A stretch of DNA of 64,000 nt from Marinomonas sp. SBI8L. GTDB lineage: Bacteria > Pseudomonadota > Gammaproteobacteria > Pseudomonadales > Marinomonadaceae. This document shows positions 1 to 64,000 of the stretch, piece by piece. Each line of letters begins with the position of its first letter. Positions within the stretch are counted from its first letter, which is position 1. Under the pieces are notes generated by a model. That model was not told where the DNA came from. It made no database searches and saw only the letters and a list, made by a program, of their open reading frames with translations. The stretch is taken from positions 372,001 through 436,000 of the forward strand of contig NZ_JSEO01000004.1 in assembly GCF_001624705.1 (NCBI RefSeq), written 5' to 3'. The translations under genes and the position numbers were made by a program.

Positions 1-148
1 TAGCCTATCCTAATGCAGAGCGACCTCCACCTAACTGATCACGACATGTACAGCCTCAAGGCGATGACCCTAGATCAAACTAGCACCATACTGATTGCCC
101 GCAGATAGTTTTTACTGCTGTGTAGCGTCTAATAATAAGGAGAAAGCT

Positions 149-1345
149 ATGTCTTTAGCTCACGCAAACAGAGGTGTTGTTTATCAAGGTCCAGGTGTAG
201 TGCAGGTCGACACCATTGACTTTCCAAAACTGGAAATGAATAAACGCCTATGTCAGCACGGTGTCATTCTAAAGGTTGTTACCACCAACATTTGTGGTAG
301 TGACCAACACATGGTTCGAGGTAGAACCACAGCCGAACAAGGTCTAGTACTTGGCCATGAAATCACAGGTGAAATCATTGAATGTGGCCGCGATGTTGAA
401 TTTTTAAATGTTGGCGATCTTGTTTCTGTGCCATTCAACATTGCTTGCGGTCGTTGCCGTAACTGCAAAGAAGGCCGTACTGGTATCTGCCTAAACGTAA
501 ACCCAGCGCGCCCAGGTGCTGCTTATGGTTATGTTGATATGGGTGGCTGGGTTGGCGGTCAAGCTGAGTACGTAATGGTGCCTTATGCTGACTTTAACCT
601 ACTTAAATTCCCAGATCGTGATCAAGGCATCGAAAAGATCAAAGATCTCACCCTACTCTCTGACATCCTACCGACAGGTTACCATGGTTGTGTCACCGCA
701 GGTGTAGGCCCAGGCTCTATTGTATATATCGCGGGGGCTGGCCCTGTTGGTCTTGCAGCAGCGGCTTCTGCACAGCTATTAGGTGCTGCTTGTGTCATTG
801 TAGGTGACATGATCCAAGAACGTCTAGATCAAGCACGTAGCTTTGGCTGTGAGACAATCGACCTTCGTCAAGAAGGTGAAATGGCTGATAAGATAGAACA
901 AATCACAGGCGAACGTGAAGTAGATGCTTTTGTTGACTGCGTTGGTTTTGAAGCCCACGGCTGTGGTTGTAACCATGGTAAAGAGGCACCAGCGACTGTG
1001 CTTAACTCAGCAATGGAATTAACCCGTGCCGGTGGCCAAATTGGTATCCCAGGTCTTTACGTAACGGATGATCCAGGTGCGGTAGACGAAGCAGCACGTA
1101 TTGGTGCGCTTTCTATGCGCTTTGGTTTAGGTTGGGCGAAATCTCACTCTTTCCACACAGGCCAGTGCCCAGTAATGAGTTACCACAGACAACTTATGCA
1201 AGCTATCTTGTTCGATAAGATTGATATTGCTAAAGCGGTTAACGTACAAATGATAGGTTTAGATGACGCGCCAAAAGGTTATGCAGACTTTGATGGTGGT
1301 GCGGCGAAAAAATTCGTTATCGATCCACACAGAATGGTGTCTTAA
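149..1345 (+). CDS. fdhA: Glutathione-independent formaldehyde dehydrogenase
   Basis: Zinc-dependent medium-chain dehydrogenase that oxidises formaldehyde to formate with NAD, without glutathione. The ATG at 149 follows an AAGGAGAAA ribosome site; the frame is open further upstream but without such a site. The protein is 398 aa, almost exactly the length of the Pseudomonas putida enzyme. Visible residues are catalytic zinc ligands Cys49, His70-Glu71 and Asp172, four structural-zinc cysteines at 100, 103, 106 and 114, and the nucleotide-binding GAGPVG at about 197. A strong terminator follows directly, so it is the last or only gene of its transcript. It probably detoxifies formaldehyde released by demethylation of methylated amines; that substrate source is inference. 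Confidence 0.93.
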   Translation: MSLAHANRGVVYQGPGVVQVDTIDFPKLEMNKRLCQHGVILKVVTTNICGSDQHMVRGRTTAEQGLVLGHEITGEIIECGRDVEFLNVGDLVSVPFNIACGRCRNCKEGRTGICLNVNPARPGAAYGYVDMGGWVGGQAEYVMVPYADFNLLKFPDRDQGIEKIKDLTLLSDILPTGYHGCVTAGVGPGSIVYIAGAGPVGLAAAASAQLLGAACVIVGDMIQERLDQARSFGCETIDLRQEGEMADKIEQITGEREVDAFVDCVGFEAHGCGCNHGKEAPATVLNSAMELTRAGGQIGIPGLYVTDDPGAVDEAARIGALSMRFGLGWAKSHSFHTGQCPVMSYHRQLMQAILFDKIDIAKAVNVQMIGLDDAPKGYADFDGGAAKKFVIDPHRMVS

Positions 1346-1383
1346 TTCTTTTAGCTAAAGCTATAAGGCGTTAAACGCACACA

Positions 1384-1420
1384 AAAAAGCCCAATGCTTC
1401 CTACCAGCATTGGGCTTTTT
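1384..1420 (+). terminator. Rho-independent terminator of fdhA
   Basis: Arms AAAAAGCCCAATGCT and AGCATTGGGCTTTTT are perfectly complementary around a 7-nt loop, 40 bp after the fdhA stop. The A-run and T-run on the two sides mean it could also work for the minus-strand gene beyond it. Confidence 0.9.
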
Positions 1421-1556
1421 ATATAGTATTTAAACTATTTTTCCTAGGATGCTTACCCAAGCTCCTGCTTGATTAGATCTTCTTGAATTTCTGTTAGCAT
1501 ACTAGAAAACTTTTCTAGCTTTTTAGTTTCAATGTCGAACCATGATATTTGAAAGC

Positions 1557-1844
1557 CTATTCGTAATGAATTACTCGACAACGACAAGCATCACCATAAT
1601 TAGTCACAGAAATTGATATCCAGTGGATTAAGTTTTGACGCCATTTTGCTTTAGACTTTTTACGCCCCTCTAAACGAAAAGCCTGATGCATTTGTTCAAG
1701 TGCGTTACAGCTCATCTTCAACTGGCCACCAAAACCACTAAATTCCATATTTAAGTACACATTTTTGTCTTCTCTTGTGAGAGTAAGGACAACAGGATTA
1801 CCAATATCACTGCATACCATAAAGTATCTATCAGGCCTTTTCAT
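1557..1844 (-). CDS. Hypothetical protein, possibly frameshifted at its 3' end
   Basis: A 95-aa protein with no recognised domain. The N-terminal half looks like beta strands (MKRPDRYFMVCSDIGNP, then VVLTLTREDKNVYL), followed by a basic stretch RKKSKAKWRQ. Just after the stop, a different frame on the same strand stays open to 1453 and encodes a helical, well-formed tail (ETKKLEKFSSMLTEIQEDL). The annotated frame ends in an unusual Cys/Arg-rich run (DACRCRVIHYE). One lost or gained base near 1560-1590 would join them into a protein of about 130 aa. The family is unknown. Confidence 0.5.
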   Translation of the reverse strand: MKRPDRYFMVCSDIGNPVVLTLTREDKNVYLNMEFSGFGGQLKMSCNALEQMHQAFRLEGRKKSKAKWRQNLIHWISISVTNYGDACRCRVIHYE

Positions 1845-1954
1845 CTAATCCGCACCTACCTACATTGTATAGATATGGTGCAATATCGAAACATATATAG
1901 CCAGCTAAATGGGTTAAAATTTAAAACGAGCTACGCCTCTAGCACTAGATAATT

Positions 1955-2311
1955 TTATACCGAAAAAACGATTTTGTTTTTGTCTAAATCTCTCACATAA
2001 GCTGAAAACCTTGGTCCACGATCAGCCGGCCCACCTTCGCTAGTTCCACCTAATTCAAGTGCTTTTTGATAAAGCCTAACCACTTCTTCAGTCGAGCCCA
2101 CATTTAAGCCTATCATGGTGCCATTACCATTGGTCGCAGGTTCTTCATTAAAAGGAATCGCTATGGCAAAAGCAAAGTCCGCACCTTGCCAGAATGTCAT
2201 TCTATCGGTTGCTAACACCTGATTAAGTTCTGTTTGCTCAAACAGTGAATCGTAGAAGTTGATTGCCGCTGCCATATTGTTGGTTCCAAGAACGCAATAG
2301 TCCATTTTCAT
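1955..2311 (-). CDS. VOC-family (glyoxalase/dioxygenase-fold) protein
   Basis: The longest frame starts at 2377, but the ATG at 2311 has a TAAGG site 8-9 nt upstream and gives the usual short VOC length (118 aa). The sequence follows the family pattern: a first strand DYCVLGTNNM, helix AAAINFYDSLFE, and a C-terminal FSAYVRDLDKNKIVF, which is the typical 'DPDGN' end of the fold. Such proteins bind a metal and cover glyoxalases, dioxygenases and resistance proteins, so the substrate cannot be named. It is separated from its neighbours and is likely transcribed alone. Confidence 0.75.
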   Translation of the reverse strand: MKMDYCVLGTNNMAAAINFYDSLFEQTELNQVLATDRMTFWQGADFAFAIAIPFNEEPATNGNGTMIGLNVGSTEEVVRLYQKALELGGTSEGGPADRGPRFSAYVRDLDKNKIVFSV

Positions 2312-2412
2312 TATTGAATGCCTTAACGAGTAGTGAATTAATCTTGATTTACAAAGTATGAAAATCAGTATATCCACCCCCTACTGACACCTCATGTCAG
2401 CAGTCATTCAAT

Positions 2413-3777
2413 CTAACTTTTCCAATAATCTCTCTCTTTTCGTTCACCCGTATCTGGCAACCACTTATCCATCACACAACAAGCGGTTAGGTCGCCCGTC
2501 ACATTTAAAGTGGTCCGACACATATCCAATATCCTATCTACGCCGAGTATCAAACCAATGCCTGCAGCGGGCACACCAACACTTGATAGCAGTGTCGCTA
2601 GAATAACGATACCAACACCCGGTGTACTGGGTGCGCCAATGGACGCACCTATCGTGGTTAACATGAGTAATAAGAGCTCGCTGGTTGTGATCTCTACGCC
2701 AAAAGCCTGAACTAAAAAGATTGCGGCGATGGTTTGGTACAAGGCAGTACCATCCATATTGATTGTCGCCCCTAAAGGAATCACAAACTGCCCTACTGAA
2801 GGCTTTACACCTAGAGTTTGCTCTGAAGTTTGAAGGGATAAAGGCATAACAGCGGCGGAGCTTGATGTAGAAAAAGCCAATAGTTGTACCGAACGAACGC
2901 CCTTTGAAAAGTCCCAAACTGACCTTGAAGCCACCAGCCTTATAATGATGAGGTAAAACACCCACAAAACTACCAGCCCAAAAATCACGGTCAGTACATA
3001 GATAGACATACCTAATAACGCATCTACACCTATGCGTATGGTAATTTCACATAAAAGCCCAAATACCGCCAAAGGTGCCAGTAACATGGCCCAACTCACT
3101 ACTTGCATAGCAATGGCTTGAACACTGTCTAAAGCTTGTAGCAGTACTTTGGATTTTTTCGGTGGCAAGGCTACCAGCGCAACGCCCATTATCATGGCGT
3201 ACACCACAAGTTGAAGCATACTTTTATCTAAAGTCGCTTTTGTCATATTCGTGGGGATGAGAGCGCTAATTTTATCAGGCACTGAGGAACTTTCTAATCT
3301 AGCAATGGGCTCTACTGCATCTTTATCAGCAAGTATTTCACTACTTATTTTCTGACCCTGCATTTGACTCTGCATGTATTGCCCAGGCTCAATCCATAAT
3401 ACTAAGCTCGCACCAATGATGACGGCAACAGTGGTTGTGGTCACAAAATAGGGGAAAATTCTTAAACCAATTTTTTTAAGATATTCAGGGTCACCCGCTG
3501 TGGCTATGCCTAACATGATTGAGCTCAGAACAAGTGGTACTACCACCATTTGAATCAAAGCGAGGAAAACAGTACCCGGCAATTTTACCCACTGAGCAAT
3601 GACAGTCGCTGTGTCTGCTTCTACCAAGCCACCGCCTGTTGGCGATAACATTAAACCTAAAGTCACACCTAAAATAAGTGCCACAATAATTTGCATCCAT
3701 AACTGACTTTTAAGCAACATCGAAATTTGCTTAAGCTGATTATCAAAAGGTTGGTACCAAGGGGCTAAAGAAGTCAT
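2413..3777 (-). CDS. DAACS-family sodium/proton:dicarboxylate or amino acid symporter
   Basis: Inner-membrane secondary transporter of the glutamate/dicarboxylate:cation symporter family, 454 aa with about eight hydrophobic segments and two re-entrant loops. Signature motifs are the serine-rich tip SSSAAVMP (about 306-313), the cation-binding NMDGT (340-344), the second hairpin GAPSTPGVG (about 381-389) and DMCRT/NVTGD (418-429) in the last helix, where the substrate binds. The region around 125-180 carries an acidic extracytoplasmic insertion. The start at 3777 is the longest; Met20 at 3720 would suit family length equally well. Substrate (glutamate, aspartate or C4-dicarboxylate) is not decided by the sequence. 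Confidence 0.9.
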   Translation of the reverse strand: MTSLAPWYQPFDNQLKQISMLLKSQLWMQIIVALILGVTLGLMLSPTGGGLVEADTATVIAQWVKLPGTVFLALIQMVVVPLVLSSIMLGIATAGDPEYLKKIGLRIFPYFVTTTTVAVIIGASLVLWIEPGQYMQSQMQGQKISSEILADKDAVEPIARLESSSVPDKISALIPTNMTKATLDKSMLQLVVYAMIMGVALVALPPKKSKVLLQALDSVQAIAMQVVSWAMLLAPLAVFGLLCEITIRIGVDALLGMSIYVLTVIFGLVVLWVFYLIIIRLVASRSVWDFSKGVRSVQLLAFSTSSSAAVMPLSLQTSEQTLGVKPSVGQFVIPLGATINMDGTALYQTIAAIFLVQAFGVEITTSELLLLMLTTIGASIGAPSTPGVGIVILATLLSSVGVPAAGIGLILGVDRILDMCRTTLNVTGDLTACCVMDKWLPDTGERKERDYWKS

Positions 3778-3997
3778 ATTCGTAAAAACTCATCCATAAT
3801 TAATCTGGCTTATTCTGAGTTTTTAGCGAGTATGTTCAAGCAATTAAAGGGCAGAACAAGGCACAGATCAACCTTGGAGAGCTAAGTTTACATATCTCCC
3901 ATATCGGAGCAAAAAACTAAGCTTGGTTCACTCTAAATAAAAGAAAACAATGTAAATAAAAGAAACTAAAAGTAGAGATACAGGCTCTATCTCTACT

Positions 3998-4261
3998 TCA
4001 GAAATTAAAAATGAAGGATGAATAATTAGAAAAAATAAAACGCTTTTTAGGCTGAATATAAGCAGAAATATCAATATTGCCGTAGGAAAAAATAGGCTCA
4101 ATAATTCGAATATCTTTCTTAGAAAGAGAGCCTCGACGTATTTTATCTAACATTGCCATACGCTCTTTTGTTGCTTGTGCGAATCCACATTCAACAGCAA
4201 ATTCTTCTTCATACTTCATCGCGAGTGTTTCGTATAATTTAGCCAGCTCATCATTACTCAT
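3998..4261 (-). CDS. Hypothetical small protein
   Basis: An 87-aa, strongly charged N-terminal helix (NDELAKLYETLAMKYEEEFA), a central basic patch (DKIRRGSLSKKD) and an aromatic C-terminus (FIFSNYSSFIFNF). An AAGGGAC site lies about 9 nt before the ATG, which supports translation. No family recognised. It stands alone, with about 200 bp of AT-rich intergenic DNA on each side. Confidence 0.5.
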   Translation of the reverse strand: MSNDELAKLYETLAMKYEEEFAVECGFAQATKERMAMLDKIRRGSLSKKDIRIIEPIFSYGNIDISAYIQPKKRFIFSNYSSFIFNF

Positions 4262-4466
4262 TCATAATGTCCCTTTGTCGTTTTAGCCACTTCTTAGCTG
4301 TAATCAAATTAAAGATTTACCTGATTAAAAGTTGGCGAGTGATTTAAGCTATGGAGGGAAAACTTACTCTGATTGAAGGTGGTCTAAGTTGATGTAAATC
4401 TATCAATTAGCAGTTTATATAATCACTACACATTTCAAACACTGTTCTATGTGCTTTCACACCGAT

Positions 4467-4871
4467 TTAGCTCCCAGCAAGCGCCATTAACCAGACACTC
4501 CAACTAAGTGCATGGATACCACCAGCCAAACTTGACCACCCCCATAGAGCAACCGAGCGATCTGATGTCTTTATTAAACTTAGAAAGAGAAAGACGAGTG
4601 GAAGAATAAGGTTACTCAATAAGAGTAAAGGAGGAATCACCACGCCAATCTGCGGCCCTAGGCTTTTTAACATCACAGTACTGGCAATTAAACTAAGCAA
4701 TAGAAAAGTATAAAAAGGGAGAGATTCTTTTTTTCGAGCATTTTCATGTTTTTTATTAATACGAACATAAATCGCTAAACAGATAAGGTAACAAGGCAAA
4801 ATCAGTAGCGGCAGATATAGCACAACACTAGAAAACAATAGAAAGTCTGGTAATAAATTCCATAGATTCAT
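4467..4871 (-). CDS. Small integral membrane protein, unknown function
   Basis: A 134-aa, very hydrophobic protein with four predicted membrane segments (about 8-38, 50-70, 74-98 and 108-132) and one basic cytoplasmic loop (NKKHENARKKES). No catalytic motif is visible and the family is not recognised. It starts 4 bp after the stop of the ICMT-like methyltransferase gene upstream, so the two are co-transcribed and probably translationally coupled. A shared membrane role is inference from this coupling. Confidence 0.6.
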   Translation of the reverse strand: MNLWNLLPDFLLFSSVVLYLPLLILPCYLICLAIYVRINKKHENARKKESLPFYTFLLLSLIASTVMLKSLGPQIGVVIPPLLLLSNLILPLVFLFLSLIKTSDRSVALWGWSSLAGGIHALSWSVWLMALAGS

Positions 4872-4875
4872 AAGC

Positions 4876-5349
4876 TTAACACCAGCGCCTAACTTGAGTT
4901 CGATACTCTAACACCTCATTACCAAACAAGGTTTCAAGTGCTCGTTCTTCTGGCTCAATTTGAAAACGTGACATATATAAAACAAAAAATGGCGTAAGCG
5001 CCAAAGCACCAAAATGGGCTAAGAAACCACTCCATGCAATCACACAAAGCAGCATACCTAAATACATAGGGTTACGGGTATATTGATAGATACCAGAAGT
5101 CACTAATGAAGAGGCTGATTCAGGCTTAGTTGGATTAACCGTGGTACTAGCGTCTTTGAAAGCTTTCACTCCCAGAAGAGCAATCAGGCTCCCAGCAATA
5201 ATGCCAAACAACAGGATAGAAAATCGCACGATAAAACCCAAATCCAGCTGTAAGAAAGACAAGACACCTAATTGGCTAACGCCCCACATAAGCAAAGCAA
5301 AAGCCAAGACAAGCAAAACAGGCGGTAGCTTTAACTCAAGAAATGACAT
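4876..5349 (-). CDS. Isoprenylcysteine carboxyl methyltransferase-family protein
   Basis: A 157-aa membrane protein of the ICMT/phospholipid methyltransferase fold. It has three to four hydrophobic segments and the family core: YQYTRNPMYLGMLL (about 89-103), which supplies the RNPxY SAM-binding motif, then RFQIEPEERALETLFG and the tail EYRTQVRRW. Bacterial members methylate small or lipid substrates that are mostly unknown, since bacteria lack prenylated CaaX proteins. An AAGGAGAT site precedes the ATG at 5349. The next gene starts 4 bp downstream in the same operon. Confidence 0.82.
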   Translation of the reverse strand: MSFLELKLPPVLLVLAFALLMWGVSQLGVLSFLQLDLGFIVRFSILLFGIIAGSLIALLGVKAFKDASTTVNPTKPESASSLVTSGIYQYTRNPMYLGMLLCVIAWSGFLAHFGALALTPFFVLYMSRFQIEPEERALETLFGNEVLEYRTQVRRWC

Positions 5350-5507
5350 GAAATCTCCTTTTCAATGATTTGTGATAAAAGTACTAATTCTTTCATTTAT
5401 AAAACAGTGCAGACCAACTTGTAAGCCTATCGTTTGATTGTCAGCTAGCGCTAGTATCTTTAAAATAATCATACTTCAGTTAATAACATTCAACCAAGGA
5501 TAGGTTC

Positions 5508-6788
5508 GTGAGTTCAGACACTAGCACCCCTTCTAAACCTAATTTGCATCAAAGTACTTCTAGCGCTAACAAAGGAACTCTTAGCCAAGAGGTTAATAAA
5601 AAGCAAGTCTCAACTCAATGGTTAACCATTTTCATATTATGGTTAGCCGGTGTGTACGCTGCAATGCAATTTGCCAAGTTCTCCACCTCATACGATATGC
5701 TATTACTGCATTATCAAACTAGCACGACAACCATAAGTATGGCTTTATCTTCGGTTGGTATTATGGGGCTTATATTTGGCACCATAGCAGGCGTTTTAAG
5801 TGGCAAGTTAGGCCATAAGCAAGTGCTGTTAGCGAGCTTACTCCTTGGCGGTATTCTATCTTTTACTCAGTCACTTTTACCTAGTATTGAGTTTTTGCTA
5901 TTCACTCGTATTTTAGAAGGCTTCTCTCATTTAGGAGTCGTTGTTGCCGCTCCAACCTTGATGATCAGCCTGAGTGAGCCAAGACATCAAGCAATTACTA
6001 TGGGCGTATGGGGAACTTTTTTTGGGGTGGCATTTGCCTTGATGGGCTGGATAGGGACTCAAATTTTAGCCGAAGGCGGACTAGCTCAGTTATATCAATT
6101 CCACTCAGTATTATGCTTACCTATTTTTATTTATTTAACGTTTTCTTTAACTTCAAAGAAAAGCGTCCAAGTACAAAATCAATTGTCCCATAAAGCAATT
6201 TTATTCGGTTTTTTTCACGACTTAATAAAGCTTTATCAAAATATGAGAACCCTATTACCAGGACTAGTCTTTCTATTTCACACAGGGATGTTTGTTGCCC
6301 TTTTAACCTTCGTTCCTAGAATTAGTCATGATGAGAGTATTAAAAATCAGCTTTTTATACTTTTACCACTCATCAGTATTGGCGGTACTTTTTTAGCGGG
6401 CATTCTCGCTCAATACTATATCGCCCCTCAAAAGTTAGGCAGCTTTGCTTATATCGGCGTTGCGGTGTTTACTGGACTAACCTTTTACAATATCGATATT
6501 CCAAATTTATTTTTAATATTCGCCTCTTGTTTATTAGTTTTTTCAGGCCTTATAGCAGGGTCATCTTTTGCTATGGTGCCTTATCTTGCCAGAACACCTA
6601 ATGACCAAGCCCAAAGTAATGGAGCTATTGCTCAACTAGGGAACCTAGGGGCAAGTATGGGTCCACCCGCTTTTGCTTTTATGCTGGCACACTATTCTAA
6701 TCAAGGTATGTTAATGCTTATCTTATTGTTATGTGCTTGCGGTCTAGGTATTACATTACTGGCTAACTACTATCAACCCAAAGATTAA
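5508..6788 (+). CDS. MFS transporter
   Basis: Major facilitator superfamily permease, 426 aa. It starts at a GTG with AAGGA 7 nt upstream (5496-5500). After a polar, Ser/Thr/Lys-rich N-terminal tail of about 38 residues come 12 hydrophobic segments. The loop between helices 2 and 3 has the MFS motif A remnant GVLSGKLGHKQ (about 98-108), and helix 4 carries TRILEGFSHLG. The central cytoplasmic loop lies near residues 220-240. Substrate unknown; the layout suits a small-molecule exporter or an organic-acid porter. Divergent from the ICMT-like operon with 158 bp between, likely holding both promoters. Confidence 0.82.
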   Translation: MSSDTSTPSKPNLHQSTSSANKGTLSQEVNKKQVSTQWLTIFILWLAGVYAAMQFAKFSTSYDMLLLHYQTSTTTISMALSSVGIMGLIFGTIAGVLSGKLGHKQVLLASLLLGGILSFTQSLLPSIEFLLFTRILEGFSHLGVVVAAPTLMISLSEPRHQAITMGVWGTFFGVAFALMGWIGTQILAEGGLAQLYQFHSVLCLPIFIYLTFSLTSKKSVQVQNQLSHKAILFGFFHDLIKLYQNMRTLLPGLVFLFHTGMFVALLTFVPRISHDESIKNQLFILLPLISIGGTFLAGILAQYYIAPQKLGSFAYIGVAVFTGLTFYNIDIPNLFLIFASCLLVFSGLIAGSSFAMVPYLARTPNDQAQSNGAIAQLGNLGASMGPPAFAFMLAHYSNQGMLMLILLLCACGLGITLLANYYQPKD

Positions 6789-6806
6789 CTCTATCTTGTT
6801 AGCACT

Positions 6807-7541
6807 CTAGTTACTGGCTTCGTAATGTTTTTTCACCAACTTAGCAAGAGTGCCTGTGGCCTGTAGCTTTTCAACGGCAGCTATGAGTTTAGGAATCTCA
6901 GATTTGAATTCGGATTGCTTAGACATATGCAACCACTGCTGCCTTACACCCAGTACATGGAAGCCATTGCGATCTAAATAGTTAGACTGGTTACTTTGCT
7001 CTAACTGATATTTAATCGCTTTATAACTACCTGCTAAGGCATCTATTCTACCTACTAGAAGCATAGTTACTGCTTGCTCATAATCATTCAGTTCGTTGAT
7101 GTTGAGTTGGGCATCTTTATCAAAACGATTATCTAATTTAGTCGAACGTGTTTTACCTATTTCAAGGCTGACAAGGTCTTCATAATATCGAACATTAATG
7201 CCCTTAGCGCCAACCACTATGGTTTTAAGTTCTCTTATTAGGCCAACTTTGATTACCTTTTCATCTCGGCTAGGTGATGCGAAACCCACAACAAGATCAT
7301 GTCGTCCGACTTCTAAACCCAACCAGACTCTGGCAAAAGGCATAAGTTCTTTTTCTATGCAAAGGCCGGACTCTCGGCTAATTTCTTCAAGAAAATCCCA
7401 ATGGACACCAGTAGCATTACCTTGGGAGTCCAAATAACCAATTGGTTTATTCTCTATTACACCCGCGCTTAGACAATTGGCTTGAGCCATAGAAGGAAGA
7501 GATAAGAAAGCTGTGAAAAGCAATAAAGAAGAGAGTTTCAC
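6807..7541 (-). CDS. Periplasmic solute-binding protein, family 3-like
   Basis: A 244-aa exported protein. The GTG start at 7541 has GAGG 7 nt upstream. A clear signal peptide (MKLSSLLLFTAFLSLPSMAQA) is followed by a type-2 periplasmic binding fold: the strand ENKPIGYLDSQGNATGVHWD, the helix FLEEISRESGL, DLVVGFASPSRDEK and the closing VEKLQATGTLAKLVKKHYE typical of amino-acid binding proteins. No ABC permease or ATPase gene is adjacent, so it may be an orphan receptor or a sensor-like protein rather than a transporter subunit. Confidence 0.75.
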   Translation of the reverse strand: MKLSSLLLFTAFLSLPSMAQANCLSAGVIENKPIGYLDSQGNATGVHWDFLEEISRESGLCIEKELMPFARVWLGLEVGRHDLVVGFASPSRDEKVIKVGLIRELKTIVVGAKGINVRYYEDLVSLEIGKTRSTKLDNRFDKDAQLNINELNDYEQAVTMLLVGRIDALAGSYKAIKYQLEQSNQSNYLDRNGFHVLGVRQQWLHMSKQSEFKSEIPKLIAAVEKLQATGTLAKLVKKHYEASN

Positions 7542-7689
7542 TAAAAGGCCTCAAGAATAAACAAATCTAATTACTTAAACCAACCAATATTCGGCAGGCT
7601 TTTAATAATGGCCTTTCCTTAGCACAATCGGCTAAATGTGTTTGCACGAATTATCGCGTAGCATTTTAACACCTAATCTCTTTAAGATA

Positions 7690-8376
7690 TCAAAATCGTA
7701 CTAGTTTTCCTCCTTTTTGTATTAGATCTTTAAGATTACAGTCTGCACCAGCATGATGAAGCTGAGCTAAAAGGAGTTCGGCTGTCGCTTGGGCATCCCC
7801 AAGCGCATCATGACCTTGATAATCAGGTAGTCCATATCGCTTACGACACTCCCCTAAACGAAAAGCATCATTTGAGAGCATAGCTTGTTTTCGCCCTTGC
7901 ACTTCCCTTTCCATCGCCAAGGTGTCTAACATGACCAAGGTAAGAGGTTTTAACTTATGAGCACGCCAAAGGGTATCAAGAAATGCTTTTTCTATGGGTG
8001 CATGATGTACAACCAAGACCTTATCTAATAACAATTGCCTTAGATAGCGCATAGCAACACTGGGATTACGGCCGAGCTCGGCAATATCCTGGTCGGTAAT
8101 CATATGTATGGCGATTGTTTTCTCATCGATTGGGCCATTATCAAGCAAAATATGACGAGCGCTCGCGAGCTTTATCGCCCCATTTTTAATCAGCACCCAA
8201 CCTAGGCTGATAGCTCTATCTTGACCCCCATCTAGCCCTGTGGTTTCCATATCCAATACTAGATACTCATGCTCTATCCAAGGTTTTTTATAGGCTTTGT
8301 TTGGTCTTAGGCTTTGCCCAAACCTAAGCTTCCATTCTTCCTTGGTTTGGCGTAAATGCTTTAACAGGCTCGCCAT
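7690..8376 (-). CDS. DEDDh 3'-5' exonuclease (DNA polymerase III epsilon-like)
   Basis: A 228-aa exonuclease of the DnaQ-like superfamily. The four acidic residues and the histidine are in place: LDMETTGLD (ExoI), a central LVVHHAPIEKAFLD (ExoII) and GHDALGDAQATAELLL (ExoIII, DEDDh type). It removes nucleotides from 3' ends using two metal ions; whether DNA or RNA is its target is open. Its ATG overlaps the stop of the preceding cNMP/CBS/nucleotidyltransferase gene by one base (TAATG), which points to translational coupling and a joint function. Confidence 0.85.
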   Translation of the reverse strand: MASLLKHLRQTKEEWKLRFGQSLRPNKAYKKPWIEHEYLVLDMETTGLDGGQDRAISLGWVLIKNGAIKLASARHILLDNGPIDEKTIAIHMITDQDIAELGRNPSVAMRYLRQLLLDKVLVVHHAPIEKAFLDTLWRAHKLKPLTLVMLDTLAMEREVQGRKQAMLSNDAFRLGECRKRYGLPDYQGHDALGDAQATAELLLAQLHHAGADCNLKDLIQKGGKLVRF

Positions 8377-10385
8377 TAGCCTAGCCCTTTAGCAAACTTA
8401 TTTTGCGCCACGTCCTGTGCCTGCAAAATAGTTTTAAAAGTGAGTTTTAAGTGTTTTCTTTCTAATGGACTTAAAGATGATGGGTCTAAAAATGCACTGG
8501 CACTTCCGGTTTTTTGCCAGCTTGCTTGCTGAGCTTCTAGCCTTAAACCAGACAAATACTCCCAAGCATCTTGTAAGTTGCTCACATAGTCTTGGCTCAA
8601 TAAACCTTCTTTAGCGATCCAATCTAGGCGTTTAAGCGTTGAGACCTGATACTTACTCGTGGCAAAGCTATATAAACGAGCAAGGTCATTGATTAGAGCT
8701 AGCCCTTGGTGCTTAAGATCTAACTTGTTTTTATGCTCACCGGAATGCTCCAATACAAAGTCACGAAAGAAGCCTAAAGGCGGACGAGAGGAAATCGCAT
8801 TTTTGGTTAATGTCGCCATAAAGATGCTGTTCTTCACAGCCTTCTCTTGCAACAAATCTGTCAGTTCTTGCAGTGATTCTTCGGGCCCATAGATACTACG
8901 CATATCAAAAAAGATGCTGGCATTTAACAGAGCTTGAGGAGAATTACTTTGTACCCAATAAGCAATTTTTTTCAACCATTGAGACTTGGTCAAACGACAA
9001 TCAGGATTGCTCGACATGATGTTACCAGGACACAGTGGAATGCCACATTCATTTAGCCCCTGACAGACAAATTCAGACAGATGTTTAAAGTATTCCATCT
9101 CTCTGTCATCACCTTCTCGTTCTAACATAATGCCATTATCTTGATCACTACCAAGAGATTGCTCTTTACGCGCCTGAGAACCAAAGACTAAGAAATTAAA
9201 CTGCATGGGAGGCACGCCTAATTCAGACACAGCAAGTTCGATCAGGCGCCTCGTCAGGTTATCCGTAATGCTAGCTAGAACTTCACCCATGTCCGCAGGG
9301 TTAATGTCTCCTGCCACTAGGTTGATAATAAGACGAGGAAGGCGCTGACAAACCTCTGCTAATGCCGCCACACTCTTTTGTCGATTTATCTCAGAAACCA
9401 TTAATAGAGGGCTAGTTTGCTGGTTTTTTAGAACATCCGTCGCAGTGAGTATGCCTACAGGTTTTAGTGCGTCATCAACAATGGGAAGATGATGAATATT
9501 GCGTTCACTCATAATAAGTTGAGCGTGAATACAAAGACTAGACTCATCAAGATAGGTGGGTTTTCGAGTCATAATACTTGAAACAGGTAAATCGGTAGAT
9601 ACGCCTTTAGCTAGCACTCTAGAACGTAAATCCCTATCGGTAATAATACCAATGAGAGTTTCTCCCTCAACAATTAACAAGGAGCTAACCCTAGCGCCAG
9701 TCATCTGTAAGGCAGCCATTCTGATACTAGTATCGGCCTCGGCTTTCACTAACTGTCTAGACATTATCTTATGTACTGGCAAAGAAAGCTGCATAGCAGG
9801 ATCAGCCCTATTTTGAGCTTGCCTATCGTCCTCTTTATTACACGCTAATTCACTCTGAACAAACTCAGTAAGACTAGAAACTTGGTGACTCTCAAGCTGA
9901 TGCTGGCTCGATTCTATTGATGCTTGATTCCCATTATCTTGCTGTAAACTTTTCGACAATAAGCTAAGGCGCTTGACTCTGGTATTGGCAAAAAATAACG
10001 CAAAGTCAGTATTCGCTTTGGTAAGCGCTAAAAAACTCTCCTTATCAAGTCGAAAGACGAGGCTATCTTCAAGGGCAACAACATATAGGCCTTCTGGGTT
10101 ATTATCCAAAACACTAGAGACACCAAAGCATTCACCGTCGGCAAGCTTATCGACCAAGCCCCCTTTTTTACATTGGATCTCAAAGGCTCCTCGTCGAATA
10201 ATATGCAAATCGTTAAGAGGTAAGACATTAGGTGCCTGAGAGCCTAATGACATGCTTTGTTTTTGCCTTATGTAAATTACTTCTAGAGCTTCTACTAAAC
10301 GCCTTAAATCTGGCTCGGCTAAAGAGTCAAATGGCACAGTTCCTTGTAAAAACTTCACAACTTCTTGAACGTCTATGGCAGACAT
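8376..10385 (-). CDS. cNMP-binding / CBS pair / DUF294 nucleotidyltransferase signalling protein
   Basis: A 669-aa cytoplasmic protein; the ATG at 10385 with AAAGGA 7 nt upstream is preferred to the one at 10403. In order: a cyclic-nucleotide-binding-like domain (about 10-140, with IRRGAFEIQ and LADGECFGVSS), two CBS motifs (about 205-320; MTGARVSSLLIVEGETLIGIIT, then LPIVDDALKPVGIL), and a DUF294 putative nucleotidyltransferase with VFGSQARKEQSLGSDQDNG (about 400-420) plus its helical C-terminal domain. This architecture resembles GlnD-like transferases with ligand-sensing input. It is coupled to a DEDDh exonuclease by a one-base overlap. The target that is nucleotidylated is unknown. Confidence 0.88.
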   Translation of the reverse strand: MSAIDVQEVVKFLQGTVPFDSLAEPDLRRLVEALEVIYIRQKQSMSLGSQAPNVLPLNDLHIIRRGAFEIQCKKGGLVDKLADGECFGVSSVLDNNPEGLYVVALEDSLVFRLDKESFLALTKANTDFALFFANTRVKRLSLLSKSLQQDNGNQASIESSQHQLESHQVSSLTEFVQSELACNKEDDRQAQNRADPAMQLSLPVHKIMSRQLVKAEADTSIRMAALQMTGARVSSLLIVEGETLIGIITDRDLRSRVLAKGVSTDLPVSSIMTRKPTYLDESSLCIHAQLIMSERNIHHLPIVDDALKPVGILTATDVLKNQQTSPLLMVSEINRQKSVAALAEVCQRLPRLIINLVAGDINPADMGEVLASITDNLTRRLIELAVSELGVPPMQFNFLVFGSQARKEQSLGSDQDNGIMLEREGDDREMEYFKHLSEFVCQGLNECGIPLCPGNIMSSNPDCRLTKSQWLKKIAYWVQSNSPQALLNASIFFDMRSIYGPEESLQELTDLLQEKAVKNSIFMATLTKNAISSRPPLGFFRDFVLEHSGEHKNKLDLKHQGLALINDLARLYSFATSKYQVSTLKRLDWIAKEGLLSQDYVSNLQDAWEYLSGLRLEAQQASWQKTGSASAFLDPSSLSPLERKHLKLTFKTILQAQDVAQNKFAKGLG

Positions 10386-10675
10386 GAGTACATCCTTTAT
10401 CAAAGCTTAGATAAAGCATGTGCCCAAGGTTTTTAAACATCAATAGTTTAAGACTAAAGTCTAAGCTCAGAAGGATTAAGATTAAAATAATTTATCTTTA
10501 TTTTTCATAAAGTTAAATCTCATAAAAAGCTATTTTCAAAGAAGATTATTGGCATCACCTCTGCTATATAAAACACTCAATCATCCAACAAATAAGGTTT
10601 TCTTTAAGACACGCTTGTTTTGCCAAAGATGAGCTGATAAAAACTTTATAACTCACCTCTTTACAAGGAAGCCTA

Positions 10676-11368
10676 ATGTCAAAACCTCATCTATTTATCA
10701 CAGGGGCTAATCGCGGTATTGGTCTAGAAATGGTTAAACAATTTGCACAATCCAATTGGAAAATCAGTGCTTGTTACCGTAATCCAGCAACGGCGACTGA
10801 ACTAACTGCTTTGGCTCAAGAGAACACTGACATAAAACTTTATGCATTAGATGTAACTGACTATCAAGCCGTTACCAATTTAGCGGACGAACTTAAAGGC
10901 ATTAGCTTTGATCTTCTCATTAATAACGCAGGCATTTATGGACCAAAAGGTTCAAGCTTAGATAACCTAGATATAGAGGCTTGGCGTCAGGTTTTCGAAA
11001 CCAACACCATAGCACCATTAAAATTGATACAAGCTTTTACCCCTCATGTCGCCGCAAGTGAGGGCAAAAGAATTGCTGTACTAAGCAGTAAGATGGGTAG
11101 TATCAGTGATAACCAAAGTGGTTCAGCTTATATTTATCGCAGTTCAAAAACAGCGCTTAACCAAGTCATTAAAAGCTTATCTATCGACCTTTCACCTCAA
11201 GGAATTCAAGTCATTGCTCTACATCCAGGCTGGGTGAGAACTGAAATGGGCGGCCCTAATGGCTTAATTGATACCACTGAGAGCGTGACAGGCTTAAAAA
11301 GTGTGATGACATCAGAAATAAAAACAGGCCACTTCTATAACTATGATGGTTCTGAAATAGCTTGGTAA
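10676..11368 (+). CDS. Short-chain dehydrogenase/reductase
   Basis: A 230-aa SDR oxidoreductase using NAD(P)H. The cofactor motif TGANRGIG lies at residues 10-17, the NNAG motif at about 84-87, and the catalytic Ser...Tyr-x-x-x-Lys as GSAYIYRSSK (about 152-161). Substrate unknown; the short form resembles CsgA/sniffer-like carbonyl reductases. AAGGA at 10665-10669 sits 6 nt before the ATG. It is monocistronic, with an 11-bp hairpin 55 bp after the stop. Confidence 0.88.
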   Translation: MSKPHLFITGANRGIGLEMVKQFAQSNWKISACYRNPATATELTALAQENTDIKLYALDVTDYQAVTNLADELKGISFDLLINNAGIYGPKGSSLDNLDIEAWRQVFETNTIAPLKLIQAFTPHVAASEGKRIAVLSSKMGSISDNQSGSAYIYRSSKTALNQVIKSLSIDLSPQGIQVIALHPGWVRTEMGGPNGLIDTTESVTGLKSVMTSEIKTGHFYNYDGSEIAW

Positions 11369-11670
11369 ACTTCTAAGTTACCCCTCTAAACTGTCCATCC
11401 AAACTAACCCTAGATAAACCGAGCTAAGGTAATACAGAGATGATTACCTTAGCGACTTCTTGTCGCAATACGTCTTTAAAAAATGGATTTTATACTTAAG
11501 CTAACCTTCTTGCTGGTGAAACCTCAAAAACCTGCTAGCTTTTGATTGGCTTAAGCTAAGGAAAGCGTATAAGTCATATCACTCACATTCAGCCTCCTAG
11601 CTTTCGTCACAAAATAATAAAAAACACCCAAATCAATAAATTCATTTTTTTGATACATAAGGACTTTGTT
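11369..11670. other. Intergenic region with a hairpin after the SDR gene
   Basis: The arms GCTAAGGTAAT (11423-11433) and ATTACCTTAGC (11443-11453) form a perfect 11-bp stem, probably the terminator of the SDR gene although the T-run is weak. The rest, up to the ribosome site at 11659, is AT-rich and shows no gene; a promoter for the GMC oxidoreductase must lie here but no convincing boxes stand out. Confidence 0.55.
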
Positions 11671-13407
11671 ATGGGAAATTTCGCGTCGACTGAAAACCTT
11701 CATCATGGTTATCCAACCCCTGGCCCCCAATCACCAACAGGCCAAAATGTCATGGACCATGTTTTCTTTCTTACAGAGGGACAGTGGAAAAATGCCAGAG
11801 AAAATGGCCAATATGATTTAGTTATTATAGGTACTGGCTTTTGCGCCTATGCAACAGCAGAACGTGCTTTAGAAAATGACCCCCACTGTCGCATTCTCAT
11901 GATAGAAAGAGGCCCTTTCTTTTTACCTGAGCACTTTCAAAACCTTCCCCTTCCCTTTGTGAATACTTTAGGTGGATTATCAGAAACTTTCCCTTGGACC
12001 TTGTCTCAAGAAACCGCAACAGGTCGTGGTGGCCCAGTACGCTGGCAACACGGCATGGTGCCCTTTGTTGGCGGTCGCTCAACACTATGGAGTGCATGGT
12101 GTCCAAGACCAAACACAGACGAAATGAAGGGGTGGCCGAAGAAAACCATTGCCACAGCAAAAGAATACTTTGCTAGTGCAGAGAAGCTATTAAGAGTACA
12201 AAATGCTGATCAGATCGACGCAAACCGTGACCCCATCTTAACGCGGTTAATCGGACAGCAACGCCCTGTTTATGGCGAACTACAGCACAAGGTACAAACA
12301 CTCCTCAACAATGCCAATGAAACAGGCAGTATCCCTGGGGTATATCGTACACAAGCCGCACCGCTTGCCTGCGATGGTAAAGAAGTCGATGACATCGATT
12401 TTCAAAAATACTCCACCCCGGGGCCTTTATTAGAACTTGTCAGCCAACAACAAACTCTCGCGAAAGAAGGCAAAGGCAGTACCTTAGACATTGTCACTCA
12501 ATGTGTGGTCGAAAGAATTTATAACCAAGATGGCACAGCCTCAGCTCTACAAACATCCCGTGGCGTGATGCCGATAAATGGCGCTAAACTCATTTTAGCG
12601 ATGGGCACCTTACCGCCAACAACCCTAGTACAAAACTCCTTCCCAGAACTTAACCATATTGGTGAGCGTTTTTCGGCCCATTTTATCAGTGCGATTACAG
12701 CCAGAGTCCCTAAAGCAGATCTTGGCTTATGCTCAGATAACCCTCTGGAAATGGGAGCCTGTTATGTAGCGGGTATTGGCAACAATTACGATCAGCAGTT
12801 TCATATCCAGTTAACCTCTATCAGTAACCAAGACCCTGTGAAGAACGCTGGTACAGCACTACGCTATATGCCAGATGTCGTATCTACAGCCTCCATGGCT
12901 CAGCTTGAAAGTTCTGAAGATTATGTTGTCTTTGTTTGTGCGGTTTTAGGTGAACTAGATTATGACAACAAAGAGAACTGGTTTAAGCATTATCAACAAG
13001 ATAAAAACATTACCACTAACTCGCTTTTACAAGTCGTGGAAAATCAGAGTGATTATGAAACTTGGAATGCCATGGACAAAGCAACTTTTAGTGTTCTCGA
13101 AGATGTCCTTTCACCACAAGGTAAAGACAAAGTCGAATACTGGCATGGTGACCCAGATTCTGGAGAGTGGGCGAGCTCTCAACCAAGCCCTGAAGAACGT
13201 CGTGTAGATGCCCTAGTGCATGAGTCTTCTACTCTCTTTCTTGGTGAAACCCAAGATGCACCTGTCGATACGGACTACAAATTAAGAGGCACAAATAATG
13301 TCTATATCACAGGGGGTTGCTTATGGCCTCAAGGGGGCTCTTGGAATCCAACCATGACAATGGTAGCACTGGCTCAAAACCTCGCAGATAACCTTGTAAG
13401 GAAATAA
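11671..13407 (+). CDS. GMC-family FAD-dependent oxidoreductase
   Basis: A 578-aa flavoprotein. The frame opens at a TTG at 11650, but the ATG at 11671 has AAGGA 7 nt upstream. The FAD-binding strand-turn-helix YDLVIIGTGFCAYATAERAL is near residues 49-68, followed by MIERG, then GGRSTLWSAWCP (about 131-142) where GMC enzymes bind the flavin. The C-terminal catalytic part has HESSTLFLG in place of the usual H-x-x-GT-x-x-MG, and the closing ITGGCLWPQGGSWNPTMTMVALAQ. It oxidises an alcohol or sugar group; the substrate is unknown. A DUF2608 gene follows, but a terminator separates them. Confidence 0.82.
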   Translation: MGNFASTENLHHGYPTPGPQSPTGQNVMDHVFFLTEGQWKNARENGQYDLVIIGTGFCAYATAERALENDPHCRILMIERGPFFLPEHFQNLPLPFVNTLGGLSETFPWTLSQETATGRGGPVRWQHGMVPFVGGRSTLWSAWCPRPNTDEMKGWPKKTIATAKEYFASAEKLLRVQNADQIDANRDPILTRLIGQQRPVYGELQHKVQTLLNNANETGSIPGVYRTQAAPLACDGKEVDDIDFQKYSTPGPLLELVSQQQTLAKEGKGSTLDIVTQCVVERIYNQDGTASALQTSRGVMPINGAKLILAMGTLPPTTLVQNSFPELNHIGERFSAHFISAITARVPKADLGLCSDNPLEMGACYVAGIGNNYDQQFHIQLTSISNQDPVKNAGTALRYMPDVVSTASMAQLESSEDYVVFVCAVLGELDYDNKENWFKHYQQDKNITTNSLLQVVENQSDYETWNAMDKATFSVLEDVLSPQGKDKVEYWHGDPDSGEWASSQPSPEERRVDALVHESSTLFLGETQDAPVDTDYKLRGTNNVYITGGCLWPQGGSWNPTMTMVALAQNLADNLVRK

Positions 13408-13418
13408 ACACTTAGCCC

Positions 13419-13459
13419 AAGAAAGCCAACGCTTTTACCTTAAAAGCGATGGCTTTCTT
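13419..13459 (+). terminator. Terminator after the GMC oxidoreductase gene
   Basis: Arms AAGAAAGCC...CGCTTTTA and TAAAAGCG...GGCTTTCTT pair over 17 bp with one internal mismatch, 12 bp after the stop. Confidence 0.8.
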
Positions 13460-13500
13460 ATTATTCAAACTACTCACTTTTTTGGCTCAAGGAGTTTGCC

Positions 13501-14424
13501 ATGAAATTTATCTACTTAGTCTTTGCAATGGTATCAGTATGTTTCAGCCAGCTAGTTAGTGCTGAATCTAGCCATGGTGCCATTGCTTCGTTTAATGACT
13601 TGATTAAATTAAGTGAAGAGATAGATAAGCCCTACAACACACTATTAGTGATGGATGATGACGATACGATTAGTATGATGCCTTGTCCAGATAACACAGA
13701 CCCTGCAGACTGTCAGTACCTTGGTGGCCCAGCTTGGTTTAGTTGGCAACAAGATCAGATCAAAAAGAACCTATATCCAAGAGTGGCCGATAAATTTGAA
13801 GACTTATTGGTGGCTTCAACCTTATTATTTAACTTGAACACTATGGTTTATAGTCAGCAAGAAGTTCCTAAGGTACTCAAAAAATTGACTAAGTCTGGCG
13901 TCAGGCTATTAGTCGAAACCGCCAGAGGCAATACTGATATTTCTGCCACGGAACAGCAGTTTGCTAGACTTCCCATAAGTAAAAACAAAACCTTTGCAAC
14001 TCATCTCAGCCAGAACTCATTACTCTTTGATGATAAAAGCAGTAAAGCAAGCCCCTACATTCCCTGCGATATCAGTACCATGAATACAATTAGCTATAGA
14101 AATGGGGCTATGTATCTATCAGGGCAAGATAAAGGCATCAACTTAAAGTGTCTATTAGATGAGTTTAATCAGCAACAGAGTGCCACTAAGCTCACTCAAA
14201 TTATCTTTATTGATGACACCCTAGCCAATGTCATCAGCGTTTATAAAGCCTTTAAAAACAGCCCTAATTACCAAGTGAAGGCTTTGCATTTTACGGCCTT
14301 AGAAAAGCACAAAGCGGCACTTAGAAAAGGTAAGTATGCTAACCAGCATCAGCAGAATGCGACTGACAAATGGAACATCATTAAAGATGTTTTACAGTCA
14401 GAATTGAAAAAGCCAATACTGTGA
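13501..14424 (+). CDS. DUF2608 family exported HAD-like protein
   Basis: A 307-aa protein with a signal peptide (MKFIYLVFAMVSVCFSQLVSA) and the DUF2608 pattern. LLVMDDDDTISMMPCP (about 49-64) resembles HAD phosphatase motif I, a conserved GGPAWFSWQQDQI follows, and IIFIDDTLANV (about 236-246) resembles HAD motif IV. Family members occur in Legionella, Coxiella and marine bacteria, and their function is not established. Its four cysteines and periplasmic location suggest disulfides. It precedes a block of terminator-like repeats shared with the convergent SIP gene. Confidence 0.8.
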   Translation: MKFIYLVFAMVSVCFSQLVSAESSHGAIASFNDLIKLSEEIDKPYNTLLVMDDDDTISMMPCPDNTDPADCQYLGGPAWFSWQQDQIKKNLYPRVADKFEDLLVASTLLFNLNTMVYSQQEVPKVLKKLTKSGVRLLVETARGNTDISATEQQFARLPISKNKTFATHLSQNSLLFDDKSSKASPYIPCDISTMNTISYRNGAMYLSGQDKGINLKCLLDEFNQQQSATKLTQIIFIDDTLANVISVYKAFKNSPNYQVKALHFTALEKHKAALRKGKYANQHQQNATDKWNIIKDVLQSELKKPIL

Positions 14425-14442
14425 TTTAAAAGCCCTTAGCTT

Positions 14443-14540
14443 AAAAAGAGCCTTCAGCTAATGAGAGCCCCCAGCGAAAAAGAGCCTTCAGCTAACGAGA
14501 GTCCTCAGCGAAAAAGAGCCTTCAACTGACCGAAGGCTCT
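14443..14540 (-). repeat. Three tandem 34-bp repeats ending in a terminator hairpin
   Basis: Two nearly identical 34-bp units (14443-14476 and 14477-14510; each begins AAAAAGAGCCTTCAGCTAA) are followed by a third, partial copy starting at 14511. The third carries a full hairpin with arms GAGCCTTC (14516-14523) and GAAGGCTC (14532-14539). Read on the minus strand it is GAAGGCTC-TTTTT, the terminator of the SIP gene, and the T-rich half has been repeated twice more downstream. It sits between convergent genes. Confidence 0.85.
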
Positions 14541-14548
14541 GCTGATGG

Positions 14549-15319
14549 TTAAGAAGACTGCTGCTCCGCTTCCTGCTTTTTTGCCAATTTATGACCTTCA
14601 TCACTCACCCCCATTTTCCAATAACTACTTATGTAGATCTGGCTTTTAGGTACTGACTTCTCTTTTAAGAAATAATCTCTTAATGGACGCATTGAATTCA
14701 TTTCACAAGCACTCCAAACAAAACCTTTACCTTCAAGCCATGGCAGACTAAGCACCTTGTCGACTAATAAGGTATTAATAATTTCCTGATCAGGGTTAAC
14801 CACACAAACAAGCTCTACCCCTGCAGGCAAATCCAAATTAGGTTTATCTTCTATGGATAAAAGCTCAACAACTAAATAACCCTTAGCATCTTTAGGCAAA
14901 CGCTCAGCAATGACACTAAGAGCGGGTAAGGCTGTCATATCCCCAACTAAGAAAAACCAATCTGAATCCATGTCTGGCAATTTCACCAACCCTGGACCAA
15001 GCAAAGAAATTTGATCTCCAAGTGAACAAGATAATGCCCAAGTAGAAGCAGGTCCATTGTCACCATGGGCGACAAAATCTAGGTCTAAGGTTAAGGCTTT
15101 TTCATCAAAATAACGCACAGTGTATGAACGCATTCTCGGCTTACTATCACTTTCAACACCCGTTTCCGTTGGCTGTGGAAATAGCAACTTTACATAGCCG
15201 CCTTCAGCGCCCATAGGAAAATCACTAAGGGCTTCACCTTGTAGCTGAATTCGAATCATATTAGGGCTAAGTTGCGTTTTTGCATTTACGGTCAAAAGAC
15301 GAGTTGTTCGCGTAGACAT
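14549..15319 (-). CDS. Siderophore-interacting protein (ferric-siderophore reductase, ViuB-like)
   Basis: A 256-aa cytoplasmic FAD protein that releases iron from imported ferric siderophores by reduction. The ATG at 15319 with TAGGAG upstream is chosen over the frame start at 15364. Motifs are the FAD-binding MRSYTVRYFD (about 71-80), HGDNGPASTWA (about 91-101), the NAD(P)H-pocket FLVGDMTALPALSVIAERLP and the C-terminal WSACEMNSMRPLRDY with YWKMGVSDEGHK. It stands alone without uptake genes. A Fur-like sequence lies about 170 bp upstream, fitting iron control. Confidence 0.9.
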   Translation of the reverse strand: MSTRTTRLLTVNAKTQLSPNMIRIQLQGEALSDFPMGAEGGYVKLLFPQPTETGVESDSKPRMRSYTVRYFDEKALTLDLDFVAHGDNGPASTWALSCSLGDQISLLGPGLVKLPDMDSDWFFLVGDMTALPALSVIAERLPKDAKGYLVVELLSIEDKPNLDLPAGVELVCVVNPDQEIINTLLVDKVLSLPWLEGKGFVWSACEMNSMRPLRDYFLKEKSVPKSQIYISSYWKMGVSDEGHKLAKKQEAEQQSS

Positions 15320-15488
15320 AAAATCTCCTAAGTAAAAATGCTTAAAAATCAGTAAAGAAGACAAAAGGCTATCGTTTTATCCCTCTAGGTGAAAGTAGGT
15401 TCCCTAGCCATCAATGGCAACTAAAATAACACAGCATAAGAAAGGGCTGCGTCTTCCGATTAAAGCTAGTATACATAAAACCCCAAAT

Positions 15489-15507
15489 AAGAATGAGAAT
15501 CAAATAA
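15489..15507 (-). promoter_or_regulatory. Possible Fur box upstream of the SIP gene
   Basis: The sequence AAGAATGAGAATCAAATAA shares an 11-base run (AATGAGAATCA) with the Fur consensus, 12 of 19 positions in all. It lies 170 bp from the start codon, further than usual, so the call rests mainly on the gene's iron role. Confidence 0.4.
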
Positions 15508-15599
15508 GAAATCAAATGTTCAGCTTACAAACCTCCTTCTAATTGATATCTGTTATACATGATGTTGAACATAGAAAAACATGACTTATTACTTCATGG

Positions 15600-15907
15600 T
15601 TAAGGAAACTGCGATTAAGTCACCTCTTCTCAGTCTTCTCAGAAAAAGTATCAATCAAGGCGTCACTTTGCCGCTTTTTTCTGATAAGAGCTGTAGGTAC
15701 CTTTCGAGATGTGACAACACAGGGTGATACTTTTTTTGAAATGCCGTTTAGGTATTCTTCAAAGACCCTAAGGGCGTGGTCTAAAAGCACTACCTTTAAG
15801 TTGAGGATCTTATCAATAGAATAACTATTAAGTTGCGCTCCTCGCCATAAATCTAGTTGCTTTTATCCACACGCTGAGGCGGGAGGACTTATTCGCAGCT
15901 TCCTTAA
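15600..15907 (+). mobile_element. MITE-like element, copy 1
   Basis: A 308-bp non-coding element bounded by inverted repeats: it begins TTAAGGAAACTGCGATTAAG and ends with the complement of TTAAGGAAGCTGCGAATAAG. The whole length is repeated, inverted, at 26177-26471 with most bases conserved, including TCAATAGAATAACTATTAAG and GGTACCTTTC. It has no reading frame for a transposase, so it would need one supplied elsewhere. It fills most of the gap between the SIP gene and the crotonase. Confidence 0.82.
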
Positions 15908-16044
15908 TTTATTAAGATAAAAATAGCTGTTCTTTACTACAAAGTTTCATGCTTTTGTCATCTTAAAATTCTTTACTTTATTTAGCTCCGAAATAAGTTA
16001 AAGCAAATTCAGTGAGAGCATCAAAGACACTAAAAGGGAAACTT

Positions 16045-16839
16045 ATGTCAGACCGTATAACAATAGAAATTACTAACCATATCGCTCAAGTGAGATTAAA
16101 CCGAGCTGATAAGCTTAATGCTGTCGATATGAATATGATTTATGGATTAATCGAAGCAGCAGCCAAAATTAAACAGCAAAAAAATATCAGAGCGGTTGTG
16201 ATAGCAGGCAATGGCCCCTCTTTTTGTTCTGGGTTAGATATTCCTAGCATTATGGCGCAACCGGATAACATCCCTAAATTGCTGACAACAGAAGAAGACT
16301 ATGACGCAAACTTAGCCCAACGTTGTGCCCTTGATTGGCATGACTTAAACATCCCAGTTATCGCAGCATTACAGGGACATGTTTACGGTGCAGGACTACA
16401 AATCGCCATGGCTGCAGATATACGTATCGCGCAAAAAGACACCTTGATGTCCATCATGGAAATTAAATGGGGGCTGATTCCTGATATGTCTCTTACAGCT
16501 ACTACCCCTCATTTTGCACGCCAAGATGTGATTAAAGAGCTTACTTTTACAGGTAAAAAGTTTAACGCCGAAGAAGGCCTAGCCTATGGTTTAGTGACTC
16601 GCTTAGATGAAGATCCGATTACAGGAGCAACTGAGCTTGCCCAGCAAATCGTAAATAAAAATCCAGATGCAATACAAGGCGCTAAAACCTTACTCAACCA
16701 AGCTTGGCAGCAGGAAAGGCAAGCTTCACTTGCTCTAGAAGAAAAGATACAAAGGACGATTATTGGCAGTAAAAACCAGATGGAAGCGGTTCAAGCTAAC
16801 TTTGCTAAACGCCAAGCTAACTTTGAAGACAATAAATAA
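16045..16839 (+). CDS. Enoyl-CoA hydratase/isomerase (crotonase) family protein
   Basis: A 264-aa acyl-CoA enzyme. The ATG at 16045 has AAAAGGGA upstream; the longer frame from 16012 lacks a site. The oxyanion-hole segments are GPSFCSGLDI (about 63-72) and GHVYGAGLQIAMAADIRIA (about 111-129). The catalytic-Glu region reads SIMEIKWGLIPDMSLT (about 138-153) rather than the usual GIIPGGGGT, so the reaction may be isomerisation or another crotonase chemistry rather than hydration. It is monocistronic, convergent with the chemotaxis receptor, with a shared terminator. Confidence 0.85.
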   Translation: MSDRITIEITNHIAQVRLNRADKLNAVDMNMIYGLIEAAAKIKQQKNIRAVVIAGNGPSFCSGLDIPSIMAQPDNIPKLLTTEEDYDANLAQRCALDWHDLNIPVIAALQGHVYGAGLQIAMAADIRIAQKDTLMSIMEIKWGLIPDMSLTATTPHFARQDVIKELTFTGKKFNAEEGLAYGLVTRLDEDPITGATELAQQIVNKNPDAIQGAKTLLNQAWQQERQASLALEEKIQRTIIGSKNQMEAVQANFAKRQANFEDNK

Positions 16840-16857
16840 ACCCTTAATTTAGACAAT

Positions 16858-16888
16858 AAAAAGGACCACTCATTAGGTGATCCTTTTT
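16858..16888. terminator. Bidirectional terminator between crotonase and chemotaxis receptor
   Basis: Arms AAAAAGGACCACT and AGGTGATCCTTTTT pair with one mismatch across a 4-nt loop, with A- and T-runs on both sides serving both convergent genes. Confidence 0.85.
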
Positions 16889-16904
16889 ATTCTTTCAGGC
16901 TTGT

Positions 16905-18506
16905 TTAAACTTTAAAGTCACCCATTGTTTCCGTTAAAGTTTGAGCATGACCTAACACTTGTTTACTGGCCAGATGAGATTGCTCTGCATTGCTACTGGT
17001 ACTTTGCGCAGCGTCAGAAATATTACTGATACTCGAAGTAATATCATCGCTCACTTCTGCCTGTTGATCCATTGAAGAGGCGATCTGAGTTGCCATATTC
17101 GAAATATTACTGATAGAGCCAGCAATACGAGAAAGTGCTTCACTGGCTTGTTCAGCATGTGCCACACTCGCATCCGCTTGTTCACGACTTTGCGCCATCA
17201 CACTAACAGCCGCATTCGACCCTTTTTGTAGCTCAGTAATCATATTTTGGATTTGCTCTGTCGACTCTTGTGTTCTTCCAGCCAAGGTTCTCACCTCATC
17301 GGCCACAACGGCAAAACCTCGACCTTGCTCACCAGCACGTGCCGCTTCAATCGCAGCATTAAGCGCTAGCAAGTTAGTTTGCTCTGCAATGCCTCGGATT
17401 ACATCTAGAATACTGCCAACATTCTCAGTATTTTGCTCAAGAGAAACTAAAGCATCTGAAGCTTCACTCACCCCTTTTGCCAAGCTATTAATCGACATCT
17501 TACTTTCGTTTACGACTTGCTCAACTTGCTTAGCATCATCATCAGATTGTTTAGCAGCAAGGGCTGCGCTTTCTGCATGGTTAGCGACATCTTTTACTGT
17601 TGACTGCATTTCAGAAATTGCTTGAGTGATATTGTCGGTTTGTGATTGTAATTGCTCCATACCTTTACTGGTTTCAATAGAGGCATAGGTCATCTGCTTA
17701 CCTTCACTAGAGAGCTGAATCGCTTTGTCATTTGTCTCTATGATGAAATTATGAATGCCTGCAATAAAGCGGTTAAAACTACGAGAAATGTCCGATAACT
17801 CATCTTTACCCTCTTCGGATAATCGCAAAGTTAAATCTTTAGCACCATCAGCAATATTACTTAAAGACTGATCAAGTTCATGTAGAGCAGGTAAAATACG
17901 ACGACGTAAGAAGAGAATAGAGCCCACAATTACCACGCCACAAATTAAGCTGCTCATAAGCGCAAGAGAGTGAGTGCTTTCATTTACGGCGATAACTTCT
18001 TGATCCCCTTCTACCAAAGCAGTTACTAACTCTGATGCTATAGCATCAAGGGAGTCAGCTAATTGAGCAGATTTATCATCAAAACCACCAGCCCCTTTCA
18101 TTAAAGCATTACCCGCTTCGGTGCCATCTTCTATGTAGGTGTAAGCCATTTTCACACCGGCTGCATGCATAATATCAAGCTGGTTTTTCAAGGCCTGAAT
18201 TTCTTGAGCACGCTCTGGCAACATTTGCTCTAATGCATCAAAGCATTCAATAGCACCCGCTTTACTCTCATCCGCTTCTGCTAGGGCCTCATCGCTTCGC
18301 GTTGCACCTATGTCAGTCAGAAACTGTTGTACTTGCACAACATAATAACGAGCATCTTTTATTTTTCCGACCGACTCAGAAATGAGGGCTTGTTGCCTCA
18401 TCACATTTTCATTTCGTTCTAGCCCTTTTTCGGTAATGGAAAATAATGTCACTAACGAAATCAAAACGACTATGATCACGATACTAATCAACCGATTAAT
18501 TGTCAT
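16905..18506 (-). CDS. Methyl-accepting chemotaxis protein
   Basis: A 533-aa receptor. TM1 is at residues 6-28, followed by a mostly helical periplasmic sensor (about 30-180, four-helix-bundle type), TM2 at about 180-200, a HAMP linker ([15 protein letters not shown]...) and a long cytoplasmic coiled coil. The signalling tip [20 protein letters not shown] with [18 protein letters not shown] is intact, at about 370-407. It passes ligand signals to CheA/CheW. Ligand unknown and no other chemotaxis genes are nearby, as is common for orphan receptors. No C-terminal CheR-binding pentapeptide is visible; the protein ends in TMGDFKV. Confidence 0.93.
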
Positions 18507-18807
18507 ACCTAAACCTACTCAGAAAATGTTTTTAGAAATTTTATTCATATAAGACAAAGTTTTTACATCCGTTAAGCTAAGCTTGTGTAAACTTCACTTA
18601 AGAAGTGTGAAGCCATTCACTTTTGTCTCCTTTAGTATTTGTAAAATCTATTAGCCAAACCTTAAGGTTTTATTAAGGCTATGACATTTCTCAAATATTT
18701 GTATTTATACTTTTTTATTCACACATCACCTCACAAGTGTAAAATTAACTAAATATTCATCATCATTTATCTAATGAGATAGCTGCAAAAATAATAAGGA
18801 AGACAGA
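18507..18807. promoter_or_regulatory. Divergent promoter region with TyrR half-sites
   Basis: This spacer lies between the chemotaxis receptor and tyrR. It holds TTTACA at 18562 and TGTAAA at 18586, 18640 and 18738, all half-sites of the TyrR box TGTAAA-N6-TTTACA, but no paired full box. Autoregulation by TyrR is possible; half-sites of six bases in AT-rich DNA also arise by chance. Confidence 0.35.
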
Positions 18808-20352
18808 ATGCAACTAGCCATATCCTGTACGGATAGAATAGGGATTGCACAGGATGTGCTAGACGTTTTAGCTCACCATGAAATAGATCTGACAGGTATT
18901 GAGATTAACCACCAAGACGATGGTTTCTTTTTAAGCACCATGCAGGTTGAACTACCTAGCCTGCAGCTAGTCATGGCAGAAATACGTAAAGTAGAAGGAG
19001 TGAAAGATGTAAAAACAACCTCCTATCTCCCCATGAGCCACAGCTTAAACGAATTGCATAACATAATGGATCAGCTGACTGAGCCAGTTTTCAGCATGGA
19101 TCTAGACTTCAAATTAGTTATGAGTAATCAGGCTGCTAACTTGCTATTTAATTGGCATACAGAAAAGAATAAACAGATTATTAATTGCCAAGATCACCTT
19201 GTATTAAAAACCCTCCCTCATCAGGTAAATCAACCAAATTTTGAAAATATTCAAATTAAACAGAGTGCTTTTTTAGCTGACGTAAGACTCATTAATAAAA
19301 GCCATTTAGATAGCCATTACCTAGTACGTTTATACCATCCCAAGCAATTAACTAACCTTCTCAGTCACTCACATTCGACGCCTATTTCAGAAGATAATTT
19401 TCTAGTTAACAGCCTAAGAATGCGTAAGTTACTAAAAGTGATTGATGTAGCCACACAGTCAGAAGCGCCGTTATTAATCAGTGGTGAAACAGGGACAGGT
19501 AAAGACCTTCTAGCGAATATGAGCCACAAACAAGGCCCAAGAAAAGATCAAGCTTTTTTAGTATTAAGCTGCGCTACCCTGCCAGATAATGTGGCTGAGA
19601 ATGAGCTCTTTGGTCATGCCCCTTTTGCTTTTTCGAATGAAGATAGCGAGGGTAAAAAAGGTCTGCTACAACTTGCGGATAAAGGCACTCTATTCTTAGA
19701 TGAAGTAGGTGATATGTCGGCGGTTCTGCAAGTCAAACTGCTACGTTTTTTAGAGCAAGGTAAGTTTCGCCGCATTGCAGATGAAAAAGAAATTGAAGTG
19801 GATGTACGTATCATTTGCGCCACTCAACATGACCTCTTCAAAAAGGTAGAAAGTGGCGAATTTAGAGAGGACTTATATTACCGCCTTAATGTATTAAGCG
19901 TAACCATTCCACCATTAAGAGAACGTGACAATGAGGTTTTATCACTGGCCAGACATTTCATTGAATCTATTTGTTCTGAACAAGGAAAGCCCTTACTAAC
20001 ACTAACTAAAGAATGTGAATCAGCAATCTTAACTTACCCTTGGCCAGGTAATGTACGCCAACTTAAAAACACCCTGTTGCGTGCTATCAGTATGCTCGAT
20101 CATGAACAGATTGAGCTTGAAGATCTTGCCTTACCTCAGTATCAGCAAGCAACTCAAATGCAGGCCTTAGAACTAGCTGAATTCGAAGGTAGCCTAGAAC
20201 AAGCTATGAAACAGTTTGAAAGCCAACTATTAAAAAGTTTATACCCAAGTTACCCCAGTTCACGCCTGCTCGCTAAGAAATTAGGCCTTAGTCATACTGC
20301 CATCGCAAATAAACTAAAAGAGCATGGTATTACTAAAGGTAAGCTTTCTTAA
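18808..20352 (+). CDS. tyrR: TyrR/PhhR-family transcriptional regulator of aromatic amino acid catabolism
   Basis: A 514-aa regulator with the TyrR layout: an N-terminal ACT domain (1-70; MQLAISCTDRIGIAQDVLDV), a PAS-like domain (about 80-165), an AAA+ sigma-54-type ATPase (about 205-430) with GETGTGKD (Walker A, about 227-234) and TLFLDEVGDMS (Walker B), and a C-terminal helix-turn-helix SRLLAKKLGLSHTAIANKL. The loop that normally reads GAFTGA is degenerate (HAPFAFSNEDSEGKKG), as in TyrR and PhhR, which work with the main sigma factor. It sits directly before hpd-hmgA-fahA-maiA, and a TyrR-type box precedes hpd, so it very probably controls them in response to tyrosine or phenylalanine. Confidence 0.9.
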   Translation: MQLAISCTDRIGIAQDVLDVLAHHEIDLTGIEINHQDDGFFLSTMQVELPSLQLVMAEIRKVEGVKDVKTTSYLPMSHSLNELHNIMDQLTEPVFSMDLDFKLVMSNQAANLLFNWHTEKNKQIINCQDHLVLKTLPHQVNQPNFENIQIKQSAFLADVRLINKSHLDSHYLVRLYHPKQLTNLLSHSHSTPISEDNFLVNSLRMRKLLKVIDVATQSEAPLLISGETGTGKDLLANMSHKQGPRKDQAFLVLSCATLPDNVAENELFGHAPFAFSNEDSEGKKGLLQLADKGTLFLDEVGDMSAVLQVKLLRFLEQGKFRRIADEKEIEVDVRIICATQHDLFKKVESGEFREDLYYRLNVLSVTIPPLRERDNEVLSLARHFIESICSEQGKPLLTLTKECESAILTYPWPGNVRQLKNTLLRAISMLDHEQIELEDLALPQYQQATQMQALELAEFEGSLEQAMKQFESQLLKSLYPSYPSSRLLAKKLGLSHTAIANKLKEHGITKGKLS

Positions 20353-20441
20353 ACATCTCCCAGTTTAATACCTGATATCAAAAAAGAAGCACACCTTAAA
20401 TAGGTCAACATTTAGGTGTGTACTTTCTAATTTACAGCATT

Positions 20442-20459
20442 TGTAAACTTAAGCTTACA
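20442..20459 (+). promoter_or_regulatory. TyrR/PhhR box upstream of hpd
   Basis: TGTAAACTTAAGCTTACA matches the TyrR consensus TGTAAA-N6-TTTACA at 11 of 12 defined bases and is a near-perfect palindrome. It lies 260 bp before hpd and 90 bp after tyrR. A second TTTACA is just upstream at 20431. Confidence 0.75.
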
Positions 20460-20719
20460 GTTATATTAACGCCTTTAATAAACTGACTCAGCTCAAATTT
20501 CCTGATTCAAACTCAGTTTTCATCTTAGTTTTTATTCACTCTTCACTCACCTTTTAAAGTAACTTGATTAAAATTCAACCAAGCGTAAAGCCAAGCTTAC
20601 AACCAAGTACTTTTTCACCCTGTATCCACCTCCTAGCCATTACTTTTTTTTTACTCATAAATTCGGTTTATTTAAAAACAACTACAAAAAACAAAAACAA
20701 AATATTGCAGGAGATAGAC

Positions 20720-21811
20720 ATGAACACGGCTTTAAAAATTGATTACAGCATCAACCCACTAGGCACAGATGGATTTGAATTTGTTGAGTACACAGCAGCA
20801 GATGAAAAAGGCATTGCTGACCTTAAAGCCCTATTTGTTTCCCTTGGTTTTACTGAAGTGGCCAAACATAGATCCAAAGAAGTTTGGTTATACCGTCAAA
20901 ACGATATCAACTTTATCGTTAACTCTGAACCAAACTCTCAATCAGAAGCTTTTGCTCGTATCCATGGGCCAAGTGTTTGTGGCATGGCATTTAGAGTGAA
21001 AGATGCAACAGTAGCCATGCAACACGCCCTTGCTAATGGCGCAAAAGAGTTTAGCGGCAACCTAGGTGCAATGGAGCTAAAACTACCCGCTGTATATGGT
21101 ATTGGCGAAAGTACTCTGTACTTTATCGATCGCTACGGTGATAAGAGCATTTATGACGTGGACTTTAACTTCTACGATGACTATCAAGAAAAAATGCTAT
21201 CTCACCAAGCTGGCTTGTATGAAGTAGATCACCTTACCCATAACGTCATGCGTGGCAATATGGACCACTGGGCTGACTTCTATGAAAATATCGGTAACTT
21301 CCGCGAAATTCGTTACTTTGATATTGAAGGCAAACTAACAGGACTAGTTAGCCGCGCTATGACTAGCCCTTGCGGTAAAATCCGTATTCCCATCAATGAG
21401 TCTTCAGACGATAAATCTCAAATTGAAGAGTTCCTAAACCAGTACAATGGCGAAGGCATTCAACACATCGCCATGTCTAGCTCTGATATCTATGAAACAG
21501 TTCGTCAGCTTAAAGCAGGTGGCCTTAAGTTCATGAGCACACCAGATACTTACTACGCAAAAGTAAATGACAGAGTGGTAGGTCATGGTGAAAACCTTGC
21601 AGACCTACAAGATTTAAATATTTTGATCGATGGGGCACCACTTAAAGATGGTACCTTGCTGCAGATCTTTACTGATACTGTAATTGGCCCTGTCTTCTTT
21701 GAAATCATTCAACGTAAAGGTAACGAAGGCTTTGGCGAAGGTAACTTTAAGGCCTTGTTTGAAAGTATCGAAGAAGACCAAATTCGTCGCGGGGTATTAA
21801 ACGATGCGTAA
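20720..21811 (+). CDS. hpd: 4-hydroxyphenylpyruvate dioxygenase
   Basis: Converts 4-hydroxyphenylpyruvate to homogentisate using Fe(II) and O2. The ATG at 20720 with AGGAG 6 nt upstream gives 363 aa, the usual bacterial size; the longer frame from 20564 adds an unrelated hydrophobic stretch. It has two VOC halves. The iron ligands are His in YEVDHLTHNV (about 172), His in GIQHIAM (about 250) and Glu in FFEIIQRKG (about 331); the C-terminal helix GNFKALFESIEEDQIRRG that closes the site is present. It overlaps hmgA by 8 nt, so the two are coupled. Homogentisate is also a precursor of pyomelanin when hmgA is lost. Confidence 0.95.
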   Translation: MNTALKIDYSINPLGTDGFEFVEYTAADEKGIADLKALFVSLGFTEVAKHRSKEVWLYRQNDINFIVNSEPNSQSEAFARIHGPSVCGMAFRVKDATVAMQHALANGAKEFSGNLGAMELKLPAVYGIGESTLYFIDRYGDKSIYDVDFNFYDDYQEKMLSHQAGLYEVDHLTHNVMRGNMDHWADFYENIGNFREIRYFDIEGKLTGLVSRAMTSPCGKIRIPINESSDDKSQIEEFLNQYNGEGIQHIAMSSSDIYETVRQLKAGGLKFMSTPDTYYAKVNDRVVGHGENLADLQDLNILIDGAPLKDGTLLQIFTDTVIGPVFFEIIQRKGNEGFGEGNFKALFESIEEDQIRRGVLNDA

Positions 21812-22931
21812 ACCTGCGAGCTTTCCCCACAAGGAAGGTATTACTTCAAATCAGGCCCATGCGGACTTCCCAGAAGAGGCGATTTATGAGAGAGAAGCAG
21901 GTCGCAGTGGCTTTTTTGGCCCTGCTACTCAATTCCATCATAAACATGCGCCAACAGGTTGGAGTGAGTGGACTGGGCCACTAAAGCCCAGAGCATTTGA
22001 TCTAAATAAGTTGGATCTCAGCAGTGCTAATCCTTGGCAGCAAAAGCCTGTTCTTAGTAATGTCCACTGTAAAATGCGTATGTGGCAACTTGCGTCTAGC
22101 ATGGATTATTTAGTCAGTAATGCCGACGGTGATGAGTTGCTATTTATTCACCAAGGACAAGGCATTATCTGGAGTGATTATGGCCACCTCACTTTCAGCG
22201 AAGGGGATTACATTGTCATCCCACGCTCAACTAAATGGCGTTTAGAACTAGAAGAAGCAGCACATATCTTAATGATTGAAGCGACTAATGATAGCTATCA
22301 ACTACCTGAAAAAGGTCTAGTGGGTAACCATGCTATTTTTGATCCTGCAGCCCTTCGTATTCCTGCGATCAACCAAGCCTTTTTAGATCAGCAAGATGAG
22401 AATACTTGGCAGGTTGAGATCAAACGACACAATCAGGTTTCAACGATTACCTATCCTTTTAATCCACTAGATGCCCAAGGCTGGCATGGTGATTTAAGTG
22501 TATTAGCTATTAACTGGCGTGAGATTCGTCCATTAATGAGTCATAGATATCACTTACCCCCATCTGCCCATACAACTTTTGTGGCTGAACGCTTTGTTAT
22601 TTGTACCTTTGCACCTCGCCCTATTGAAAGTGACCCTGGTGCATTGAAAGTACCTTTTTATCATAACAATGATGATTATGATGAAGTGCTTTTCTACCAT
22701 GCGGGAGATTTCTTCAGCCGTGACAATATCGATGCAGGCATGATGACATTTCATCCTGCAGGCTTTACCCATGGCCCTCATCCCAAGGCATTTAAAGCAG
22801 GCCGTGAGCATAAGAAGAAATTTACTGATGAAGTCGCAGTCATGATAGATACAAGGGATTCTCTAGAAATTGGTGAGATAGCTCATCAAGTAGAAAACCC
22901 TAATTATGTTTATAGCTGGCAAGAGAAATAG
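21804..22931 (+). CDS. hmgA: Homogentisate 1,2-dioxygenase (short bacterial form)
   Basis: Ring-cleaving Fe(II) enzyme turning homogentisate into maleylacetoacetate. At 375 aa it is shorter than the 430-445 aa form of Pseudomonas and animals, matching the compact type of some marine gammaproteobacteria. Likely metal ligands are Glu in DYDEVLFYH and the histidines in MMTFHPAGFTHGPHPKA (about 313-329). The cupin strand LLFIHQGQGIIWSDYG (about 112-127) is clear. It begins inside the hpd gene (8-nt overlap). A long hairpin follows before fahA. Confidence 0.92.
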   Translation: MRKPASFPHKEGITSNQAHADFPEEAIYEREAGRSGFFGPATQFHHKHAPTGWSEWTGPLKPRAFDLNKLDLSSANPWQQKPVLSNVHCKMRMWQLASSMDYLVSNADGDELLFIHQGQGIIWSDYGHLTFSEGDYIVIPRSTKWRLELEEAAHILMIEATNDSYQLPEKGLVGNHAIFDPAALRIPAINQAFLDQQDENTWQVEIKRHNQVSTITYPFNPLDAQGWHGDLSVLAINWREIRPLMSHRYHLPPSAHTTFVAERFVICTFAPRPIESDPGALKVPFYHNNDDYDEVLFYHAGDFFSRDNIDAGMMTFHPAGFTHGPHPKAFKAGREHKKKFTDEVAVMIDTRDSLEIGEIAHQVENPNYVYSWQEK

Positions 22932-22970
22932 CCAGATATTACAAACGATCAAAGACCCTATAGAGAAAAA

Positions 22971-22998
22971 GACCTAGACCAAACTTTTGGTCTAGGTC
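22971..22998 (+). other. 13-bp hairpin between hmgA and fahA
   Basis: Arms GACCTAGACCAAA (22971-22983) and TTTGGTCTAGGTC (22986-22998) are perfectly complementary with two bases between them. No T-run follows; the fahA ribosome site is 9 bp on. It is more likely an mRNA-stability or partial-attenuation element than a full terminator. Confidence 0.75.
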
Positions 22999-23018
22999 AG
23001 AGAATAAAGGTTAATCCT

Positions 23019-24011
23019 ATGAAACTAGCCACATTAAAAAATAACAGCCGCGATGGTAAACTTATTATTGTTAGCCGTGACCTTAGCGCTGCGGTTGATG
23101 CCAGTGATATTGCCCCAACCCTGCAAGCAGCCATTGATAATTGGAATGAAATAAAACCTAGACTAGAGCACAGATATGTTGCTCTTTGCCAAGGCGAAGC
23201 ACCAAACAGTTTTGCCTTTGATGCAACAGCTTGCGAATCTCCTCTACCAAGAGCTTATCAATGGGCCGATGGCAGCGCCTATGTTAACCACGTGGAATTA
23301 GTACGAAAAGCAAGAAATGCTGAGATGCCAGAAACTTTTTGGCATGACCCACTGATGTACCAAGGTGGCAGCGACCAATTTATTGGCCCATACGACGATA
23401 TCCAATTAACCGATGAAGCTTGGGGATTAGATTTCGAATCTGAAATCGCAGTTGTCACTCAAGATCTTGCCATGGGCGCGAACACTCAAGCTGCTTCGGA
23501 AAGTATTTGTTTATTCATGTTAGTCAACGACGTGTCTCTGCGTAACCTGATTCCAGGTGAGTTAGCAAAAGGCTTTGGCTTTTTCCAGAGCAAGCCTTCT
23601 AGTGCGTTTTCTCCAGTTGCAGTTACGCCAGATGAGCTGGGCGAAGCTTGGGATGGTAAGAAACTTCACCTTCCTTTAGTGACCCATTTAAATGGCGAAT
23701 TATTCGGCAAACCTGAAGCCGGTGTTGATATGACTTTCGACTTCCCTACTTTGGTTAGCCATGCAGCAAAAAGTCGCCCTCTAGGTGCAGGTTGCATTAT
23801 CGGCTCTGGCACAGTATCAAACTATGATCGTAGTTTAGGTTCTAGCTGCCTTGCGGAAAAACGCATGTTAGAAACAATCGAACTGGGCAAGCCTGAAACC
23901 GCCTTTATGAAGGTTGGTGATAAGGTACGCATTGAGATGTTTGACCCAGAAGGTAAGAGCATTTTTAGCGCTATCGAGCAGAATGTTGTGGCTTACAAGC
24001 CAGCACCTTAG
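23019..24011 (+). CDS. fahA: Fumarylacetoacetate hydrolase family protein
   Basis: A 330-aa enzyme that splits fumarylacetoacetate into fumarate and acetoacetate, the last step of tyrosine breakdown. An N-terminal domain of about 90 residues precedes the FAH barrel: MYQGGSDQFIGPYDDI (about 110-125), the acidic metal site WGLDFESEIAVV (about 132-143), then VNDVSLRNLIPGELAKGFGF and the closing GAGCIIGSGTVSNYD. Active-site Glu, Asp and Lys are present. AAAGG precedes the ATG. It is the third gene of the homogentisate cluster, 87 bp after hmgA. Confidence 0.92.
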   Translation: MKLATLKNNSRDGKLIIVSRDLSAAVDASDIAPTLQAAIDNWNEIKPRLEHRYVALCQGEAPNSFAFDATACESPLPRAYQWADGSAYVNHVELVRKARNAEMPETFWHDPLMYQGGSDQFIGPYDDIQLTDEAWGLDFESEIAVVTQDLAMGANTQAASESICLFMLVNDVSLRNLIPGELAKGFGFFQSKPSSAFSPVAVTPDELGEAWDGKKLHLPLVTHLNGELFGKPEAGVDMTFDFPTLVSHAAKSRPLGAGCIIGSGTVSNYDRSLGSSCLAEKRMLETIELGKPETAFMKVGDKVRIEMFDPEGKSIFSAIEQNVVAYKPAP

Positions 24012-24099
24012 CACTTTGACGATTAGGGCCTATTTAATTGGGCCCTTTTATTTAGACCTATTTTCATTAAAACAAAACGAATAAATACAAGGGAAAAGC

Positions 24100-24741
24100 A
24101 TGCTAACTCTCTATGGTTATTGGCGCAGTTCAGCGGCATATCGCGTCAGAATTGCCCTTAACCTTAAAGGTTTGGAGTATCACTCTGAATCTGTTCATCT
24201 TGTAAAAGACGGTGGCCAGCAACATTCAGAAAGCTATCAATCGCTTAACCCCTCAGAGCTTGTCCCAACCTTAGTTGATGGCGAATTTGTGCTAAATCAG
24301 TCTATGGCTATCTTGCAATATTTAGACGATGTTTATCCTCAGTATTCCCTTCTGCCTGAGGATAAAATACAGAAAGCCAAGATTTTAGCCTTCGCATCAG
24401 ATATTGCCTGTGAGATGCACCCAATTAATAATTTAAGAGTATTACAGCATTTAAAATCTTCGTTGGGGCACACTCAAGAAGAAACCGAAAATTGGTATAG
24501 ACACTGGCTAAAAATAGGCTTTGATACATTAGAAACACGTTTAGCATCTCATGGTGGCAAGTATTGTTTCGCTGATCAAATCTCAATGGCGGATCTAGTA
24601 CTTGTGCCTCAAGTTTATAATGCCATCAGGTATCAATTAGATATGAAAGCTTACCCTAAAATTCTAGACGTTTATGAGAATTGCTTGTCGTTAGAAGCGT
24701 TTTTCAAAGCAGCGCCAGAGCAACAAGAAGACGCAAATTAG
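24100..24741 (+). CDS. maiA: Maleylacetoacetate isomerase (zeta-class GST)
   Basis: A glutathione-dependent cis-trans isomerase of 213 aa giving fumarylacetoacetate. The zeta signature at residues 8-24 reads RSSAAYRVRIALNLKGL: the SSC motif of the animal enzyme has Ala in place of Cys, as in a number of bacterial members, while both serines remain. NPSELVPTLVDGEFVLNQSMAILQYL (in the glutathione domain) and the C-terminal CFADQISMADLVLVPQVYNA are typical. AAGGGA lies before the ATG. It ends the cluster; a strong palindromic terminator follows. Confidence 0.93.
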   Translation: MLTLYGYWRSSAAYRVRIALNLKGLEYHSESVHLVKDGGQQHSESYQSLNPSELVPTLVDGEFVLNQSMAILQYLDDVYPQYSLLPEDKIQKAKILAFASDIACEMHPINNLRVLQHLKSSLGHTQEETENWYRHWLKIGFDTLETRLASHGGKYCFADQISMADLVLVPQVYNAIRYQLDMKAYPKILDVYENCLSLEAFFKAAPEQQEDAN

Positions 24742-24770
24742 CGTTTTAATGTTTGGCAAGATACAAAAAA

Positions 24771-24794
24771 AACCGCCACTCATGAGTGGCGGTT
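24771..24794. terminator. Bidirectional terminator between maiA and hpt
   Basis: A perfect 24-bp palindrome (AACCGCCACTCA and its complement) flanked by A8 on one side and T7 on the other. Confidence 0.93.
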
Positions 24795-24816
24795 TTTTTA
24801 TTCCTTTAAAGACAGT

Positions 24817-25350
24817 TTAGTCTTCTAATGGAACAACCTTACCAATGTAAGGTAAGTGACGATAATTTTGAGCGTAATCAATACCGACACCCACTACAAA
24901 CTCATCAGGGATAGGGAAGCCAACCCACTTAACATCTACTTCCACTTCACGGCGTGATGGCTTATCTAATAATGTACAGATATTGATAGAGTTAGGTTCA
25001 CGAATGGAAAGAATCTCGCAGACCTTATTCAGGGTATTACCTGTATCGATAATATCTTCGACAAGGAAAACATCCTTACCTTTAATATCATCATCCAAGT
25101 CTTTAAGGATACGAACATCATGAGATGTGGTCATATCATTGCCATAACTTGAAGCAGTCATGAAATCGATCTGGTGAGGAACATCAATTGCGCGAGCTAA
25201 ATCCGCCATAAAAACAAAAGATCCACGTAGCAAACCCACCATGACGAGGTTGCTGCTGTCTTTATAGTACTCACTAATTTCCTTACCTAATTCATTAATT
25301 CTTTGCTGAACTTCCTGTTCAGAAATCATCACATCTACGCGGTGTTTCAT
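24817..25350 (-). CDS. hpt: Hypoxanthine phosphoribosyltransferase
   Basis: Purine salvage: hypoxanthine (and usually guanine) plus PRPP gives IMP (GMP). The ATG at 25350 with GGAG upstream is preferred over the frame start at 25398, giving 177 aa, the family length. The PRPP-binding motif [14 protein letters not shown] (about 95-108) and the flexible-loop segment [10 protein letters not shown] (about 64-73) are present, as is [29 protein letters not shown] at the C-terminus. Monocistronic. Confidence 0.94.
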
Positions 25351-25551
25351 TGCTTCTCCACTGATAACGAGGCTGGCCATCATTAATTTGTGTATCACTG
25401 TCTTAGGAAAATACGAAAAGTCTGTCCACTTGTTCGAATCCTCACCATTCTAACATCACCAAGCGGGTTTGTTTTTGTTAAATGGGAATTTCATGAGCAA
25501 TAAATTTCATCATGTAAGTTTTTAAAATGAAAATCACTCTAAATCTAACAG

Positions 25552-26034
25552 CTAACCCTCTGTATCTTCGTCTATTTTAGGTCTCTGTGCATGCCAGAAA
25601 TAATGCTTATAGTGGGTGTTTTCTTCATAGCCTAAAGCTGAGTACAAGTTCTGCGCTATCATATTATGCTCACCCGTCTCCAGCTCTATACCTTTAGCAC
25701 CGGTTGTCACCGCATAATCATGTGCAAACACCATAAGTTCCTTTGCACAGCCTTTTCCTCTGGCAGACATTCGCACATAAAGGTCATTCAGAATCCAATA
25801 TTTCTGCAAGGACACTGAGCTAAAGCCCTGATAAAGGGTAATAAAAGCCTCTATTTTTTCGTCTTCTATTGCCAAGATAAATACCGCATCTTGGTGATCA
25901 TATCTCGCCTTAATCCAAGCCTGACTATCTGCTAGCTCTGCCAGATTTTGTAAACTAATAGATGTACTACGGTATTCGTGAAATAGCTTAGATAAAGAGT
26001 CGAGATCACTTTCTTTGGCTAGCCGATACTCCAT
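25552..26034 (-). CDS. GNAT family N-acetyltransferase
   Basis: A 160-aa acyl-CoA-dependent acetyltransferase. The ATG at 26034 has an ideal AAAGGAGG 6 nt upstream, better than the in-frame TTG at 26040. The acetyl-CoA-binding motif is VRMSARGKGCAKELMVFAHDYA (motif A, V then RxxGxG), followed by GIELETGEHNMIAQNLYSALGYEENTHYKHYFW, the usual motif B. Substrate unknown. Its promoter side faces the MITE copy. Confidence 0.85.
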   Translation of the reverse strand: MEYRLAKESDLDSLSKLFHEYRSTSISLQNLAELADSQAWIKARYDHQDAVFILAIEDEKIEAFITLYQGFSSVSLQKYWILNDLYVRMSARGKGCAKELMVFAHDYAVTTGAKGIELETGEHNMIAQNLYSALGYEENTHYKHYFWHAQRPKIDEDTEG

Positions 26035-26176
26035 AATCAACCTCCTTTTATAGTCATATGTCAGCTTTTAAGTGTACGTTAGCTAAGAATAAAGACTCAA
26101 TAAATGAAGAGTAAAAGAGAGGTAAATCGCCTCTTTAGGAAAGAGATGGAGAAAAGAAGTAACTAAAATGACAGAG

Positions 26177-26471
26177 TTAAGGAACCTGCGAATAAGTCCA
26201 CCCGCCTCAGCGGGTGGATAAAAGTAACCTAGATTGAAGGCGAGGTGCGCAACTTAATAGTTATTCTATTGATCAGCGCCTCAACATAAAGATAGGGCTT
26301 TTAGGCCACGCCCTACGGGTCTTACAGGAAAAAAGTCCTCACCCGTTGTGACTTTTTGAAAGGTACCTATAGCTCTTATCGGAAAAAAGCGTCAAAGTCT
26401 GTGTGATAATTTTTCCCATATATCTTAGAAGAGCAGACTGAGAACAGGTGACTTAATCGAAGGCTCCTTAA
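26177..26471 (-). mobile_element. MITE-like element, copy 2
   Basis: A 295-bp element, inverted relative to the copy at 15600-15907. It starts TTAAGGAACCTGCGAATAAG and ends with the complement of TTAAGGAGCCTTCGATTAAG. Inside are the hairpin CCACCCGC-CTCA-GCGGGTGG (26197-26216 region) and AACTTAATAGTTATTCTATTGA shared with copy 1 in the opposite sense. Its right end supplies the stop codon of sodX. Confidence 0.82.
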
Positions 26472-26761
26472 GCTTTGCGCTTAATAGAGAAAATAACTTT
26501 CGCATCGATGAGGTCGAGGCTTATCCAACCCATTTGTTCGGATGACACACTACGCTGGCCATCACCCACTAACCAAGCCCCTTTCTCTAAACACAGTTGA
26601 GTAACGCGTTTTATTATATAGCCATATTCTGGATGCCTCACCAGAATAATGTCGTTCACAGAAATAGAAATATATAGACGAGTGGCGATAACAAAGTCAC
26701 CAGAGCGTAACGAGGGAAACATGCTGTCACCCTCGACTTTATGGAAGCAGAATATGCCCAT
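26468..26761 (-). CDS. sodX: Nickel-type superoxide dismutase maturation protease
   Basis: A 98-aa S26 signal-peptidase-like protease that trims the SodN pro-peptide so that His1 becomes a nickel ligand. The catalytic serine is in VEGDSMFPSLRSGDFVIA (about 10-27), the lysine general base in HPEYGYIIKRV (Lys near 52); GDGQRSVSSEQMGWI is the last family motif. The ATG at 26761 is preferred to a TTG at 26770; neither has a strong ribosome site, so coupling to sodN (15 bp upstream) is likely. The stop codon lies inside the terminal TTAA of the MITE, so the C-terminus may have been reshaped by that insertion. Confidence 0.85.
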   Translation of the reverse strand: MGIFCFHKVEGDSMFPSLRSGDFVIATRLYISISVNDIILVRHPEYGYIIKRVTQLCLEKGAWLVGDGQRSVSSEQMGWISLDLIDAKVIFSIKRKA

Positions 26762-26776
26762 TAGATACAATTCGGC

Positions 26777-27283
26777 TTAAATTGCATCTAACTTAGGATA
26801 AACAACAGCTTCAGAAGGTAAATAAGGCGCGATCGCTTTATAAGTTGCCACGCCTTTAGTTAACCAAAATGCTTCGGCAAACTCATTGACTAACTCAAGC
26901 AAACCCAGAGCATCATCACGAGACACACCTTGTTTTGCTTTAGAAGCCTGCAGCATGATTTTATGAACTAACTCATGGGTATTCGGCACTTGATCAAATT
27001 GAGGTTGCTTAAAATAGTCACCCCAAATGACACGAACCTCTTCTTTCACTTTAAGGCCATGTGCTTCTTTTTCATTTACTAGGCGAATCAGCTGAGCTTG
27101 ATCCTTGATGGATAAACTCTCTTTTGCGTCCAACTCATTGATTAGATCAACCATACGAATCACAGTTAATGCCGCAATTTGCGCTGTCGCTGGATCATAA
27201 ATTTTACAAGGGATATCACAATGGGCAGAGACAGTTGCAACTTTTGCCTTACCCACTAGCTTTTTAGTAATGGTATGCAACAT
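26777..27283 (-). CDS. sodN: Nickel superoxide dismutase
   Basis: Converts superoxide to oxygen and peroxide with a mononuclear nickel site. The nickel hook is H21-C22-D-I-P-C26 followed by K-I-Y-D-P, the SodN signature; cleavage before His21 removes a 20-residue leader lacking a hydrophobic core, so it is a pro-peptide, not a secretion signal. The rest is a four-helix bundle with the family motif EVRVIWGDYFKQPQFDQVP. It has AAGGAAGA before its ATG and is third in a four-gene operon under a Fur-like box. Using nickel spares iron, which fits control by Fur. Confidence 0.95.
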   Translation of the reverse strand: MLHTITKKLVGKAKVATVSAHCDIPCKIYDPATAQIAALTVIRMVDLINELDAKESLSIKDQAQLIRLVNEKEAHGLKVKEEVRVIWGDYFKQPQFDQVPNTHELVHKIMLQASKAKQGVSRDDALGLLELVNEFAEAFWLTKGVATYKAIAPYLPSEAVVYPKLDAI

Positions 27284-27285
27284 AA

Positions 27286-27480
27286 CTAGTCTTCCTTTTT
27301 ATTAGATTGTGAAAATTTATTCTTAACAGACAAAAATACGCCAACAGCCGCGACACCAAGAATGGCAACTACAGTCAATACATGAATAGGATCACTTAAC
27401 CAATGGCTATGATCATGGCCAGGATGAGCAAAAGCACTGGAAGAAACTAACGCAGCAAGCGCGATCAATTTAGTACGCAA
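27286..27480 (-). CDS. Small His-rich membrane protein in the sodN operon
   Basis: A 64-aa protein starting at a TTG with an excellent AAAGGAG 7 nt upstream. It has a signal-like N-terminus (MRTKLIALAALVSSSAFA), a mature start HPGHDHSHW with four histidines in nine residues, one membrane helix (about 33-52) and a lysine-rich cytoplasmic tail (NKFSQSNKKED). The His-rich periplasmic end looks able to bind nickel, cobalt or copper. It is 2 bp from sodN, so co-translation is near certain. A role in metal supply for SodN or in metal sensing is inference; no family name is given. Confidence 0.75.
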   Translation of the reverse strand: MRTKLIALAALVSSSAFAHPGHDHSHWLSDPIHVLTVVAILGVAAVGVFLSVKNKFSQSNKKED

Positions 27481-27508
27481 AATAGAACTCCTTTAGAGTG
27501 TTTGATAA

Positions 27509-27970
27509 TTAATGAAGTGACATTCCATGATGATTTTGAGCGGACAAAGCCGCTAATGACGCCTGAAATGCTGACAATTTAAGATCAGATACTTCATTTT
27601 GATTCGCTTCCAAAAAGCGGCACCATTCGTTATGTAGATGAGATGCGCCATGTAAAATGGCATGGGTTTGCTTTTCTGATATCTGGGGTTTGGCATTCGC
27701 CGAAATCAAAAAGCTCAATGCATTATCAAAACACTCCCTTGCTTTAATAAAATCATACAGTGCGAGATGGTTATCTATCGCATTAAAATAACTCACTAAC
27801 ACCGCCGCTATGGCTCTATCTGCATCTAGTTCAAATAGCTGATTAAAATGTCGCTTTGAAAAAAGTAATGCTGAGGTATTTAAATCAAGCGCTTCTCGAT
27901 AAGCACTCTCTTGAAATGCCCTTCTAGCATGTCGCATTAGCTCTTCCCAATGGGTAATAGGTACATCCAT
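27509..27970 (-). CDS. Helical, TPR-like protein, first gene of the sodN operon
   Basis: A 153-aa all-helical protein with a repeat-like pattern (FQESAYREALDLNTSALLF, then LYDFIKARECFDNALSFLI) typical of TPR-type helix pairs. GGTGAG precedes the ATG. It is 28 bp upstream of the His-rich membrane gene and directly after the Fur-like box. It recalls the unnamed small protein next to the Fur-controlled sodA of Pseudomonas; I cannot confirm this without an alignment. A chaperone-like or metal-delivery role is possible, but nothing in it is catalytic. Confidence 0.65.
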   Translation of the reverse strand: MDVPITHWEELMRHARRAFQESAYREALDLNTSALLFSKRHFNQLFELDADRAIAAVLVSYFNAIDNHLALYDFIKARECFDNALSFLISANAKPQISEKQTHAILHGASHLHNEWCRFLEANQNEVSDLKLSAFQASLAALSAQNHHGMSLH

Positions 27971-27990
27971 AACAACTCACCAAAACAAAT

Positions 27991-28009
27991 GATAACGAGA
28001 ATCATTATT
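27991..28009 (-). promoter_or_regulatory. Fur box and overlapping -10 of the sodN operon
   Basis: GATAACGAGAATCATTATT matches the Fur consensus GATAATGATAATCATTATC at 16 of 19 positions. On the minus strand a TATAAT at 28012-28007 overlaps it, 37 bp before the first start codon, as expected for repression by iron-loaded Fur. Confidence 0.8.
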
Positions 28010-28122
28010 ATATATAATACTAGCAAGTACAAGATTCAAATTGATGAATATAAGGAAAGCACTTAAGTTCAGCTATTTCGTTACACTAAAAGAATAAAAA
28101 CTAATACTGTTTATTCACTAAC

Positions 28123-28569
28123 CTAAAGATTAATTTCTAACGACATATTTATAAAATGATCTTCTAAAGAATCAATTATAAAACCAAGGCTATTATAAAA
28201 AGCTAAGGCTCTTTTATTTTGGGTAAAACTAGATAATGAGATTTGGTCACAAGCCATACGCCGAGCTTCGTGAATTAAAAAATCCATAGCATGACGCCCC
28301 ATTCCATTGCCTTGAAATTGAGGAAAAATAATCATCAAATGTAGGTGTAAACTGTTCTCTTTTTTACGATAACAAACTAGGCCGATTCTAGTGTGCTTTT
28401 CATACAACCAATGATACCAAACTGGATCATAATCATTTCGTAAACGGTCTTGCTGAAAGTCATCATCCCAACCATAGACAGCCTCAACATAGTCAAACAA
28501 AGCTTGTTTGACGCTTAAGAAAACCTGCTGGAACTCACTTTCTTTTACAACTTGAGTCCTAATGCTCAT
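28123..28569 (-). CDS. GNAT family N-acetyltransferase
   Basis: A 148-aa acetyltransferase with motif A LMIIFPQFQGNGMGRHAMDFLIHEA (QxxGxG) and the C-terminal SLSSFTQNKRALAFYNSLGFIID. AAGGAG lies upstream of the ATG. Substrate unknown. It is divergent from the yqfB gene with 121 bp between them; no operon partner. Confidence 0.85.
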   Translation of the reverse strand: MSIRTQVVKESEFQQVFLSVKQALFDYVEAVYGWDDDFQQDRLRNDYDPVWYHWLYEKHTRIGLVCYRKKENSLHLHLMIIFPQFQGNGMGRHAMDFLIHEARRMACDQISLSSFTQNKRALAFYNSLGFIIDSLEDHFINMSLEINL

Positions 28570-28690
28570 TCTGGTCTTTTGCTCCTTGCGTTTGCTTGTT
28601 TTACAATCACTTTAAACTATTGTTTTATATTAATAATTTGAAGTATTCAGATTAAGATATATCAGTATTTTTTAATTAGGGAAAATTAAC

Positions 28691-29014
28691 ATGAACACAA
28701 ATATACCAACAGAAATGACTTTTTTTGAACGTTTTGAAGCTGATATCCTCTCAGGCAAAAAAACTATCACATTAAGAGATGAGTCTGAATCCGACTATCA
28801 AGTTAACAGCATAGTGAATGTTAAGACATTAGAAGAGGGTCGTTACTTTTGCAGATTACATATTCTAGAAGTAACGCCTGTGCTTTTTGACGAACTAAGT
28901 GATTTCCATGCTAATCAAGAAAACATGTCGTTGGATCAACTTAAATCCGTTATCCAAGATATTTACCCAGGTATTAGTCAGCTTTATATGATTAGTTATC
29001 AACTAGAAGCTTAA
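28691..29014 (+). CDS. yqfB: N(4)-acetylcytidine amidohydrolase (ASCH domain, YqfB family)
   Basis: A 107-aa ASCH-domain protein closely following E. coli YqfB: MTFFERFEADILSGKKTITL and RDESES at the N-terminus, YFCRLHILEVTPV in the middle, and HANQENMSLDQLK then DIYPG at the end. The E. coli enzyme hydrolyses N4-acetylcytidine to cytidine, with Lys and Thr of KTIT and a Glu of the QENM segment implicated in catalysis; all are present. Probably salvages modified nucleosides from RNA turnover. Confidence 0.92.
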   Translation: MNTNIPTEMTFFERFEADILSGKKTITLRDESESDYQVNSIVNVKTLEEGRYFCRLHILEVTPVLFDELSDFHANQENMSLDQLKSVIQDIYPGISQLYMISYQLEA

Positions 29015-29571
29015 GCAAAAGCACAATTTAATTCGATAAATTGATAACTATTATCGCGACCGGTAGCGCCATTCATCAAGGCGCTTTGTGGTAAATGTAT
29101 TCTTTCTCCTCTTAACCTACTCTCTTTATTAAGTTCACGAACATAAGCCTATTCTTGCTGTCGCTAACTTACTTATTCTTCACGCTTTAAATCCGTATCT
29201 ACCTATATTCCCCTCTGTTTTTATTCGCTTTATTTAAATTGATTTTATCCAACCTGAAACTTACTCAGATATAGCTCAAAACCCCATCTAAAAAATAAAA
29301 AAGCAAGTTAAGAGAAAATTAAGTAGTAATTTTACAACAAAATAGACATCTCAAAATACTGAATCAAGCTCATAAATTATCTTTGGAAATTATACAGTTA
29401 AGAAGCAATTAAGGTAAGCCTTTAATTTAAAAGGAAAAATTAAGAAGAAAATAAGTAATAAATAAGATTGTTTAAGAATTTTCATTATGTAAATTTAATA
29501 AGGGCAGGTTGCTAGAAAAATAATAACAACCAATAAAACATAATAAAAATACATACCGAGGTAACATAGAA
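29015..29571. other. AT-rich intergenic region between yqfB and the porin
   Basis: About 557 bp without a plausible gene. A hairpin AGCGCC/GGCGCT (29065-29085) 50 bp after yqfB is a likely terminator. The last 300 bp are very AT-rich and probably form the long promoter and leader of the porin gene; no operator is recognised. Confidence 0.5.
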
Positions 29572-30537
29572 ATGAAAAAAACTGCCCTTAATCTTGCTGT
29601 CGCTAGCTGCTTATTAACTTTTGGATATGCATCCGCAGCCCCTACATTCGACGCCGATATCGAGATAGATACAGACCGAGTGAACGCCGACACTGGTGGC
29701 ACTACTTTTGACCAAAACGGTCGAGTTGCTCTCTATGTATCTGACTCAAAAACATCTGGTGAGAACTTCATTAGTGCCAAAGGCGCAGTACTTCTCTCAA
29801 CCGATGGCACCATCTCTGTTGATGATTCTTACATACAAATAGGTAATAGCACTTACGACATTCAAGTGGGTCGTTTCGAAGCAATCAACCTCTTTCCTCT
29901 AGGGAAAGACACGATAGTAGAACATGCTGGTGATGTGAGCGTTTACCAAGGTAGCATGGCTAGAGGCCGCGCGGGTGATGACGGTGGACAAATCGCAATA
30001 AACATTACATCAAGCGAAGCATTATCTTTTCAAATAAACACCATTTACGGCGATGATGACTCTAACGGTGATAACAAGACAGCTTTCTCTGGCATTCGCC
30101 CAACAGTAACTTATGAAACAGAAAGCGTTATCCTATCCGCAGGTTTTGAGCAGGTAAAATACGATGGCACGACAACAGCATCTGATGTGAACAAGTCAGG
30201 CGTATCTGTCACTGCTGCTTTTGAACTGGGCGATGCTGATATCAATGTTTCTTTCGCTAACATGGATGACGATGAGTCAAATCAAACTGTTACCTCATAT
30301 TCAGCCAACCTAACTCAAGACGACTTTGGTATTGGTGTTATTGCATCAGATGAAGACAATGCTACTGGCAACGACCCTAGCGTACTAACAACCTACCTTG
30401 CCTACACTCTGCCAGTATTTGATATTGATGATGCCAGCGTTACTTTGGCAGGCTCCTACTCTAAAGCAAGCGATGTTTCTTCAGGTACAAATGACACAAC
30501 GCTAGCAACAAGGGTTCGTTTCAACTATGCCTTCTAA
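29572..30537 (+). CDS. Outer membrane beta-barrel porin-like protein
   Basis: A 321-aa exported protein with the signal peptide MKKTALNLAVASCLLTFGYASAA and a mature part of alternating beta strands rich in Asp, Gly and Thr, nearly without cysteine, ending LATRVRFNYAF with the C-terminal phenylalanine needed for BAM assembly. VGRFEAINLFPLG in the first third resembles the loop region of general porins. Size fits a 16-strand barrel on the small side. It shares its general type, though little direct sequence, with the protein at 60182-61066. Substrate unknown. Confidence 0.8.
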   Translation: MKKTALNLAVASCLLTFGYASAAPTFDADIEIDTDRVNADTGGTTFDQNGRVALYVSDSKTSGENFISAKGAVLLSTDGTISVDDSYIQIGNSTYDIQVGRFEAINLFPLGKDTIVEHAGDVSVYQGSMARGRAGDDGGQIAINITSSEALSFQINTIYGDDDSNGDNKTAFSGIRPTVTYETESVILSAGFEQVKYDGTTTASDVNKSGVSVTAAFELGDADINVSFANMDDDESNQTVTSYSANLTQDDFGIGVIASDEDNATGNDPSVLTTYLAYTLPVFDIDDASVTLAGSYSKASDVSSGTNDTTLATRVRFNYAF

Positions 30538-30641
30538 GTATTCTTAGCAGCACTGTTAAAGCGTAAAAAACCATTGACGTTTTCGCACCTTAACACGCTG
30601 TTATTTGAATTTGTATAAGCAATACATAGAACGCGTAAGAG

Positions 30642-30676
30642 CAGTATCTGGCCTTACCCCTTTTGGCCAGATACTG
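30642..30676 (+). terminator. Hairpin after the porin gene
   Basis: Arms CAGTATCTGGCC (30642-30653) and GGCCAGATACTG (30665-30676) are perfectly complementary around an 11-nt loop; no long T-run follows, so termination strength is uncertain. Confidence 0.65.
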
Positions 30677-30782
30677 AGCTTGTTTAAACTAAATAGCGAT
30701 TAACTAAAAGCTTCTCAACTAAAGAACTATCAACCCAAAACATGCATTAACTCAAAGCAACCGAAGCCTTCTACTTTAGCGT

Positions 30783-33700
30783 TTAGTGAGACAACAAAGA
30801 TTGCGCCTCATCTAACACCTGATCCATGACGGTTAGAATCATCTCTACATCTAAAGCCTCTATCGTCAAAGGCGGTCTAATTTTTAAGATGTTATCAGCA
30901 GCCCCCTCCGTCCCCATTAAGATTCGCTCTTCTCGCATGCGATTTTTAACATAATCAGCCACTTGTGTTGCAGGCTCTCGTGTTTCTCGGTCGGTCACCA
31001 GATCCAAGCCGATAAACAAACCACACCCTCTAACATCACCTATTAACGCATGTTTTTCTTGCAAACCTTTAAGGCCATTAATCAACGCATTCCCCATGAG
31101 TCTCGCATTCTCCATTAACCCCTCATCATCAACGATATCCAGCACTTCCTTACCAATACGGCAAGACAGATTAGATCCACCAAATGTTGAAAAATACTCC
31201 GGTCCTTTTGCAAAACTTTCTGCGATATCACGGCGAGTTACCAAAACACCAATGGGGTGACCATTCCCAATGGGTTTACCCATCACCACAATATCCGGTG
31301 TTACTTCCTGCTGTTCAAAAGCAAAATAGTATTCACCCAAACGGCCCAAAGCTGTTTGAACCTCATCTGCAATACACACACCACCAGCATTTCGAATACG
31401 CTGATAAACCTCAGATAAGTAGCCTTTTGGAGGAATAATTTGGCCTCCAACACTTGGAAAGGTTTCAGCAATAAAGCCAGCCAATTTTCCACCTCTCTTC
31501 TTGATAGAATCAATTGCATCACCCACTTGGGCTGCATATTTTTGCGCCCTTTGAGGATCATTTACACGATACGGCCCTCGATATTCATCTGCCACATCCA
31601 CTAGCTGAACCCAGCCCACCTGACCAACACCCCCTTTGGCATTAAACTTATACGCCGAGATATCAATCGCTCCAGTAGTATTACCATGATAACCATGATC
31701 TGGCGTGACCATATCTTTACCGCCGGTATGCGCTCGCGCCAACCTTAAAGCCAGTTCATTCGCCTCAGTACCCGAGTTTACAAAAAAGCATACATCTAAC
31801 TCTTTGGGCATTTTTGCTAGGATTTTTTCGGCAAATTCAGTTTGAGCCGGATGTAAGTATCGAGTATTTGAATTCATCCTTAATAACTGATCAGCCGCAG
31901 CAGCCTGAATACGGGGATGTGCATGTCCGACATGAGGCACATTATTATACGAATCTAAATAAGGGCGCCCCCACTCATCAAACAAATGATGACGCCAACC
32001 ACGCAAGAACATCACAGGCTCTGCATAAGTCAACTTAAGGTTTTCACCAAAATGGGCTTGGCGCTTATCTAACACACTGACTTTTTGTGTACCTTGATAT
32101 TCGGTTTTATCATCCTCTAGATTTAGCAATGCAGCTGGATTAGGGCAAAGCGAGTTATACAAAACTAACTCTTCAGGGTCAGCCACGCCCGGCCAGTTAT
32201 CACCCATTCCCTTAGTTGTTAATGCTAATTGAAAGTGCAAATGAGGGTTCCAACCACCGTTAGAGTTTAATCCGCCTAAGCGTGCAAAAGCCTCGCCCTT
32301 TTCTAGCATTTGACCTTCAACTAAAGATGCCATTGATTCTGAGTCTAAATGCCCGTACAAGGTATAAAAAAGGTCACCTTCTTCAGTCGTATGCGCCAAG
32401 ATAACCATTCCACCATAATCCAAATAATCACTTCGATACTCACTAAATGCGACCGTGGCGGCCATAGGTGCATGCACCTCTAAACCGGCTGGACCAAAAG
32501 CATCAACGCCAATATGCACAGTACGACGATTACTGGCTTTATATCTTCCTTTTCTGAAAGCTTTATCTGTATAAACTAATCTAGGCTCATTATAAAAACC
32601 AAGCCAAACACCTTCCTCAGCTCGGTAATTTCCACCAAGGTCTTCCGCCTCTTTTCCGGTTAACTCAAATGGATTTTGTGGACAGACACTCTTCTCCACA
32701 GAAAGGCTACGCATACTCGCATCAGCTAAATCAACACCCAAAACAGGTGCAAAATTACCCCGTTCATTATCTAACCATCGCATAATACGAGGGGCACTAT
32801 CAGTAACAGGAAAACCACAAACAAGCCTCAAACGCCCAATAAGTAAATCCTGATTTACTTTGTTTTCTTCTAGAAACTGCCAAGCGGCATGCTGACTAAT
32901 CGTAATATAAGGATCATCAGGGTTTTGCAGAGATTCAAGACTAGAGTTGACCACACTGACAGCCAAACGCATTCTCAGTAAAGGCCATAAAAAGGATAAC
33001 TCGTGGGCTGTTAAAGGGTTTTTAGCATGATATCCTGCAACTAAAGCTTCTAGTGCCTGCTCAGGTTGAGCTTGCCCAAGCACGACATAAGCCGCTGTAA
33101 TGGCTAAATTGCAAATTCTGGGGCTAGCACACATATCCCCCAAATCAATCAAACCTGACACTTTCGCCTGCTCAGTCAAAGACCCTGATACGATAATATT
33201 GTAATCATTAACGTCATTATGGATAGCTTGCTGCTTAAGGCTCGCCAACTCAGGCGTTAGCTCTTGGTACTGAAACAATATATCACTGACAAGTTGTCGC
33301 CTTGTCGGATTTTGAAGAATAGATAACTCATCTGCAATCCAAGCCGCCGACATAAGGTTCCACTTAAAATCACGAACCAAAGCCGCATGATCAAACCCGA
33401 GCCAAGCTTTATCCAGTGAACCCACCACTTCACCTAGATTATAAATAAGAGATAAACTTTGCGGTTTAAAGGTCGCATAGGTTTTACCGACTAACTTCTC
33501 TTGTAGCCAGACAATTCGCTCTTCTCCATCTGGCCCATTCACACTAAGATATAGCTCACCTTTAATAGAGGGAATCACTTTGGGTACCGGTATTGAAGCC
33601 GTGTGCTCAGACAAATATTGAAGGGCACGAGTTTGTAAATCGATAAAACCTTCATCACAGCCAACACGCATCACCTTTAAAATAGCCGGAACACCCCCTT

Positions 33701-33797
33701 CCACTGAAAAGTTAAGATCATACTCCCCATCAAGCTGTGTTAAATCTCCATCGATTTGCCATATCTCTTTTAATAAATCAGTCCAATACGACACCAT
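30783..33797 (-). CDS. Three-domain fusion: APH-like kinase, M23 metallopeptidase and class III aminotransferase
   Basis: A 1004-aa cytoplasmic protein; ATG at 33797 with AAGGGG upstream is preferred to 33854. Domain 1 (about 1-330) is an aminoglycoside/homoserine-kinase-like phosphotransferase with the catalytic loop HNDVNDYN and the metal motif LIDLGD. Domain 2 (about 430-560) is an M23/LytM fold keeping all zinc ligands, HIGVD (HxxxD) and HLHFQL (HxH), but with no signal peptide. Domain 3 (about 590-1004) is a class III PLP aminotransferase close to ethanolamine-phosphate phospho-lyase types, with FVNSGTEANELALRLAR and the PLP lysine in VMGKPIGNGHP. The logical reaction is to phosphorylate an amino alcohol or amine and then eliminate phosphate; the M23 part may act as a lyase-like metal domain. 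It stands alone. Confidence 0.88.
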   Translation of the reverse strand: MVSYWTDLLKEIWQIDGDLTQLDGEYDLNFSVEGGVPAILKVMRVGCDEGFIDLQTRALQYLSEHTASIPVPKVIPSIKGELYLSVNGPDGEERIVWLQEKLVGKTYATFKPQSLSLIYNLGEVVGSLDKAWLGFDHAALVRDFKWNLMSAAWIADELSILQNPTRRQLVSDILFQYQELTPELASLKQQAIHNDVNDYNIIVSGSLTEQAKVSGLIDLGDMCASPRICNLAITAAYVVLGQAQPEQALEALVAGYHAKNPLTAHELSFLWPLLRMRLAVSVVNSSLESLQNPDDPYITISQHAAWQFLEENKVNQDLLIGRLRLVCGFPVTDSAPRIMRWLDNERGNFAPVLGVDLADASMRSLSVEKSVCPQNPFELTGKEAEDLGGNYRAEEGVWLGFYNEPRLVYTDKAFRKGRYKASNRRTVHIGVDAFGPAGLEVHAPMAATVAFSEYRSDYLDYGGMVILAHTTEEGDLFYTLYGHLDSESMASLVEGQMLEKGEAFARLGGLNSNGGWNPHLHFQLALTTKGMGDNWPGVADPEELVLYNSLCPNPAALLNLEDDKTEYQGTQKVSVLDKRQAHFGENLKLTYAEPVMFLRGWRHHLFDEWGRPYLDSYNNVPHVGHAHPRIQAAAADQLLRMNSNTRYLHPAQTEFAEKILAKMPKELDVCFFVNSGTEANELALRLARAHTGGKDMVTPDHGYHGNTTGAIDISAYKFNAKGGVGQVGWVQLVDVADEYRGPYRVNDPQRAQKYAAQVGDAIDSIKKRGGKLAGFIAETFPSVGGQIIPPKGYLSEVYQRIRNAGGVCIADEVQTALGRLGEYYFAFEQQEVTPDIVVMGKPIGNGHPIGVLVTRRDIAESFAKGPEYFSTFGGSNLSCRIGKEVLDIVDDEGLMENARLMGNALINGLKGLQEKHALIGDVRGCGLFIGLDLVTDRETREPATQVADYVKNRMREERILMGTEGAADNILKIRPPLTIEALDVEMILTVMDQVLDEAQSLLSH

Positions 33798-33943
33798 AGT
33801 GAAACCCCTTATACAAAGTGAAAAGTCTTTCAAACATACTAATTCGCTAGACACACGATGAATAATATCTATTTTCTAGTAGGGCTATCGGTTAAACCTA
33901 TAGCAAAGAAATCAGCGAACTAGAGCAGAGTGTAATTTTCTAC

Positions 33944-34037
33944 AGGCATAAAAAAAGGCACCAAATGGTGCCTGAGGCCGCAACAATTTTATCTTGTATC
34001 TCAAGACTCGATGAAAGCACTATAAACTAGCCTCACC
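33944..34037 (-). ncRNA. tRNA-like degenerate sequence with the tRNA-Leu terminator
   Basis: A 29-bp block (33944-33972) is identical to the 3' end and terminator of tRNA-Leu at 43929-43957, including the encoded GCACCA and the T7 run on the minus strand. Upstream of it TGAGGC and GCCTCA (34030-34035 and 33973-33978) can pair 52 nt apart, with a small TCTTG/CAAGA stem between, about 72 nt in total to the CCA. No T-arm consensus remains, so this is a decayed tRNA or a small RNA using the same terminator, not a working tRNA. Confidence 0.45.
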
Positions 34038-34295
34038 ATAATTGCCGGCGCACTGCCAATCATCCTTTTCTATGAGAGAGAAGTAATCTGAGAGCAAGCT
34101 CTCTTGGCCAATAAGTTAATCGAGCAAATTAAGTGTAGTTCAACTTTCTAATTTAGCGATTGCTAAAACAGACATAAGCTCAATCAAGCAAACCCACTAA
34201 AAATGAAAGCCCAAAAAGGGAAAGAGAAAGTGAAAGGAAGAACACCTCAGATAAGCTCAATAATCCAACTTATCTGAGTAAATAATAGATAAGGC

Positions 34296-34682
34296 CTAGC
34301 GACGCTGATCTAACTCCAATTGTAAATCGGCCAAAATAGACTCTAATTTTTGCGCTTCTTGCTTTACTGACAGAGCAATGTGCTTTTCTTTTTTCCATAC
34401 TAAAAGGCAAGTAAAAGCAAACACAATACAAGAGAAAATAACCGTTAACATATTGAACAATGAAAGAATAATCACACCATTAAAAGCCAAATATGAAGGA
34501 GAGCTATAAGTAAACCTATCCATGATAGGGTCAATCTTATGTGTCCATATCGAACCTTGCATAGCACTATGCTGAAACATCTGACCGATTAAATCTGGCA
34601 CAAAAAACACAAAACTAGAAAGAACAAACACCCAACCAAATAGGCACTTACTTCTCCTCAAACTCGTTTGACCTGCTTCCAT
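34296..34682 (-). CDS. Membrane protein with two helices and a coiled-coil tail
   Basis: A 128-aa hypothetical protein. A basic N-terminus (QTSLRRSKCLFGW) leads into TM1 (about 13-33), a polar periplasmic loop of about 40 residues, TM2 (about 68-95) and a charged coiled-coil end (KQEAQKLESILADLQLELDQRR). The fold plan (2 TM, coiled coil in the cytoplasm) suits a small oligomeric membrane protein. No family recognised and no operon partner. Confidence 0.55.
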   Translation of the reverse strand: MEAGQTSLRRSKCLFGWVFVLSSFVFFVPDLIGQMFQHSAMQGSIWTHKIDPIMDRFTYSSPSYLAFNGVIILSLFNMLTVIFSCIVFAFTCLLVWKKEKHIALSVKQEAQKLESILADLQLELDQRR

Positions 34683-35311
34683 AATATACTCTTACCACCT
34701 AAATCTTAATGCATCCGAGCATAACTAAAACATTACAAAGTTGTACATAACTTTACTTATGAGGCGATAGTACTCAAAAAACTTACTTTTGTACACAAAA
34801 CAAACAATAAATTTCATTAGAATATTTTTGGCTAACTATCAGCACTTAATCCTTTAATTGTGATGTTATAAGCTTACAGTTTTTAAGCACTTGATCGCTT
34901 AGCTAACTAAATGCTTGAAGCTATTTTTTAAGGGAGTGCAATGACAACTAAACAGTTCAAAAATATTCCTTACCATCCAACCCTTTAGCAGTTAATTACA
35001 AAGCTAAATAAAGGCTTAGTTAAATGATGTTTAGAGCATAAGAAAGGAGCAAAGGGGTGTTAATCCGCCTTCCTTAGCGTTCGTTAACTTCTGATTCTAC
35101 AGTTTTTATCGAAAAAACCTAGCAGCATTTTCTACTAGATAGACAAGCTATTATCCGAGAGAAGGCTCCTCTTTGGAGCATCAATTAGCAAGAGATAACT
35201 TAACGATTGATTCAAGCTTTTAGAAAAAGAAAGCTTGGAAAGGAGAGCTTGGAGAGGTTTAAAAGTAGGAGAATAAGCAGGCAAGATTGTAAACCTTACC
35301 TGCCTATAGAT
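34683..35311. other. Long intergenic region, with one mini-ORF
   Basis: About 630 bp, mostly AT-rich, with no gene of normal size. At 34941 an ATG with AAGGGAG opens a 15-codon frame that ends in an amber codon; without it the frame would run to 35026 (31 codons). The distal part (35160-35260) repeats purine-rich words such as AGCTTGGA and holds no frame. The terminator of the DJ-1-like gene closes it. Confidence 0.45.
35278..35303 (-). terminator. Terminator of the azoreductase/DJ-1-like operon
   Basis: On the minus strand GCAGGTAAG and CTTGCCTGC pair (one G-U) around a 8-9 nt loop, then TTATTCT, 9 bp after the stop codon. Confidence 0.7.
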
Positions 35312-36001
35312 TTACTTAAATGCTGTCTCTAAACGGTTAAATTGTATTAGCTCAGCAATTTCTTGTGAAAACTCATCAGAACTCAACTGTTCTAACAAAG
35401 CGAATGCCGCTTGATAGCTTACTGGTCCACCATTTGATGTTAAGACACCCTCATCAATGACGAAGTTTTTATCAAACTGAACTTTTACCTTTGGATAGTC
35501 ATCGGCAAAGTCTTCTTCACCACCCGCCCAAGTTGTCGCATTTTTTCCATCTAGCACACCTGCTTCAGCCAATATCATGGCACCAGAGCAGTTACTTGCC
35601 ATCCAGCTAGCCTGACCATGTTGCTCTTCAACAAACTTGATTAGGGTTTCATTATTAAGCACTGGGCTCATATTGTATGCACTGGCCACAATGACAACAT
35701 CTAAAGTCAATGGATCATAAATTGTTTTATCTGCCGTTATGGTTAAGCCTTCTTCGGTTTTAATCGTCTTATTCTTTGTTGCAGACACTACAACCACTTC
35801 ATAATCTGAGAACCAGGCTTTTTTACTCGCCGCGCCAAACACTTCTATTGGTGCGGTCACATCACTGGTCAGCACACCATCAAAAACGATAACACCAATT
35901 TTGGCACTGGCGGCATGGACACTCGTCGTAAATAACACAAAAATACCAACCAGCATCGACTGACAAATCATGTTACTTATTTTTTGTATATAGCTCTTCA
36001 T
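35312..36001 (-). CDS. Exported DJ-1/PfpI-family protein
   Basis: A 229-aa class-I glutamine-amidotransferase-like protein with a signal peptide (about 1-31, QSMLVGIFVLFTTSVHAA). ATG at 36001 has GGAG 8 nt upstream. The nucleophile elbow ASNCSGAMILAEAGVLDG (Cys about 137) and the first strand IGVIVFDGVLTSDVTAPIEVFG match the AraC-associated or isonitrile-hydratase-like branch of the family, here exported and without a DNA-binding part. It lies 17 bp downstream of the azoreductase gene in the same operon. Its reaction is unknown. Confidence 0.82.
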   Translation of the reverse strand: MKSYIQKISNMICQSMLVGIFVLFTTSVHAASAKIGVIVFDGVLTSDVTAPIEVFGAASKKAWFSDYEVVVVSATKNKTIKTEEGLTITADKTIYDPLTLDVVIVASAYNMSPVLNNETLIKFVEEQHGQASWMASNCSGAMILAEAGVLDGKNATTWAGGEEDFADDYPKVKVQFDKNFVIDEGVLTSNGGPVSYQAAFALLEQLSSDEFSQEIAELIQFNRLETAFK

Positions 36002-36018
36002 TACACTAACTCCATATT

Positions 36019-36651
36019 TCAATTAAAACTTTGGGCGAGATTCCATGCTTGGCTATAGGCTTGCTCTTTAGCTTCTACAACCTTAGTTTCTTCCGCAATG
36101 GTGGGCGCGAAGGCAACGGTTTCTACCTCACAATTCATATAAGTTTTCAACCAACGCTCGATATAAGTTAAGCCAAAATCATCTTTCTCATTACCCGAGC
36201 CCACTCGAAAATCCTGACCACTTGAGCTCAATAAAAAGGCTTTTTTTGTATCTAGTAATGATTGATAACCGGCATCTGGACTCCAGCTAAAACAAAGACC
36301 CGGCTGAGTAATAACATCGATATAATGCTTAAGCACATAAGGGACTCCAAAGTTCCAAATTGGCATCACCAATACAACAACATCAGCGTGGCAAAAACGG
36401 TCTAGATGTCGCCTAACTTGCGACCAACCCGCTGCCTGTTTTTCTGTCAGTGCTTGCCCTTGAAAAAAGGCATATTTTGCATCAAGTATGTCGCCGTCCA
36501 TGGCAGGAAGAGACTCATCCCACAAATTTAATTTATCAATATTCCAGCGCTCACCAGTAGCTTGAAGAGCATTAATAAAGTGCTCTGCTAATGGCATAGT
36601 ATTAGAGCCATTACCTCTGGGAGTAGATTGAATAAGAAGGAGAGTTTTCAT
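36019..36651 (-). CDS. azoR: FMN-dependent NADH-azoreductase family quinone reductase
   Basis: A 210-aa flavodoxin-like reductase. The FMN-phosphate loop is IQSTPRGNGSNT (8-19), the isoalloxazine loop PIWNFGVPYVLKHYIDVI (about 100-117), and LCFSWSPDAGYQSLL the family cover loop. Enzymes of this group reduce quinones and azo dyes with NADH in two-electron steps and protect against electrophile stress. It is divergent from a MocR regulator with 95 bp between, a typical regulator-target pair. Confidence 0.85.
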   Translation of the reverse strand: MKTLLLIQSTPRGNGSNTMPLAEHFINALQATGERWNIDKLNLWDESLPAMDGDILDAKYAFFQGQALTEKQAAGWSQVRRHLDRFCHADVVVLVMPIWNFGVPYVLKHYIDVITQPGLCFSWSPDAGYQSLLDTKKAFLLSSSGQDFRVGSGNEKDDFGLTYIERWLKTYMNCEVETVAFAPTIAEETKVVEAKEQAYSQAWNLAQSFN

Positions 36652-36746
36652 GATTTTTGCACTTCAATTTTGTAAGTGCTGATGATCTTAAATTATAGTA
36701 GTCTACCCAAAAAGACCCACTTTCCTCATTTTTTAGGAACCACTTT

Positions 36747-38249
36747 ATGACGGGCAAACACCTTCGCTTTCAATTTGAATCCATAACTGTCAGCACACAA
36801 GACCCCACCGCACTCTTTCGTCAGTTAGAGAATCAAATACGTGAAGCCATTTGGCAGGAGCGCTTAAGAGCGGGTGAACGACTACCCTCTACCCGTCATT
36901 TAGCAAAACAACTTGGCATTGCACGCAATACCGTTATCAACGCTTATGAACAACTGGCTTTAGAAGGTTTTATTGTGACCCTGCGTGGTTCAGGAACACG
37001 AGTGACAGATCACTTCCCACCGCCATCAAAAGATTCAACCCAAGAAAGTGATGCGTCCTCAATATCCATAAAACAGGCAGACTTTTCTGATCGCTATCAA
37101 ACCCTTGCAAACCATGAGATTGACATATCACAAGGGGGCCAAGGTACGGCTCGCCCCTTCAGAGCAAATATCCCGAACTATTTTGAGTTTCCTCGGGCTC
37201 AATGGGCTCAACTTATGAGCAAAAAACTACGCCAGAAACCAGACAGTTGGATGGAAAGGGTCCATTCTTGCGGTTACGAACCTTTAAGGTCTGCCATTTC
37301 AAGTTATCTCGGTGTTTCAAGGGGAGTAAGCACAACAGCCGAACAAGTCATCGTGACTGCGGGTGCACAACAGGCCATAGAATTAATCGCAAAGTTATTA
37401 ATTAACCCTGGCGATGTCGTGTGCTTTGAGGACCCAGGGTACACCCATGCAGCCATGGTGTTTGAATTAGCTGGTGCAAAAATAGTCACCATTCCAGTAG
37501 ATGAAGACGGCTTAGATGTCGATGAATTACAAAAAACGATAAGTGAAGCAAAGCTGCTTTATGTCACTCCCGCTAACCACTTTCCATTGTGTACGACCTT
37601 ATCTCAATCCAGACGCCAAGCTTTGTTAAAGTGGGCCAAAGAAACTGACACTATTATTCTTGAAGATGATTATAACGGTGAATATCGCTATCGTGGCCGC
37701 CCTCTGCCAACCCTTCATACAATGGCAAATGATGATCGCGTTATATACATTGGCAGTTTCAGCAAATTACTCTTTCCCGCACTTAGATTGGGATACATGG
37801 TTGTCCCTCAACAATTGGTAGAACCCCTTGGTACCATTCGCTGGCTGCTTGATCGCCACTCTCCCGCTCTAGAGCAAATAGTATTGACCGACTTTATTAA
37901 TCACGGCCACTTTTCAAGACACATTCGACGAATGAGATCACTCTACTCTGAACGTCAAAAAGCCTTAGTTAACGCAGCAAAAGAGCATTTAGCAGATATT
38001 CTAGAACTACCACCTTTAGACGGTGGCCTACATTTAATCGGTTGGTTAAAAGAAGGTGTGGAACAAAAGCAGCTCATTTCAGCCGCCGCCAGTGTCGATA
38101 TAGAACTACTACCCACCTCTCTATTCAACTTTAAAACACCACAAAGAGAAGGCGTTATTTTTGGCTACGCACCTTATAACCTTGAGCAAATTGTTAGCTC
38201 AGTCAAAAAGCTACGTACCGCCTATTGGCAAAGCAAGAATGAAAGCTAG
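36747..38249 (+). CDS. MocR-family (GntR/aminotransferase) transcriptional regulator
   Basis: A 500-aa regulator. An N-terminal GntR winged helix (about 13-85; LRAGERLPSTRHLAKQLGIA and ARNTVINAYEQLALEGFI) is joined by a 40-residue linker to a type-I aminotransferase domain (about 125-495). The latter has VTAGAQQAIELIAKLL, EDDYNGEYRY and the PLP-lysine region IGSFSKLLFPALRLGY. The PLP aldimine is probably used for sensing rather than catalysis. The closest named group is PdxR/GabR-like; the likely target is the divergent azoR-DJ-1 operon. The stop codon lies in the first copy of a 50-bp direct repeat. Confidence 0.9.
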   Translation: MTGKHLRFQFESITVSTQDPTALFRQLENQIREAIWQERLRAGERLPSTRHLAKQLGIARNTVINAYEQLALEGFIVTLRGSGTRVTDHFPPPSKDSTQESDASSISIKQADFSDRYQTLANHEIDISQGGQGTARPFRANIPNYFEFPRAQWAQLMSKKLRQKPDSWMERVHSCGYEPLRSAISSYLGVSRGVSTTAEQVIVTAGAQQAIELIAKLLINPGDVVCFEDPGYTHAAMVFELAGAKIVTIPVDEDGLDVDELQKTISEAKLLYVTPANHFPLCTTLSQSRRQALLKWAKETDTIILEDDYNGEYRYRGRPLPTLHTMANDDRVIYIGSFSKLLFPALRLGYMVVPQQLVEPLGTIRWLLDRHSPALEQIVLTDFINHGHFSRHIRRMRSLYSERQKALVNAAKEHLADILELPPLDGGLHLIGWLKEGVEQKQLISAAASVDIELLPTSLFNFKTPQREGVIFGYAPYNLEQIVSSVKKLRTAYWQSKNES

Positions 38250-38293
38250 ATTAGAAGATTAAATGAAGTAGCCAAAGATTGGCTACGCTCACT
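38244..38293 (+). repeat. 50-bp direct repeat, copy 1 (end of MocR gene and terminator)
   Basis: Begins AGCTAGATTAGAAG, with the MocR stop codon inside, and includes the hairpin GTAGCCAA-AGA-TTGGCTAC (38268-38286) followed by CTATTTTTTATT, so it is the MocR terminator. It matches 39194-39243 at all but about six positions. Confidence 0.85.
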
Positions 38294-38900
38294 ATTTTTT
38301 ATTACTAAATTGATCTTTTAATGGGTCGTAGTATGGGCAGTCATAATTAGGACCTACTTGCTCTTCCTCTGCATCAGCAAAAAAACTACGTGCATGCTCA
38401 TGTACGTCACATGGCAATATTAGAAATGCCACATCATCTGGAGCAAATGATAAGTCACCAATGATTCTCCACTCTCTTTCCCATTCGAAACGATATCTTG
38501 AACTGCCATACTCCCCTGGAATGTCAATAAATGGAGCCAAGTCAAAGAAATACTCTTTATCTAACCCGCTTAAATTATTTGAAAGGTGAGTAAGTGATAT
38601 ATGCTCTTTGCTATCTTTTTCTACATACCAAACTCGTTGAGCACCTACTTTTAGAAGCCAGTCTTTCTTAAACACTATTCCGTAGTTGTACCTTCTATTC
38701 ACTAGTTTCTTTAAAAATTTAGGTGGAATTTCACTAAAGCATATTGAGTTCTTTTTGTGACACTCTTTTTTATATCCAAACGAATTTTTAGAGCAAACTT
38801 TTCCAGATGATAATATTCTCATAAATGTTTCATAAGGGTTTTCTTTGCCAACAAGGTGAATTAAGTAATCAGATTGATCATCATTTTTTATAGCATTCAT
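38292..38900 (-). CDS. Unrecognised 202-aa accessory protein
   Basis: Begins with a short-loop pattern HLVGKENPYETFMRILSSGKV, then CFSEIPPKFLKKLVNRR, YGIVFKKDWLLKVGAQRVWYV, a conserved-looking FEWEREWRIIGDLSFAPDDVAFLILP and an acidic tail. The layout (an N-terminal 'house-keeping' H...L..IL..G motif, a CFSE motif and a WEREWR motif) recalls DUF2971-type and ADP-ribosyltransferase-fold proteins of defence islands. That is a by-eye likeness, not a domain call. Its stop touches copy 1 of a duplicated 50-bp repeat and copy 2 lies 290 bp before its start, so the gene looks like a moved cassette. Confidence 0.6.
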   Translation of the reverse strand: MNAIKNDDQSDYLIHLVGKENPYETFMRILSSGKVCSKNSFGYKKECHKKNSICFSEIPPKFLKKLVNRRYNYGIVFKKDWLLKVGAQRVWYVEKDSKEHISLTHLSNNLSGLDKEYFFDLAPFIDIPGEYGSSRYRFEWEREWRIIGDLSFAPDDVAFLILPCDVHEHARSFFADAEEEQVGPNYDCPYYDPLKDQFSNKK

Positions 38901-39193
38901 ATAGAGTTAATCCAGTTCTATAAATTTTAATAATGTGCCAGCTAAGCTTATTTATTTTTCCAACAATATGGCTACTTCATTTCGATTAACTTCACTGCAT
39001 TTAAACGCCACTCCCACCTCAACTTCATAATACTTTATGGTAGATGAGAAGTATTTTACATGGACAGACATTCTTAATTTATAGAACTTTACGCTTTTTA
39101 GTGAGTACTTTCTAACTTTTCCAACACCTACAAGTCATTGATTTAAATGTGAATCAAACTAACTAACAGAAAGCCTTGAGAGCACTGAGGATA

Positions 39194-39243
39194 AGCTAGA
39201 TTAGAAGAGCAAATGAAGTAGCCAAGGACTGGCTAAGCTCGCT
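39194..39243 (+). repeat. 50-bp direct repeat, copy 2
   Basis: Same orientation as 38244-38293. The hairpin is weaker here (GTAGCCA-AGGAC-TGGCTAA). A 14-base piece of it, AAATGAAGTAGCCA, also occurs inverted at 38969-38982, between the copies. Confidence 0.8.
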
Positions 39244-39307
39244 GTTCGTACTTAGGATGAGAACAACAACGAGCCTTTAAAAGATAAATAACGCAAGGAG
39301 CGCGACC

Positions 39308-39475
39308 ATGGAACACATCACCACTATCTAATTCAGTTAAGTCTAGAAATGATCAAACTTACCTAAAAAAGAGCCCCTAAAAGACACCTCAGATCTACAA
39401 CCCGAACACAAACACACAATCACCATTCAAATAGAAAAACTGCAAGACGAACTGCGAAAAGCGTTAGTGGGGTAA
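39308..39475 (+). pseudogene. Decayed gene remnant
   Basis: AAGGAG followed by an ATG at 39308 gives only seven codons before a stop. From 39353 another open stretch of 41 codons without a start ends normally at 39475, with a charged helical end (ITIQIEKLQDELRKALVG). Together they look like the beginning and end of a gene that lost its middle. Base composition is richer in GC than the surroundings. Family unknown; a coiled-coil accessory protein is likely. Confidence 0.5.
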
Positions 39476-39482
39476 TAGAAAA

Positions 39483-40370
39483 CTACTCAATAATAACTAG
39501 CGTGATTGAGAACCCCTTTTTTTGATAATACGTTTGTTCAAAAACGATCTTATCAAAGCCATCTTCAATATCTGAAAACCAAGTTTGAACATCTACAGGC
39601 TCTTTTTCAGTAAAGTGCTCGTATGTTTCACCTTTATGGTTAGCGAAAATACTGTCTTTAGGAAGAGGTTGTTTTTTTCCTACCCGTAACAAGCCTGGTA
39701 AATTATCTTTATTTGACCAAGTATAATTACAAACACCATTTTCAGCGTGGATTAAGGCAATAGCTTTGTCTTTTAGAATTGAACAAGATCGGTTTGCAAC
39801 CGTTGAGAAGCTGACTTGCGTAAGATGTGAGACTTCATTCAAATACCTTAAGCAAAACTCTTTGCCTTCAAACTCTTTAATCAGTAAGTGTTTAGGTAAT
39901 AAGATTAGGTTTGCAAACTTATTTGCTTCTTTTTCAAACTCTTCACTTTCAATCTTACCTTCTTTAGTGAGTTTAAGAACTTTTTCTTTTTTTTGTTCTT
40001 CGCTTAATGCATAAAACTCTTTTAAATCGTTAAAGGAAGCAGTATTACGGTGCAAAGGTAATAGGTGGTGACCTAATTCGTGTGCGATTGTGAAGTGTTT
40101 ACGGTATGGAGCTATCTCATGGTCTTTATATAAAATAATACCAATATCAAACTCATCTTTTGGAGTTGTCCAATATCCCTCTGGATAGTCTTTTATAGAC
40201 TCTCCTAAAGCAAAATCCTCAAAGTTTCGAATAAGTTCGATTCGACACTGATAAGCGATTTCAAATATCGGTACAGGAAAAGACAGCTCGGGGAGCTGTC
40301 TATAAATTTCATTTGCTATGTCATGTGGTGTAAAATAGTCATCAAGCCTTACATCATCCAATGTAATCAT
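39483..40370 (-). CDS. ImmA/IrrE-family metallo-endopeptidase
   Basis: A 295-aa zinc protease with the motif H97-E98-L-G-H101 in FTIAHELGHHLLPLHR and the third-ligand region KEANKFANLILLPKHLL (Glu about 148). ImmA-type enzymes cleave a partner XRE repressor after a signal such as DNA damage or peptide. The partner gene ends at its first base (TAATG overlap, AAGGAAC before the start), so the two are coupled. The C-terminal 110 residues carry a further domain with TWSNKDNLPGLLRVGKKQPLP, seen in COG2856-type proteins, that may be the sensor. Confidence 0.88.
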   Translation of the reverse strand: MITLDDVRLDDYFTPHDIANEIYRQLPELSFPVPIFEIAYQCRIELIRNFEDFALGESIKDYPEGYWTTPKDEFDIGIILYKDHEIAPYRKHFTIAHELGHHLLPLHRNTASFNDLKEFYALSEEQKKEKVLKLTKEGKIESEEFEKEANKFANLILLPKHLLIKEFEGKEFCLRYLNEVSHLTQVSFSTVANRSCSILKDKAIALIHAENGVCNYTWSNKDNLPGLLRVGKKQPLPKDSIFANHKGETYEHFTEKEPVDVQTWFSDIEDGFDKIVFEQTYYQKKGFSITLVIIE

Positions 40371-40714
40371 TAAGTTCCTTCTTTATTTTTCTCCGTATCA
40401 ATCAACGCCATAGCCATTTTTAGGGCTTGCTTGATAACATCTAAATCCTTTGGAGTTAGGTTCTTAGTATCAAATTCTCTGAACATAACCTGTAAATCAT
40501 CATTATCTTGCTTTTTACCTATGCCAACAAGATCATCTAATGAGGTTACGTAGTATACAGCAAGCTTCTTTAGTAGTTCTAGTGATGGGTTCTTAGCTTT
40601 TCCCTTTTCTAATTCCCAGATATGGGGTTTAGACACACCTACAGCATCTGCAACAGTTTGAAGCGAGACATTTTTTGCCACTCTCAATTCTGTTAATTTT
40701 TCAGCTAAAGTCAT
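40370..40714 (-). CDS. XRE-family transcriptional repressor
   Basis: A 114-aa helix-turn-helix protein; ATG at 40714 with GGAG 8 nt upstream is chosen over the frame start at 40783. The HTH is LAEKLTELRVAKNVSLQTVADAVGV with recognition helix SKPHIWELEKG (about 28-38); a short helical C-terminal segment follows (FREFDTKNLTPKDLDVIKQA), which is where ImmA enzymes usually cut. It is co-transcribed with immA. A LexA-type box lies 157 bp upstream in the shared divergent region. Confidence 0.9.
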   Translation of the reverse strand: MTLAEKLTELRVAKNVSLQTVADAVGVSKPHIWELEKGKAKNPSLELLKKLAVYYVTSLDDLVGIGKKQDNDDLQVMFREFDTKNLTPKDLDVIKQALKMAMALIDTEKNKEGT

Positions 40715-40870
40715 GTGTTTTCTCCATAGTAAATTTCGGTGCAGATCATATCCTAGTAATTTTTGTAAGTACAGAACAAACACACGCGTTAAAATTCATC
40801 TTACAAATTTTACCCTGAACACTCCATTGTTAGATATATCAAACGATATCATATAATAATACACTCAATA

Positions 40871-40890
40871 TACTGTATAAATAAACAGTA
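40871..40890. promoter_or_regulatory. LexA (SOS) box
   Basis: TACTGTATAAATAAACAGTA matches the gammaproteobacterial LexA consensus at 18 of 20 positions, including both CTGT/ACAG halves with the required 8-base spacer. It is midway between the XRE gene (minus) and the 57-aa gene (plus), 157 bp from each, so either or both may be SOS-controlled. Confidence 0.8.
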
Positions 40891-40958
40891 AAATTATAAC
40901 TATATGCTTTTCGTTAAAATAAAGTAACACTTTTGTATGGATATTTCCAACAAAGAGC

Positions 40959-40988
40959 TTGACCCATTATTATGAGTATAGTTACTAT
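40959..40988 (+). promoter_or_regulatory. Promoter of the 57-aa gene
   Basis: TTGACC (40959-40964) and TACTAT (40983-40988) are 18 bp apart, ending about 60 bp before the start. A 9-bp hairpin GTTAGATAT/ATATCTAAC (40992-41030) occupies the leader and stops 3 nt before the GAGG ribosome site. Confidence 0.5.
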
Positions 40989-41046
40989 TGCGTTAGATAT
41001 TAAATCATCTATTCGTTAAAAATATCTAACACAGAGGAAAAAGCTA

Positions 41047-41220
41047 ATGGCAAAAAATGGACAATCAGGCGATAACCGCCGGCATGGTGCAGTACGAAAA
41101 CGTTCGCAAACTCAAATGCCTAGCGGACATTGGGTAAAAAGAGATGCTGAAACAGGACAGTTTATGGATATAAAAACATCTGATAAGACACCCTTTAAGG
41201 GAGTCCGGAAAGAAAAATAG
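41047..41220 (+). CDS. Conserved-looking 57-aa basic protein
   Basis: GAGG lies 9 nt before the ATG. The protein (start MAKNGQSGDNRRHGAVRKRS) is rich in Gly, Lys and Arg, with no hydrophobic core, a middle part HWVKRDAETGQFMDIK that looks like a two-strand hairpin, and the end TPFKGVRKEK. I recall small proteins of this pattern ('...NRHGAVR.RSQ...KRD..TG.FM..K') in other bacteria, where they are unnamed. A nucleic-acid- or ribosome-binding role would fit the charge but is not shown. Its own terminator overlaps the stop codon. Confidence 0.7.
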   Translation: MAKNGQSGDNRRHGAVRKRSQTQMPSGHWVKRDAETGQFMDIKTSDKTPFKGVRKEK

Positions 41221-41250
41221 GCTTTCATCACCACAATGAAAACCTATTTT
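41214..41250 (+). terminator. Terminator of the 57-aa gene
   Basis: Arms AAAATAGGCTTTCAT (41214-41228) and ATGAAAACCTATTTT (41236-41250) pair over 14 of 15 positions around the loop CACCACA. The stem contains the stop codon. Confidence 0.75.
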
Positions 41251-41267
41251 AGTATTTAAGTTGAAGA

Positions 41268-41290
41268 GTAAAAATCACCACAATTTTTAC
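41268..41290 (+). other. Second hairpin with the same loop
   Basis: GTAAAAAT and ATTTTTAC close on the loop CACCACA. The 11-base word ATCACCACAAT is shared with the preceding hairpin. It lies between that terminator and the leader of the next small gene. Confidence 0.7.
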
Positions 41291-41305
41291 TTTCAGGCAT
41301 ATACC

Positions 41306-41394
41306 GAGGAGGTCTCTCCTGCTGGCTACACCAAATATGTTACGTGTTTGATACTAGCCTTAGTCAACTTAAAACACAATAGAGATCCCTCCTC
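41306..41394 (+). ncRNA. Candidate structured RNA leader of the 33-aa gene
   Basis: Nested stems can form: an outer helix GAGGAGG-TCTCT (41306-41317) with AGAGA-TC-CCTCCTC (41381-41394), a middle helix GGCTA (41324-41328) with TAGCC (41355-41359), and an inner CAAA/TTTG (41332-41335 and 41347-41350). The outer 3' arm ends 11 nt before the CAGGAG ribosome site of the downstream small gene. No known riboswitch motif was recognised. Confidence 0.5.
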
Positions 41395-41417
41395 TTTAAA
41401 CTTACAGGAGCTTTATT

Positions 41418-41519
41418 ATGTCTCAGACTAAAAGCATTCACGTAAGGTCTTACCCTAGATATAGGTTTGGCAGATGGGAGAATGTTATCTCTCACTGGCG
41501 ATCTGCACCTAGTGCATAG
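41418..41519 (+). CDS. 33-aa basic aromatic micro-protein
   Basis: CAGGAG at 41405-41410 sits 7 nt before the ATG. The product starts MSQTKSIHVRSYPRYRFGRW and continues ENVISHWRSAPSA; it has six arginines or lysines and seven aromatic residues or histidines in 33 positions, with no membrane segment. Very short genes with the pattern 'K.I.V.SY.R.R.G..E.V..H.RS' are known to me from other bacteria without function. A terminator follows at once, which supports it as a real transcription unit together with the structured leader. Confidence 0.6.
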   Translation: MSQTKSIHVRSYPRYRFGRWENVISHWRSAPSA

Positions 41520-41523
41520 ACCA

Positions 41524-41552
41524 AATGAGGCGCAGTTTTTCTACGCCTCATT
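41524..41552 (+). terminator. Terminator of the 33-aa gene
   Basis: AATGAGGCG and CGCCTCATT pair perfectly around an 11-nt T-rich loop, then CATCTTTTTTATG; 5 bp after the stop. Confidence 0.85.
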
Positions 41553-41609
41553 CATCTTTTTTATGAAATAAATCAATTAGTTTAGCACTTTACTTAAAAG
41601 AGAGAATTT

Positions 41610-41966
41610 ATGGAAAATCAAACCCTCACTTGTCCCAATTGTTACAATGAACATAATATTAAAGCGAAAATGTGTGCTCCTTGTAAATCTTATATCTACC
41701 CAGTTAAATCATTTAAAATTTTATCTAGGAAATTCTTTCAACACTTTAGTTATTCAATACTTATTTTTTTGATTTTATCTGTCACTAATTTAGTATTTAA
41801 CTACATACCTAGCTGGTTAATATTTTATTCTTCTTATACCTACTTCTTTCCAATAAATTTTCTCATAACAATATTTCAGTATGCTTTTATATTTTCATCT
41901 ATTTTTACCGTTTTATATTACTTAATAAATAAAAATAAGCTTATTTATTTAAGGTATGAATTTTAA
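41610..41966 (+). CDS. Zinc-ribbon membrane protein
   Basis: A 118-aa protein. The N-terminal zinc ribbon CPNC-x11-CAPC (residues 8-26) is followed by two or three membrane segments (about 44-62, 67-88 and 88-108) with many aromatic residues. Codon use is extremely AT-rich compared with the neighbouring core genes, which suggests transfer. Function unknown; ribbon-plus-membrane proteins of this size often anchor or sense at the membrane. Confidence 0.6.
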   Translation: MENQTLTCPNCYNEHNIKAKMCAPCKSYIYPVKSFKILSRKFFQHFSYSILIFLILSVTNLVFNYIPSWLIFYSSYTYFFPINFLITIFQYAFIFSSIFTVLYYLINKNKLIYLRYEF

Positions 41967-42397
41967 ATAACCCGCAAAAAAGCAATAATATTTTCATATT
42001 AGCAACTACGCCTTGAAAGTAGCCAATGAGGCACATGCTACTCTTCGAGGCTAGTTTATATAATGCTTTAACTCAAAAAAATTCATTACCTCAATCATAT
42101 AATTGCACGCCCCGCCCCTGCGACTTTTCTAATTATATCAAGCAAATCAAAACTCTAAAAACACAACCATTTCAAAAAAGATCAAAAAAAACGTCTATTT
42201 TCCTAAGATTATGACGACCCAATAAGATCTATCAAGCATTCCATAGGAAAAGTTTGAACAATTTTAGCTAATGTTTGATTAGATCTCCCCAAAAAACTAT
42301 TTCCATTTTATTCATATAGCACTCTCATTCACATAGCATCAGGCTAAGCAGAAAGTCATGTATTACTTTCTGCTTAGCCACTCTTATCGGTTAATAA
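41967..42397. other. Intergenic region with a perfect 15-bp inverted repeat
   Basis: No convincing gene. Arms GGCTAAGCAGAAAGT (42342-42356) and ACTTTCTGCTTAGCC (42365-42379) are perfect complements 19 bp after the VOC gene's stop, presumably its terminator although no T-run follows. The remainder is AT-rich filler with homopolymer A-runs. Confidence 0.6.
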
Positions 42398-42796
42398 CTA
42401 GTTAGCTGCTGGCGCTAGATGCTGTACCACATCGACATGAATACCTGCTGGGTCCTGTATCATAAAATGAATTTGCCCCCACTCTTCTTGCTTTAGAGCC
42501 ATGGCTATATTTAGGTCCATTTCTTTGGCTTCTGAATAAGCCAAAGATGCATTTTTAACTTCTAGAGATATAACATACCCTTCGGTAGACATGATTGGAT
42601 GTAGAAATTCTGGCTGGTTTACTAGGTTTGGCAATAGAAAACCTAGCTGAATGCTCTTGTTGGGTGATATCAAGTGAAGGTAAAAGTTTGAGTCATAAAA
42701 TACCGCAGTAAAACCAAAAACGGTCTCATAAAACTGTTTTACGGCTTTTAGATCATTTGTCACCATGACAGGAAACATAGCATCAACGTCTATCAT
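42398..42796 (-). CDS. VOC-family protein (glyoxalase/bleomycin-resistance fold)
   Basis: A 132-aa single-domain VOC protein with GAGGAG before the ATG. The fold pattern is DAMFPVMVTNDLKAVKQFYETVFGFTAVFYD, FYLHLISPNKSIQLGFL, SLEVKNASLAYSEA and WGQIHFMIQDPAGIHVDVVQHL. A conserved Glu/His metal pair is partly visible (Leu/His region and DVVQ). It lies 53 bp downstream of the AraC regulator on the same strand, so the regulator gene may be co-transcribed with it and control it. Confidence 0.82.
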   Translation of the reverse strand: MIDVDAMFPVMVTNDLKAVKQFYETVFGFTAVFYDSNFYLHLISPNKSIQLGFLLPNLVNQPEFLHPIMSTEGYVISLEVKNASLAYSEAKEMDLNIAMALKQEEWGQIHFMIQDPAGIHVDVVQHLAPAAN

Positions 42797-42849
42797 TACA
42801 CTTTCTCCTCAGATTAGATTTTTAAAAACCAAATTATTGTTTTTTAAAC

Positions 42850-43656
42850 TCAATCTGTATTGTACAAAGCGGACATAACTTGAAATTCACTTGGGGTTAC
42901 ACCTGACAGTTTTTTAAAGTCTCGATTGAAGTGAGCTTGATCGTAATAATGGTTCGTCCAAGCATTAACACAGCCTTTAGTATTCATGGTTCTTAGTGTT
43001 TTTTGAAAGCGAAAGACCTTAGCAAAACCCCTCGGCGTAAGCCCTAAATATTGAGAGGTTAGTCGTCTAAGATGGCGAGCGGACAAACCAAATTCCGAAC
43101 ACTGCTTATCAGATAAATCCATATTCGAATCATGGTGTTGGTCACAATACAATAAATAACGGATTAAGCGTTTATCTACTTCACTTGGACGCAAGACACT
43201 AAGCAAGACCTCGGATATGAAGTTGCAACGATTTTGGAATGGCATGCTCTGATAGGCACAGTCATTTAGCACATTAGTTAAATGTCTGGGGAAAACGTCA
43301 TTTAAATCCGTGACATTATCTTTGTTGCTCCACTCTCCCAGTGGTGCCTTAATGATCCCTTGATGCCCTAAGACACGAAAACGCATACCAAAATATGACA
43401 CTGGCCCTGTCATTTCAAATATTTTAGCAGTGGAGAATGGCGTGACAATGAAGGCCTCTTCAGGTGATGTAATGTTGTAAATTATATCTACACAGTTATC
43501 TGGAACACTACGATAAAAATACCTACCCATAGGGACATTGAGCTGCCAAAACTCCTGCACCCAATTATTTAATGGAAGTGTAGGCTTGAAGGTAAGATAA
43601 GCATTTGAGCGACTTACATGGCCTTGTAAGGAGTAATCATTAATGTTTATTAGCAT
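42850..43656 (-). CDS. AraC-family transcriptional regulator
   Basis: A 268-aa regulator. The C-terminal double helix-turn-helix (about 165-265) includes FGLSARHLRRLTSQYLGLTP, then RFQKTLRTM and the second HTH WTNHYYDQAHFNRDFKKLSG with the signature VTPSEF. The N-terminal 150 residues are a beta-rich ligand-binding part with the 'DUF6597'-like VPDNCVDIIYN motif. It is upstream of the VOC gene in a likely two-gene operon; the inducer is unknown. Confidence 0.88.
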   Translation of the reverse strand: MLININDYSLQGHVSRSNAYLTFKPTLPLNNWVQEFWQLNVPMGRYFYRSVPDNCVDIIYNITSPEEAFIVTPFSTAKIFEMTGPVSYFGMRFRVLGHQGIIKAPLGEWSNKDNVTDLNDVFPRHLTNVLNDCAYQSMPFQNRCNFISEVLLSVLRPSEVDKRLIRYLLYCDQHHDSNMDLSDKQCSEFGLSARHLRRLTSQYLGLTPRGFAKVFRFQKTLRTMNTKGCVNAWTNHYYDQAHFNRDFKKLSGVTPSEFQVMSALYNTD

Positions 43657-43933
43657 AATTGAATACCTAACCTTGCTAGTGCCACAAGATAAAAAGCAGC
43701 ACTTTGTTTACATCAGTCTAATCGCAAAAAATAAAGGTTAATAGATTTAAGCAGCTTATGCGCTACTCCTTATTCGCTACTACGGCAATAATAAGAGGAT
43801 CGCTTGTGAGTTTTAAGTGTTAATCAAAGAGAGAAAATAAGATAGGGAAAGTAAACAATTTAGATAAGTTAGCTGAAAGCGCTATAAGCCAGAATTGGCG
43901 AGGTATTGAGGAAGTTTGAATTTATTTTAGGCA

Positions 43934-43957
43934 TAAAAAAAGGCACCAAATGGTGCC
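43934..43957 (-). terminator. Terminator of the tRNA cluster
   Basis: On the minus strand GGCACCA-TT-TGGTGCC followed by T7. The first arm is the 3' end of tRNA-Leu itself. Confidence 0.88.
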
Positions 43958-44037
43958 CGGGACCGGAATCGAACCGGTACGGTATTACTACCGCAAGATT
44001 TTAAGTCTTGTGCGTCTACCAATTTCGCCACCCGGGC
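43951..44037 (-). tRNA. tRNA-Leu(UAA)
   Basis: 87 nt including an encoded CCA. The acceptor stem is GCCCGGG/CCCGGGC, the anticodon loop CTTAAAA on stem CAAGA/TCTTG gives UAA, the long variable arm expected for leucine is present, and the T-arm GGTTCGATTCC is canonical. Third of three tRNAs after pgsA. The GGCACCA end also forms one arm of the downstream terminator. Confidence 0.96.
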
Positions 44038-44067
44038 ACATCTAGCTTTTGCTACATGCTCTGATTA

Positions 44068-44141
44068 TGGAGGCCGGAGTCGGAATCGAACCGGCGTTGA
44101 CGGAGTTGCAGTCCGCTGCATGACCACTCTGCCATCCGGCC
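44068..44141 (-). tRNA. tRNA-Cys(GCA)
   Basis: 74 nt with encoded CCA; acceptor GGCCGGA/TCCGGCC, anticodon loop CTGCAAC giving GCA, discriminator U, T-arm GGTTCGATTCC. Confidence 0.96.
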
Positions 44142-44162
44142 TTAAATCAGATTATCTTCTAC

Positions 44163-44237
44163 TGGAGCGGGAAACGAGGCTCGAACTCGCGACCCCAACC
44201 TTGGCAAGGTTGTGCTCTACCACTGAGCTATTCCCGC
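44163..44237 (-). tRNA. tRNA-Gly(GCC)
   Basis: 75 nt with encoded CCA; acceptor GCGGGAA/TTCCCGC, anticodon arm AACCTTGCCAAGGTT giving GCC, T-arm GAGTTCGAGCCTC. Confidence 0.96.
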
Positions 44238-44353
44238 GTTCAGAAGATGGTGCATATTCTATGTATTTCTGATCCTGCGTCAAGCAATAATTCTAAATAA
44301 ATCCATTAACTTAGCGTTTTATTTCTTTTTAGATCAATAATTGTTCTAAGTGA

Positions 44354-44914
44354 TTATTTTTTATCCGATACTGATGGCGCTAGGTGTGGCCAAGCTGCTT
44401 TTAGGTAAACATACATAGACCAAAGCGTTAATAACGCAGCAAGAATCAGTACAATTTCACCTAGGCTTGCCCATTTAGTATCTGGTTCATTACCCAATAA
44501 AATAAAGATGGCTAACATTTGCATACTTGTTTTGAGCTTGCCGACGTAAGAAACAGCTACACTTGCTCGCTTCCCCATTTCTGCCATCCATTCTCTTAGA
44601 GCTGAAATGACAATTTCACGACCAACGATCACGGCAGCGGCTACTGTCATTAATGGGTTTGCATAACTTTCGACAAGTAGCACAAGTGCAATTGACACCA
44701 TAAGCTTATCTGCAACTGGATCGAAGAAAGCACCAAAAGCAGATGTTTGGTTCAACTTTCTCGCTAAATAACCATCTAGCCAATCGGTTATTGCTGCGGC
44801 GGCAAATACGGCAGCACAAGTTACATAACGTCCATCCCAAGGCAAGTAATACAATACAACCAAAATGGGTATCATAAAAATTCGGATAGACGTCAAAATA
44901 TTCGGTATATTCAT
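44354..44914 (-). CDS. pgsA: CDP-diacylglycerol-glycerol-3-phosphate 3-phosphatidyltransferase
   Basis: Makes phosphatidylglycerol-phosphate, the first committed step to phosphatidylglycerol and cardiolipin, in the inner membrane. It has 186 aa and several membrane helices. The CDP-alcohol transferase motif D-G-x2-A-R-x8-G-x3-D-x3-D reads as DWLDGYLARK...AFGAFFDPVADK (about 43-72), complete. It lies between uvrC and the Gly-Cys-Leu tRNAs, the same order as in E. coli. Confidence 0.94.
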   Translation of the reverse strand: MNIPNILTSIRIFMIPILVVLYYLPWDGRYVTCAAVFAAAAITDWLDGYLARKLNQTSAFGAFFDPVADKLMVSIALVLLVESYANPLMTVAAAVIVGREIVISALREWMAEMGKRASVAVSYVGKLKTSMQMLAIFILLGNEPDTKWASLGEIVLILAALLTLWSMYVYLKAAWPHLAPSVSDKK

Positions 44915-45019
44915 TTATTTTCTGCTTAGTCTTTTTTGCTAATCAATAGCTTGAGCTGATTTTTCGTTAATACGATGTATTTTTAAGGATGATGCTATTT
45001 AGTAACATCATCATAACAC

Positions 45020-46840
45020 TTATGTTTGATGGAGAAAGCGGTAAACTTCTTGCGCCATATTACTACTGATACCTTTTACCTTACCTATCTCCTCCTGACT
45101 CGCGGCTTTTAACTCTTGTATTCCACCAAAAGCCGTTAATAAACTTTTACGACGAGTTGGGCCTACTCCTGGAATCCCTTCTAAAGTAGAGTGTCGACGC
45201 TTTTTATCTCGTCTTTTTCTATGGGTTTTTATCGCAAACCTGTGCGCTTCATCACGAATGTGCTGTATGAGATGCAAAGCGGCTGAATCAGGAGGCAATA
45301 CTACCTCATCTTCCTTGCAACCTATATAAAGAGTTTCCAACCCTGGTTTTCGAGTTTCGCCTTTTGCCACACCTAATAAAAAGATTTGGTTTAGGCCTAA
45401 CTCACTCAATACCTCTTCGGCTTGGGTTAACTGACCTTTACCACCGTCGACTAAGAGAACATCTGGCGCTTCTAATTCACCGGACTTAACTCGTTTATAG
45501 CGTCTTGTTAATGCCTGCTTCATTGCACCGTAATCATCACCGGGTTCTACGCCTTCTATATTAAAAGAACGATAACGCTTTTTATCTGGCCCTTCTGGCC
45601 CAAACACAACGCAGGAAGCAACCGTTGCTTCACCACTAGAATGACTGATATCAAAACATTCCATTTGTTTTGGTGGCTCAGACAAACCTAATAGCTTTTG
45701 CAAAGCAGTTACTCGGCTAAAGTGATGCTTTTTATCCAATAAACGGGTTTGCAGACCTTGCTCAGCATTTAACTTAGCAAGGTCAAGCCATCTGGCTCTC
45801 TGTCCTCTTACGTTGCAGGTGATCTCAACCTTTTTTAAGGTACTTTCAAATATGGCAGCTGTAAGCACTTCGGTGTCACTAGGCTCGTGACTCAAAATTA
45901 ACGCCTTAGGTAACTCTTGAGCACCGCCTATATAGGATTGGGCAATAAAGTTAGTTAATAACTCACCTTCATTCATCTCAAGTGGCATTTTAGGGTAGTA
46001 GCTTTTACTCCCAACAACCTTGCCCCCTCGAATCATCATAAGATGAACGCAATGCCCACCAGGCTGAATCAGAGCGGCAAGCACATCTGCCTCACCCGAT
46101 TGCCCATAAACGTATTGTTGTTCTTGAATATGTTTAAGCTGAGTAATTTGGTCTCTTAATTCCGCGGCTCGCTCAAATTCCATCTCAGCTGCGGCAGCGC
46201 TCATATTTTGGGTAATTTCACTGACTAATTCTTGGTCTTTTCCCTCTAAAAACATACGTGTATGACGCACATCTTTGGCGTACTCCTCGTCTGTAATGAG
46301 ATCTACGCAAGGTGCAGAGCAACGCTTAATTTGATATTGGAGGCATGGACGAGATCGATTGGCATAATAGCTATCTTCACACTGGCGCACTTTGAAGACT
46401 TTCTGCATGGTCGTAAGGCTTTCTCTAACCGCTGTGCCACTCGGAAAAGGGCCAAACAATTTACCTTCTTCAGACTTACCACCACGACGAAACAGCAAAG
46501 CAGGATGCTGATGTTGAGACAGGAGAATATAGGGATAGGATTTATCATCCCTTAATAAAATATTATAAGGTGGTCTATGTTGCTTGATTAACGTTTGCTC
46601 TAACAAAAGCGCTTCTGTCTCGCTCTTGGTTAGGGTTACTTCTATATCATCAATGCGGTTAACCAAGGCCATGGTTTTTGTCGAGAGACCTGTGTTTCTA
46701 AAATAACTAGAAACACGGTTCTTTAAGTTTTTTGCCTTACCCACATAAAGTAACTCACCTTTACCGTACATGCGGTAGATCCCTGGTCGGGTCGTAAGGT
46801 TGCTAATAAAATGTTTTGCATCAAATTCAATGTGAGTCAA
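45020..46840 (-). CDS. uvrC: Excinuclease ABC subunit C
   Basis: The nuclease of nucleotide excision repair, cutting both sides of a lesion with UvrB. A 606-aa protein with a TTG start 5 nt after GAGG. In order: GIY-YIG nuclease (about 15-95; RPGIYRMYGKGELLYVGKAKNLK), Cys-rich linker (KRCSAPCVDLI), UVR domain (about 198-233), RNase-H-like 5'-nuclease (about 385-540; ECFDISHSSGEATVASCVVF, DVLLVDGGKGQL) and tandem HhH (about 555-606; LEGIPGVGPTRRKSLLTAFGG). Length and motifs are complete. Confidence 0.96.
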   Translation of the reverse strand: MTHIEFDAKHFISNLTTRPGIYRMYGKGELLYVGKAKNLKNRVSSYFRNTGLSTKTMALVNRIDDIEVTLTKSETEALLLEQTLIKQHRPPYNILLRDDKSYPYILLSQHQHPALLFRRGGKSEEGKLFGPFPSGTAVRESLTTMQKVFKVRQCEDSYYANRSRPCLQYQIKRCSAPCVDLITDEEYAKDVRHTRMFLEGKDQELVSEITQNMSAAAAEMEFERAAELRDQITQLKHIQEQQYVYGQSGEADVLAALIQPGGHCVHLMMIRGGKVVGSKSYYPKMPLEMNEGELLTNFIAQSYIGGAQELPKALILSHEPSDTEVLTAAIFESTLKKVEITCNVRGQRARWLDLAKLNAEQGLQTRLLDKKHHFSRVTALQKLLGLSEPPKQMECFDISHSSGEATVASCVVFGPEGPDKKRYRSFNIEGVEPGDDYGAMKQALTRRYKRVKSGELEAPDVLLVDGGKGQLTQAEEVLSELGLNQIFLLGVAKGETRKPGLETLYIGCKEDEVVLPPDSAALHLIQHIRDEAHRFAIKTHRKRRDKKRRHSTLEGIPGVGPTRRKSLLTAFGGIQELKAASQEEIGKVKGISSNMAQEVYRFLHQT

Positions 46841-46978
46841 ACAAACCTCAAACAGCCAAATATAATCAATCTAGAACACCTAATTTTAGGTTAGATGGTG
46901 TGTTCCATAATGTAGCAAAATTCAGAGTGTTTGTTGACCCTAGAGAGAGGACTTAATCAGGACGGCTATCGATTAGAC

Positions 46979-47629
46979 TTAATCAACAGCGCCAACACCT
47001 AATAAGTTATGGCGCATTGCCAGACGAGCTAATTCTACATCACTGCCAATAGACAGTTTTTCAAACATACGATAACGGTAGGTATTAACCGTCTTTGCGC
47101 TTAAGTTCAGCTTTTCAGCTATATCTTGAACTTTGCGACAGTCTACTATCATTTGAGCAATCTGTAGTTCACGGTCTGATAAGCTATCTAATGGTGTCTC
47201 CCCTTCCTCTTTGGACATTTGAGATAGAGCCATTTTTTGAGCAACATCAGAACTTATGTACTTGCCACCTTTAGCGACTTTTTCAATCGCGCCTATCATT
47301 TCATCTAAGGCGATACCTTTAGTAATATAACCAGAAGCACCCGCTTCGATCAGCTTGGTAGGATAGGGGTTATCATCTAAGGCAGAAAGCGCAATGACTT
47401 TTGTTTTTGGTACCAAACGTTTAATTTCTTTGGTTGCACCCAAGCCACCAATACCCGGCATGTGAACATCCATAAGTACAATATCCGGTTGTTGCTCTTT
47501 AGTAAGTGAAATAGCTTCTTCACCACTTGCGGCACAACCTACAACTTGCAAATTGGACACATCCTGTAACATGCGACTGATCCCAGTACTGACAATTTCG
47601 TGATCATCAACAATTAATACTTTCAGCAC
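46979..47629 (-). CDS. gacA: GacA/UvrY response regulator
   Basis: A 216-aa two-component regulator starting at GTG with AGAGGTG upstream. The receiver has the acidic pair VDDHE (8-9), the phosphorylated Asp54 in VLMDVHMPGIGG and Lys about 106. The C-terminal LuxR-type HTH (about 148-210) has LSDRELQIAQMIVDCRKVQDIAEKLNLSAKTVNTYRYR. It is 138 bp upstream of uvrC, the standard gammaproteobacterial position of GacA/UvrY. It should be partnered by GacS/BarA and switch on Csr-type small RNAs. Confidence 0.93.
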   Translation of the reverse strand: MLKVLIVDDHEIVSTGISRMLQDVSNLQVVGCAASGEEAISLTKEQQPDIVLMDVHMPGIGGLGATKEIKRLVPKTKVIALSALDDNPYPTKLIEAGASGYITKGIALDEMIGAIEKVAKGGKYISSDVAQKMALSQMSKEEGETPLDSLSDRELQIAQMIVDCRKVQDIAEKLNLSAKTVNTYRYRMFEKLSIGSDVELARLAMRHNLLGVGAVD

Positions 47630-47808
47630 CTAATTTCACCTCTATTTTACGCTTTCAAGTTTTCAATATAAGGGATTATTTCTTGTATTTAAAATTGTTT
47701 TGTCAAAATAGATGTCAAAAAAACAAATCAACACAATTGGAGCCCACCCAAGTAGGGTGAAACACTTATAATTCAAACAATTACGTAAAGTTAGTTAACC
47801 ATTCACCT

Positions 47809-48564
47809 TTATTCAGGTAGTTGCAGGTCAAATCCTTTTTCAGCTAAATCGGCTTGGCTTTTAGCACGATATCTTGCTCTTATTTGTGTTCCTTTGGTTT
47901 TTTTAAGGTAATAAAGCAAACAAGCAATATCCCCTTCAGGCAAACCTGTTTTTTGCATCAAGTCTGGAATCAAACTAGCAAGATGATCTTCTTGACGGTT
48001 TTCAATCAGGGGCACACTTGGTATAACCAAAACTTGGCCCTGAACGATTTTATCAACTTGTTCATTATAGTTTTTTTCAAAAGCCGGCCATGTTTTAGAT
48101 TCTTCATCCGACTTTAAGCTATACCAACCAGTAGCAGCTCCAGCATGATAAACCGCAGGATGAGACCAAGAGAACTCTAATGGATTAATGCGACATTGGC
48201 TCGCTTCAAGGTAGGCTGTTCTCGTATCAACTAAACCATAAGCCCCGTAGGCCTTTGAAATAAGCTGTAAAAATTCAGCGATAGTTGGCGGCCATGCATA
48301 AGTCTCTTTCGACCTTTCAACAGCATAAGCCAAGAGTGGCTCTTTAAAGCCTTTTATAGCTATTGCCCACTCTCTTTTAGCTAGTTTTACTTCATCGGGG
48401 TTCGCATAGGCAGACGCAAATTTGTGTGTATAAATTGCTTTAAAACGAGCAAAAAGCATATTAACCAAAACTCGAGTTTGCTGCTGGGCATCCGAACTTT
48501 CTTGTTGTGATTGCTGACTGCGCTCTTGACTACCAGTCTGTGTCGTGGATGTTTGTGAGTGCAT
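47809..48564 (-). CDS. Replication protein P-like (helicase loader) protein
   Basis: A 251-aa protein (270 aa if translation starts at 48621). A Gln/Ser/Thr-rich linker (TSTTQTGSQERSQQSQQESS) opens it, then comes the phage P-type core: VNMLFARFKAIYTHKF, VKLAKREWAIAIKGF, AYAVERSKETYAWPPTIAEFLQLI. Lambda P loads DnaB helicase. It overlaps the 3' end of the DnaT-like gene, recalling the enterobacterial dnaT-dnaC operon, but the loader is of the P type, not DnaC. It is embedded in core genes, which argues for a resident chromosomal role. Confidence 0.75.
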   Translation of the reverse strand: MHSQTSTTQTGSQERSQQSQQESSDAQQQTRVLVNMLFARFKAIYTHKFASAYANPDEVKLAKREWAIAIKGFKEPLLAYAVERSKETYAWPPTIAEFLQLISKAYGAYGLVDTRTAYLEASQCRINPLEFSWSHPAVYHAGAATGWYSLKSDEESKTWPAFEKNYNEQVDKIVQGQVLVIPSVPLIENRQEDHLASLIPDLMQKTGLPEGDIACLLYYLKKTKGTQIRARYRAKSQADLAEKGFDLQLPE

Positions 48565-49459
48565 CGCTAACTTGTTCTTTAGAGGTTCGATTAGTGTATG
48601 AGCTGCCTTGGGTGCCTTCATGCGAGGATCTATCCGATTGTTTATATTGCCATTGACGTTTTACATATTTGAAAAATTCGCTGTTCCAAGTGCGTACATT
48701 CTTTCTTTGTTCTTTTATCCGTAACAAGAATTCTGCGAGCAGTTGTAATGCAAATTGACGATTAATTCCAGCCTGCGAAATTTGCTCTAAGGTACTCTCT
48801 TCAGGTTGCCACTGATCAGGTTGACGAGTTCTTTCTTTCTGCTCTAAATATAGATCGAAGTCAGACACTCCGCGACGTTTATCTTCTTGGCTTTTATGAG
48901 CGCCAGGCCACGAATTGGTTGCCGACCTTGGAGGAGATTCAGACGCTGCTGGATATTGTCCTTGCCCTTGTTTGTTCGCATATTGCATATGAGAACTAGC
49001 CAAATTCTTGCGGCTTTTTAACCTTGACGGGTCAGGGTTAACTGAAGGTTGAGTTTTAGCCTGCCTTTGTAAACGACCAATTCTATCAACTAACTCATCA
49101 TTTGATTGCGAAGATTCAGAGCTTGACGGCACAGCTGTGGCTGCATGATAAGTTTGACTGTTTACTTTAGGTTCAGGGTCTTGCATTTGCCCTTGACCAT
49201 CTAAATAGACGATTAACTTCCCGTTTTCACGCTGAAAATTTAACACTTGATTAGCTTGTAGGTTTGAAAAAATACGCTGCAACATAGGACCAGTCCAGAA
49301 CGGAAGTTGGGCCGCTAAAACAGACATTTCGAAACTAAGTACTCGACTTGATAACATGAAAGCATGCTGTTCTAAAAACGCAATTAAAACAGATTCTTCC
49401 AGACCAATCTCTTGAGCTGTGCGAAATGAAATCGGCAATATAAAATCGTTGCTGGGCAT
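48530..49459 (-). CDS. DnaT-like primosomal/replication protein
   Basis: A 309-aa protein. The N-terminal winged-helix-like part (1-90; ISFRTAQEIGLEESVLIAFLEQH, LPFWTGPMLQRIFSNLQANQVLNF) resembles phage O-type or DnaT N-domains. A long low-complexity linker rich in Gln, Ser and Pro follows. The C-terminal part INRQFALQLLAEFLLRIKEQRKNVRTWNSEFFKYVKRQW (about 225-268) fits the ssDNA-binding end of DnaT. The P-like gene overlaps its end. The pair probably restarts stalled forks with PriA. Confidence 0.72.
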   Translation of the reverse strand: MPSNDFILPISFRTAQEIGLEESVLIAFLEQHAFMLSSRVLSFEMSVLAAQLPFWTGPMLQRIFSNLQANQVLNFQRENGKLIVYLDGQGQMQDPEPKVNSQTYHAATAVPSSSESSQSNDELVDRIGRLQRQAKTQPSVNPDPSRLKSRKNLASSHMQYANKQGQGQYPAASESPPRSATNSWPGAHKSQEDKRRGVSDFDLYLEQKERTRQPDQWQPEESTLEQISQAGINRQFALQLLAEFLLRIKEQRKNVRTWNSEFFKYVKRQWQYKQSDRSSHEGTQGSSYTNRTSKEQVSDALTNIHDTDW

Positions 49460-49694
49460 TTTATCTATCTACTTCAATTGTCTTTAAATCAAAATGCAGT
49501 GTAGCAAATTGACTTATTTGAAGCACTAAAAGGATGCTTTAAAAATCATCTAGGGCTTAAACATTTATTTGTTACAGAGTGATTAAAGCGTATTGACAGG
49601 CATTTATCAGAATTCTATGCTGAAACTGTGCCGTGTGGTTTTTATTTTTAAAAAACCTATTTTAACGGTCCAACTTTGCCAAGGAGAAAGTTGT

Positions 49695-50012
49695 ATGTAT
49701 ACAATCAATATTACTGGACACCACGTCGACGTCACTCCCGCTCTAAAAGAACACATCAATGAAAAAATGGATAAACTAGGTAGACTTAGTGATCAAATCA
49801 CCACTATCCATGTCACTCTCATGCAAGACAATAATGAACAAAAAGCAGAAGCAACCATTCATCTTCCAGGTAAAGAGCTTTTTGCAGCTGCTGTTTCTGA
49901 AAACCGCCTGTTCCATGCAATTGATGCCATGACAGAAAAACTGGCGAGACAGATTGATAAACATAAAACCCGAAAAAGTGCGAACCACCAAAAACCTATG
50001 GTCGCATCTTGA
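49695..50012 (+). CDS. hpf: Ribosome hibernation-promoting factor, short form
   Basis: A 105-aa ribosome-associated protein that stabilises inactive 70S and 100S ribosomes in stationary phase. The ATG at 49695 follows AAGGAG by 8 nt; the longer frame from 49593 has no site. The fold is INITGHHVDVTPALKEHINEKMDKLGRL, then ITTIHVTLMQDN, AEATIHLPGKELFAAAVSENRLFHAIDAMTEKLARQIDKHK. The size is that of the short HPF/YfiA class. It is not next to rpoN, where many gammaproteobacteria have one copy. A terminator follows. Confidence 0.93.
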   Translation: MYTINITGHHVDVTPALKEHINEKMDKLGRLSDQITTIHVTLMQDNNEQKAEATIHLPGKELFAAAVSENRLFHAIDAMTEKLARQIDKHKTRKSANHQKPMVAS

Positions 50013-50040
50013 TCTAAATCAAATCATATTAATTTTCATA

Positions 50041-50064
50041 AAACACCGCTTATTAGCGGTGTTT
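50041..50064 (+). terminator. Terminator of hpf
   Basis: AAACACCGCT-TATT-AGCGGTGTTT with a T8 run directly after, 29 bp from the stop. Confidence 0.92.
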
Positions 50065-50192
50065 TTTTTATCTCCTACTTATTTCCCCACGTTTTTAACA
50101 AAGCAATACAAGGAAATTACGCACAAACACTTGAGTTTTATGGCCAGCGTCTCCATATTAGCTATATAGATTTGACCTTAATGGAGATTATG

Positions 50193-50852
50193 ATGCGTTA
50201 TACCGATGCAATCAGTTCAAGCCAAACACAAGAAGCGGCAAACAAAACTTTAAGAAACACTTATGGACTTTTGTCATTAACACTACTTTTTAGTGCCTTC
50301 ACTGCAGGCGCTAGTATGGCATTCAACTTACCTCACCCAGGACTAATCATTACCCTAGTTGGTTTTTACGGCCTACTATTTTTCATTAGTAAATTTCAAA
50401 ACTCTGGGCTAGGCATTGTTTTAGTTTTTGCTCTAACAGGTTTTATGGGAATTACCATTGGACCGATCTTAAACGCTTATCTAAGTTTGCCTAACGGCAC
50501 GTCTTTAGTTATGAACGCTTTGGGCTTAACAGGTTTAGCTTTCTTAGGCCTTTCTGCTTATGCATTAATCTCTAAACAAGATTTCAGCTTTCTAAAAGGC
50601 TTTTTGACTGTTGGTGTGTTTGTTCTATTGTTTGCCATGGTTCTTGGCTTTTTTGTTCAAATCCCAGCACTACAAATCTTTATCTCAGCAGGCTTCGCAC
50701 TGTTCTCTGCTGCTATGATTCTGTATCAAACAGGCGAAATCGTAAGAGGCGGTGAGACCAATTATGTAATGGCCACTGTGACTCTATTTATCTCTATCTA
50801 CAACCTATTCCTTAGCTTGCTAGCTCTTTTAGGCATGGCTAACGACGACTAG
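50193..50852 (+). CDS. yccA: Bax inhibitor-1/YccA family membrane protein
   Basis: A 219-aa protein with seven membrane segments, the same length as E. coli YccA. ATG at 50193 is 6 nt after GGAG. Signature stretches are TLRNTYGLLSLTLLFSAFTA, IGPILNAYLSL, LSAYALISKQDFSFL and the closing GGETNYVMATVTLFISIYNLFLSLL. YccA interacts with the FtsH protease and limits degradation of jammed SecY. It sits just before tusDCBE; in E. coli it is next to tusE. Confidence 0.93.
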   Translation: MRYTDAISSSQTQEAANKTLRNTYGLLSLTLLFSAFTAGASMAFNLPHPGLIITLVGFYGLLFFISKFQNSGLGIVLVFALTGFMGITIGPILNAYLSLPNGTSLVMNALGLTGLAFLGLSAYALISKQDFSFLKGFLTVGVFVLLFAMVLGFFVQIPALQIFISAGFALFSAAMILYQTGEIVRGGETNYVMATVTLFISIYNLFLSLLALLGMANDD

Positions 50853-50950
50853 TTGTTTATTGTAAACTAGCAAATAGCCCCATAACTATAGGCCGCATAT
50901 GTGGCCTTTAGTTTTTTTGATCGTCATATAACCTTTTGTTAGGCCCTAAC

Positions 50951-51343
50951 ATGCTTTACGCACTTTTCATCCATGGTTCACCTTTTCAAACAAAAGCCTG
51001 CCACTCAGCTTTATCTTTTGCCAAAACAATCATTGCGAGCAAAGAACACCAATTAAAGGGTGTGTTTTTCTATCAGGATGCCGTGCTTATTGGCAATCGC
51101 TTTAATCAATGCCCAAGAGATGAGTTTGATATTCAAGCGGCTTGGCAAACACTGTCAAAAGACTATGGCATTGAGCTGACACTTTGCATTGCAGCAGCTG
51201 TAAGGCGTGGCATCATTAGCGAATCTGAAAGTGAAAGGTATGAGCTAGAAAGTGCAAGTTTAGCCTCTCAATTCCAACTTGAGGGCCTTGGCACCTTTGT
51301 ATCCTTTATGAATGATTGTGACAAAATAATTAGTTTTAAGTGA
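50951..51343 (+). CDS. tusD: Sulfurtransferase TusD
   Basis: Subunit of the TusBCD complex that relays persulfide sulfur from TusA to TusE for 2-thiouridine at tRNA position 34. It has 130 aa; the ATG at 50951 fits the family start MLYALFIHGSPF better than a TTG at 50936. The sulfur-carrying Cys79 is in ELTLCIAAAVRRG, matching Cys78 of E. coli TusD. First of four closely spaced tus genes (7, 2 and 6 bp apart). Confidence 0.94.
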   Translation: MLYALFIHGSPFQTKACHSALSFAKTIIASKEHQLKGVFFYQDAVLIGNRFNQCPRDEFDIQAAWQTLSKDYGIELTLCIAAAVRRGIISESESERYELESASLASQFQLEGLGTFVSFMNDCDKIISFK

Positions 51344-51350
51344 GCACAAG

Positions 51351-51698
51351 ATGGGTAAAACTCTCATACATATCACCAGCTCTCCTTATACGGGACTGGC
51401 AGTAAAAGAAGCACTAGACCTAGCTATGGTTCTAGCTACATTTGAACAAGATGTAGATCTAGCTTTTTCGGGTGCTGGTATCGCTCTTCTTCATCAAAAC
51501 CAATCACCAGATGAGAGCCAAGGTAAAGCACTTTATAAAATGCTAGCCAGTTTCGAATTTTATGATATCGACAACCTCTATCTTCCTGAGTCACAAATAC
51601 CTAAAGAAGGTATAGAAATTACTTCTCTTGCATCTAGTCTGTCTGAATTAGAGTGGAAAGACATGCTAACTCGTTACCAACACACTTTTAGGTTTTAA
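51351..51698 (+). CDS. tusC: Sulfurtransferase complex subunit TusC
   Basis: A 115-aa DsrEF-fold subunit of TusBCD. It begins KTLIHITSSPYTGLAVKEALDLAMVLA and has VDLAFSGAGIALL and FYDIDNLYLPES, all family positions. It does not carry the active cysteine. It starts 7 bp after tusD and ends 2 bp before tusB. Confidence 0.92.
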   Translation: MGKTLIHITSSPYTGLAVKEALDLAMVLATFEQDVDLAFSGAGIALLHQNQSPDESQGKALYKMLASFEFYDIDNLYLPESQIPKEGIEITSLASSLSELEWKDMLTRYQHTFRF

Positions 51699-51700
51699 GC

Positions 51701-51988
51701 ATGCCGCGTTTACATCAACTAAATAAAGCCAATTACCCAGCCAATACTGAGCATGAGATTCTTTTAAGTTTGCAGCAGAATGATGCCATATTACTCATTG
51801 AAGAAGGCGTACTTAAAGCAGATAAAGATGAATCCTTATTTAGAAAAGCAAATAGTTTAAATATTAAAATTTATGCTTTAGAGCAAGACATAAAAACCTA
51901 TGCCCTCATTGCTGAAAGTCTCGATATTATTAACAATGAAGAATGGTTAGAGTTAACCAGTAAATTTGAACAGCACACAGCTTGGTAG
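51701..51988 (+). CDS. tusB: Sulfurtransferase complex subunit TusB
   Basis: A 95-aa subunit with the DsrH pattern LHQLNKANY, NDAILLIEEGVLKA and IKIYALEQDIKTYAL. It lacks a catalytic cysteine (no Cys at all), as usual for this structural subunit. In the middle of the tus operon. Confidence 0.88.
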   Translation: MPRLHQLNKANYPANTEHEILLSLQQNDAILLIEEGVLKADKDESLFRKANSLNIKIYALEQDIKTYALIAESLDIINNEEWLELTSKFEQHTAW

Positions 51989-51994
51989 CAAGAT

Positions 51995-52315
51995 ATGACA
52001 GCATTTGAAACATTATTAGACCAAGAAGGTTATCTGATCAAGCTTGAAGATTGGTCTGAAGAGCTAACATCTTATTTAGCGGATCAGGAAGAAATCATCT
52101 TAACGGATGAACACTGGGAAATAATATTCCTATTGCGAGACTTTTATCAAGAATATGAAGTCTCTCCTGCTATGAGACCTTTAGTAAAAGCCGTTAGCAA
52201 AAAGCTTGGGAGCGATAAAGGCAAAAGTATCTACTTAATGCAGCTATTTCCTGGTAGTCCGGCAAAACTGATCGCAAAACTTGCAGGCTTACCCAAACCT
52301 GCTAACTGCCTATAA
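51995..52315 (+). CDS. tusE: Sulfurtransferase TusE (DsrC family)
   Basis: A 106-aa carrier that takes sulfur from TusD and hands it to the MnmA-tRNA complex. The conserved C-terminus GSPAKLIAKLAGLPKPANCL has the acceptor Cys105 at the penultimate position, and LTDEHWEIIFLLRDFYQEYEVSPAMR is the DsrC helix core. Last gene of the operon; no obvious hairpin directly after, and it is convergent with cobA. Confidence 0.94.
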   Translation: MTAFETLLDQEGYLIKLEDWSEELTSYLADQEEIILTDEHWEIIFLLRDFYQEYEVSPAMRPLVKAVSKKLGSDKGKSIYLMQLFPGSPAKLIAKLAGLPKPANCL

Positions 52316-52362
52316 ATTGTTCTATCAATAGCTATAGTTTATAGGCAGCTTCTAACTTCAAC

Positions 52363-53103
52363 TTATGGCTTAAACCAAGATAAACGCATTTGCAGCTTAA
52401 CTACGTCACCTATAATTAATAAGCTAGGTGATTTTACTTCATTATCTATTACTACTTGGTTAATCTCACAAATATTAGAAGTGAAAACTCTTTGAGAAAG
52501 TGTTGTCCCTTTCTCAACCACAGCAACAGGCATATCTTTATTCATTCCATGAGCAACCAGCTCCTCAGCGGTTTCAGCAAGACCAGTTAACCCCATATAA
52601 ATCACTAAAGTTTGTGCTGGATGTACTAGCTCACCCCAAGGAAGGTCTGTTGAGCCATCTTTTAAATGCCCGGTTACAAAGCGCACGGATTGCGCATAAT
52701 CTCTATGAGTTAGTGGTATGCCTGCATAAGCAGCACAGCCAGCAGCAGCCGTTACCCCTGGGATGACTTCAAATTCAACACCGGCATCCACCAACTCTTC
52801 TATCTCTTCGCCACCACGTCCAAAAATAAAAGGGTCTCCCCCTTTTAAGCGAACAACACACTTGCCCTCAGCCGCTTTTTCACACAAAAGCTTATTAATA
52901 TCTTCCTGAGGCAGGCTATGCTTTGATTTAGCCTTACCAACATATAAGGCTTCGGCACTATCAGGAATCAGTGCAATAATTTGATCACCAACTAAGCGAT
53001 CATAAAGAACGACATCAGCTTGAGTTAATATCCTATGGGCTTTCAATGTTAATAACTCTGGATCACCTGGACCGCCCCCAACTAAATAAACCTTACCACT
53101 CAT
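52363..53103 (-). CDS. cobA: Uroporphyrinogen-III C-methyltransferase
   Basis: A 247-aa SAM-dependent enzyme making precorrin-2 for siroheme or cobalamin. ATG at 53103 is chosen over TTG at 53127. Motifs are [18 protein letters not shown] (4-21), VLYDRLV, the long [20 protein letters not shown] (about 86-105), [20 protein letters not shown] and the final [11 protein letters not shown]. It is the single-domain type, without the CysG dehydrogenase/chelatase half. Downstream of serS, with a terminator between. Confidence 0.93.
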
Positions 53104-53125
53104 AATTTTTCTCAAAATATTTGTC

Positions 53126-53154
53126 AAAAAAAACGCCTCTGTAATGAGAGGCGT
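53126..53154 (-). terminator. Terminator of serS
   Basis: On the minus strand ACGCCTCT-CATTAC-AGAGGCGT followed by T8, located 30 bp after serS and overlapping the cobA leader. Confidence 0.9.
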
Positions 53155-53183
53155 CCTTTATAAATTAGTTTAGTTGAACTAAA

Positions 53184-54515
<1,332 letters not shown>

Positions 54516-54637
54516 TTAGCGCTAAGGTTATATTTATACATAACGGCGCATAACAAGAATTAATAAAATTATTTAAGGGCGACTATACTACTACGATTAA
54601 CTTAACATTAAACAATAAGATGTATGATATTCTGCAA

Positions 54638-55012
54638 TTAAATGAGTCTTGCTGCTAATATTCCTAGCCAAGTGCCAATAACACCACAAAAACAGCTTAA
54701 TAATAAGTAGCTGATCGCACTAAGCCAAGCTTGCTGATTCAGTAACGCAACTATTTCTAATGAGAAAGTAGAAAAGGTAGTAAAAGCCCCTAAGAACCCA
54801 ACCATTAAGAGTGGTCGATAAGCCTCTAAAGCTGTGATGCGCTCCGTCATAAGCACAAACAACACCCCCATTACAAAGCAGCCAATGACATTAACAGTAA
54901 AGGTCGCTATCGGAAAAGCCCCTTGATTAAACTGAGCAAAGTATTTTGCAACAGAAAATCGCCCCATAGCGCCAATAGCGCCACCTAAAGCAACCATCAA
55001 ATATGCACTCAT
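54638..55012 (-). CDS. crcB: Fluoride ion exporter CrcB/FluC
   Basis: A 124-aa four-helix membrane protein forming a dual-topology dimeric fluoride channel. Family marks: GGAIGAMGRFSVAKYF (9-24), TFTVNVIGCFVMGVLF (Asn about 41) and LMVGFLGAFTTFSTFSLEIVALL (about 69-91) with the Phe/Thr/Ser pore residues. It is 32 bp downstream of rarA. No fluoride riboswitch motif is seen in that short gap. Confidence 0.93.
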   Translation of the reverse strand: MSAYLMVALGGAIGAMGRFSVAKYFAQFNQGAFPIATFTVNVIGCFVMGVLFVLMTERITALEAYRPLLMVGFLGAFTTFSTFSLEIVALLNQQAWLSAISYLLLSCFCGVIGTWLGILAARLI

Positions 55013-55044
55013 ATAAAGATTCTTATCTAGTCGGTAATAGAAGG

Positions 55045-56436
55045 TTAATTATTAGAATATGGATCTGAATTATCATAATGAGGGTTGTGAGAATCAAATT
55101 CATACCGCTTATTTGCACTTGACTCATTTAGCTCATTTAACCATGCCAGTTTATCTGAGATTTTTTTCTCTAAACCTCTATCCGTTGGATGATAGAAAGT
55201 GTGGTCAACTAGCTCTGGCGGCAAATAAGACTCTCCTGCGGCAAAGGCATTCTCTTCATTATGAGCATATCGATAATCTTCTCCATGCCCCATTTCTTTT
55301 GCCAGTTTAGTAGGCGCATTACGTAAATGATTCGGAACATCATGACTTGGCTGCTCAGCAACTAAGGACATTGCTTGTTTGAAAGCGTTATAAACCGCAT
55401 TACTCTTAGGCGCACAGGCAAGATATACAGCCGCTTGTGCGATAGCTCTATTCCCTTCACCAGGACCTACTCTATGGTAAATATCCCATGCGTTAAGGGC
55501 TACTTGTAAGGCTCTTGGATCTGCATTGCCAATATCTTCTGATGCAATTGCCAATAGACGCCTTGCTATATAAAGAGGGTCACAACCTCCATCTAGCATA
55601 CGCGCCATCCAATAAAGGGCACCATCAGCAGATGAGCCTCTTACTGACTTATGAAATGCAGATATTTGATCATAGAAAGCATCGCCACCTTTATCGAAGG
55701 CCCTATAAGATTGCCCTAAAACATCAACCAGCTGAGCTTCAGTTACTTGCTTTTTACCACCCTCTTCTGTCGCCATATCGACTAAAACTTCGAGAAGGTT
55801 AAGTGATCGCCTTACGTCACCATCTGCTGCATGGGCAATGGCACCAATGAAGCTAGCTTCAATCAGAATATTATCCTTTCCATAGCCATGCTCTTGATCT
55901 ATCAGTGCTCGCTCAAGCCCTTGTCGAATAATAGCTTGGGTTGGTTTCTTGAGGCTATAAACCCTCGCCCTTGAAAGTAAGGCTGAGTTTAATTCAAACG
56001 CAGGATTTTCAGTTGTGGCACCAATGAACAAAAAAGTACCATCTTCGATGTAAGGCAGAAATGCATCTTGCTGGGACTTATTAAATCTATGTACCTCATC
56101 AACAAACAACACAGTTTGACCTGAGTTCATCATTTTATGTTGCTTAGCTTGATCAACGGCTGCTCTAATGTCTTTAACACCAGACATAACGGCAGATAAC
56201 TCTAAGAAATGAGCCTGTAACTGATGTGATAATAATTTGGCAAATGTCGTTTTACCCACACCTGGAGGGCCCCAAAGTATAAAAGAGTGGCATCGACCTG
56301 TTTCTATCATCCTCTTTAAAGGCTTTCCGTCACCCACCAGATGATCTTGACCTAGGTAGTCAGATAGGCTTCTTGGTCTCATACGAGCGGCTAGCGGCTC
56401 ATATAAATCCCATTGACTTTCAAACAAGTCTTGCAT
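55045..56436 (-). CDS. rarA: Replication-associated recombination protein A (RarA/MgsA)
   Basis: A 463-aa AAA+ ATPase acting at stalled forks. [16 protein letters not shown] is the family opening, then Walker [18 protein letters not shown] (about 54-70), Walker [21 protein letters not shown] and sensor [22 protein letters not shown]. The C-terminal tetramerisation part has [17 protein letters not shown] and [17 protein letters not shown]. It extends 15-20 residues beyond E. coli RarA with an Asn/Ser/Tyr-rich tail. Its ATG overlaps the lolA stop by one base (TAATG). Confidence 0.95.
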
Positions 56437-57071
56437 TAATTAACCTTTGCTTTCGCTGTTTTCTCCAACAAACTTGGCTCAATCAATAAGTCTACTTCAT
56501 CGGGCAAGTCTACTTGAAAGTTACCATCTGCAACGCCATCGTGATGCTCTACATTATTAAATTCAATCACAGTGGTTTGACCCAAACTATCTTGAATACT
56601 CATAGCTTCAATGTCATTACTTCTAAACGAAAGTGTCAGAGTAGAAAACAGGTCTACTTCTTCTTTAGGCTCTAATCTAAACCTTTGTTCCCCCAATTGA
56701 GTAATTTCGTAATGAGGCAAAACATCGTTAGCTGGGCGCCCTAATAAAGCAGCAGGCGAATTACCTAAAGCACCCTCAAGAGGTTTTTGTGTCGCTTGCT
56801 CAAGATCTACATCCCAAACTGTAATCCATTGTCCATTAGAAATAATTCTTTGCGGGAAAGGAGTAATCGTATCCCATACAAAGCGATTAGGTTCTGCTAG
56901 CAGAAAGACACCTTCATTAGCCTGTAATTGAAGGCCTTCCTCATCATAGGTAACCTGGCGAAATTCGCCTTCTATATTGCGATTCGACTCTAGTAATTGA
57001 GTTAGAAGCTCACTTGCTACACTGATACTCATACCTAAAGACAACATCAGCATAATTAATATTTTTTGCAT
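56436..57071 (-). CDS. lolA: Outer-membrane lipoprotein carrier protein LolA
   Basis: Periplasmic chaperone that ferries lipoproteins from LolCDE to LolB. It has 211 aa including the signal peptide ([21 protein letters not shown]). LolA marks: [67 protein letters not shown] and the final [13 protein letters not shown]. It sits between ftsK and rarA as in E. coli. Confidence 0.95.
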
Positions 57072-57134
57072 TTTAAAATCTCAAACCCTAATAAAAAAGA
57101 TAACCAATAAGCAGACTAATAAATAACAACGAGT

Positions 57135-59981
57135 CTACTCTGGTATCAGAACTTCACGCTGGCCGTTAGTTCCCATAGAACTTACCAAACCAGCCGCTTC
57201 CATTGCCTCAACTAAGTTTGCAGCACGGTTATAACCAATTTTTAATCGCCTCTGAATGGATGATATAGAGGCTTTTCTTGTCTCAATTACAATAGCAACT
57301 GCCTCATCATAAAGTGCATCTTTATCTTCCGAGCCAGAATCTGTCATTAGATCTTCTGGGTTAACAACAACATCAGAAATATATTGAGGCTCTCCACGCT
57401 TTTTCCATTCCTCAACAACTGCATGCACTTCTTCATCAGAAACAAAAGCACCATGCACTCGAATTGGTGTTGGAAGACCAGCAGGTAAATAAAGCATATC
57501 ACCTTGACCTAATAGCTGATCAGCGCCACCTTGATCCAAAATTGTTCTCGAATCAATTTTTGAGGACACTTGGAAAGCCATTCGAGTCGGCACGTTAGCT
57601 TTGATCAAACCGGTAATAACATCTACTGAAGGTCTTTGCGTCGCTAATATTAGATGTATCCCTGCCGCCCTCGCTTTTTGGGCAATACGAGCAATCAATT
57701 CTTCTACTTTTTTACCTACTATCATCATCATATCAGCAAATTCATCCACGACAATGACGATATATGGTAAGGGCTCTAACAGGGGAACACTTCTAGCAAC
57801 ACCCTCTTGAGAGAACATTGCATCATGCTCTGGCTGCCATAATGGGTCTTCAATCGGGTTACCCGCTTCTATAGCTTCTCTAACTTTCTTATTAAAGCCA
57901 GCTAGATTTCTCACCCCTAATTTAGACATGAGCTTGTAACGACGTTCCATTTCATCGACAGACCAACGAAGTCCATTGGCTGCATCTTTCATATCCGTGA
58001 TAACAGGGGTTAACAAATGAGGAATGCCTTCATAAATAGAGAGCTCCAGCATTTTAGGGTCAACCATGATCATTCTAACTTGATCAGGGGATGACTTGAG
58101 CAACATACTCATGATCATGGAGTTAACGCCAACAGACTTACCAGAGCCCGTTGTGCCGGCAACCAATAAATGCGGCATTTTGGCTAGATCAACAACAACA
58201 GGTTCACCTGAAATATCATGCCCTAAAGAAATGGTAAGAGGAGATGTGGCATTGTCGTAAATATCACAGTTAATGACTTCGCTAAAGTAAACAATATCCC
58301 TTACATCATTAGGAATTTCTATACCTATTGTCGATTTACCTGCTATCACTTCAACTACGCGAACGCTCATCACACTTAAAGAGCGCGCTAAATCTTTCGC
58401 TAAGTTAGTGATACGAGAAACCTTCACTCCAGGCGCTGGTTGTATTTCAAATCGGGTAATAACAGGACCAGGATTTACTTCGACCACTTCAACCTTTACA
58501 CCAAAGTCAGCTAGCCTTTGCTCTAATAAAGCAGATAAAGAAAGCAACTCATCTTCTGAGTAGCCACCTTTTTTAGGCTGTGGTTGAGTCAAAACGCTCC
58601 TATCAGGCAGTGAGTAACTCATCACGGCCTCTTTAGTCTGCCCATTAGGCTCTTGGCTTGCTAACTTATCGAGCTGTTTAGCTTCAGATAATGTTTTTAC
58701 CGCTGGTTTGCTCTGGGAAGCATCAATTCGCTCAAGCTCATCCCTAATTGAAGTATTCTCTTCTAAACTATCAAAACTCTTCTGTTTAAAAGCATCTGCA
58801 AGCTGACTTTCTTGAGATTCAATGGGAGTTACTTCACTGGTCTTTTCAACGCTTTCTGTGATTCTTTTCTCAGGTTTCTTAATATTTTTATCTTGTTTGG
58901 CGGTTATTTGATTCGTATCGCCTCGTACATCTGAGCCTTCTAACCCTAGGTCACTTTCATCTTCAATATAAAGGGTATCACTGAACGCGAGATCAACATC
59001 ATCTAATGCAATATCATCAAAAGACCCAAAGTTTGGCTCTTCTTTTGATTTAGAAACCCTAGATTTTGAGTCATCACTAACTCTAGTGTTTTGATCTAAT
59101 TTATGACTATCTAAATTTGCAACACCTTCTTCAGACACTTCTTTTGCTGAAGATCTAAACAGTGAGGAGACTCTATTAAAGAGTTTTTTACCTTTATTAT
59201 CGGAGTTAGTATTAGATGAAGGCTCATCAATTTCATTAGGTACAGATGAAATCTCAACTTTAGGCGAAGTGCCTGTCGATTCTAACTTGCTCTTCTTTAG
59301 TTTTCGCTTGTAGGCAGGCTCATCCAATTCATCAAGTGAATCATCATAGTCAACATTCTTTTCTTCTGAATTGTTCTTTTGTCTGTTTTCGAGTTTCGCT
59401 TTTAGGCTATTCAGCACCTTGAGTACATAAAAACCTAACCTCTCAACAATGAGCGCCCAGTGAGCTTGGCTAATAAGGGTTATGGACAGAATAAAAAGAG
59501 CCAAACTAACCAGTGTCGCCCCATCATACCCAACCCAATAAAATAGCAATTCACCTAAAGCTCGGCCAAGAATACCACCATGACCATATTGTAAGTTGTC
59601 ATACCCAATGGAATGCAAAAAACAAAGCGTAGAACCAGCAGATAAATATAGAAGGCAACCAAAGGTTACTAAAGACACATTAGTAATAGACTGCAATTGA
59701 TTAATATTACGCCAACAGACAAAAGCGCATAATAAAAACACGAAAGGGAAAGTAACAAAAAGAGAGCCAAAAAAGGCGGAAAGGATATCCGTTAATGTAG
59801 CACCAATGGCCCCCATAGAATTTTGGGTTGCAGAACCATCACCAGAGTAGAACCAGCCAGCATCATGAACATCATAAGAAAAAGTCGCAAAGCTGAAAAA
59901 AAGAAATATCAACAAGGCAAATAAACCTAAACCTTGTTTGGTAATCGTTGTCATAGCAGGTGATCGTAACGACTCACTCAT
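57135..59981 (-). CDS. ftsK: DNA translocase FtsK
   Basis: A 948-aa divisome motor that pumps chromosome ends to XerCD-dif. The N-terminal part has four to five membrane helices (about 10-185), followed by a highly charged, Ser/Glu-rich linker (about 190-470). The motor (about 480-880) has Walker [21 protein letters not shown] (about 608-627) and Walker [14 protein letters not shown] (about 746-758). The DNA-reading gamma winged helix (about 885-948) contains [22 protein letters not shown]. The linker is shorter than that of E. coli (1329 aa), near the Pseudomonas size. Confidence 0.96.
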
Positions 59982-60119
59982 ACAAAAGTATCCATTCTAA
60001 AAAGAGTAATAAATGTAGACCCATTTCAATAGGTTCCCTTTAAAGATTAACGGCAGCATCTAAGAGAACTATAAAAACATGATGAAAAGGGCTTTAGAAG
60101 GGACTAGCTTACCATAAAA

Positions 60120-60143
60120 AAAGCCAACCCGAAGGTTGGCTTT
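60120..60143. terminator. Terminator of the porin gene
   Basis: AAAGCCAACC-CGAA-GGTTGGCTTT with A- and T-runs on both sides, 39 bp after the porin stop, in front of ftsK. Confidence 0.9.
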
Positions 60144-60181
60144 TTGGATTTCTATACTAAGAATTACTTATTAAGTAGGTC

Positions 60182-61066
60182 TTAGAAAGAAGCGTTAACA
60201 CCAATCTCAGTAGTGTCACCGAAATCTTTAGAATAGTATTCTACATAGTAAGTTAGATCACCAGCTGTGTAATCACCGTATACATAGAAACCATCTTTGT
60301 CTGTCTCTACGTTCGCAATAGTTTCAGAAGTATTAGATGTGTACTCAATGTTTAGAGTAGTTGCATCACTTGGAGTCATTTCAACACTTAAAGCAGCACT
60401 TGTTTTATCTAAAACTTGCTGATAAGTAGTTGAAGAACTATCAGTATCAACTTGCTCACCTACTGCATAGGCAACAGCTACAGTAGCTCCACCTAGGTCC
60501 ATAGAATAACCAGCGTTAACAGCGTTTGATTCACCAACTGAACCACCAGAAATACCGAAAGTGCCAGGACCCATATCAGCTACATAAGATAAAGCCATAC
60601 CAACTTCTGAAGAAGCGTCAGCAACACCATTCGCTTGAGTTGCTTCAATAGATACTGTTAATTCATCAGAAATTGAGTAACGAATACCTGTATCATCTGT
60701 ATCAGAGTTACTAACTAGATCGATTGCAGAGTTCTCTGCTATACCCAAGAAACCAGCATCTGCCAAAGTTCCGTCAAAACGACCAAATTGAACAGCACCT
60801 TGAGTAACGTAAGCTTTTTCAAGACCTGTAGTAACAGTTTCTGTATCGGTTACAGAAAATTCAACTTCCATGTAAACAACACCAGTATCGATGGCAATTT
60901 CGATTTCGGCATCATCAGTACCACTAACGTCATCTTTAGATGCACCAGAAGTAAAAGAAACACCAGCAGTACCAGAGAAAACTGGCTCAGCTGCAATAGT
61001 CGTTGTAGAAACAGCAGCTGCAACAGCAGATACTGCAAAGATAGAAGCAAGTTTAATCGCTTTCAT
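60182..61066 (-). CDS. Outer membrane porin-like beta-barrel protein
   Basis: A 294-aa exported protein with the signal peptide MKAIKLASIFAVSAVAAAVSTTTIAA, then Asp/Thr/Gly-rich alternating strands (IEIAIDTGVVYMEVEFSV, QFGRFDGTLADAGFLG) and the C-terminal phenylalanine end EIGVNASF. It is cysteine-free. It is smaller than classic 16-strand porins but follows their strand and loop rhythm. AGGGGAA lies before the ATG, and the AT-rich 400-bp upstream suggests strong regulated expression. Substrate unknown. Confidence 0.8.
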   Translation of the reverse strand: MKAIKLASIFAVSAVAAAVSTTTIAAEPVFSGTAGVSFTSGASKDDVSGTDDAEIEIAIDTGVVYMEVEFSVTDTETVTTGLEKAYVTQGAVQFGRFDGTLADAGFLGIAENSAIDLVSNSDTDDTGIRYSISDELTVSIEATQANGVADASSEVGMALSYVADMGPGTFGISGGSVGESNAVNAGYSMDLGGATVAVAYAVGEQVDTDSSSTTYQQVLDKTSAALSVEMTPSDATTLNIEYTSNTSETIANVETDKDGFYVYGDYTAGDLTYYVEYYSKDFGDTTEIGVNASF

Positions 61067-61473
61067 TCAAGATTCCCCTTTATATTATATTTTTTTGGCT
61101 TTTAGACCTTTCGAAAGGCTTTGACTAACCTATCGAAGAAACGCTGAAAAATCAACGACTCTGAAATACTAAAACCCAGCAGTGTCACTTTTATGACAGT
61201 TAGTACAAAAAAGTCAACCGTCATCTCACTAAGGTCATTTTGCCTAAGTTCGAATTTGACGCCATTTAAGACTGCGTTGATTAAAACCAAGTTTTCCTTT
61301 GTAGGTCAAGCATTCATCAACATTTTTTTCTTATTTTTTGCAATTTTCATCTTTTATTCGACTTAAGCCAATTTTTTTTAAAGATTTTAGACATAATGCC
61401 GTTATTCTCTTGATGCACTCTGATAGAATTTTCGTTTACATAACTTATCATTTCTAGTTAAAAAGCCCGAAAA
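61067..61473. other. Divergent intergenic region between the porin and aat
   Basis: About 400 bp holding the promoters of both genes. It is AT-rich with several poly-T tracts around 61320-61385; no operator or gene is recognised. Confidence 0.5.
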
Positions 61474-62190
61474 ATGAACGAACAAAAACAGCTTTTAATC
61501 CTCTCAGAAGACATATTAGAACTTCCTGATCCTAACTTGGCGTTAGATGATCCAGATGGATTAGCTGCGATCGGTGGTGATTTATCAAACGGACGCTTAA
61601 TACATCTCTATCAACATGGTTTTTTCCCTTGGTATAGCGAATCCGACCCAATTTTATGGTGGCATCCCTCTTTAAGATGCCAACTTAATCCCAGCAAATT
61701 CCACTGCTCAAAGTCTTTAAAAAAGCATATCCGTAAATTTTCTGGACAGATAAGAATCAACACTGAATTTGAAACCGTGATTCAGCATTGTGCTCAATTA
61801 AGGCAGGAGCAAGAGGGTACATGGATATCAGATGAAATAGTGTCTGCCTTTGTTAAACTCCATAACGCAGGTTATGCTCACTCTATTGAAGTATGGCAAG
61901 ACAAGCAGTTAATAGGCGGTTTCTATGGTGTTGCTATGGGCCGTTTTTTCTTTGGAGAGTCCATGTTTTCCTTAGAAGCTAATGCGTCCAAACTCGCTCT
62001 CTATAGCCTTTGTTTAAATGCTAAAGCATTAGGGATTGAACATATCGATTGCCAAGTAGAGTCAGAGCATCTCATGTCACTGGGAGCTAGCTCGATACCT
62101 CGCAAAAACTTTATCCAACAATTACAGCAAGCAATACCTAAGCCTGAAAAAAATCAAAATTTAATTAATCAGACACATTTAGATCTTTAA
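61474..62190 (+). CDS. aat: Leucyl/phenylalanyl-tRNA-protein transferase
   Basis: Adds Leu or Phe to proteins with N-terminal Arg or Lys, making them ClpS/ClpA substrates (N-end rule). 238 aa with the family core LAAIGGDLSNGRLIHLYQHG, FFPWYSESDPILWWHPSLRC, GTWISDEIVSAFVKLHNAGYAHSIEVWQ and GGFYGVAMGRFFFGESMFS. It is followed by infA and convergent clpA, the typical block, but without the ate gene that Pseudomonas has between aat and infA. Confidence 0.95.
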   Translation: MNEQKQLLILSEDILELPDPNLALDDPDGLAAIGGDLSNGRLIHLYQHGFFPWYSESDPILWWHPSLRCQLNPSKFHCSKSLKKHIRKFSGQIRINTEFETVIQHCAQLRQEQEGTWISDEIVSAFVKLHNAGYAHSIEVWQDKQLIGGFYGVAMGRFFFGESMFSLEANASKLALYSLCLNAKALGIEHIDCQVESEHLMSLGASSIPRKNFIQQLQQAIPKPEKNQNLINQTHLDL

Positions 62191-62256
62191 TTGTGCGAAG
62201 TTTTCGTTTTTTATACTGACCAATAGATTTATTTTACGCCTTGTTCCAGAGAAGCA

Positions 62257-62284
62257 TTTGCCTAATCAGCAAATTTTAGGCAAA
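62257..62284 (+). other. Hairpin in the aat-infA spacer
   Basis: TTTGCCTAA and TTAGGCAAA pair around a 10-nt loop, 67 bp after aat; a weak terminator or the leader of infA. The rest of the 284-bp spacer holds no gene. Confidence 0.5.
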
Positions 62285-62474
62285 ATATGCGCGATTAATT
62301 TTTAGGCGTATTTCCTAGTATTTATTCAAACTAAGCAAATACTGTCGAACTATACTTCGCCTAAACAGGTGAGACATCAAAAGTTCAGACCTGTAGTCGT
62401 TCTGCAAAAGCGCATGATTAATGACTTTAAGCTTGAACGAACTAAAAAACTTATAACACCATAGGACACATATT

Positions 62475-62693
62475 GTGGCAAAAGAAGAAAGCATAGAAAT
62501 GGAAGGCACTATCATTGATACACTGCCTAACACCATGTTTCGCGTAGAACTTGAAAACGGACACGTAGTGACTGCTCATATTTCTGGAAAAATGAGAAAG
62601 AACTACATCCGTATTTTGACTGGCGATAAAGTAAAAGTAGAACTAACACCTTACGACTTATCTAAAGGTCGTATTGTTTACCGTTCTCGCTAA
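62475..62693 (+). CDS. infA: Translation initiation factor IF-1
   Basis: 72 aa, the standard IF-1 length, an OB-fold that binds the A site of the 30S subunit. The start is GTG with AGGA 8 nt upstream. [39 protein letters not shown] and [21 protein letters not shown] match the family almost residue for residue. A perfect 19-bp terminator stem follows. Confidence 0.97.
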
Positions 62694-62707
62694 TACTCAG
62701 TCAGCAA

Positions 62708-62749
62708 GACATAAAAAAACCGAACTCATTAGTTCGGTTTTTTTATGTC
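62708..62749. terminator. Bidirectional terminator between infA and clpA
   Basis: A perfect 19-bp stem (GACATAAAAAAACCGAACT and its complement) with loop CATT serves both convergent genes. Confidence 0.95.
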
Positions 62750-62769
62750 TAAAAGAAATTCAGTTAATA

Positions 62770-64000
62770 TTACACAACCGCTTCTTTTTCAATTTCAAAA
62801 GCTAACTCATCAAGTTTTTCATCAAGTTTAACTAAAACACTTCCACCTGAATCAAGATCACCAAATAGGATTTTATCTGCTAAAGGTTTTTTCAAATGCT
62901 CTTGAATGACCCTAGCCATAGGCCTAGCTCCCATTTGTCTATCATAACCTTTACTTGCTAGCCAACCTCTAGCCTCATCAGAAACCTCCATGAGAACACC
63001 TTTAGGGTCTAGTTGAGCTTGAAGCTCTACTAGGAACTTATCAACCACATTAAAGATAACTTTTTCATCAAGTTGATTAAATTGAATCACAGCATCTAAA
63101 CGGTTTCTAAATTCAGGTGTAAAGGTTTTATTAATAACTTCCATACCATCAGTAGAATTATCCTGACTTGAGAAGCCTATTGAGCGTTTCGCTAGCACTT
63201 CTGCACCAGCATTAGATGTCATTACAAGAATCACATTCCTAAAGTCTGCTTTACGACCATTATTATCAGTTAAAGTACCATGATCCATGACCTGTAAGAG
63301 TAAATTAAAGACTTCAGGGTGTGCTTTTTCAATTTCATCAAGTAAAACCACACTATGAGGTTGCTTAGTCACAGCCTCAGTCAATAAACCGCCTTGATCA
63401 AAGCCAACATAGCCTGGAGGCGCACCTATCAACCTGGATACCGCATGTCTTTCCATATACTCAGACATATCAAAACGGATTAACTCTACACCTAGCTGTT
63501 TAGCAAGCTGGCGTGTTACTTCCGTCTTACCCACCCCAGTAGGGCCTGCCATCAAGAAGGAGCCTATTGGTTTTTGATCTGCTTTAAGACCAGCACGAGA
63601 AAGCTTAATAGCATCAGATAATGACACTATGGCTTGATCTTGACCGAACACTACCATTTTAAGGTTGCGCTCAAGATTCTCTAACACCTTTCTGTCATCT
63701 GAATTAACAGACTTAACCGGAACCCTAGCAATTTTTGACACAATATCTTCAATATCTTCGACAGTAATGACTTCCTTACGAAGATTATCTTTCTGCAGTC
63801 TTTGATAAGCACCCGCTTCATCAATGACATCAATTGCCTTATCAGGCATGTGTCTATCCGTGATGTACTTCGAAGCAAGTTCAGCAGCAGCAAGCAATGC
63901 AGGCTCTTCATACTTGATTTCATGATGAGCTTCAAAAGCGGCTGATATACCTTTTAAAATCTGATAAGTATCATCAACACTTGGCTCATTAACATCTATT
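62770..64000 (-). CDS. clpA: ATP-dependent Clp protease ATP-binding subunit ClpA (C-terminal part)
   Basis: Unfoldase of the ClpAP protease. The frame runs past the window edge at 64000 with IDVNEPSVDDTYQIL at the cut, which matches the end of the first AAA domain of ClpA, so about 410 C-terminal codons are here and the N-terminal half is missing. The second AAA module has Walker A MAGPTGVGKTEVTRQLAKQL, Walker B VVLLDEIEKAHPEV, the IDVIDEAGAYQRL arm and the final LDELAFEIEKEAVV. No ClpX-type zinc finger. The start at 63897 seen as a frame is internal. Confidence 0.95.
   Translation of the reverse strand, partial: IDVNEPSVDDTYQILKGISAAFEAHHEIKYEEPALLAAAELASKYITDRHMPDKAIDVIDEAGAYQRLQKDNLRKEVITVEDIEDIVSKIARVPVKSVNSDDRKVLENLERNLKMVVFGQDQAIVSLSDAIKLSRAGLKADQKPIGSFLMAGPTGVGKTEVTRQLAKQLGVELIRFDMSEYMERHAVSRLIGAPPGYVGFDQGGLLTEAVTKQPHSVVLLDEIEKAHPEVFNLLLQVMDHGTLTDNNGRKADFRNVILVMTSNAGAEVLAKRSIGFSSQDNSTDGMEVINKTFTPEFRNRLDAVIQFNQLDEKVIFNVVDKFLVELQAQLDPKGVLMEVSDEARGWLASKGYDRQMGARPMARVIQEHLKKPLADKILFGDLDSGGSVLVKLDEKLDELAFEIEKEAVV

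Follow-up and report, generated by a model that had tools for sequence, protein, structure and literature searches.

Immune operons able to kill the cell need to be held off until they are required. Three transcriptional locks on such operons have been described, CapW/BrxR, CapK-CapS and CapH-CapP, all of them controllers that respond to DNA damage (PMC13373217, PMC9122588, PMC9122601). The CapS site is a "wide palindrome," TTAA-N10-TTAA, and a YegP/DUF1508 gene follows capK-capS in 57 of 443 cases (PMC13373217). In CapK-CapS, an HTH-STAS-GHKL kinase gene is followed by the gene of a STAS-wHTH repressor. Where these papers describe the operons, they name neither a small first gene nor an RNA (PMC13373217, PMC9122588, PMC9122601). 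A small first gene is known from a type I restriction island, in which it encodes RptR, a four-helix repressor of about 9 kDa (PMC12255303). Compared by description, RptR and the microprotein P1 reported here are both small and encoded first in a defence island, whereas P1 is modelled as beta strands.

The window, by which we mean the whole 64,000-nucleotide stretch of Marinomonas DNA that was analysed, carries P1 and a second microprotein, P2, directly behind genes matching CapH-CapP, and the pseudoknotted RNA encoded between them is, on balance, rather likely to switch P2 translation. The uncharacterised relatives of P1 number in the thousands, and P1 stands next to genes that resemble each of the three locks. 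The features of the locus, apart from those of the RNA, are the following:

38292-38900, minus strand: AbiGi-like protein of 202 aa, beyond capP (Pfam AbiGi, E 3.1e-7; PADLOC AbiGi, E 2.2e-6)
39483-40370, minus strand: CapP-like metallopeptidase of 295 aa (PADLOC capP, E 6.4e-34; Pfam Peptidase_M78; HELGH in the translation)
40370-40714, minus strand: CapH-like XRE repressor (PADLOC capH, E 3.5e-16; 58% identity to the L025 homologue)
40829-40837, plus strand: GTTAGATAT, predicted CapH operator half-site (motif count in 64 kb)
40959-40988, plus strand: predicted P1 promoter, TTGACC-18-TACTAT (promoter scan)
40992-41000, plus strand: GTTAGATAT, left half of the predicted operator, just after the -10 box (motif count)
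41022-41030, minus strand: GTTAGATAT, right (inverted) half of the predicted operator (motif count)
41047-41220, plus strand: P1, basic microprotein of 57 aa, PHROG 12550 (ORF list, homology)
41214-41250, plus strand: hairpin over the P1 stop codon, predicted terminator or attenuator (fold, -11.4 kcal/mol)
41406-41410, plus strand: Shine-Dalgarno AGGAG of P2 (by eye; paired in the local and full folds)
41418-41519, plus strand: P2, basic microprotein of 33 aa, PHROG 21154 (ORF list, homology)
41524-41552, plus strand: hairpin after P2, predicted terminator (sequence; 9-bp stem, 11-nt loop, T-run)
41610-41966, plus strand: the next gene, encoding a 118-aa protein with an N-terminal CxxC...CxxC and hydrophobic segments (ORF list)

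By PADLOC score, the XRE-ImmA pair of the window is capH/capP, and the XRE-ImmA pair of locus L025 likewise scores as capH and capP; the HExxH of M78-type metallopeptidases is present in the window CapP as HELGH. On the strength of these matches, the label "SOS-linked," which an earlier sequence-only reading had put on the stretch, gives way to CapH-CapP-like. Both the capH/capP match and the structured RNA in the gap had escaped that reading. The CapH-CapP-like genes are divergent to P1. The CapH-like ORF is listed from a GTG at 40783; the L025 relative begins level with the ATG at 40714. In the 64 kb, GTTAGATAT occurs four times versus 0.58 expected, three of the four copies lying between capH and P1. 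GTTAG/CTAAC stands between the controller and P1 three times each in L025, L026 and L029 and once in L102, and was not found in 5 of the 10 XRE/ImmA intergenic regions (L028, L031, L053, L080 and L091). The call of the P1 promoter is weak when taken alone, because the region holds 6 promoter-like sites versus 4.0 expected. Further along, the 118-aa protein has no family match above chance in Pfam, NCBIfam, PHROG or PADLOC, and the window holds no complete known immune effector downstream of P1-P2. In an empty-site search, each flank was found at the DNA level in the window's own genome only (0 of 12 other genomes of the genus).

P1 matches PHROG 12550 over its whole length (E 6.5e-21), and residues 4 to 32 of P2 match positions 18 to 46 of the 47 in PHROG 21154 (E 3.4e-8). 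Both PHROG families are unnamed and have no function assigned; the present comparison links them to damage controllers and to each other. A search with one sequence returned 583 P1 homologues, and a profile of 16 sequences returned at least 7,997; judged by these searches, the P1 family is very large and unnamed. Neither microprotein reaches the cut-off of any family in Pfam or NCBIfam, both of which were scanned. A Pfam match to GTP1_OBG (E 0.034) was weak, under the cut-off, and was set aside. The databases and texts searched assign no function to P1, and a search of open-licence literature text with the P1 and P2 peptide strings returned no paper. Median pN/pS was 0.07 for P1 among 45 pairs with pS of 0.1 to 0.6, many of these pairs coming from one closely related group, and 0.20 when the window copy was compared with 60 loci; for P2 it was 0.25 among 21 pairs, every one of which has pS above 0.6. 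These values (0.07 to 0.25) indicate that purifying selection acts on both P1 and P2.

Much of what the sequence-only reading had said of the two genes is retained: the frames of 57 and 33 codons at 41047-41220 and 41418-41519, both on the plus strand; a ribosome site ahead of each, AGAGGA for P1 and AGGAG for P2, as seen by eye; their strongly basic character (computed net charge of +8 and pI of 10.7 for P1, +5 and 11.5 for P2); and their conservation, including the purifying selection that it had named as a check. Structure models give four-stranded beta folds for both, with a mean pLDDT of 76.7 for P1, in which N-terminal confidence is weak, and of 83.3 for P2. A fold search with the two models found no match (best E 0.49 for P1 and 6.2 for P2), and the attempt to derive a function from structure was dropped on these values. 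Sequence comparison with solved structures gave two weak matches, a designed beta-trefoil at E 0.0059 and ribosomal protein S14 at E 0.22.

The P1 loci of other genomes that we compared are the best 80 of 453 confirmed loci by score, with one genome per species, and do not represent a random draw. Their genes were called and clustered by profiles seeded from representatives, ten representatives were scanned against Pfam, and the controller class of each locus was set by the content of the 1.6 kb upstream of P1. Gene neighbourhoods in these best 80 of 453 show the P1 family to be linked to genes matching DNA-damage controllers, a CapW-like, CapK-CapS-like or CapH-CapP-like controller lying upstream of P1 in 61. 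A divergent WYL gene (CapW-like) precedes P1 in 30 of the 80, a co-directional STAS-wHTH-like gene, usually after a HATPase gene (CapK-CapS-like), in 21, and a divergent XRE and/or ImmA gene (CapH-CapP-like) in 10. XRE/ImmA stands ahead of an extra 68-aa Cys/His gene in 2 of the 80, the 68-aa gene is found by itself in 12, and 5 have other content. The WYL identity comes from Pfam WYL for L024, from PADLOC WYL in 6 of 6 loci checked and from a local profile for the other 24.

The P1 loci carry WYL genes, or HATPase and STAS-wHTH-like genes, in the positions published for the Cap controllers (PMC13373217). In the CapK-CapS-like class, the gene order agrees with the published one, and 14 of the 21 loci have TTAA-N10-TTAA in the stretch from capS to P1, versus 0.38 expected. 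In L046, the one CapK-CapS-like pair scanned, the matches to HATPase_c (E 4e-4) and MarR_2 (E 1.7e-5) are both below the Pfam cut-offs, and the Pfam scan lists no STAS match. Of 30 viral P1 loci, which are outside the 80, 29 showed no controller of these three kinds in the 1.6 kb ahead of P1.

Besides the window, the P2 profile finds P2 on the same strand, about 180 to 220 nt downstream of P1, in 13 of the best 80 of 453 P1 loci (L025, L026, L029, L042, L043, L049, L050, L051, L059, L067, L069, L070 and L084), and the P1-P2 pair is also present on a Marinobacter plasmid. L042 and L043 are two copies on one contig, and their P2 frame has no in-frame ATG; therefore, 11 of the 13 pairs are intact.

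According to comparison among relatives, the gap between P1 and P2 encodes an RNA of roughly 140 nt with five covariation-supported helices, one of which forms a pseudoknot. Its predicted parts in the window are these:

41254-41420, plus strand: structured RNA element, including the P2 start codon (model R2, E 1.1e-6; fold z-score of -3.74; covariation in relatives)
41255-41264, plus strand: 5' arm of the outer helix Pa, whose 3' arm is 41364-41373 (arm permutation test)
41266-41294, plus strand: hairpin Pb with the loop CACCACA (fold; covariation)
41294-41297, plus strand: 5' arm of helix Pc, whose 3' arm is 41318-41321 (sequence, counted in relatives)
41306-41317, plus strand: 5' strand of pseudoknot Pd, GAGGAGG-U-CUCU (permutation test, covariation)
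41324-41359, plus strand: hairpin Pe (fold; covariation)
41381-41394, plus strand: 3' strand of pseudoknot Pd (AGAG, then CCTCCTC), alternative partner of the P2 Shine-Dalgarno

Relatives of this element were aligned and folded separately as alignment A5 (group II, 7 sequences, of which three are near-identical rows) and alignment A9 (group I, 8 sequences, excluding the window and L007). All counts are taken from these two, the MAFFT alignments A3, A4, A7 and A8 having misregistered helices. RNAalifold recovered Pa, Pb and Pe in both A5 and A9 and Pc in A5; Pc in A9 and Pd in both alignments were added by inspection. On A4, an earlier and worse alignment that included the window, RNAalifold gave Pd alone. 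In A5, 89.0% of cells are paired and 27 of 41 pairs show double changes; the corresponding values in A9 are 82.8% and 23 of 41. The covariation score was reached by 0 of 500 shuffles in A5 and likewise in A9, and the count of further pair types in A5 was reached by 24 of 500, which is weaker than the other measures. Sliding the partners by 1 to 3 columns lowers pairing to 36 to 49%. The pseudoknot Pd is paired in 95 to 100% of cells in A5 and in 75% in A9. Moreover, in an alignment-free test on 15 sequences, with segment ends set by eye and with the near-duplicates L043, L049 and L059 as well as L062 and L063 left out, the observed pairing was reached by 0 of 20,000 arm permutations for Pa and by 1 of 20,000 for Pd. 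Pd pairing is imperfect in L024, and no CCUCC strand can be made out by eye in L062/L063.

No Rfam match above the gathering cut-off was found on the element in the window and 13 relatives; matches with E of 0.014 to 0.55 at 40950-41600 are far below the cut-offs and were taken as chance. Literature searches for a matching RNA or system, judged by titles and the starts of abstracts, brought up none that we recognised.

At an E of at most 0.01 with one of the two models, the RNA is found in 18 of the best 80 of 453 P1 loci, the searches covering 68 of the 80 with R1 and 79 with R2. Fifteen of the 18 match by construction because they were used to build a model; L043 duplicates L042, and L062 and L063 share one match. 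Each model also finds sequences outside its own build: R2, which was built without the window sequence, finds the window (E 1.1e-6), L051 (5.3e-5) and L007 (2.8e-4), and R1 finds L062/L063 (2.1e-9), L030 (1.9e-4), L027 (1.4e-3) and the window (3.1e-3). With R1 and R2, the RNA is found in 0 of the 21 CapK-CapS-like loci, and P1 therefore works without it. Genome searches with the two models missed even the window's own copy, and for that reason they say nothing about the RNA outside P1 loci. Pairings that resemble those of the element can be made out by eye ahead of P2 in L009 and L138; R2 finds neither with filters off. The gene behind the RNA is P2 in 13 loci, YegP/DUF1508 in L024 and L030, and multiubiquitin, followed by an E1-like gene, in L027; for L062/L063, the gene has a PD-(D/E)XK family match in L062. 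Next after P2 come DrmA in L042, multiubiquitin and E1-like genes in L067, and the 118-aa protein in the window.

In the preQ1 riboswitch, a pseudoknot strand and the downstream ribosome site are in competition. A comparable competition is predicted here: by sequence and folding, the CCUCC strand can pair with the GGAGG pseudoknot strand or with the Shine-Dalgarno, never with both at once. The element differs from preQ1-type translational riboswitches in having no Rfam match, in standing ahead of defence-operon genes and in being larger. A translational switch is likely because the pseudoknot 3' strand can pair with the Shine-Dalgarno of the next gene in 15 of the 16 elements folded. In all 16, a local hairpin covers the Shine-Dalgarno core, which is fully paired except in L025 (three quarters), and in 15 at least three of the hairpin pairs use the 3' strand of the pseudoknot. 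The remaining element, that of L051, has two such pairs, its best hairpin being formed mostly from bases beside the pseudoknot strand. In a fold of 35 nt, full pairing of the core is seen at 12 of 13 P2 starts, at 21 of 73 other genes from the same loci and at 5 of 63 P1 starts; with a 40-nt fold, the counts are 11 of 13, 26 of 73 and 5 of 63. When at least 75% of the core is required to be paired, the 35-nt fold gives 13 of 13, 46 of 73 and 18 of 63. Sequestration is partly built in, because the Pd arm resembles a Shine-Dalgarno and its complement would pair with any strong site. On reading the L069 sequence, an A-to-G change is matched across the 5' strand (AAGGGG), the 3' strand (CCCCUU) and the ribosome site (GGGGAU), the pattern that a single strand shared by two partners should produce. 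Of the features by which riboswitches are recognised, the element has a conserved RNA structure, as seen in covariation and permutation, and, in 15 of 16 cases and by sequence and folding only, an expression platform that is exclusive with the aptamer fold.

The RNA might instead act in trans or bind a protein, for instance P1 or P2, or be antitoxin-like, its pairing with the Shine-Dalgarno being incidental, which we regard as unlikely. Type III toxin-antitoxin systems have an antitoxin RNA made of tandem repeats, and no tandem repeat was found at 41000-41600, the region with the window element. The size and complexity of the element would be high for a simple leader, a hairpin lies ahead of it and small basic proteins are encoded on both sides, all of which would suit such a role, and RNA partners of defence proteins do exist, such as that of AbiF/RCd22 (PMC12373285). 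However, the last RNA strand ends 20 to 74 nt ahead of the start codon in the 16 elements folded, 15 of the 16 can cover the ribosome site with it, before three unrelated genes, and full pairing of the Shine-Dalgarno is above that of the controls. The presence of the RNA near the ribosome site of unrelated genes points to control in cis, as in the translational switch.

The association of P1 with P2 is a recurring option and no rule, since 13 of the best 80 of 453 P1 loci and 2 of 17 P2 loci are paired. No P2 match lies within 4 kb in 67 of the 80 P1 loci, and no P1 lies within 1.5 to 5 kb in 15 of the 17 P2 loci found independently of P1, a set that includes one weak match (L023). A P1-like gene precedes P2 in the two others, L007 (E 4e-30) and L009 (E 0.0025). 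A survey of 145 genomes found P1 in 7, P2 in 8 and both in 2, one being the window's own and the other having 173 kb between the two; a survey of 369 genomes found P1 in 15, P2 in 8 and both in 1, the window's own. The absence of co-occurrence that these surveys suggested is ruled out by the 13 close pairs in P1 loci. Those pairs, together with the plasmid, also answer the sequence-only reading's call for P1 and P2 to co-occur in other genomes. Its idea of one undescribed system holds broadly in some of the genomes, in which the two genes neighbour an XRE-ImmA pair or a WYL gene; an obligatory pair is contradicted by the 67 and 15 unpaired loci.

A distinctly improbable account, and one that would be compatible with a switch, has P1 and P2 as independent hitch-hikers of mobile elements, which became neighbours in Gammaproteobacteria through a single ancestral event and share no function. 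It would fit the loci, the majority, that hold one of the two only, and the occurrence of P1 in 15 phage and 74 plasmid records (E 1e-3) and of P2 in 5 phage and 55 plasmid records at the permissive limit of E 1. Yet the pair is kept behind two unrelated controllers, CapH-CapP and WYL, and before different downstream genes, and it is kept at P2 identities of 42 to 71% to the window copy, with the RNA retained between the two genes.

In the translational switch that we propose, single-stranded DNA arising after damage or phage attack would activate CapP, which would then cut CapH, as suggested by the CapH-CapP work cited in PMC13373217. Cutting of CapH would release the predicted P1 promoter, which is followed by the inverted GTTAGATAT repeats. 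P1 would be the first protein made, some transcripts probably stopping at the hairpin that overlaps the P1 stop codon, and the transcripts that read through would carry the RNA. Its pseudoknot state would leave the ribosome site free (on), and its hairpin state would hide the site (off), the state being chosen by a ligand, by P1, by P2 or by the folding pathway. From their charge, we propose that P1 and P2 may be nucleic-acid-binding helpers of the damage response.

Each gene had been credited with a perfect hairpin terminator in the sequence-only reading. A hairpin does stand behind each, that of P1 overlapping the stop codon and containing one mismatch and that of P2 having a 9-bp stem and an 11-nt loop, and the consensus terminator scan, which covers loops of 3 to 8 nt only, lists neither (0 found). 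Since all 17 loci folded have a hairpin at the P1 stop or immediately after it, hairpin and RNA could together be taken for a transcription attenuator or antiterminator in which the RNA decides termination. This is very unlikely, as the hairpin is upstream of the RNA and so is transcribed before the RNA exists, and no terminator is seen by eye or listed by the scan between the RNA and the next start in the window. That P1 and P2 form a toxin-antitoxin pair or a two-part effector, along the lines of the sequence-only reading and as their recurrence together behind damage controllers might suggest, is extremely unlikely, given that either one is alone in most loci examined, that both are basic, which would disfavour an acid-base complex, and that neither has a toxin match in Pfam or NCBIfam.

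If the translational switch holds true, an RNA at the ribosome site behind two of the three locks would amount to a second, translational lock and would be a candidate new sensor RNA. More tentatively, we raise the possibility of a new class of sensor RNAs in damage-controlled immune operons, in which the pseudoknot would read P1 or a small molecule from the infected cell and release translation of the immune genes. Because the RNA also precedes YegP/DUF1508 and multiubiquitin genes, we propose that it may serve defence operons as a second, portable lock. Compared with the capK-capS-DUF1508 arrangement, P1 lies here between the controller and DUF1508, as does the RNA in L024 and L030. Within 4 kb of P1, the best 80 of 453 loci contain YdjM in 21, CD-NTase in 19, HNH-SAVED, E2-like and HsdR genes in 17 each, and DUF1508 in 10.

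P1, the 57-residue basic microprotein, recurs within a long gene order that reads HsdR, HATPase, STAS-wHTH-like, P1, YdjM, HNH-SAVED, CD-NTase and E2-like. The order is carried by loci from Vibrio, Alteromonas, Marinomonas, Shewanella, Methyloprofundus and Desulfosarcina (L033, L038 to L041, L044 to L047, L054, L074 and L076), with two exceptions: L038 has no HATPase call, and in L040 the HNH-SAVED gene is split.

A second neighbor, a gene of about 68 codons with conserved cysteines and histidines (HEVH...C...NGCxxC...CHT), lies at most about 25 nt upstream of P1 in 14 of the best 80 of the 453 P1 genome loci (L057, L068, L072, L078, L083, L085, L087, L088, L090, L092, L093, L095, L096 and L098). 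Judged by record title, all 14 are of Rhodobacteraceae type, and in two of them (L092 and L098) XRE/ImmA genes precede the pair. A Pfam scan of a single copy, that of L087, gave no match.

In the window, two further features lie near the accessory stretch that holds the capH-capP-like pair, P1, the pseudoknotted RNA element and P2:

38292 to 38900, minus strand (that of capP), AbiGi-like protein, adjoining capP
43951 to 44237, cluster of tRNA-Leu, tRNA-Cys and tRNA-Gly, separated from the accessory stretch by about 2 kb

The tRNA cluster is a possible integration site.

P2, the 33-residue microprotein, has leaders in L009 (at about 4840 to 5000) and L138 that R2, the search model of the RNA element built without the window, did not find. 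By eye, both leaders show a closing helix and pseudoknot-like pairing, and their ribosome site could be masked. The P2-like proteins of L018 and L021 share the pattern HVPEHxRKGKNGxRxKVREHYRSTPN and are perhaps a sister family of P2.

P1 relatives are also present on mobile elements. In the two phages viewed, of Streptococcus and Staphylococcus (L002 and L003), they lie on the integrase/repressor strand, close to lysogeny genes; 12 further phage records from these genera have P1 matches at similar places, as judged from position only. A small ColRNAI-type Klebsiella plasmid of 5.4 kb (L005) carries a WYL gene, a divergent P1 and a DUF1883 gene, which together occupy a good part of it. On a Marinobacter plasmid (L007), Rfam isrN matches at 3721 to 3863 on the minus strand (E = 4.1e-17). 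The P1-RNA-P2 unit lies downstream of this match, which falls on the strand opposite to an annotated IS3 transposase gene.
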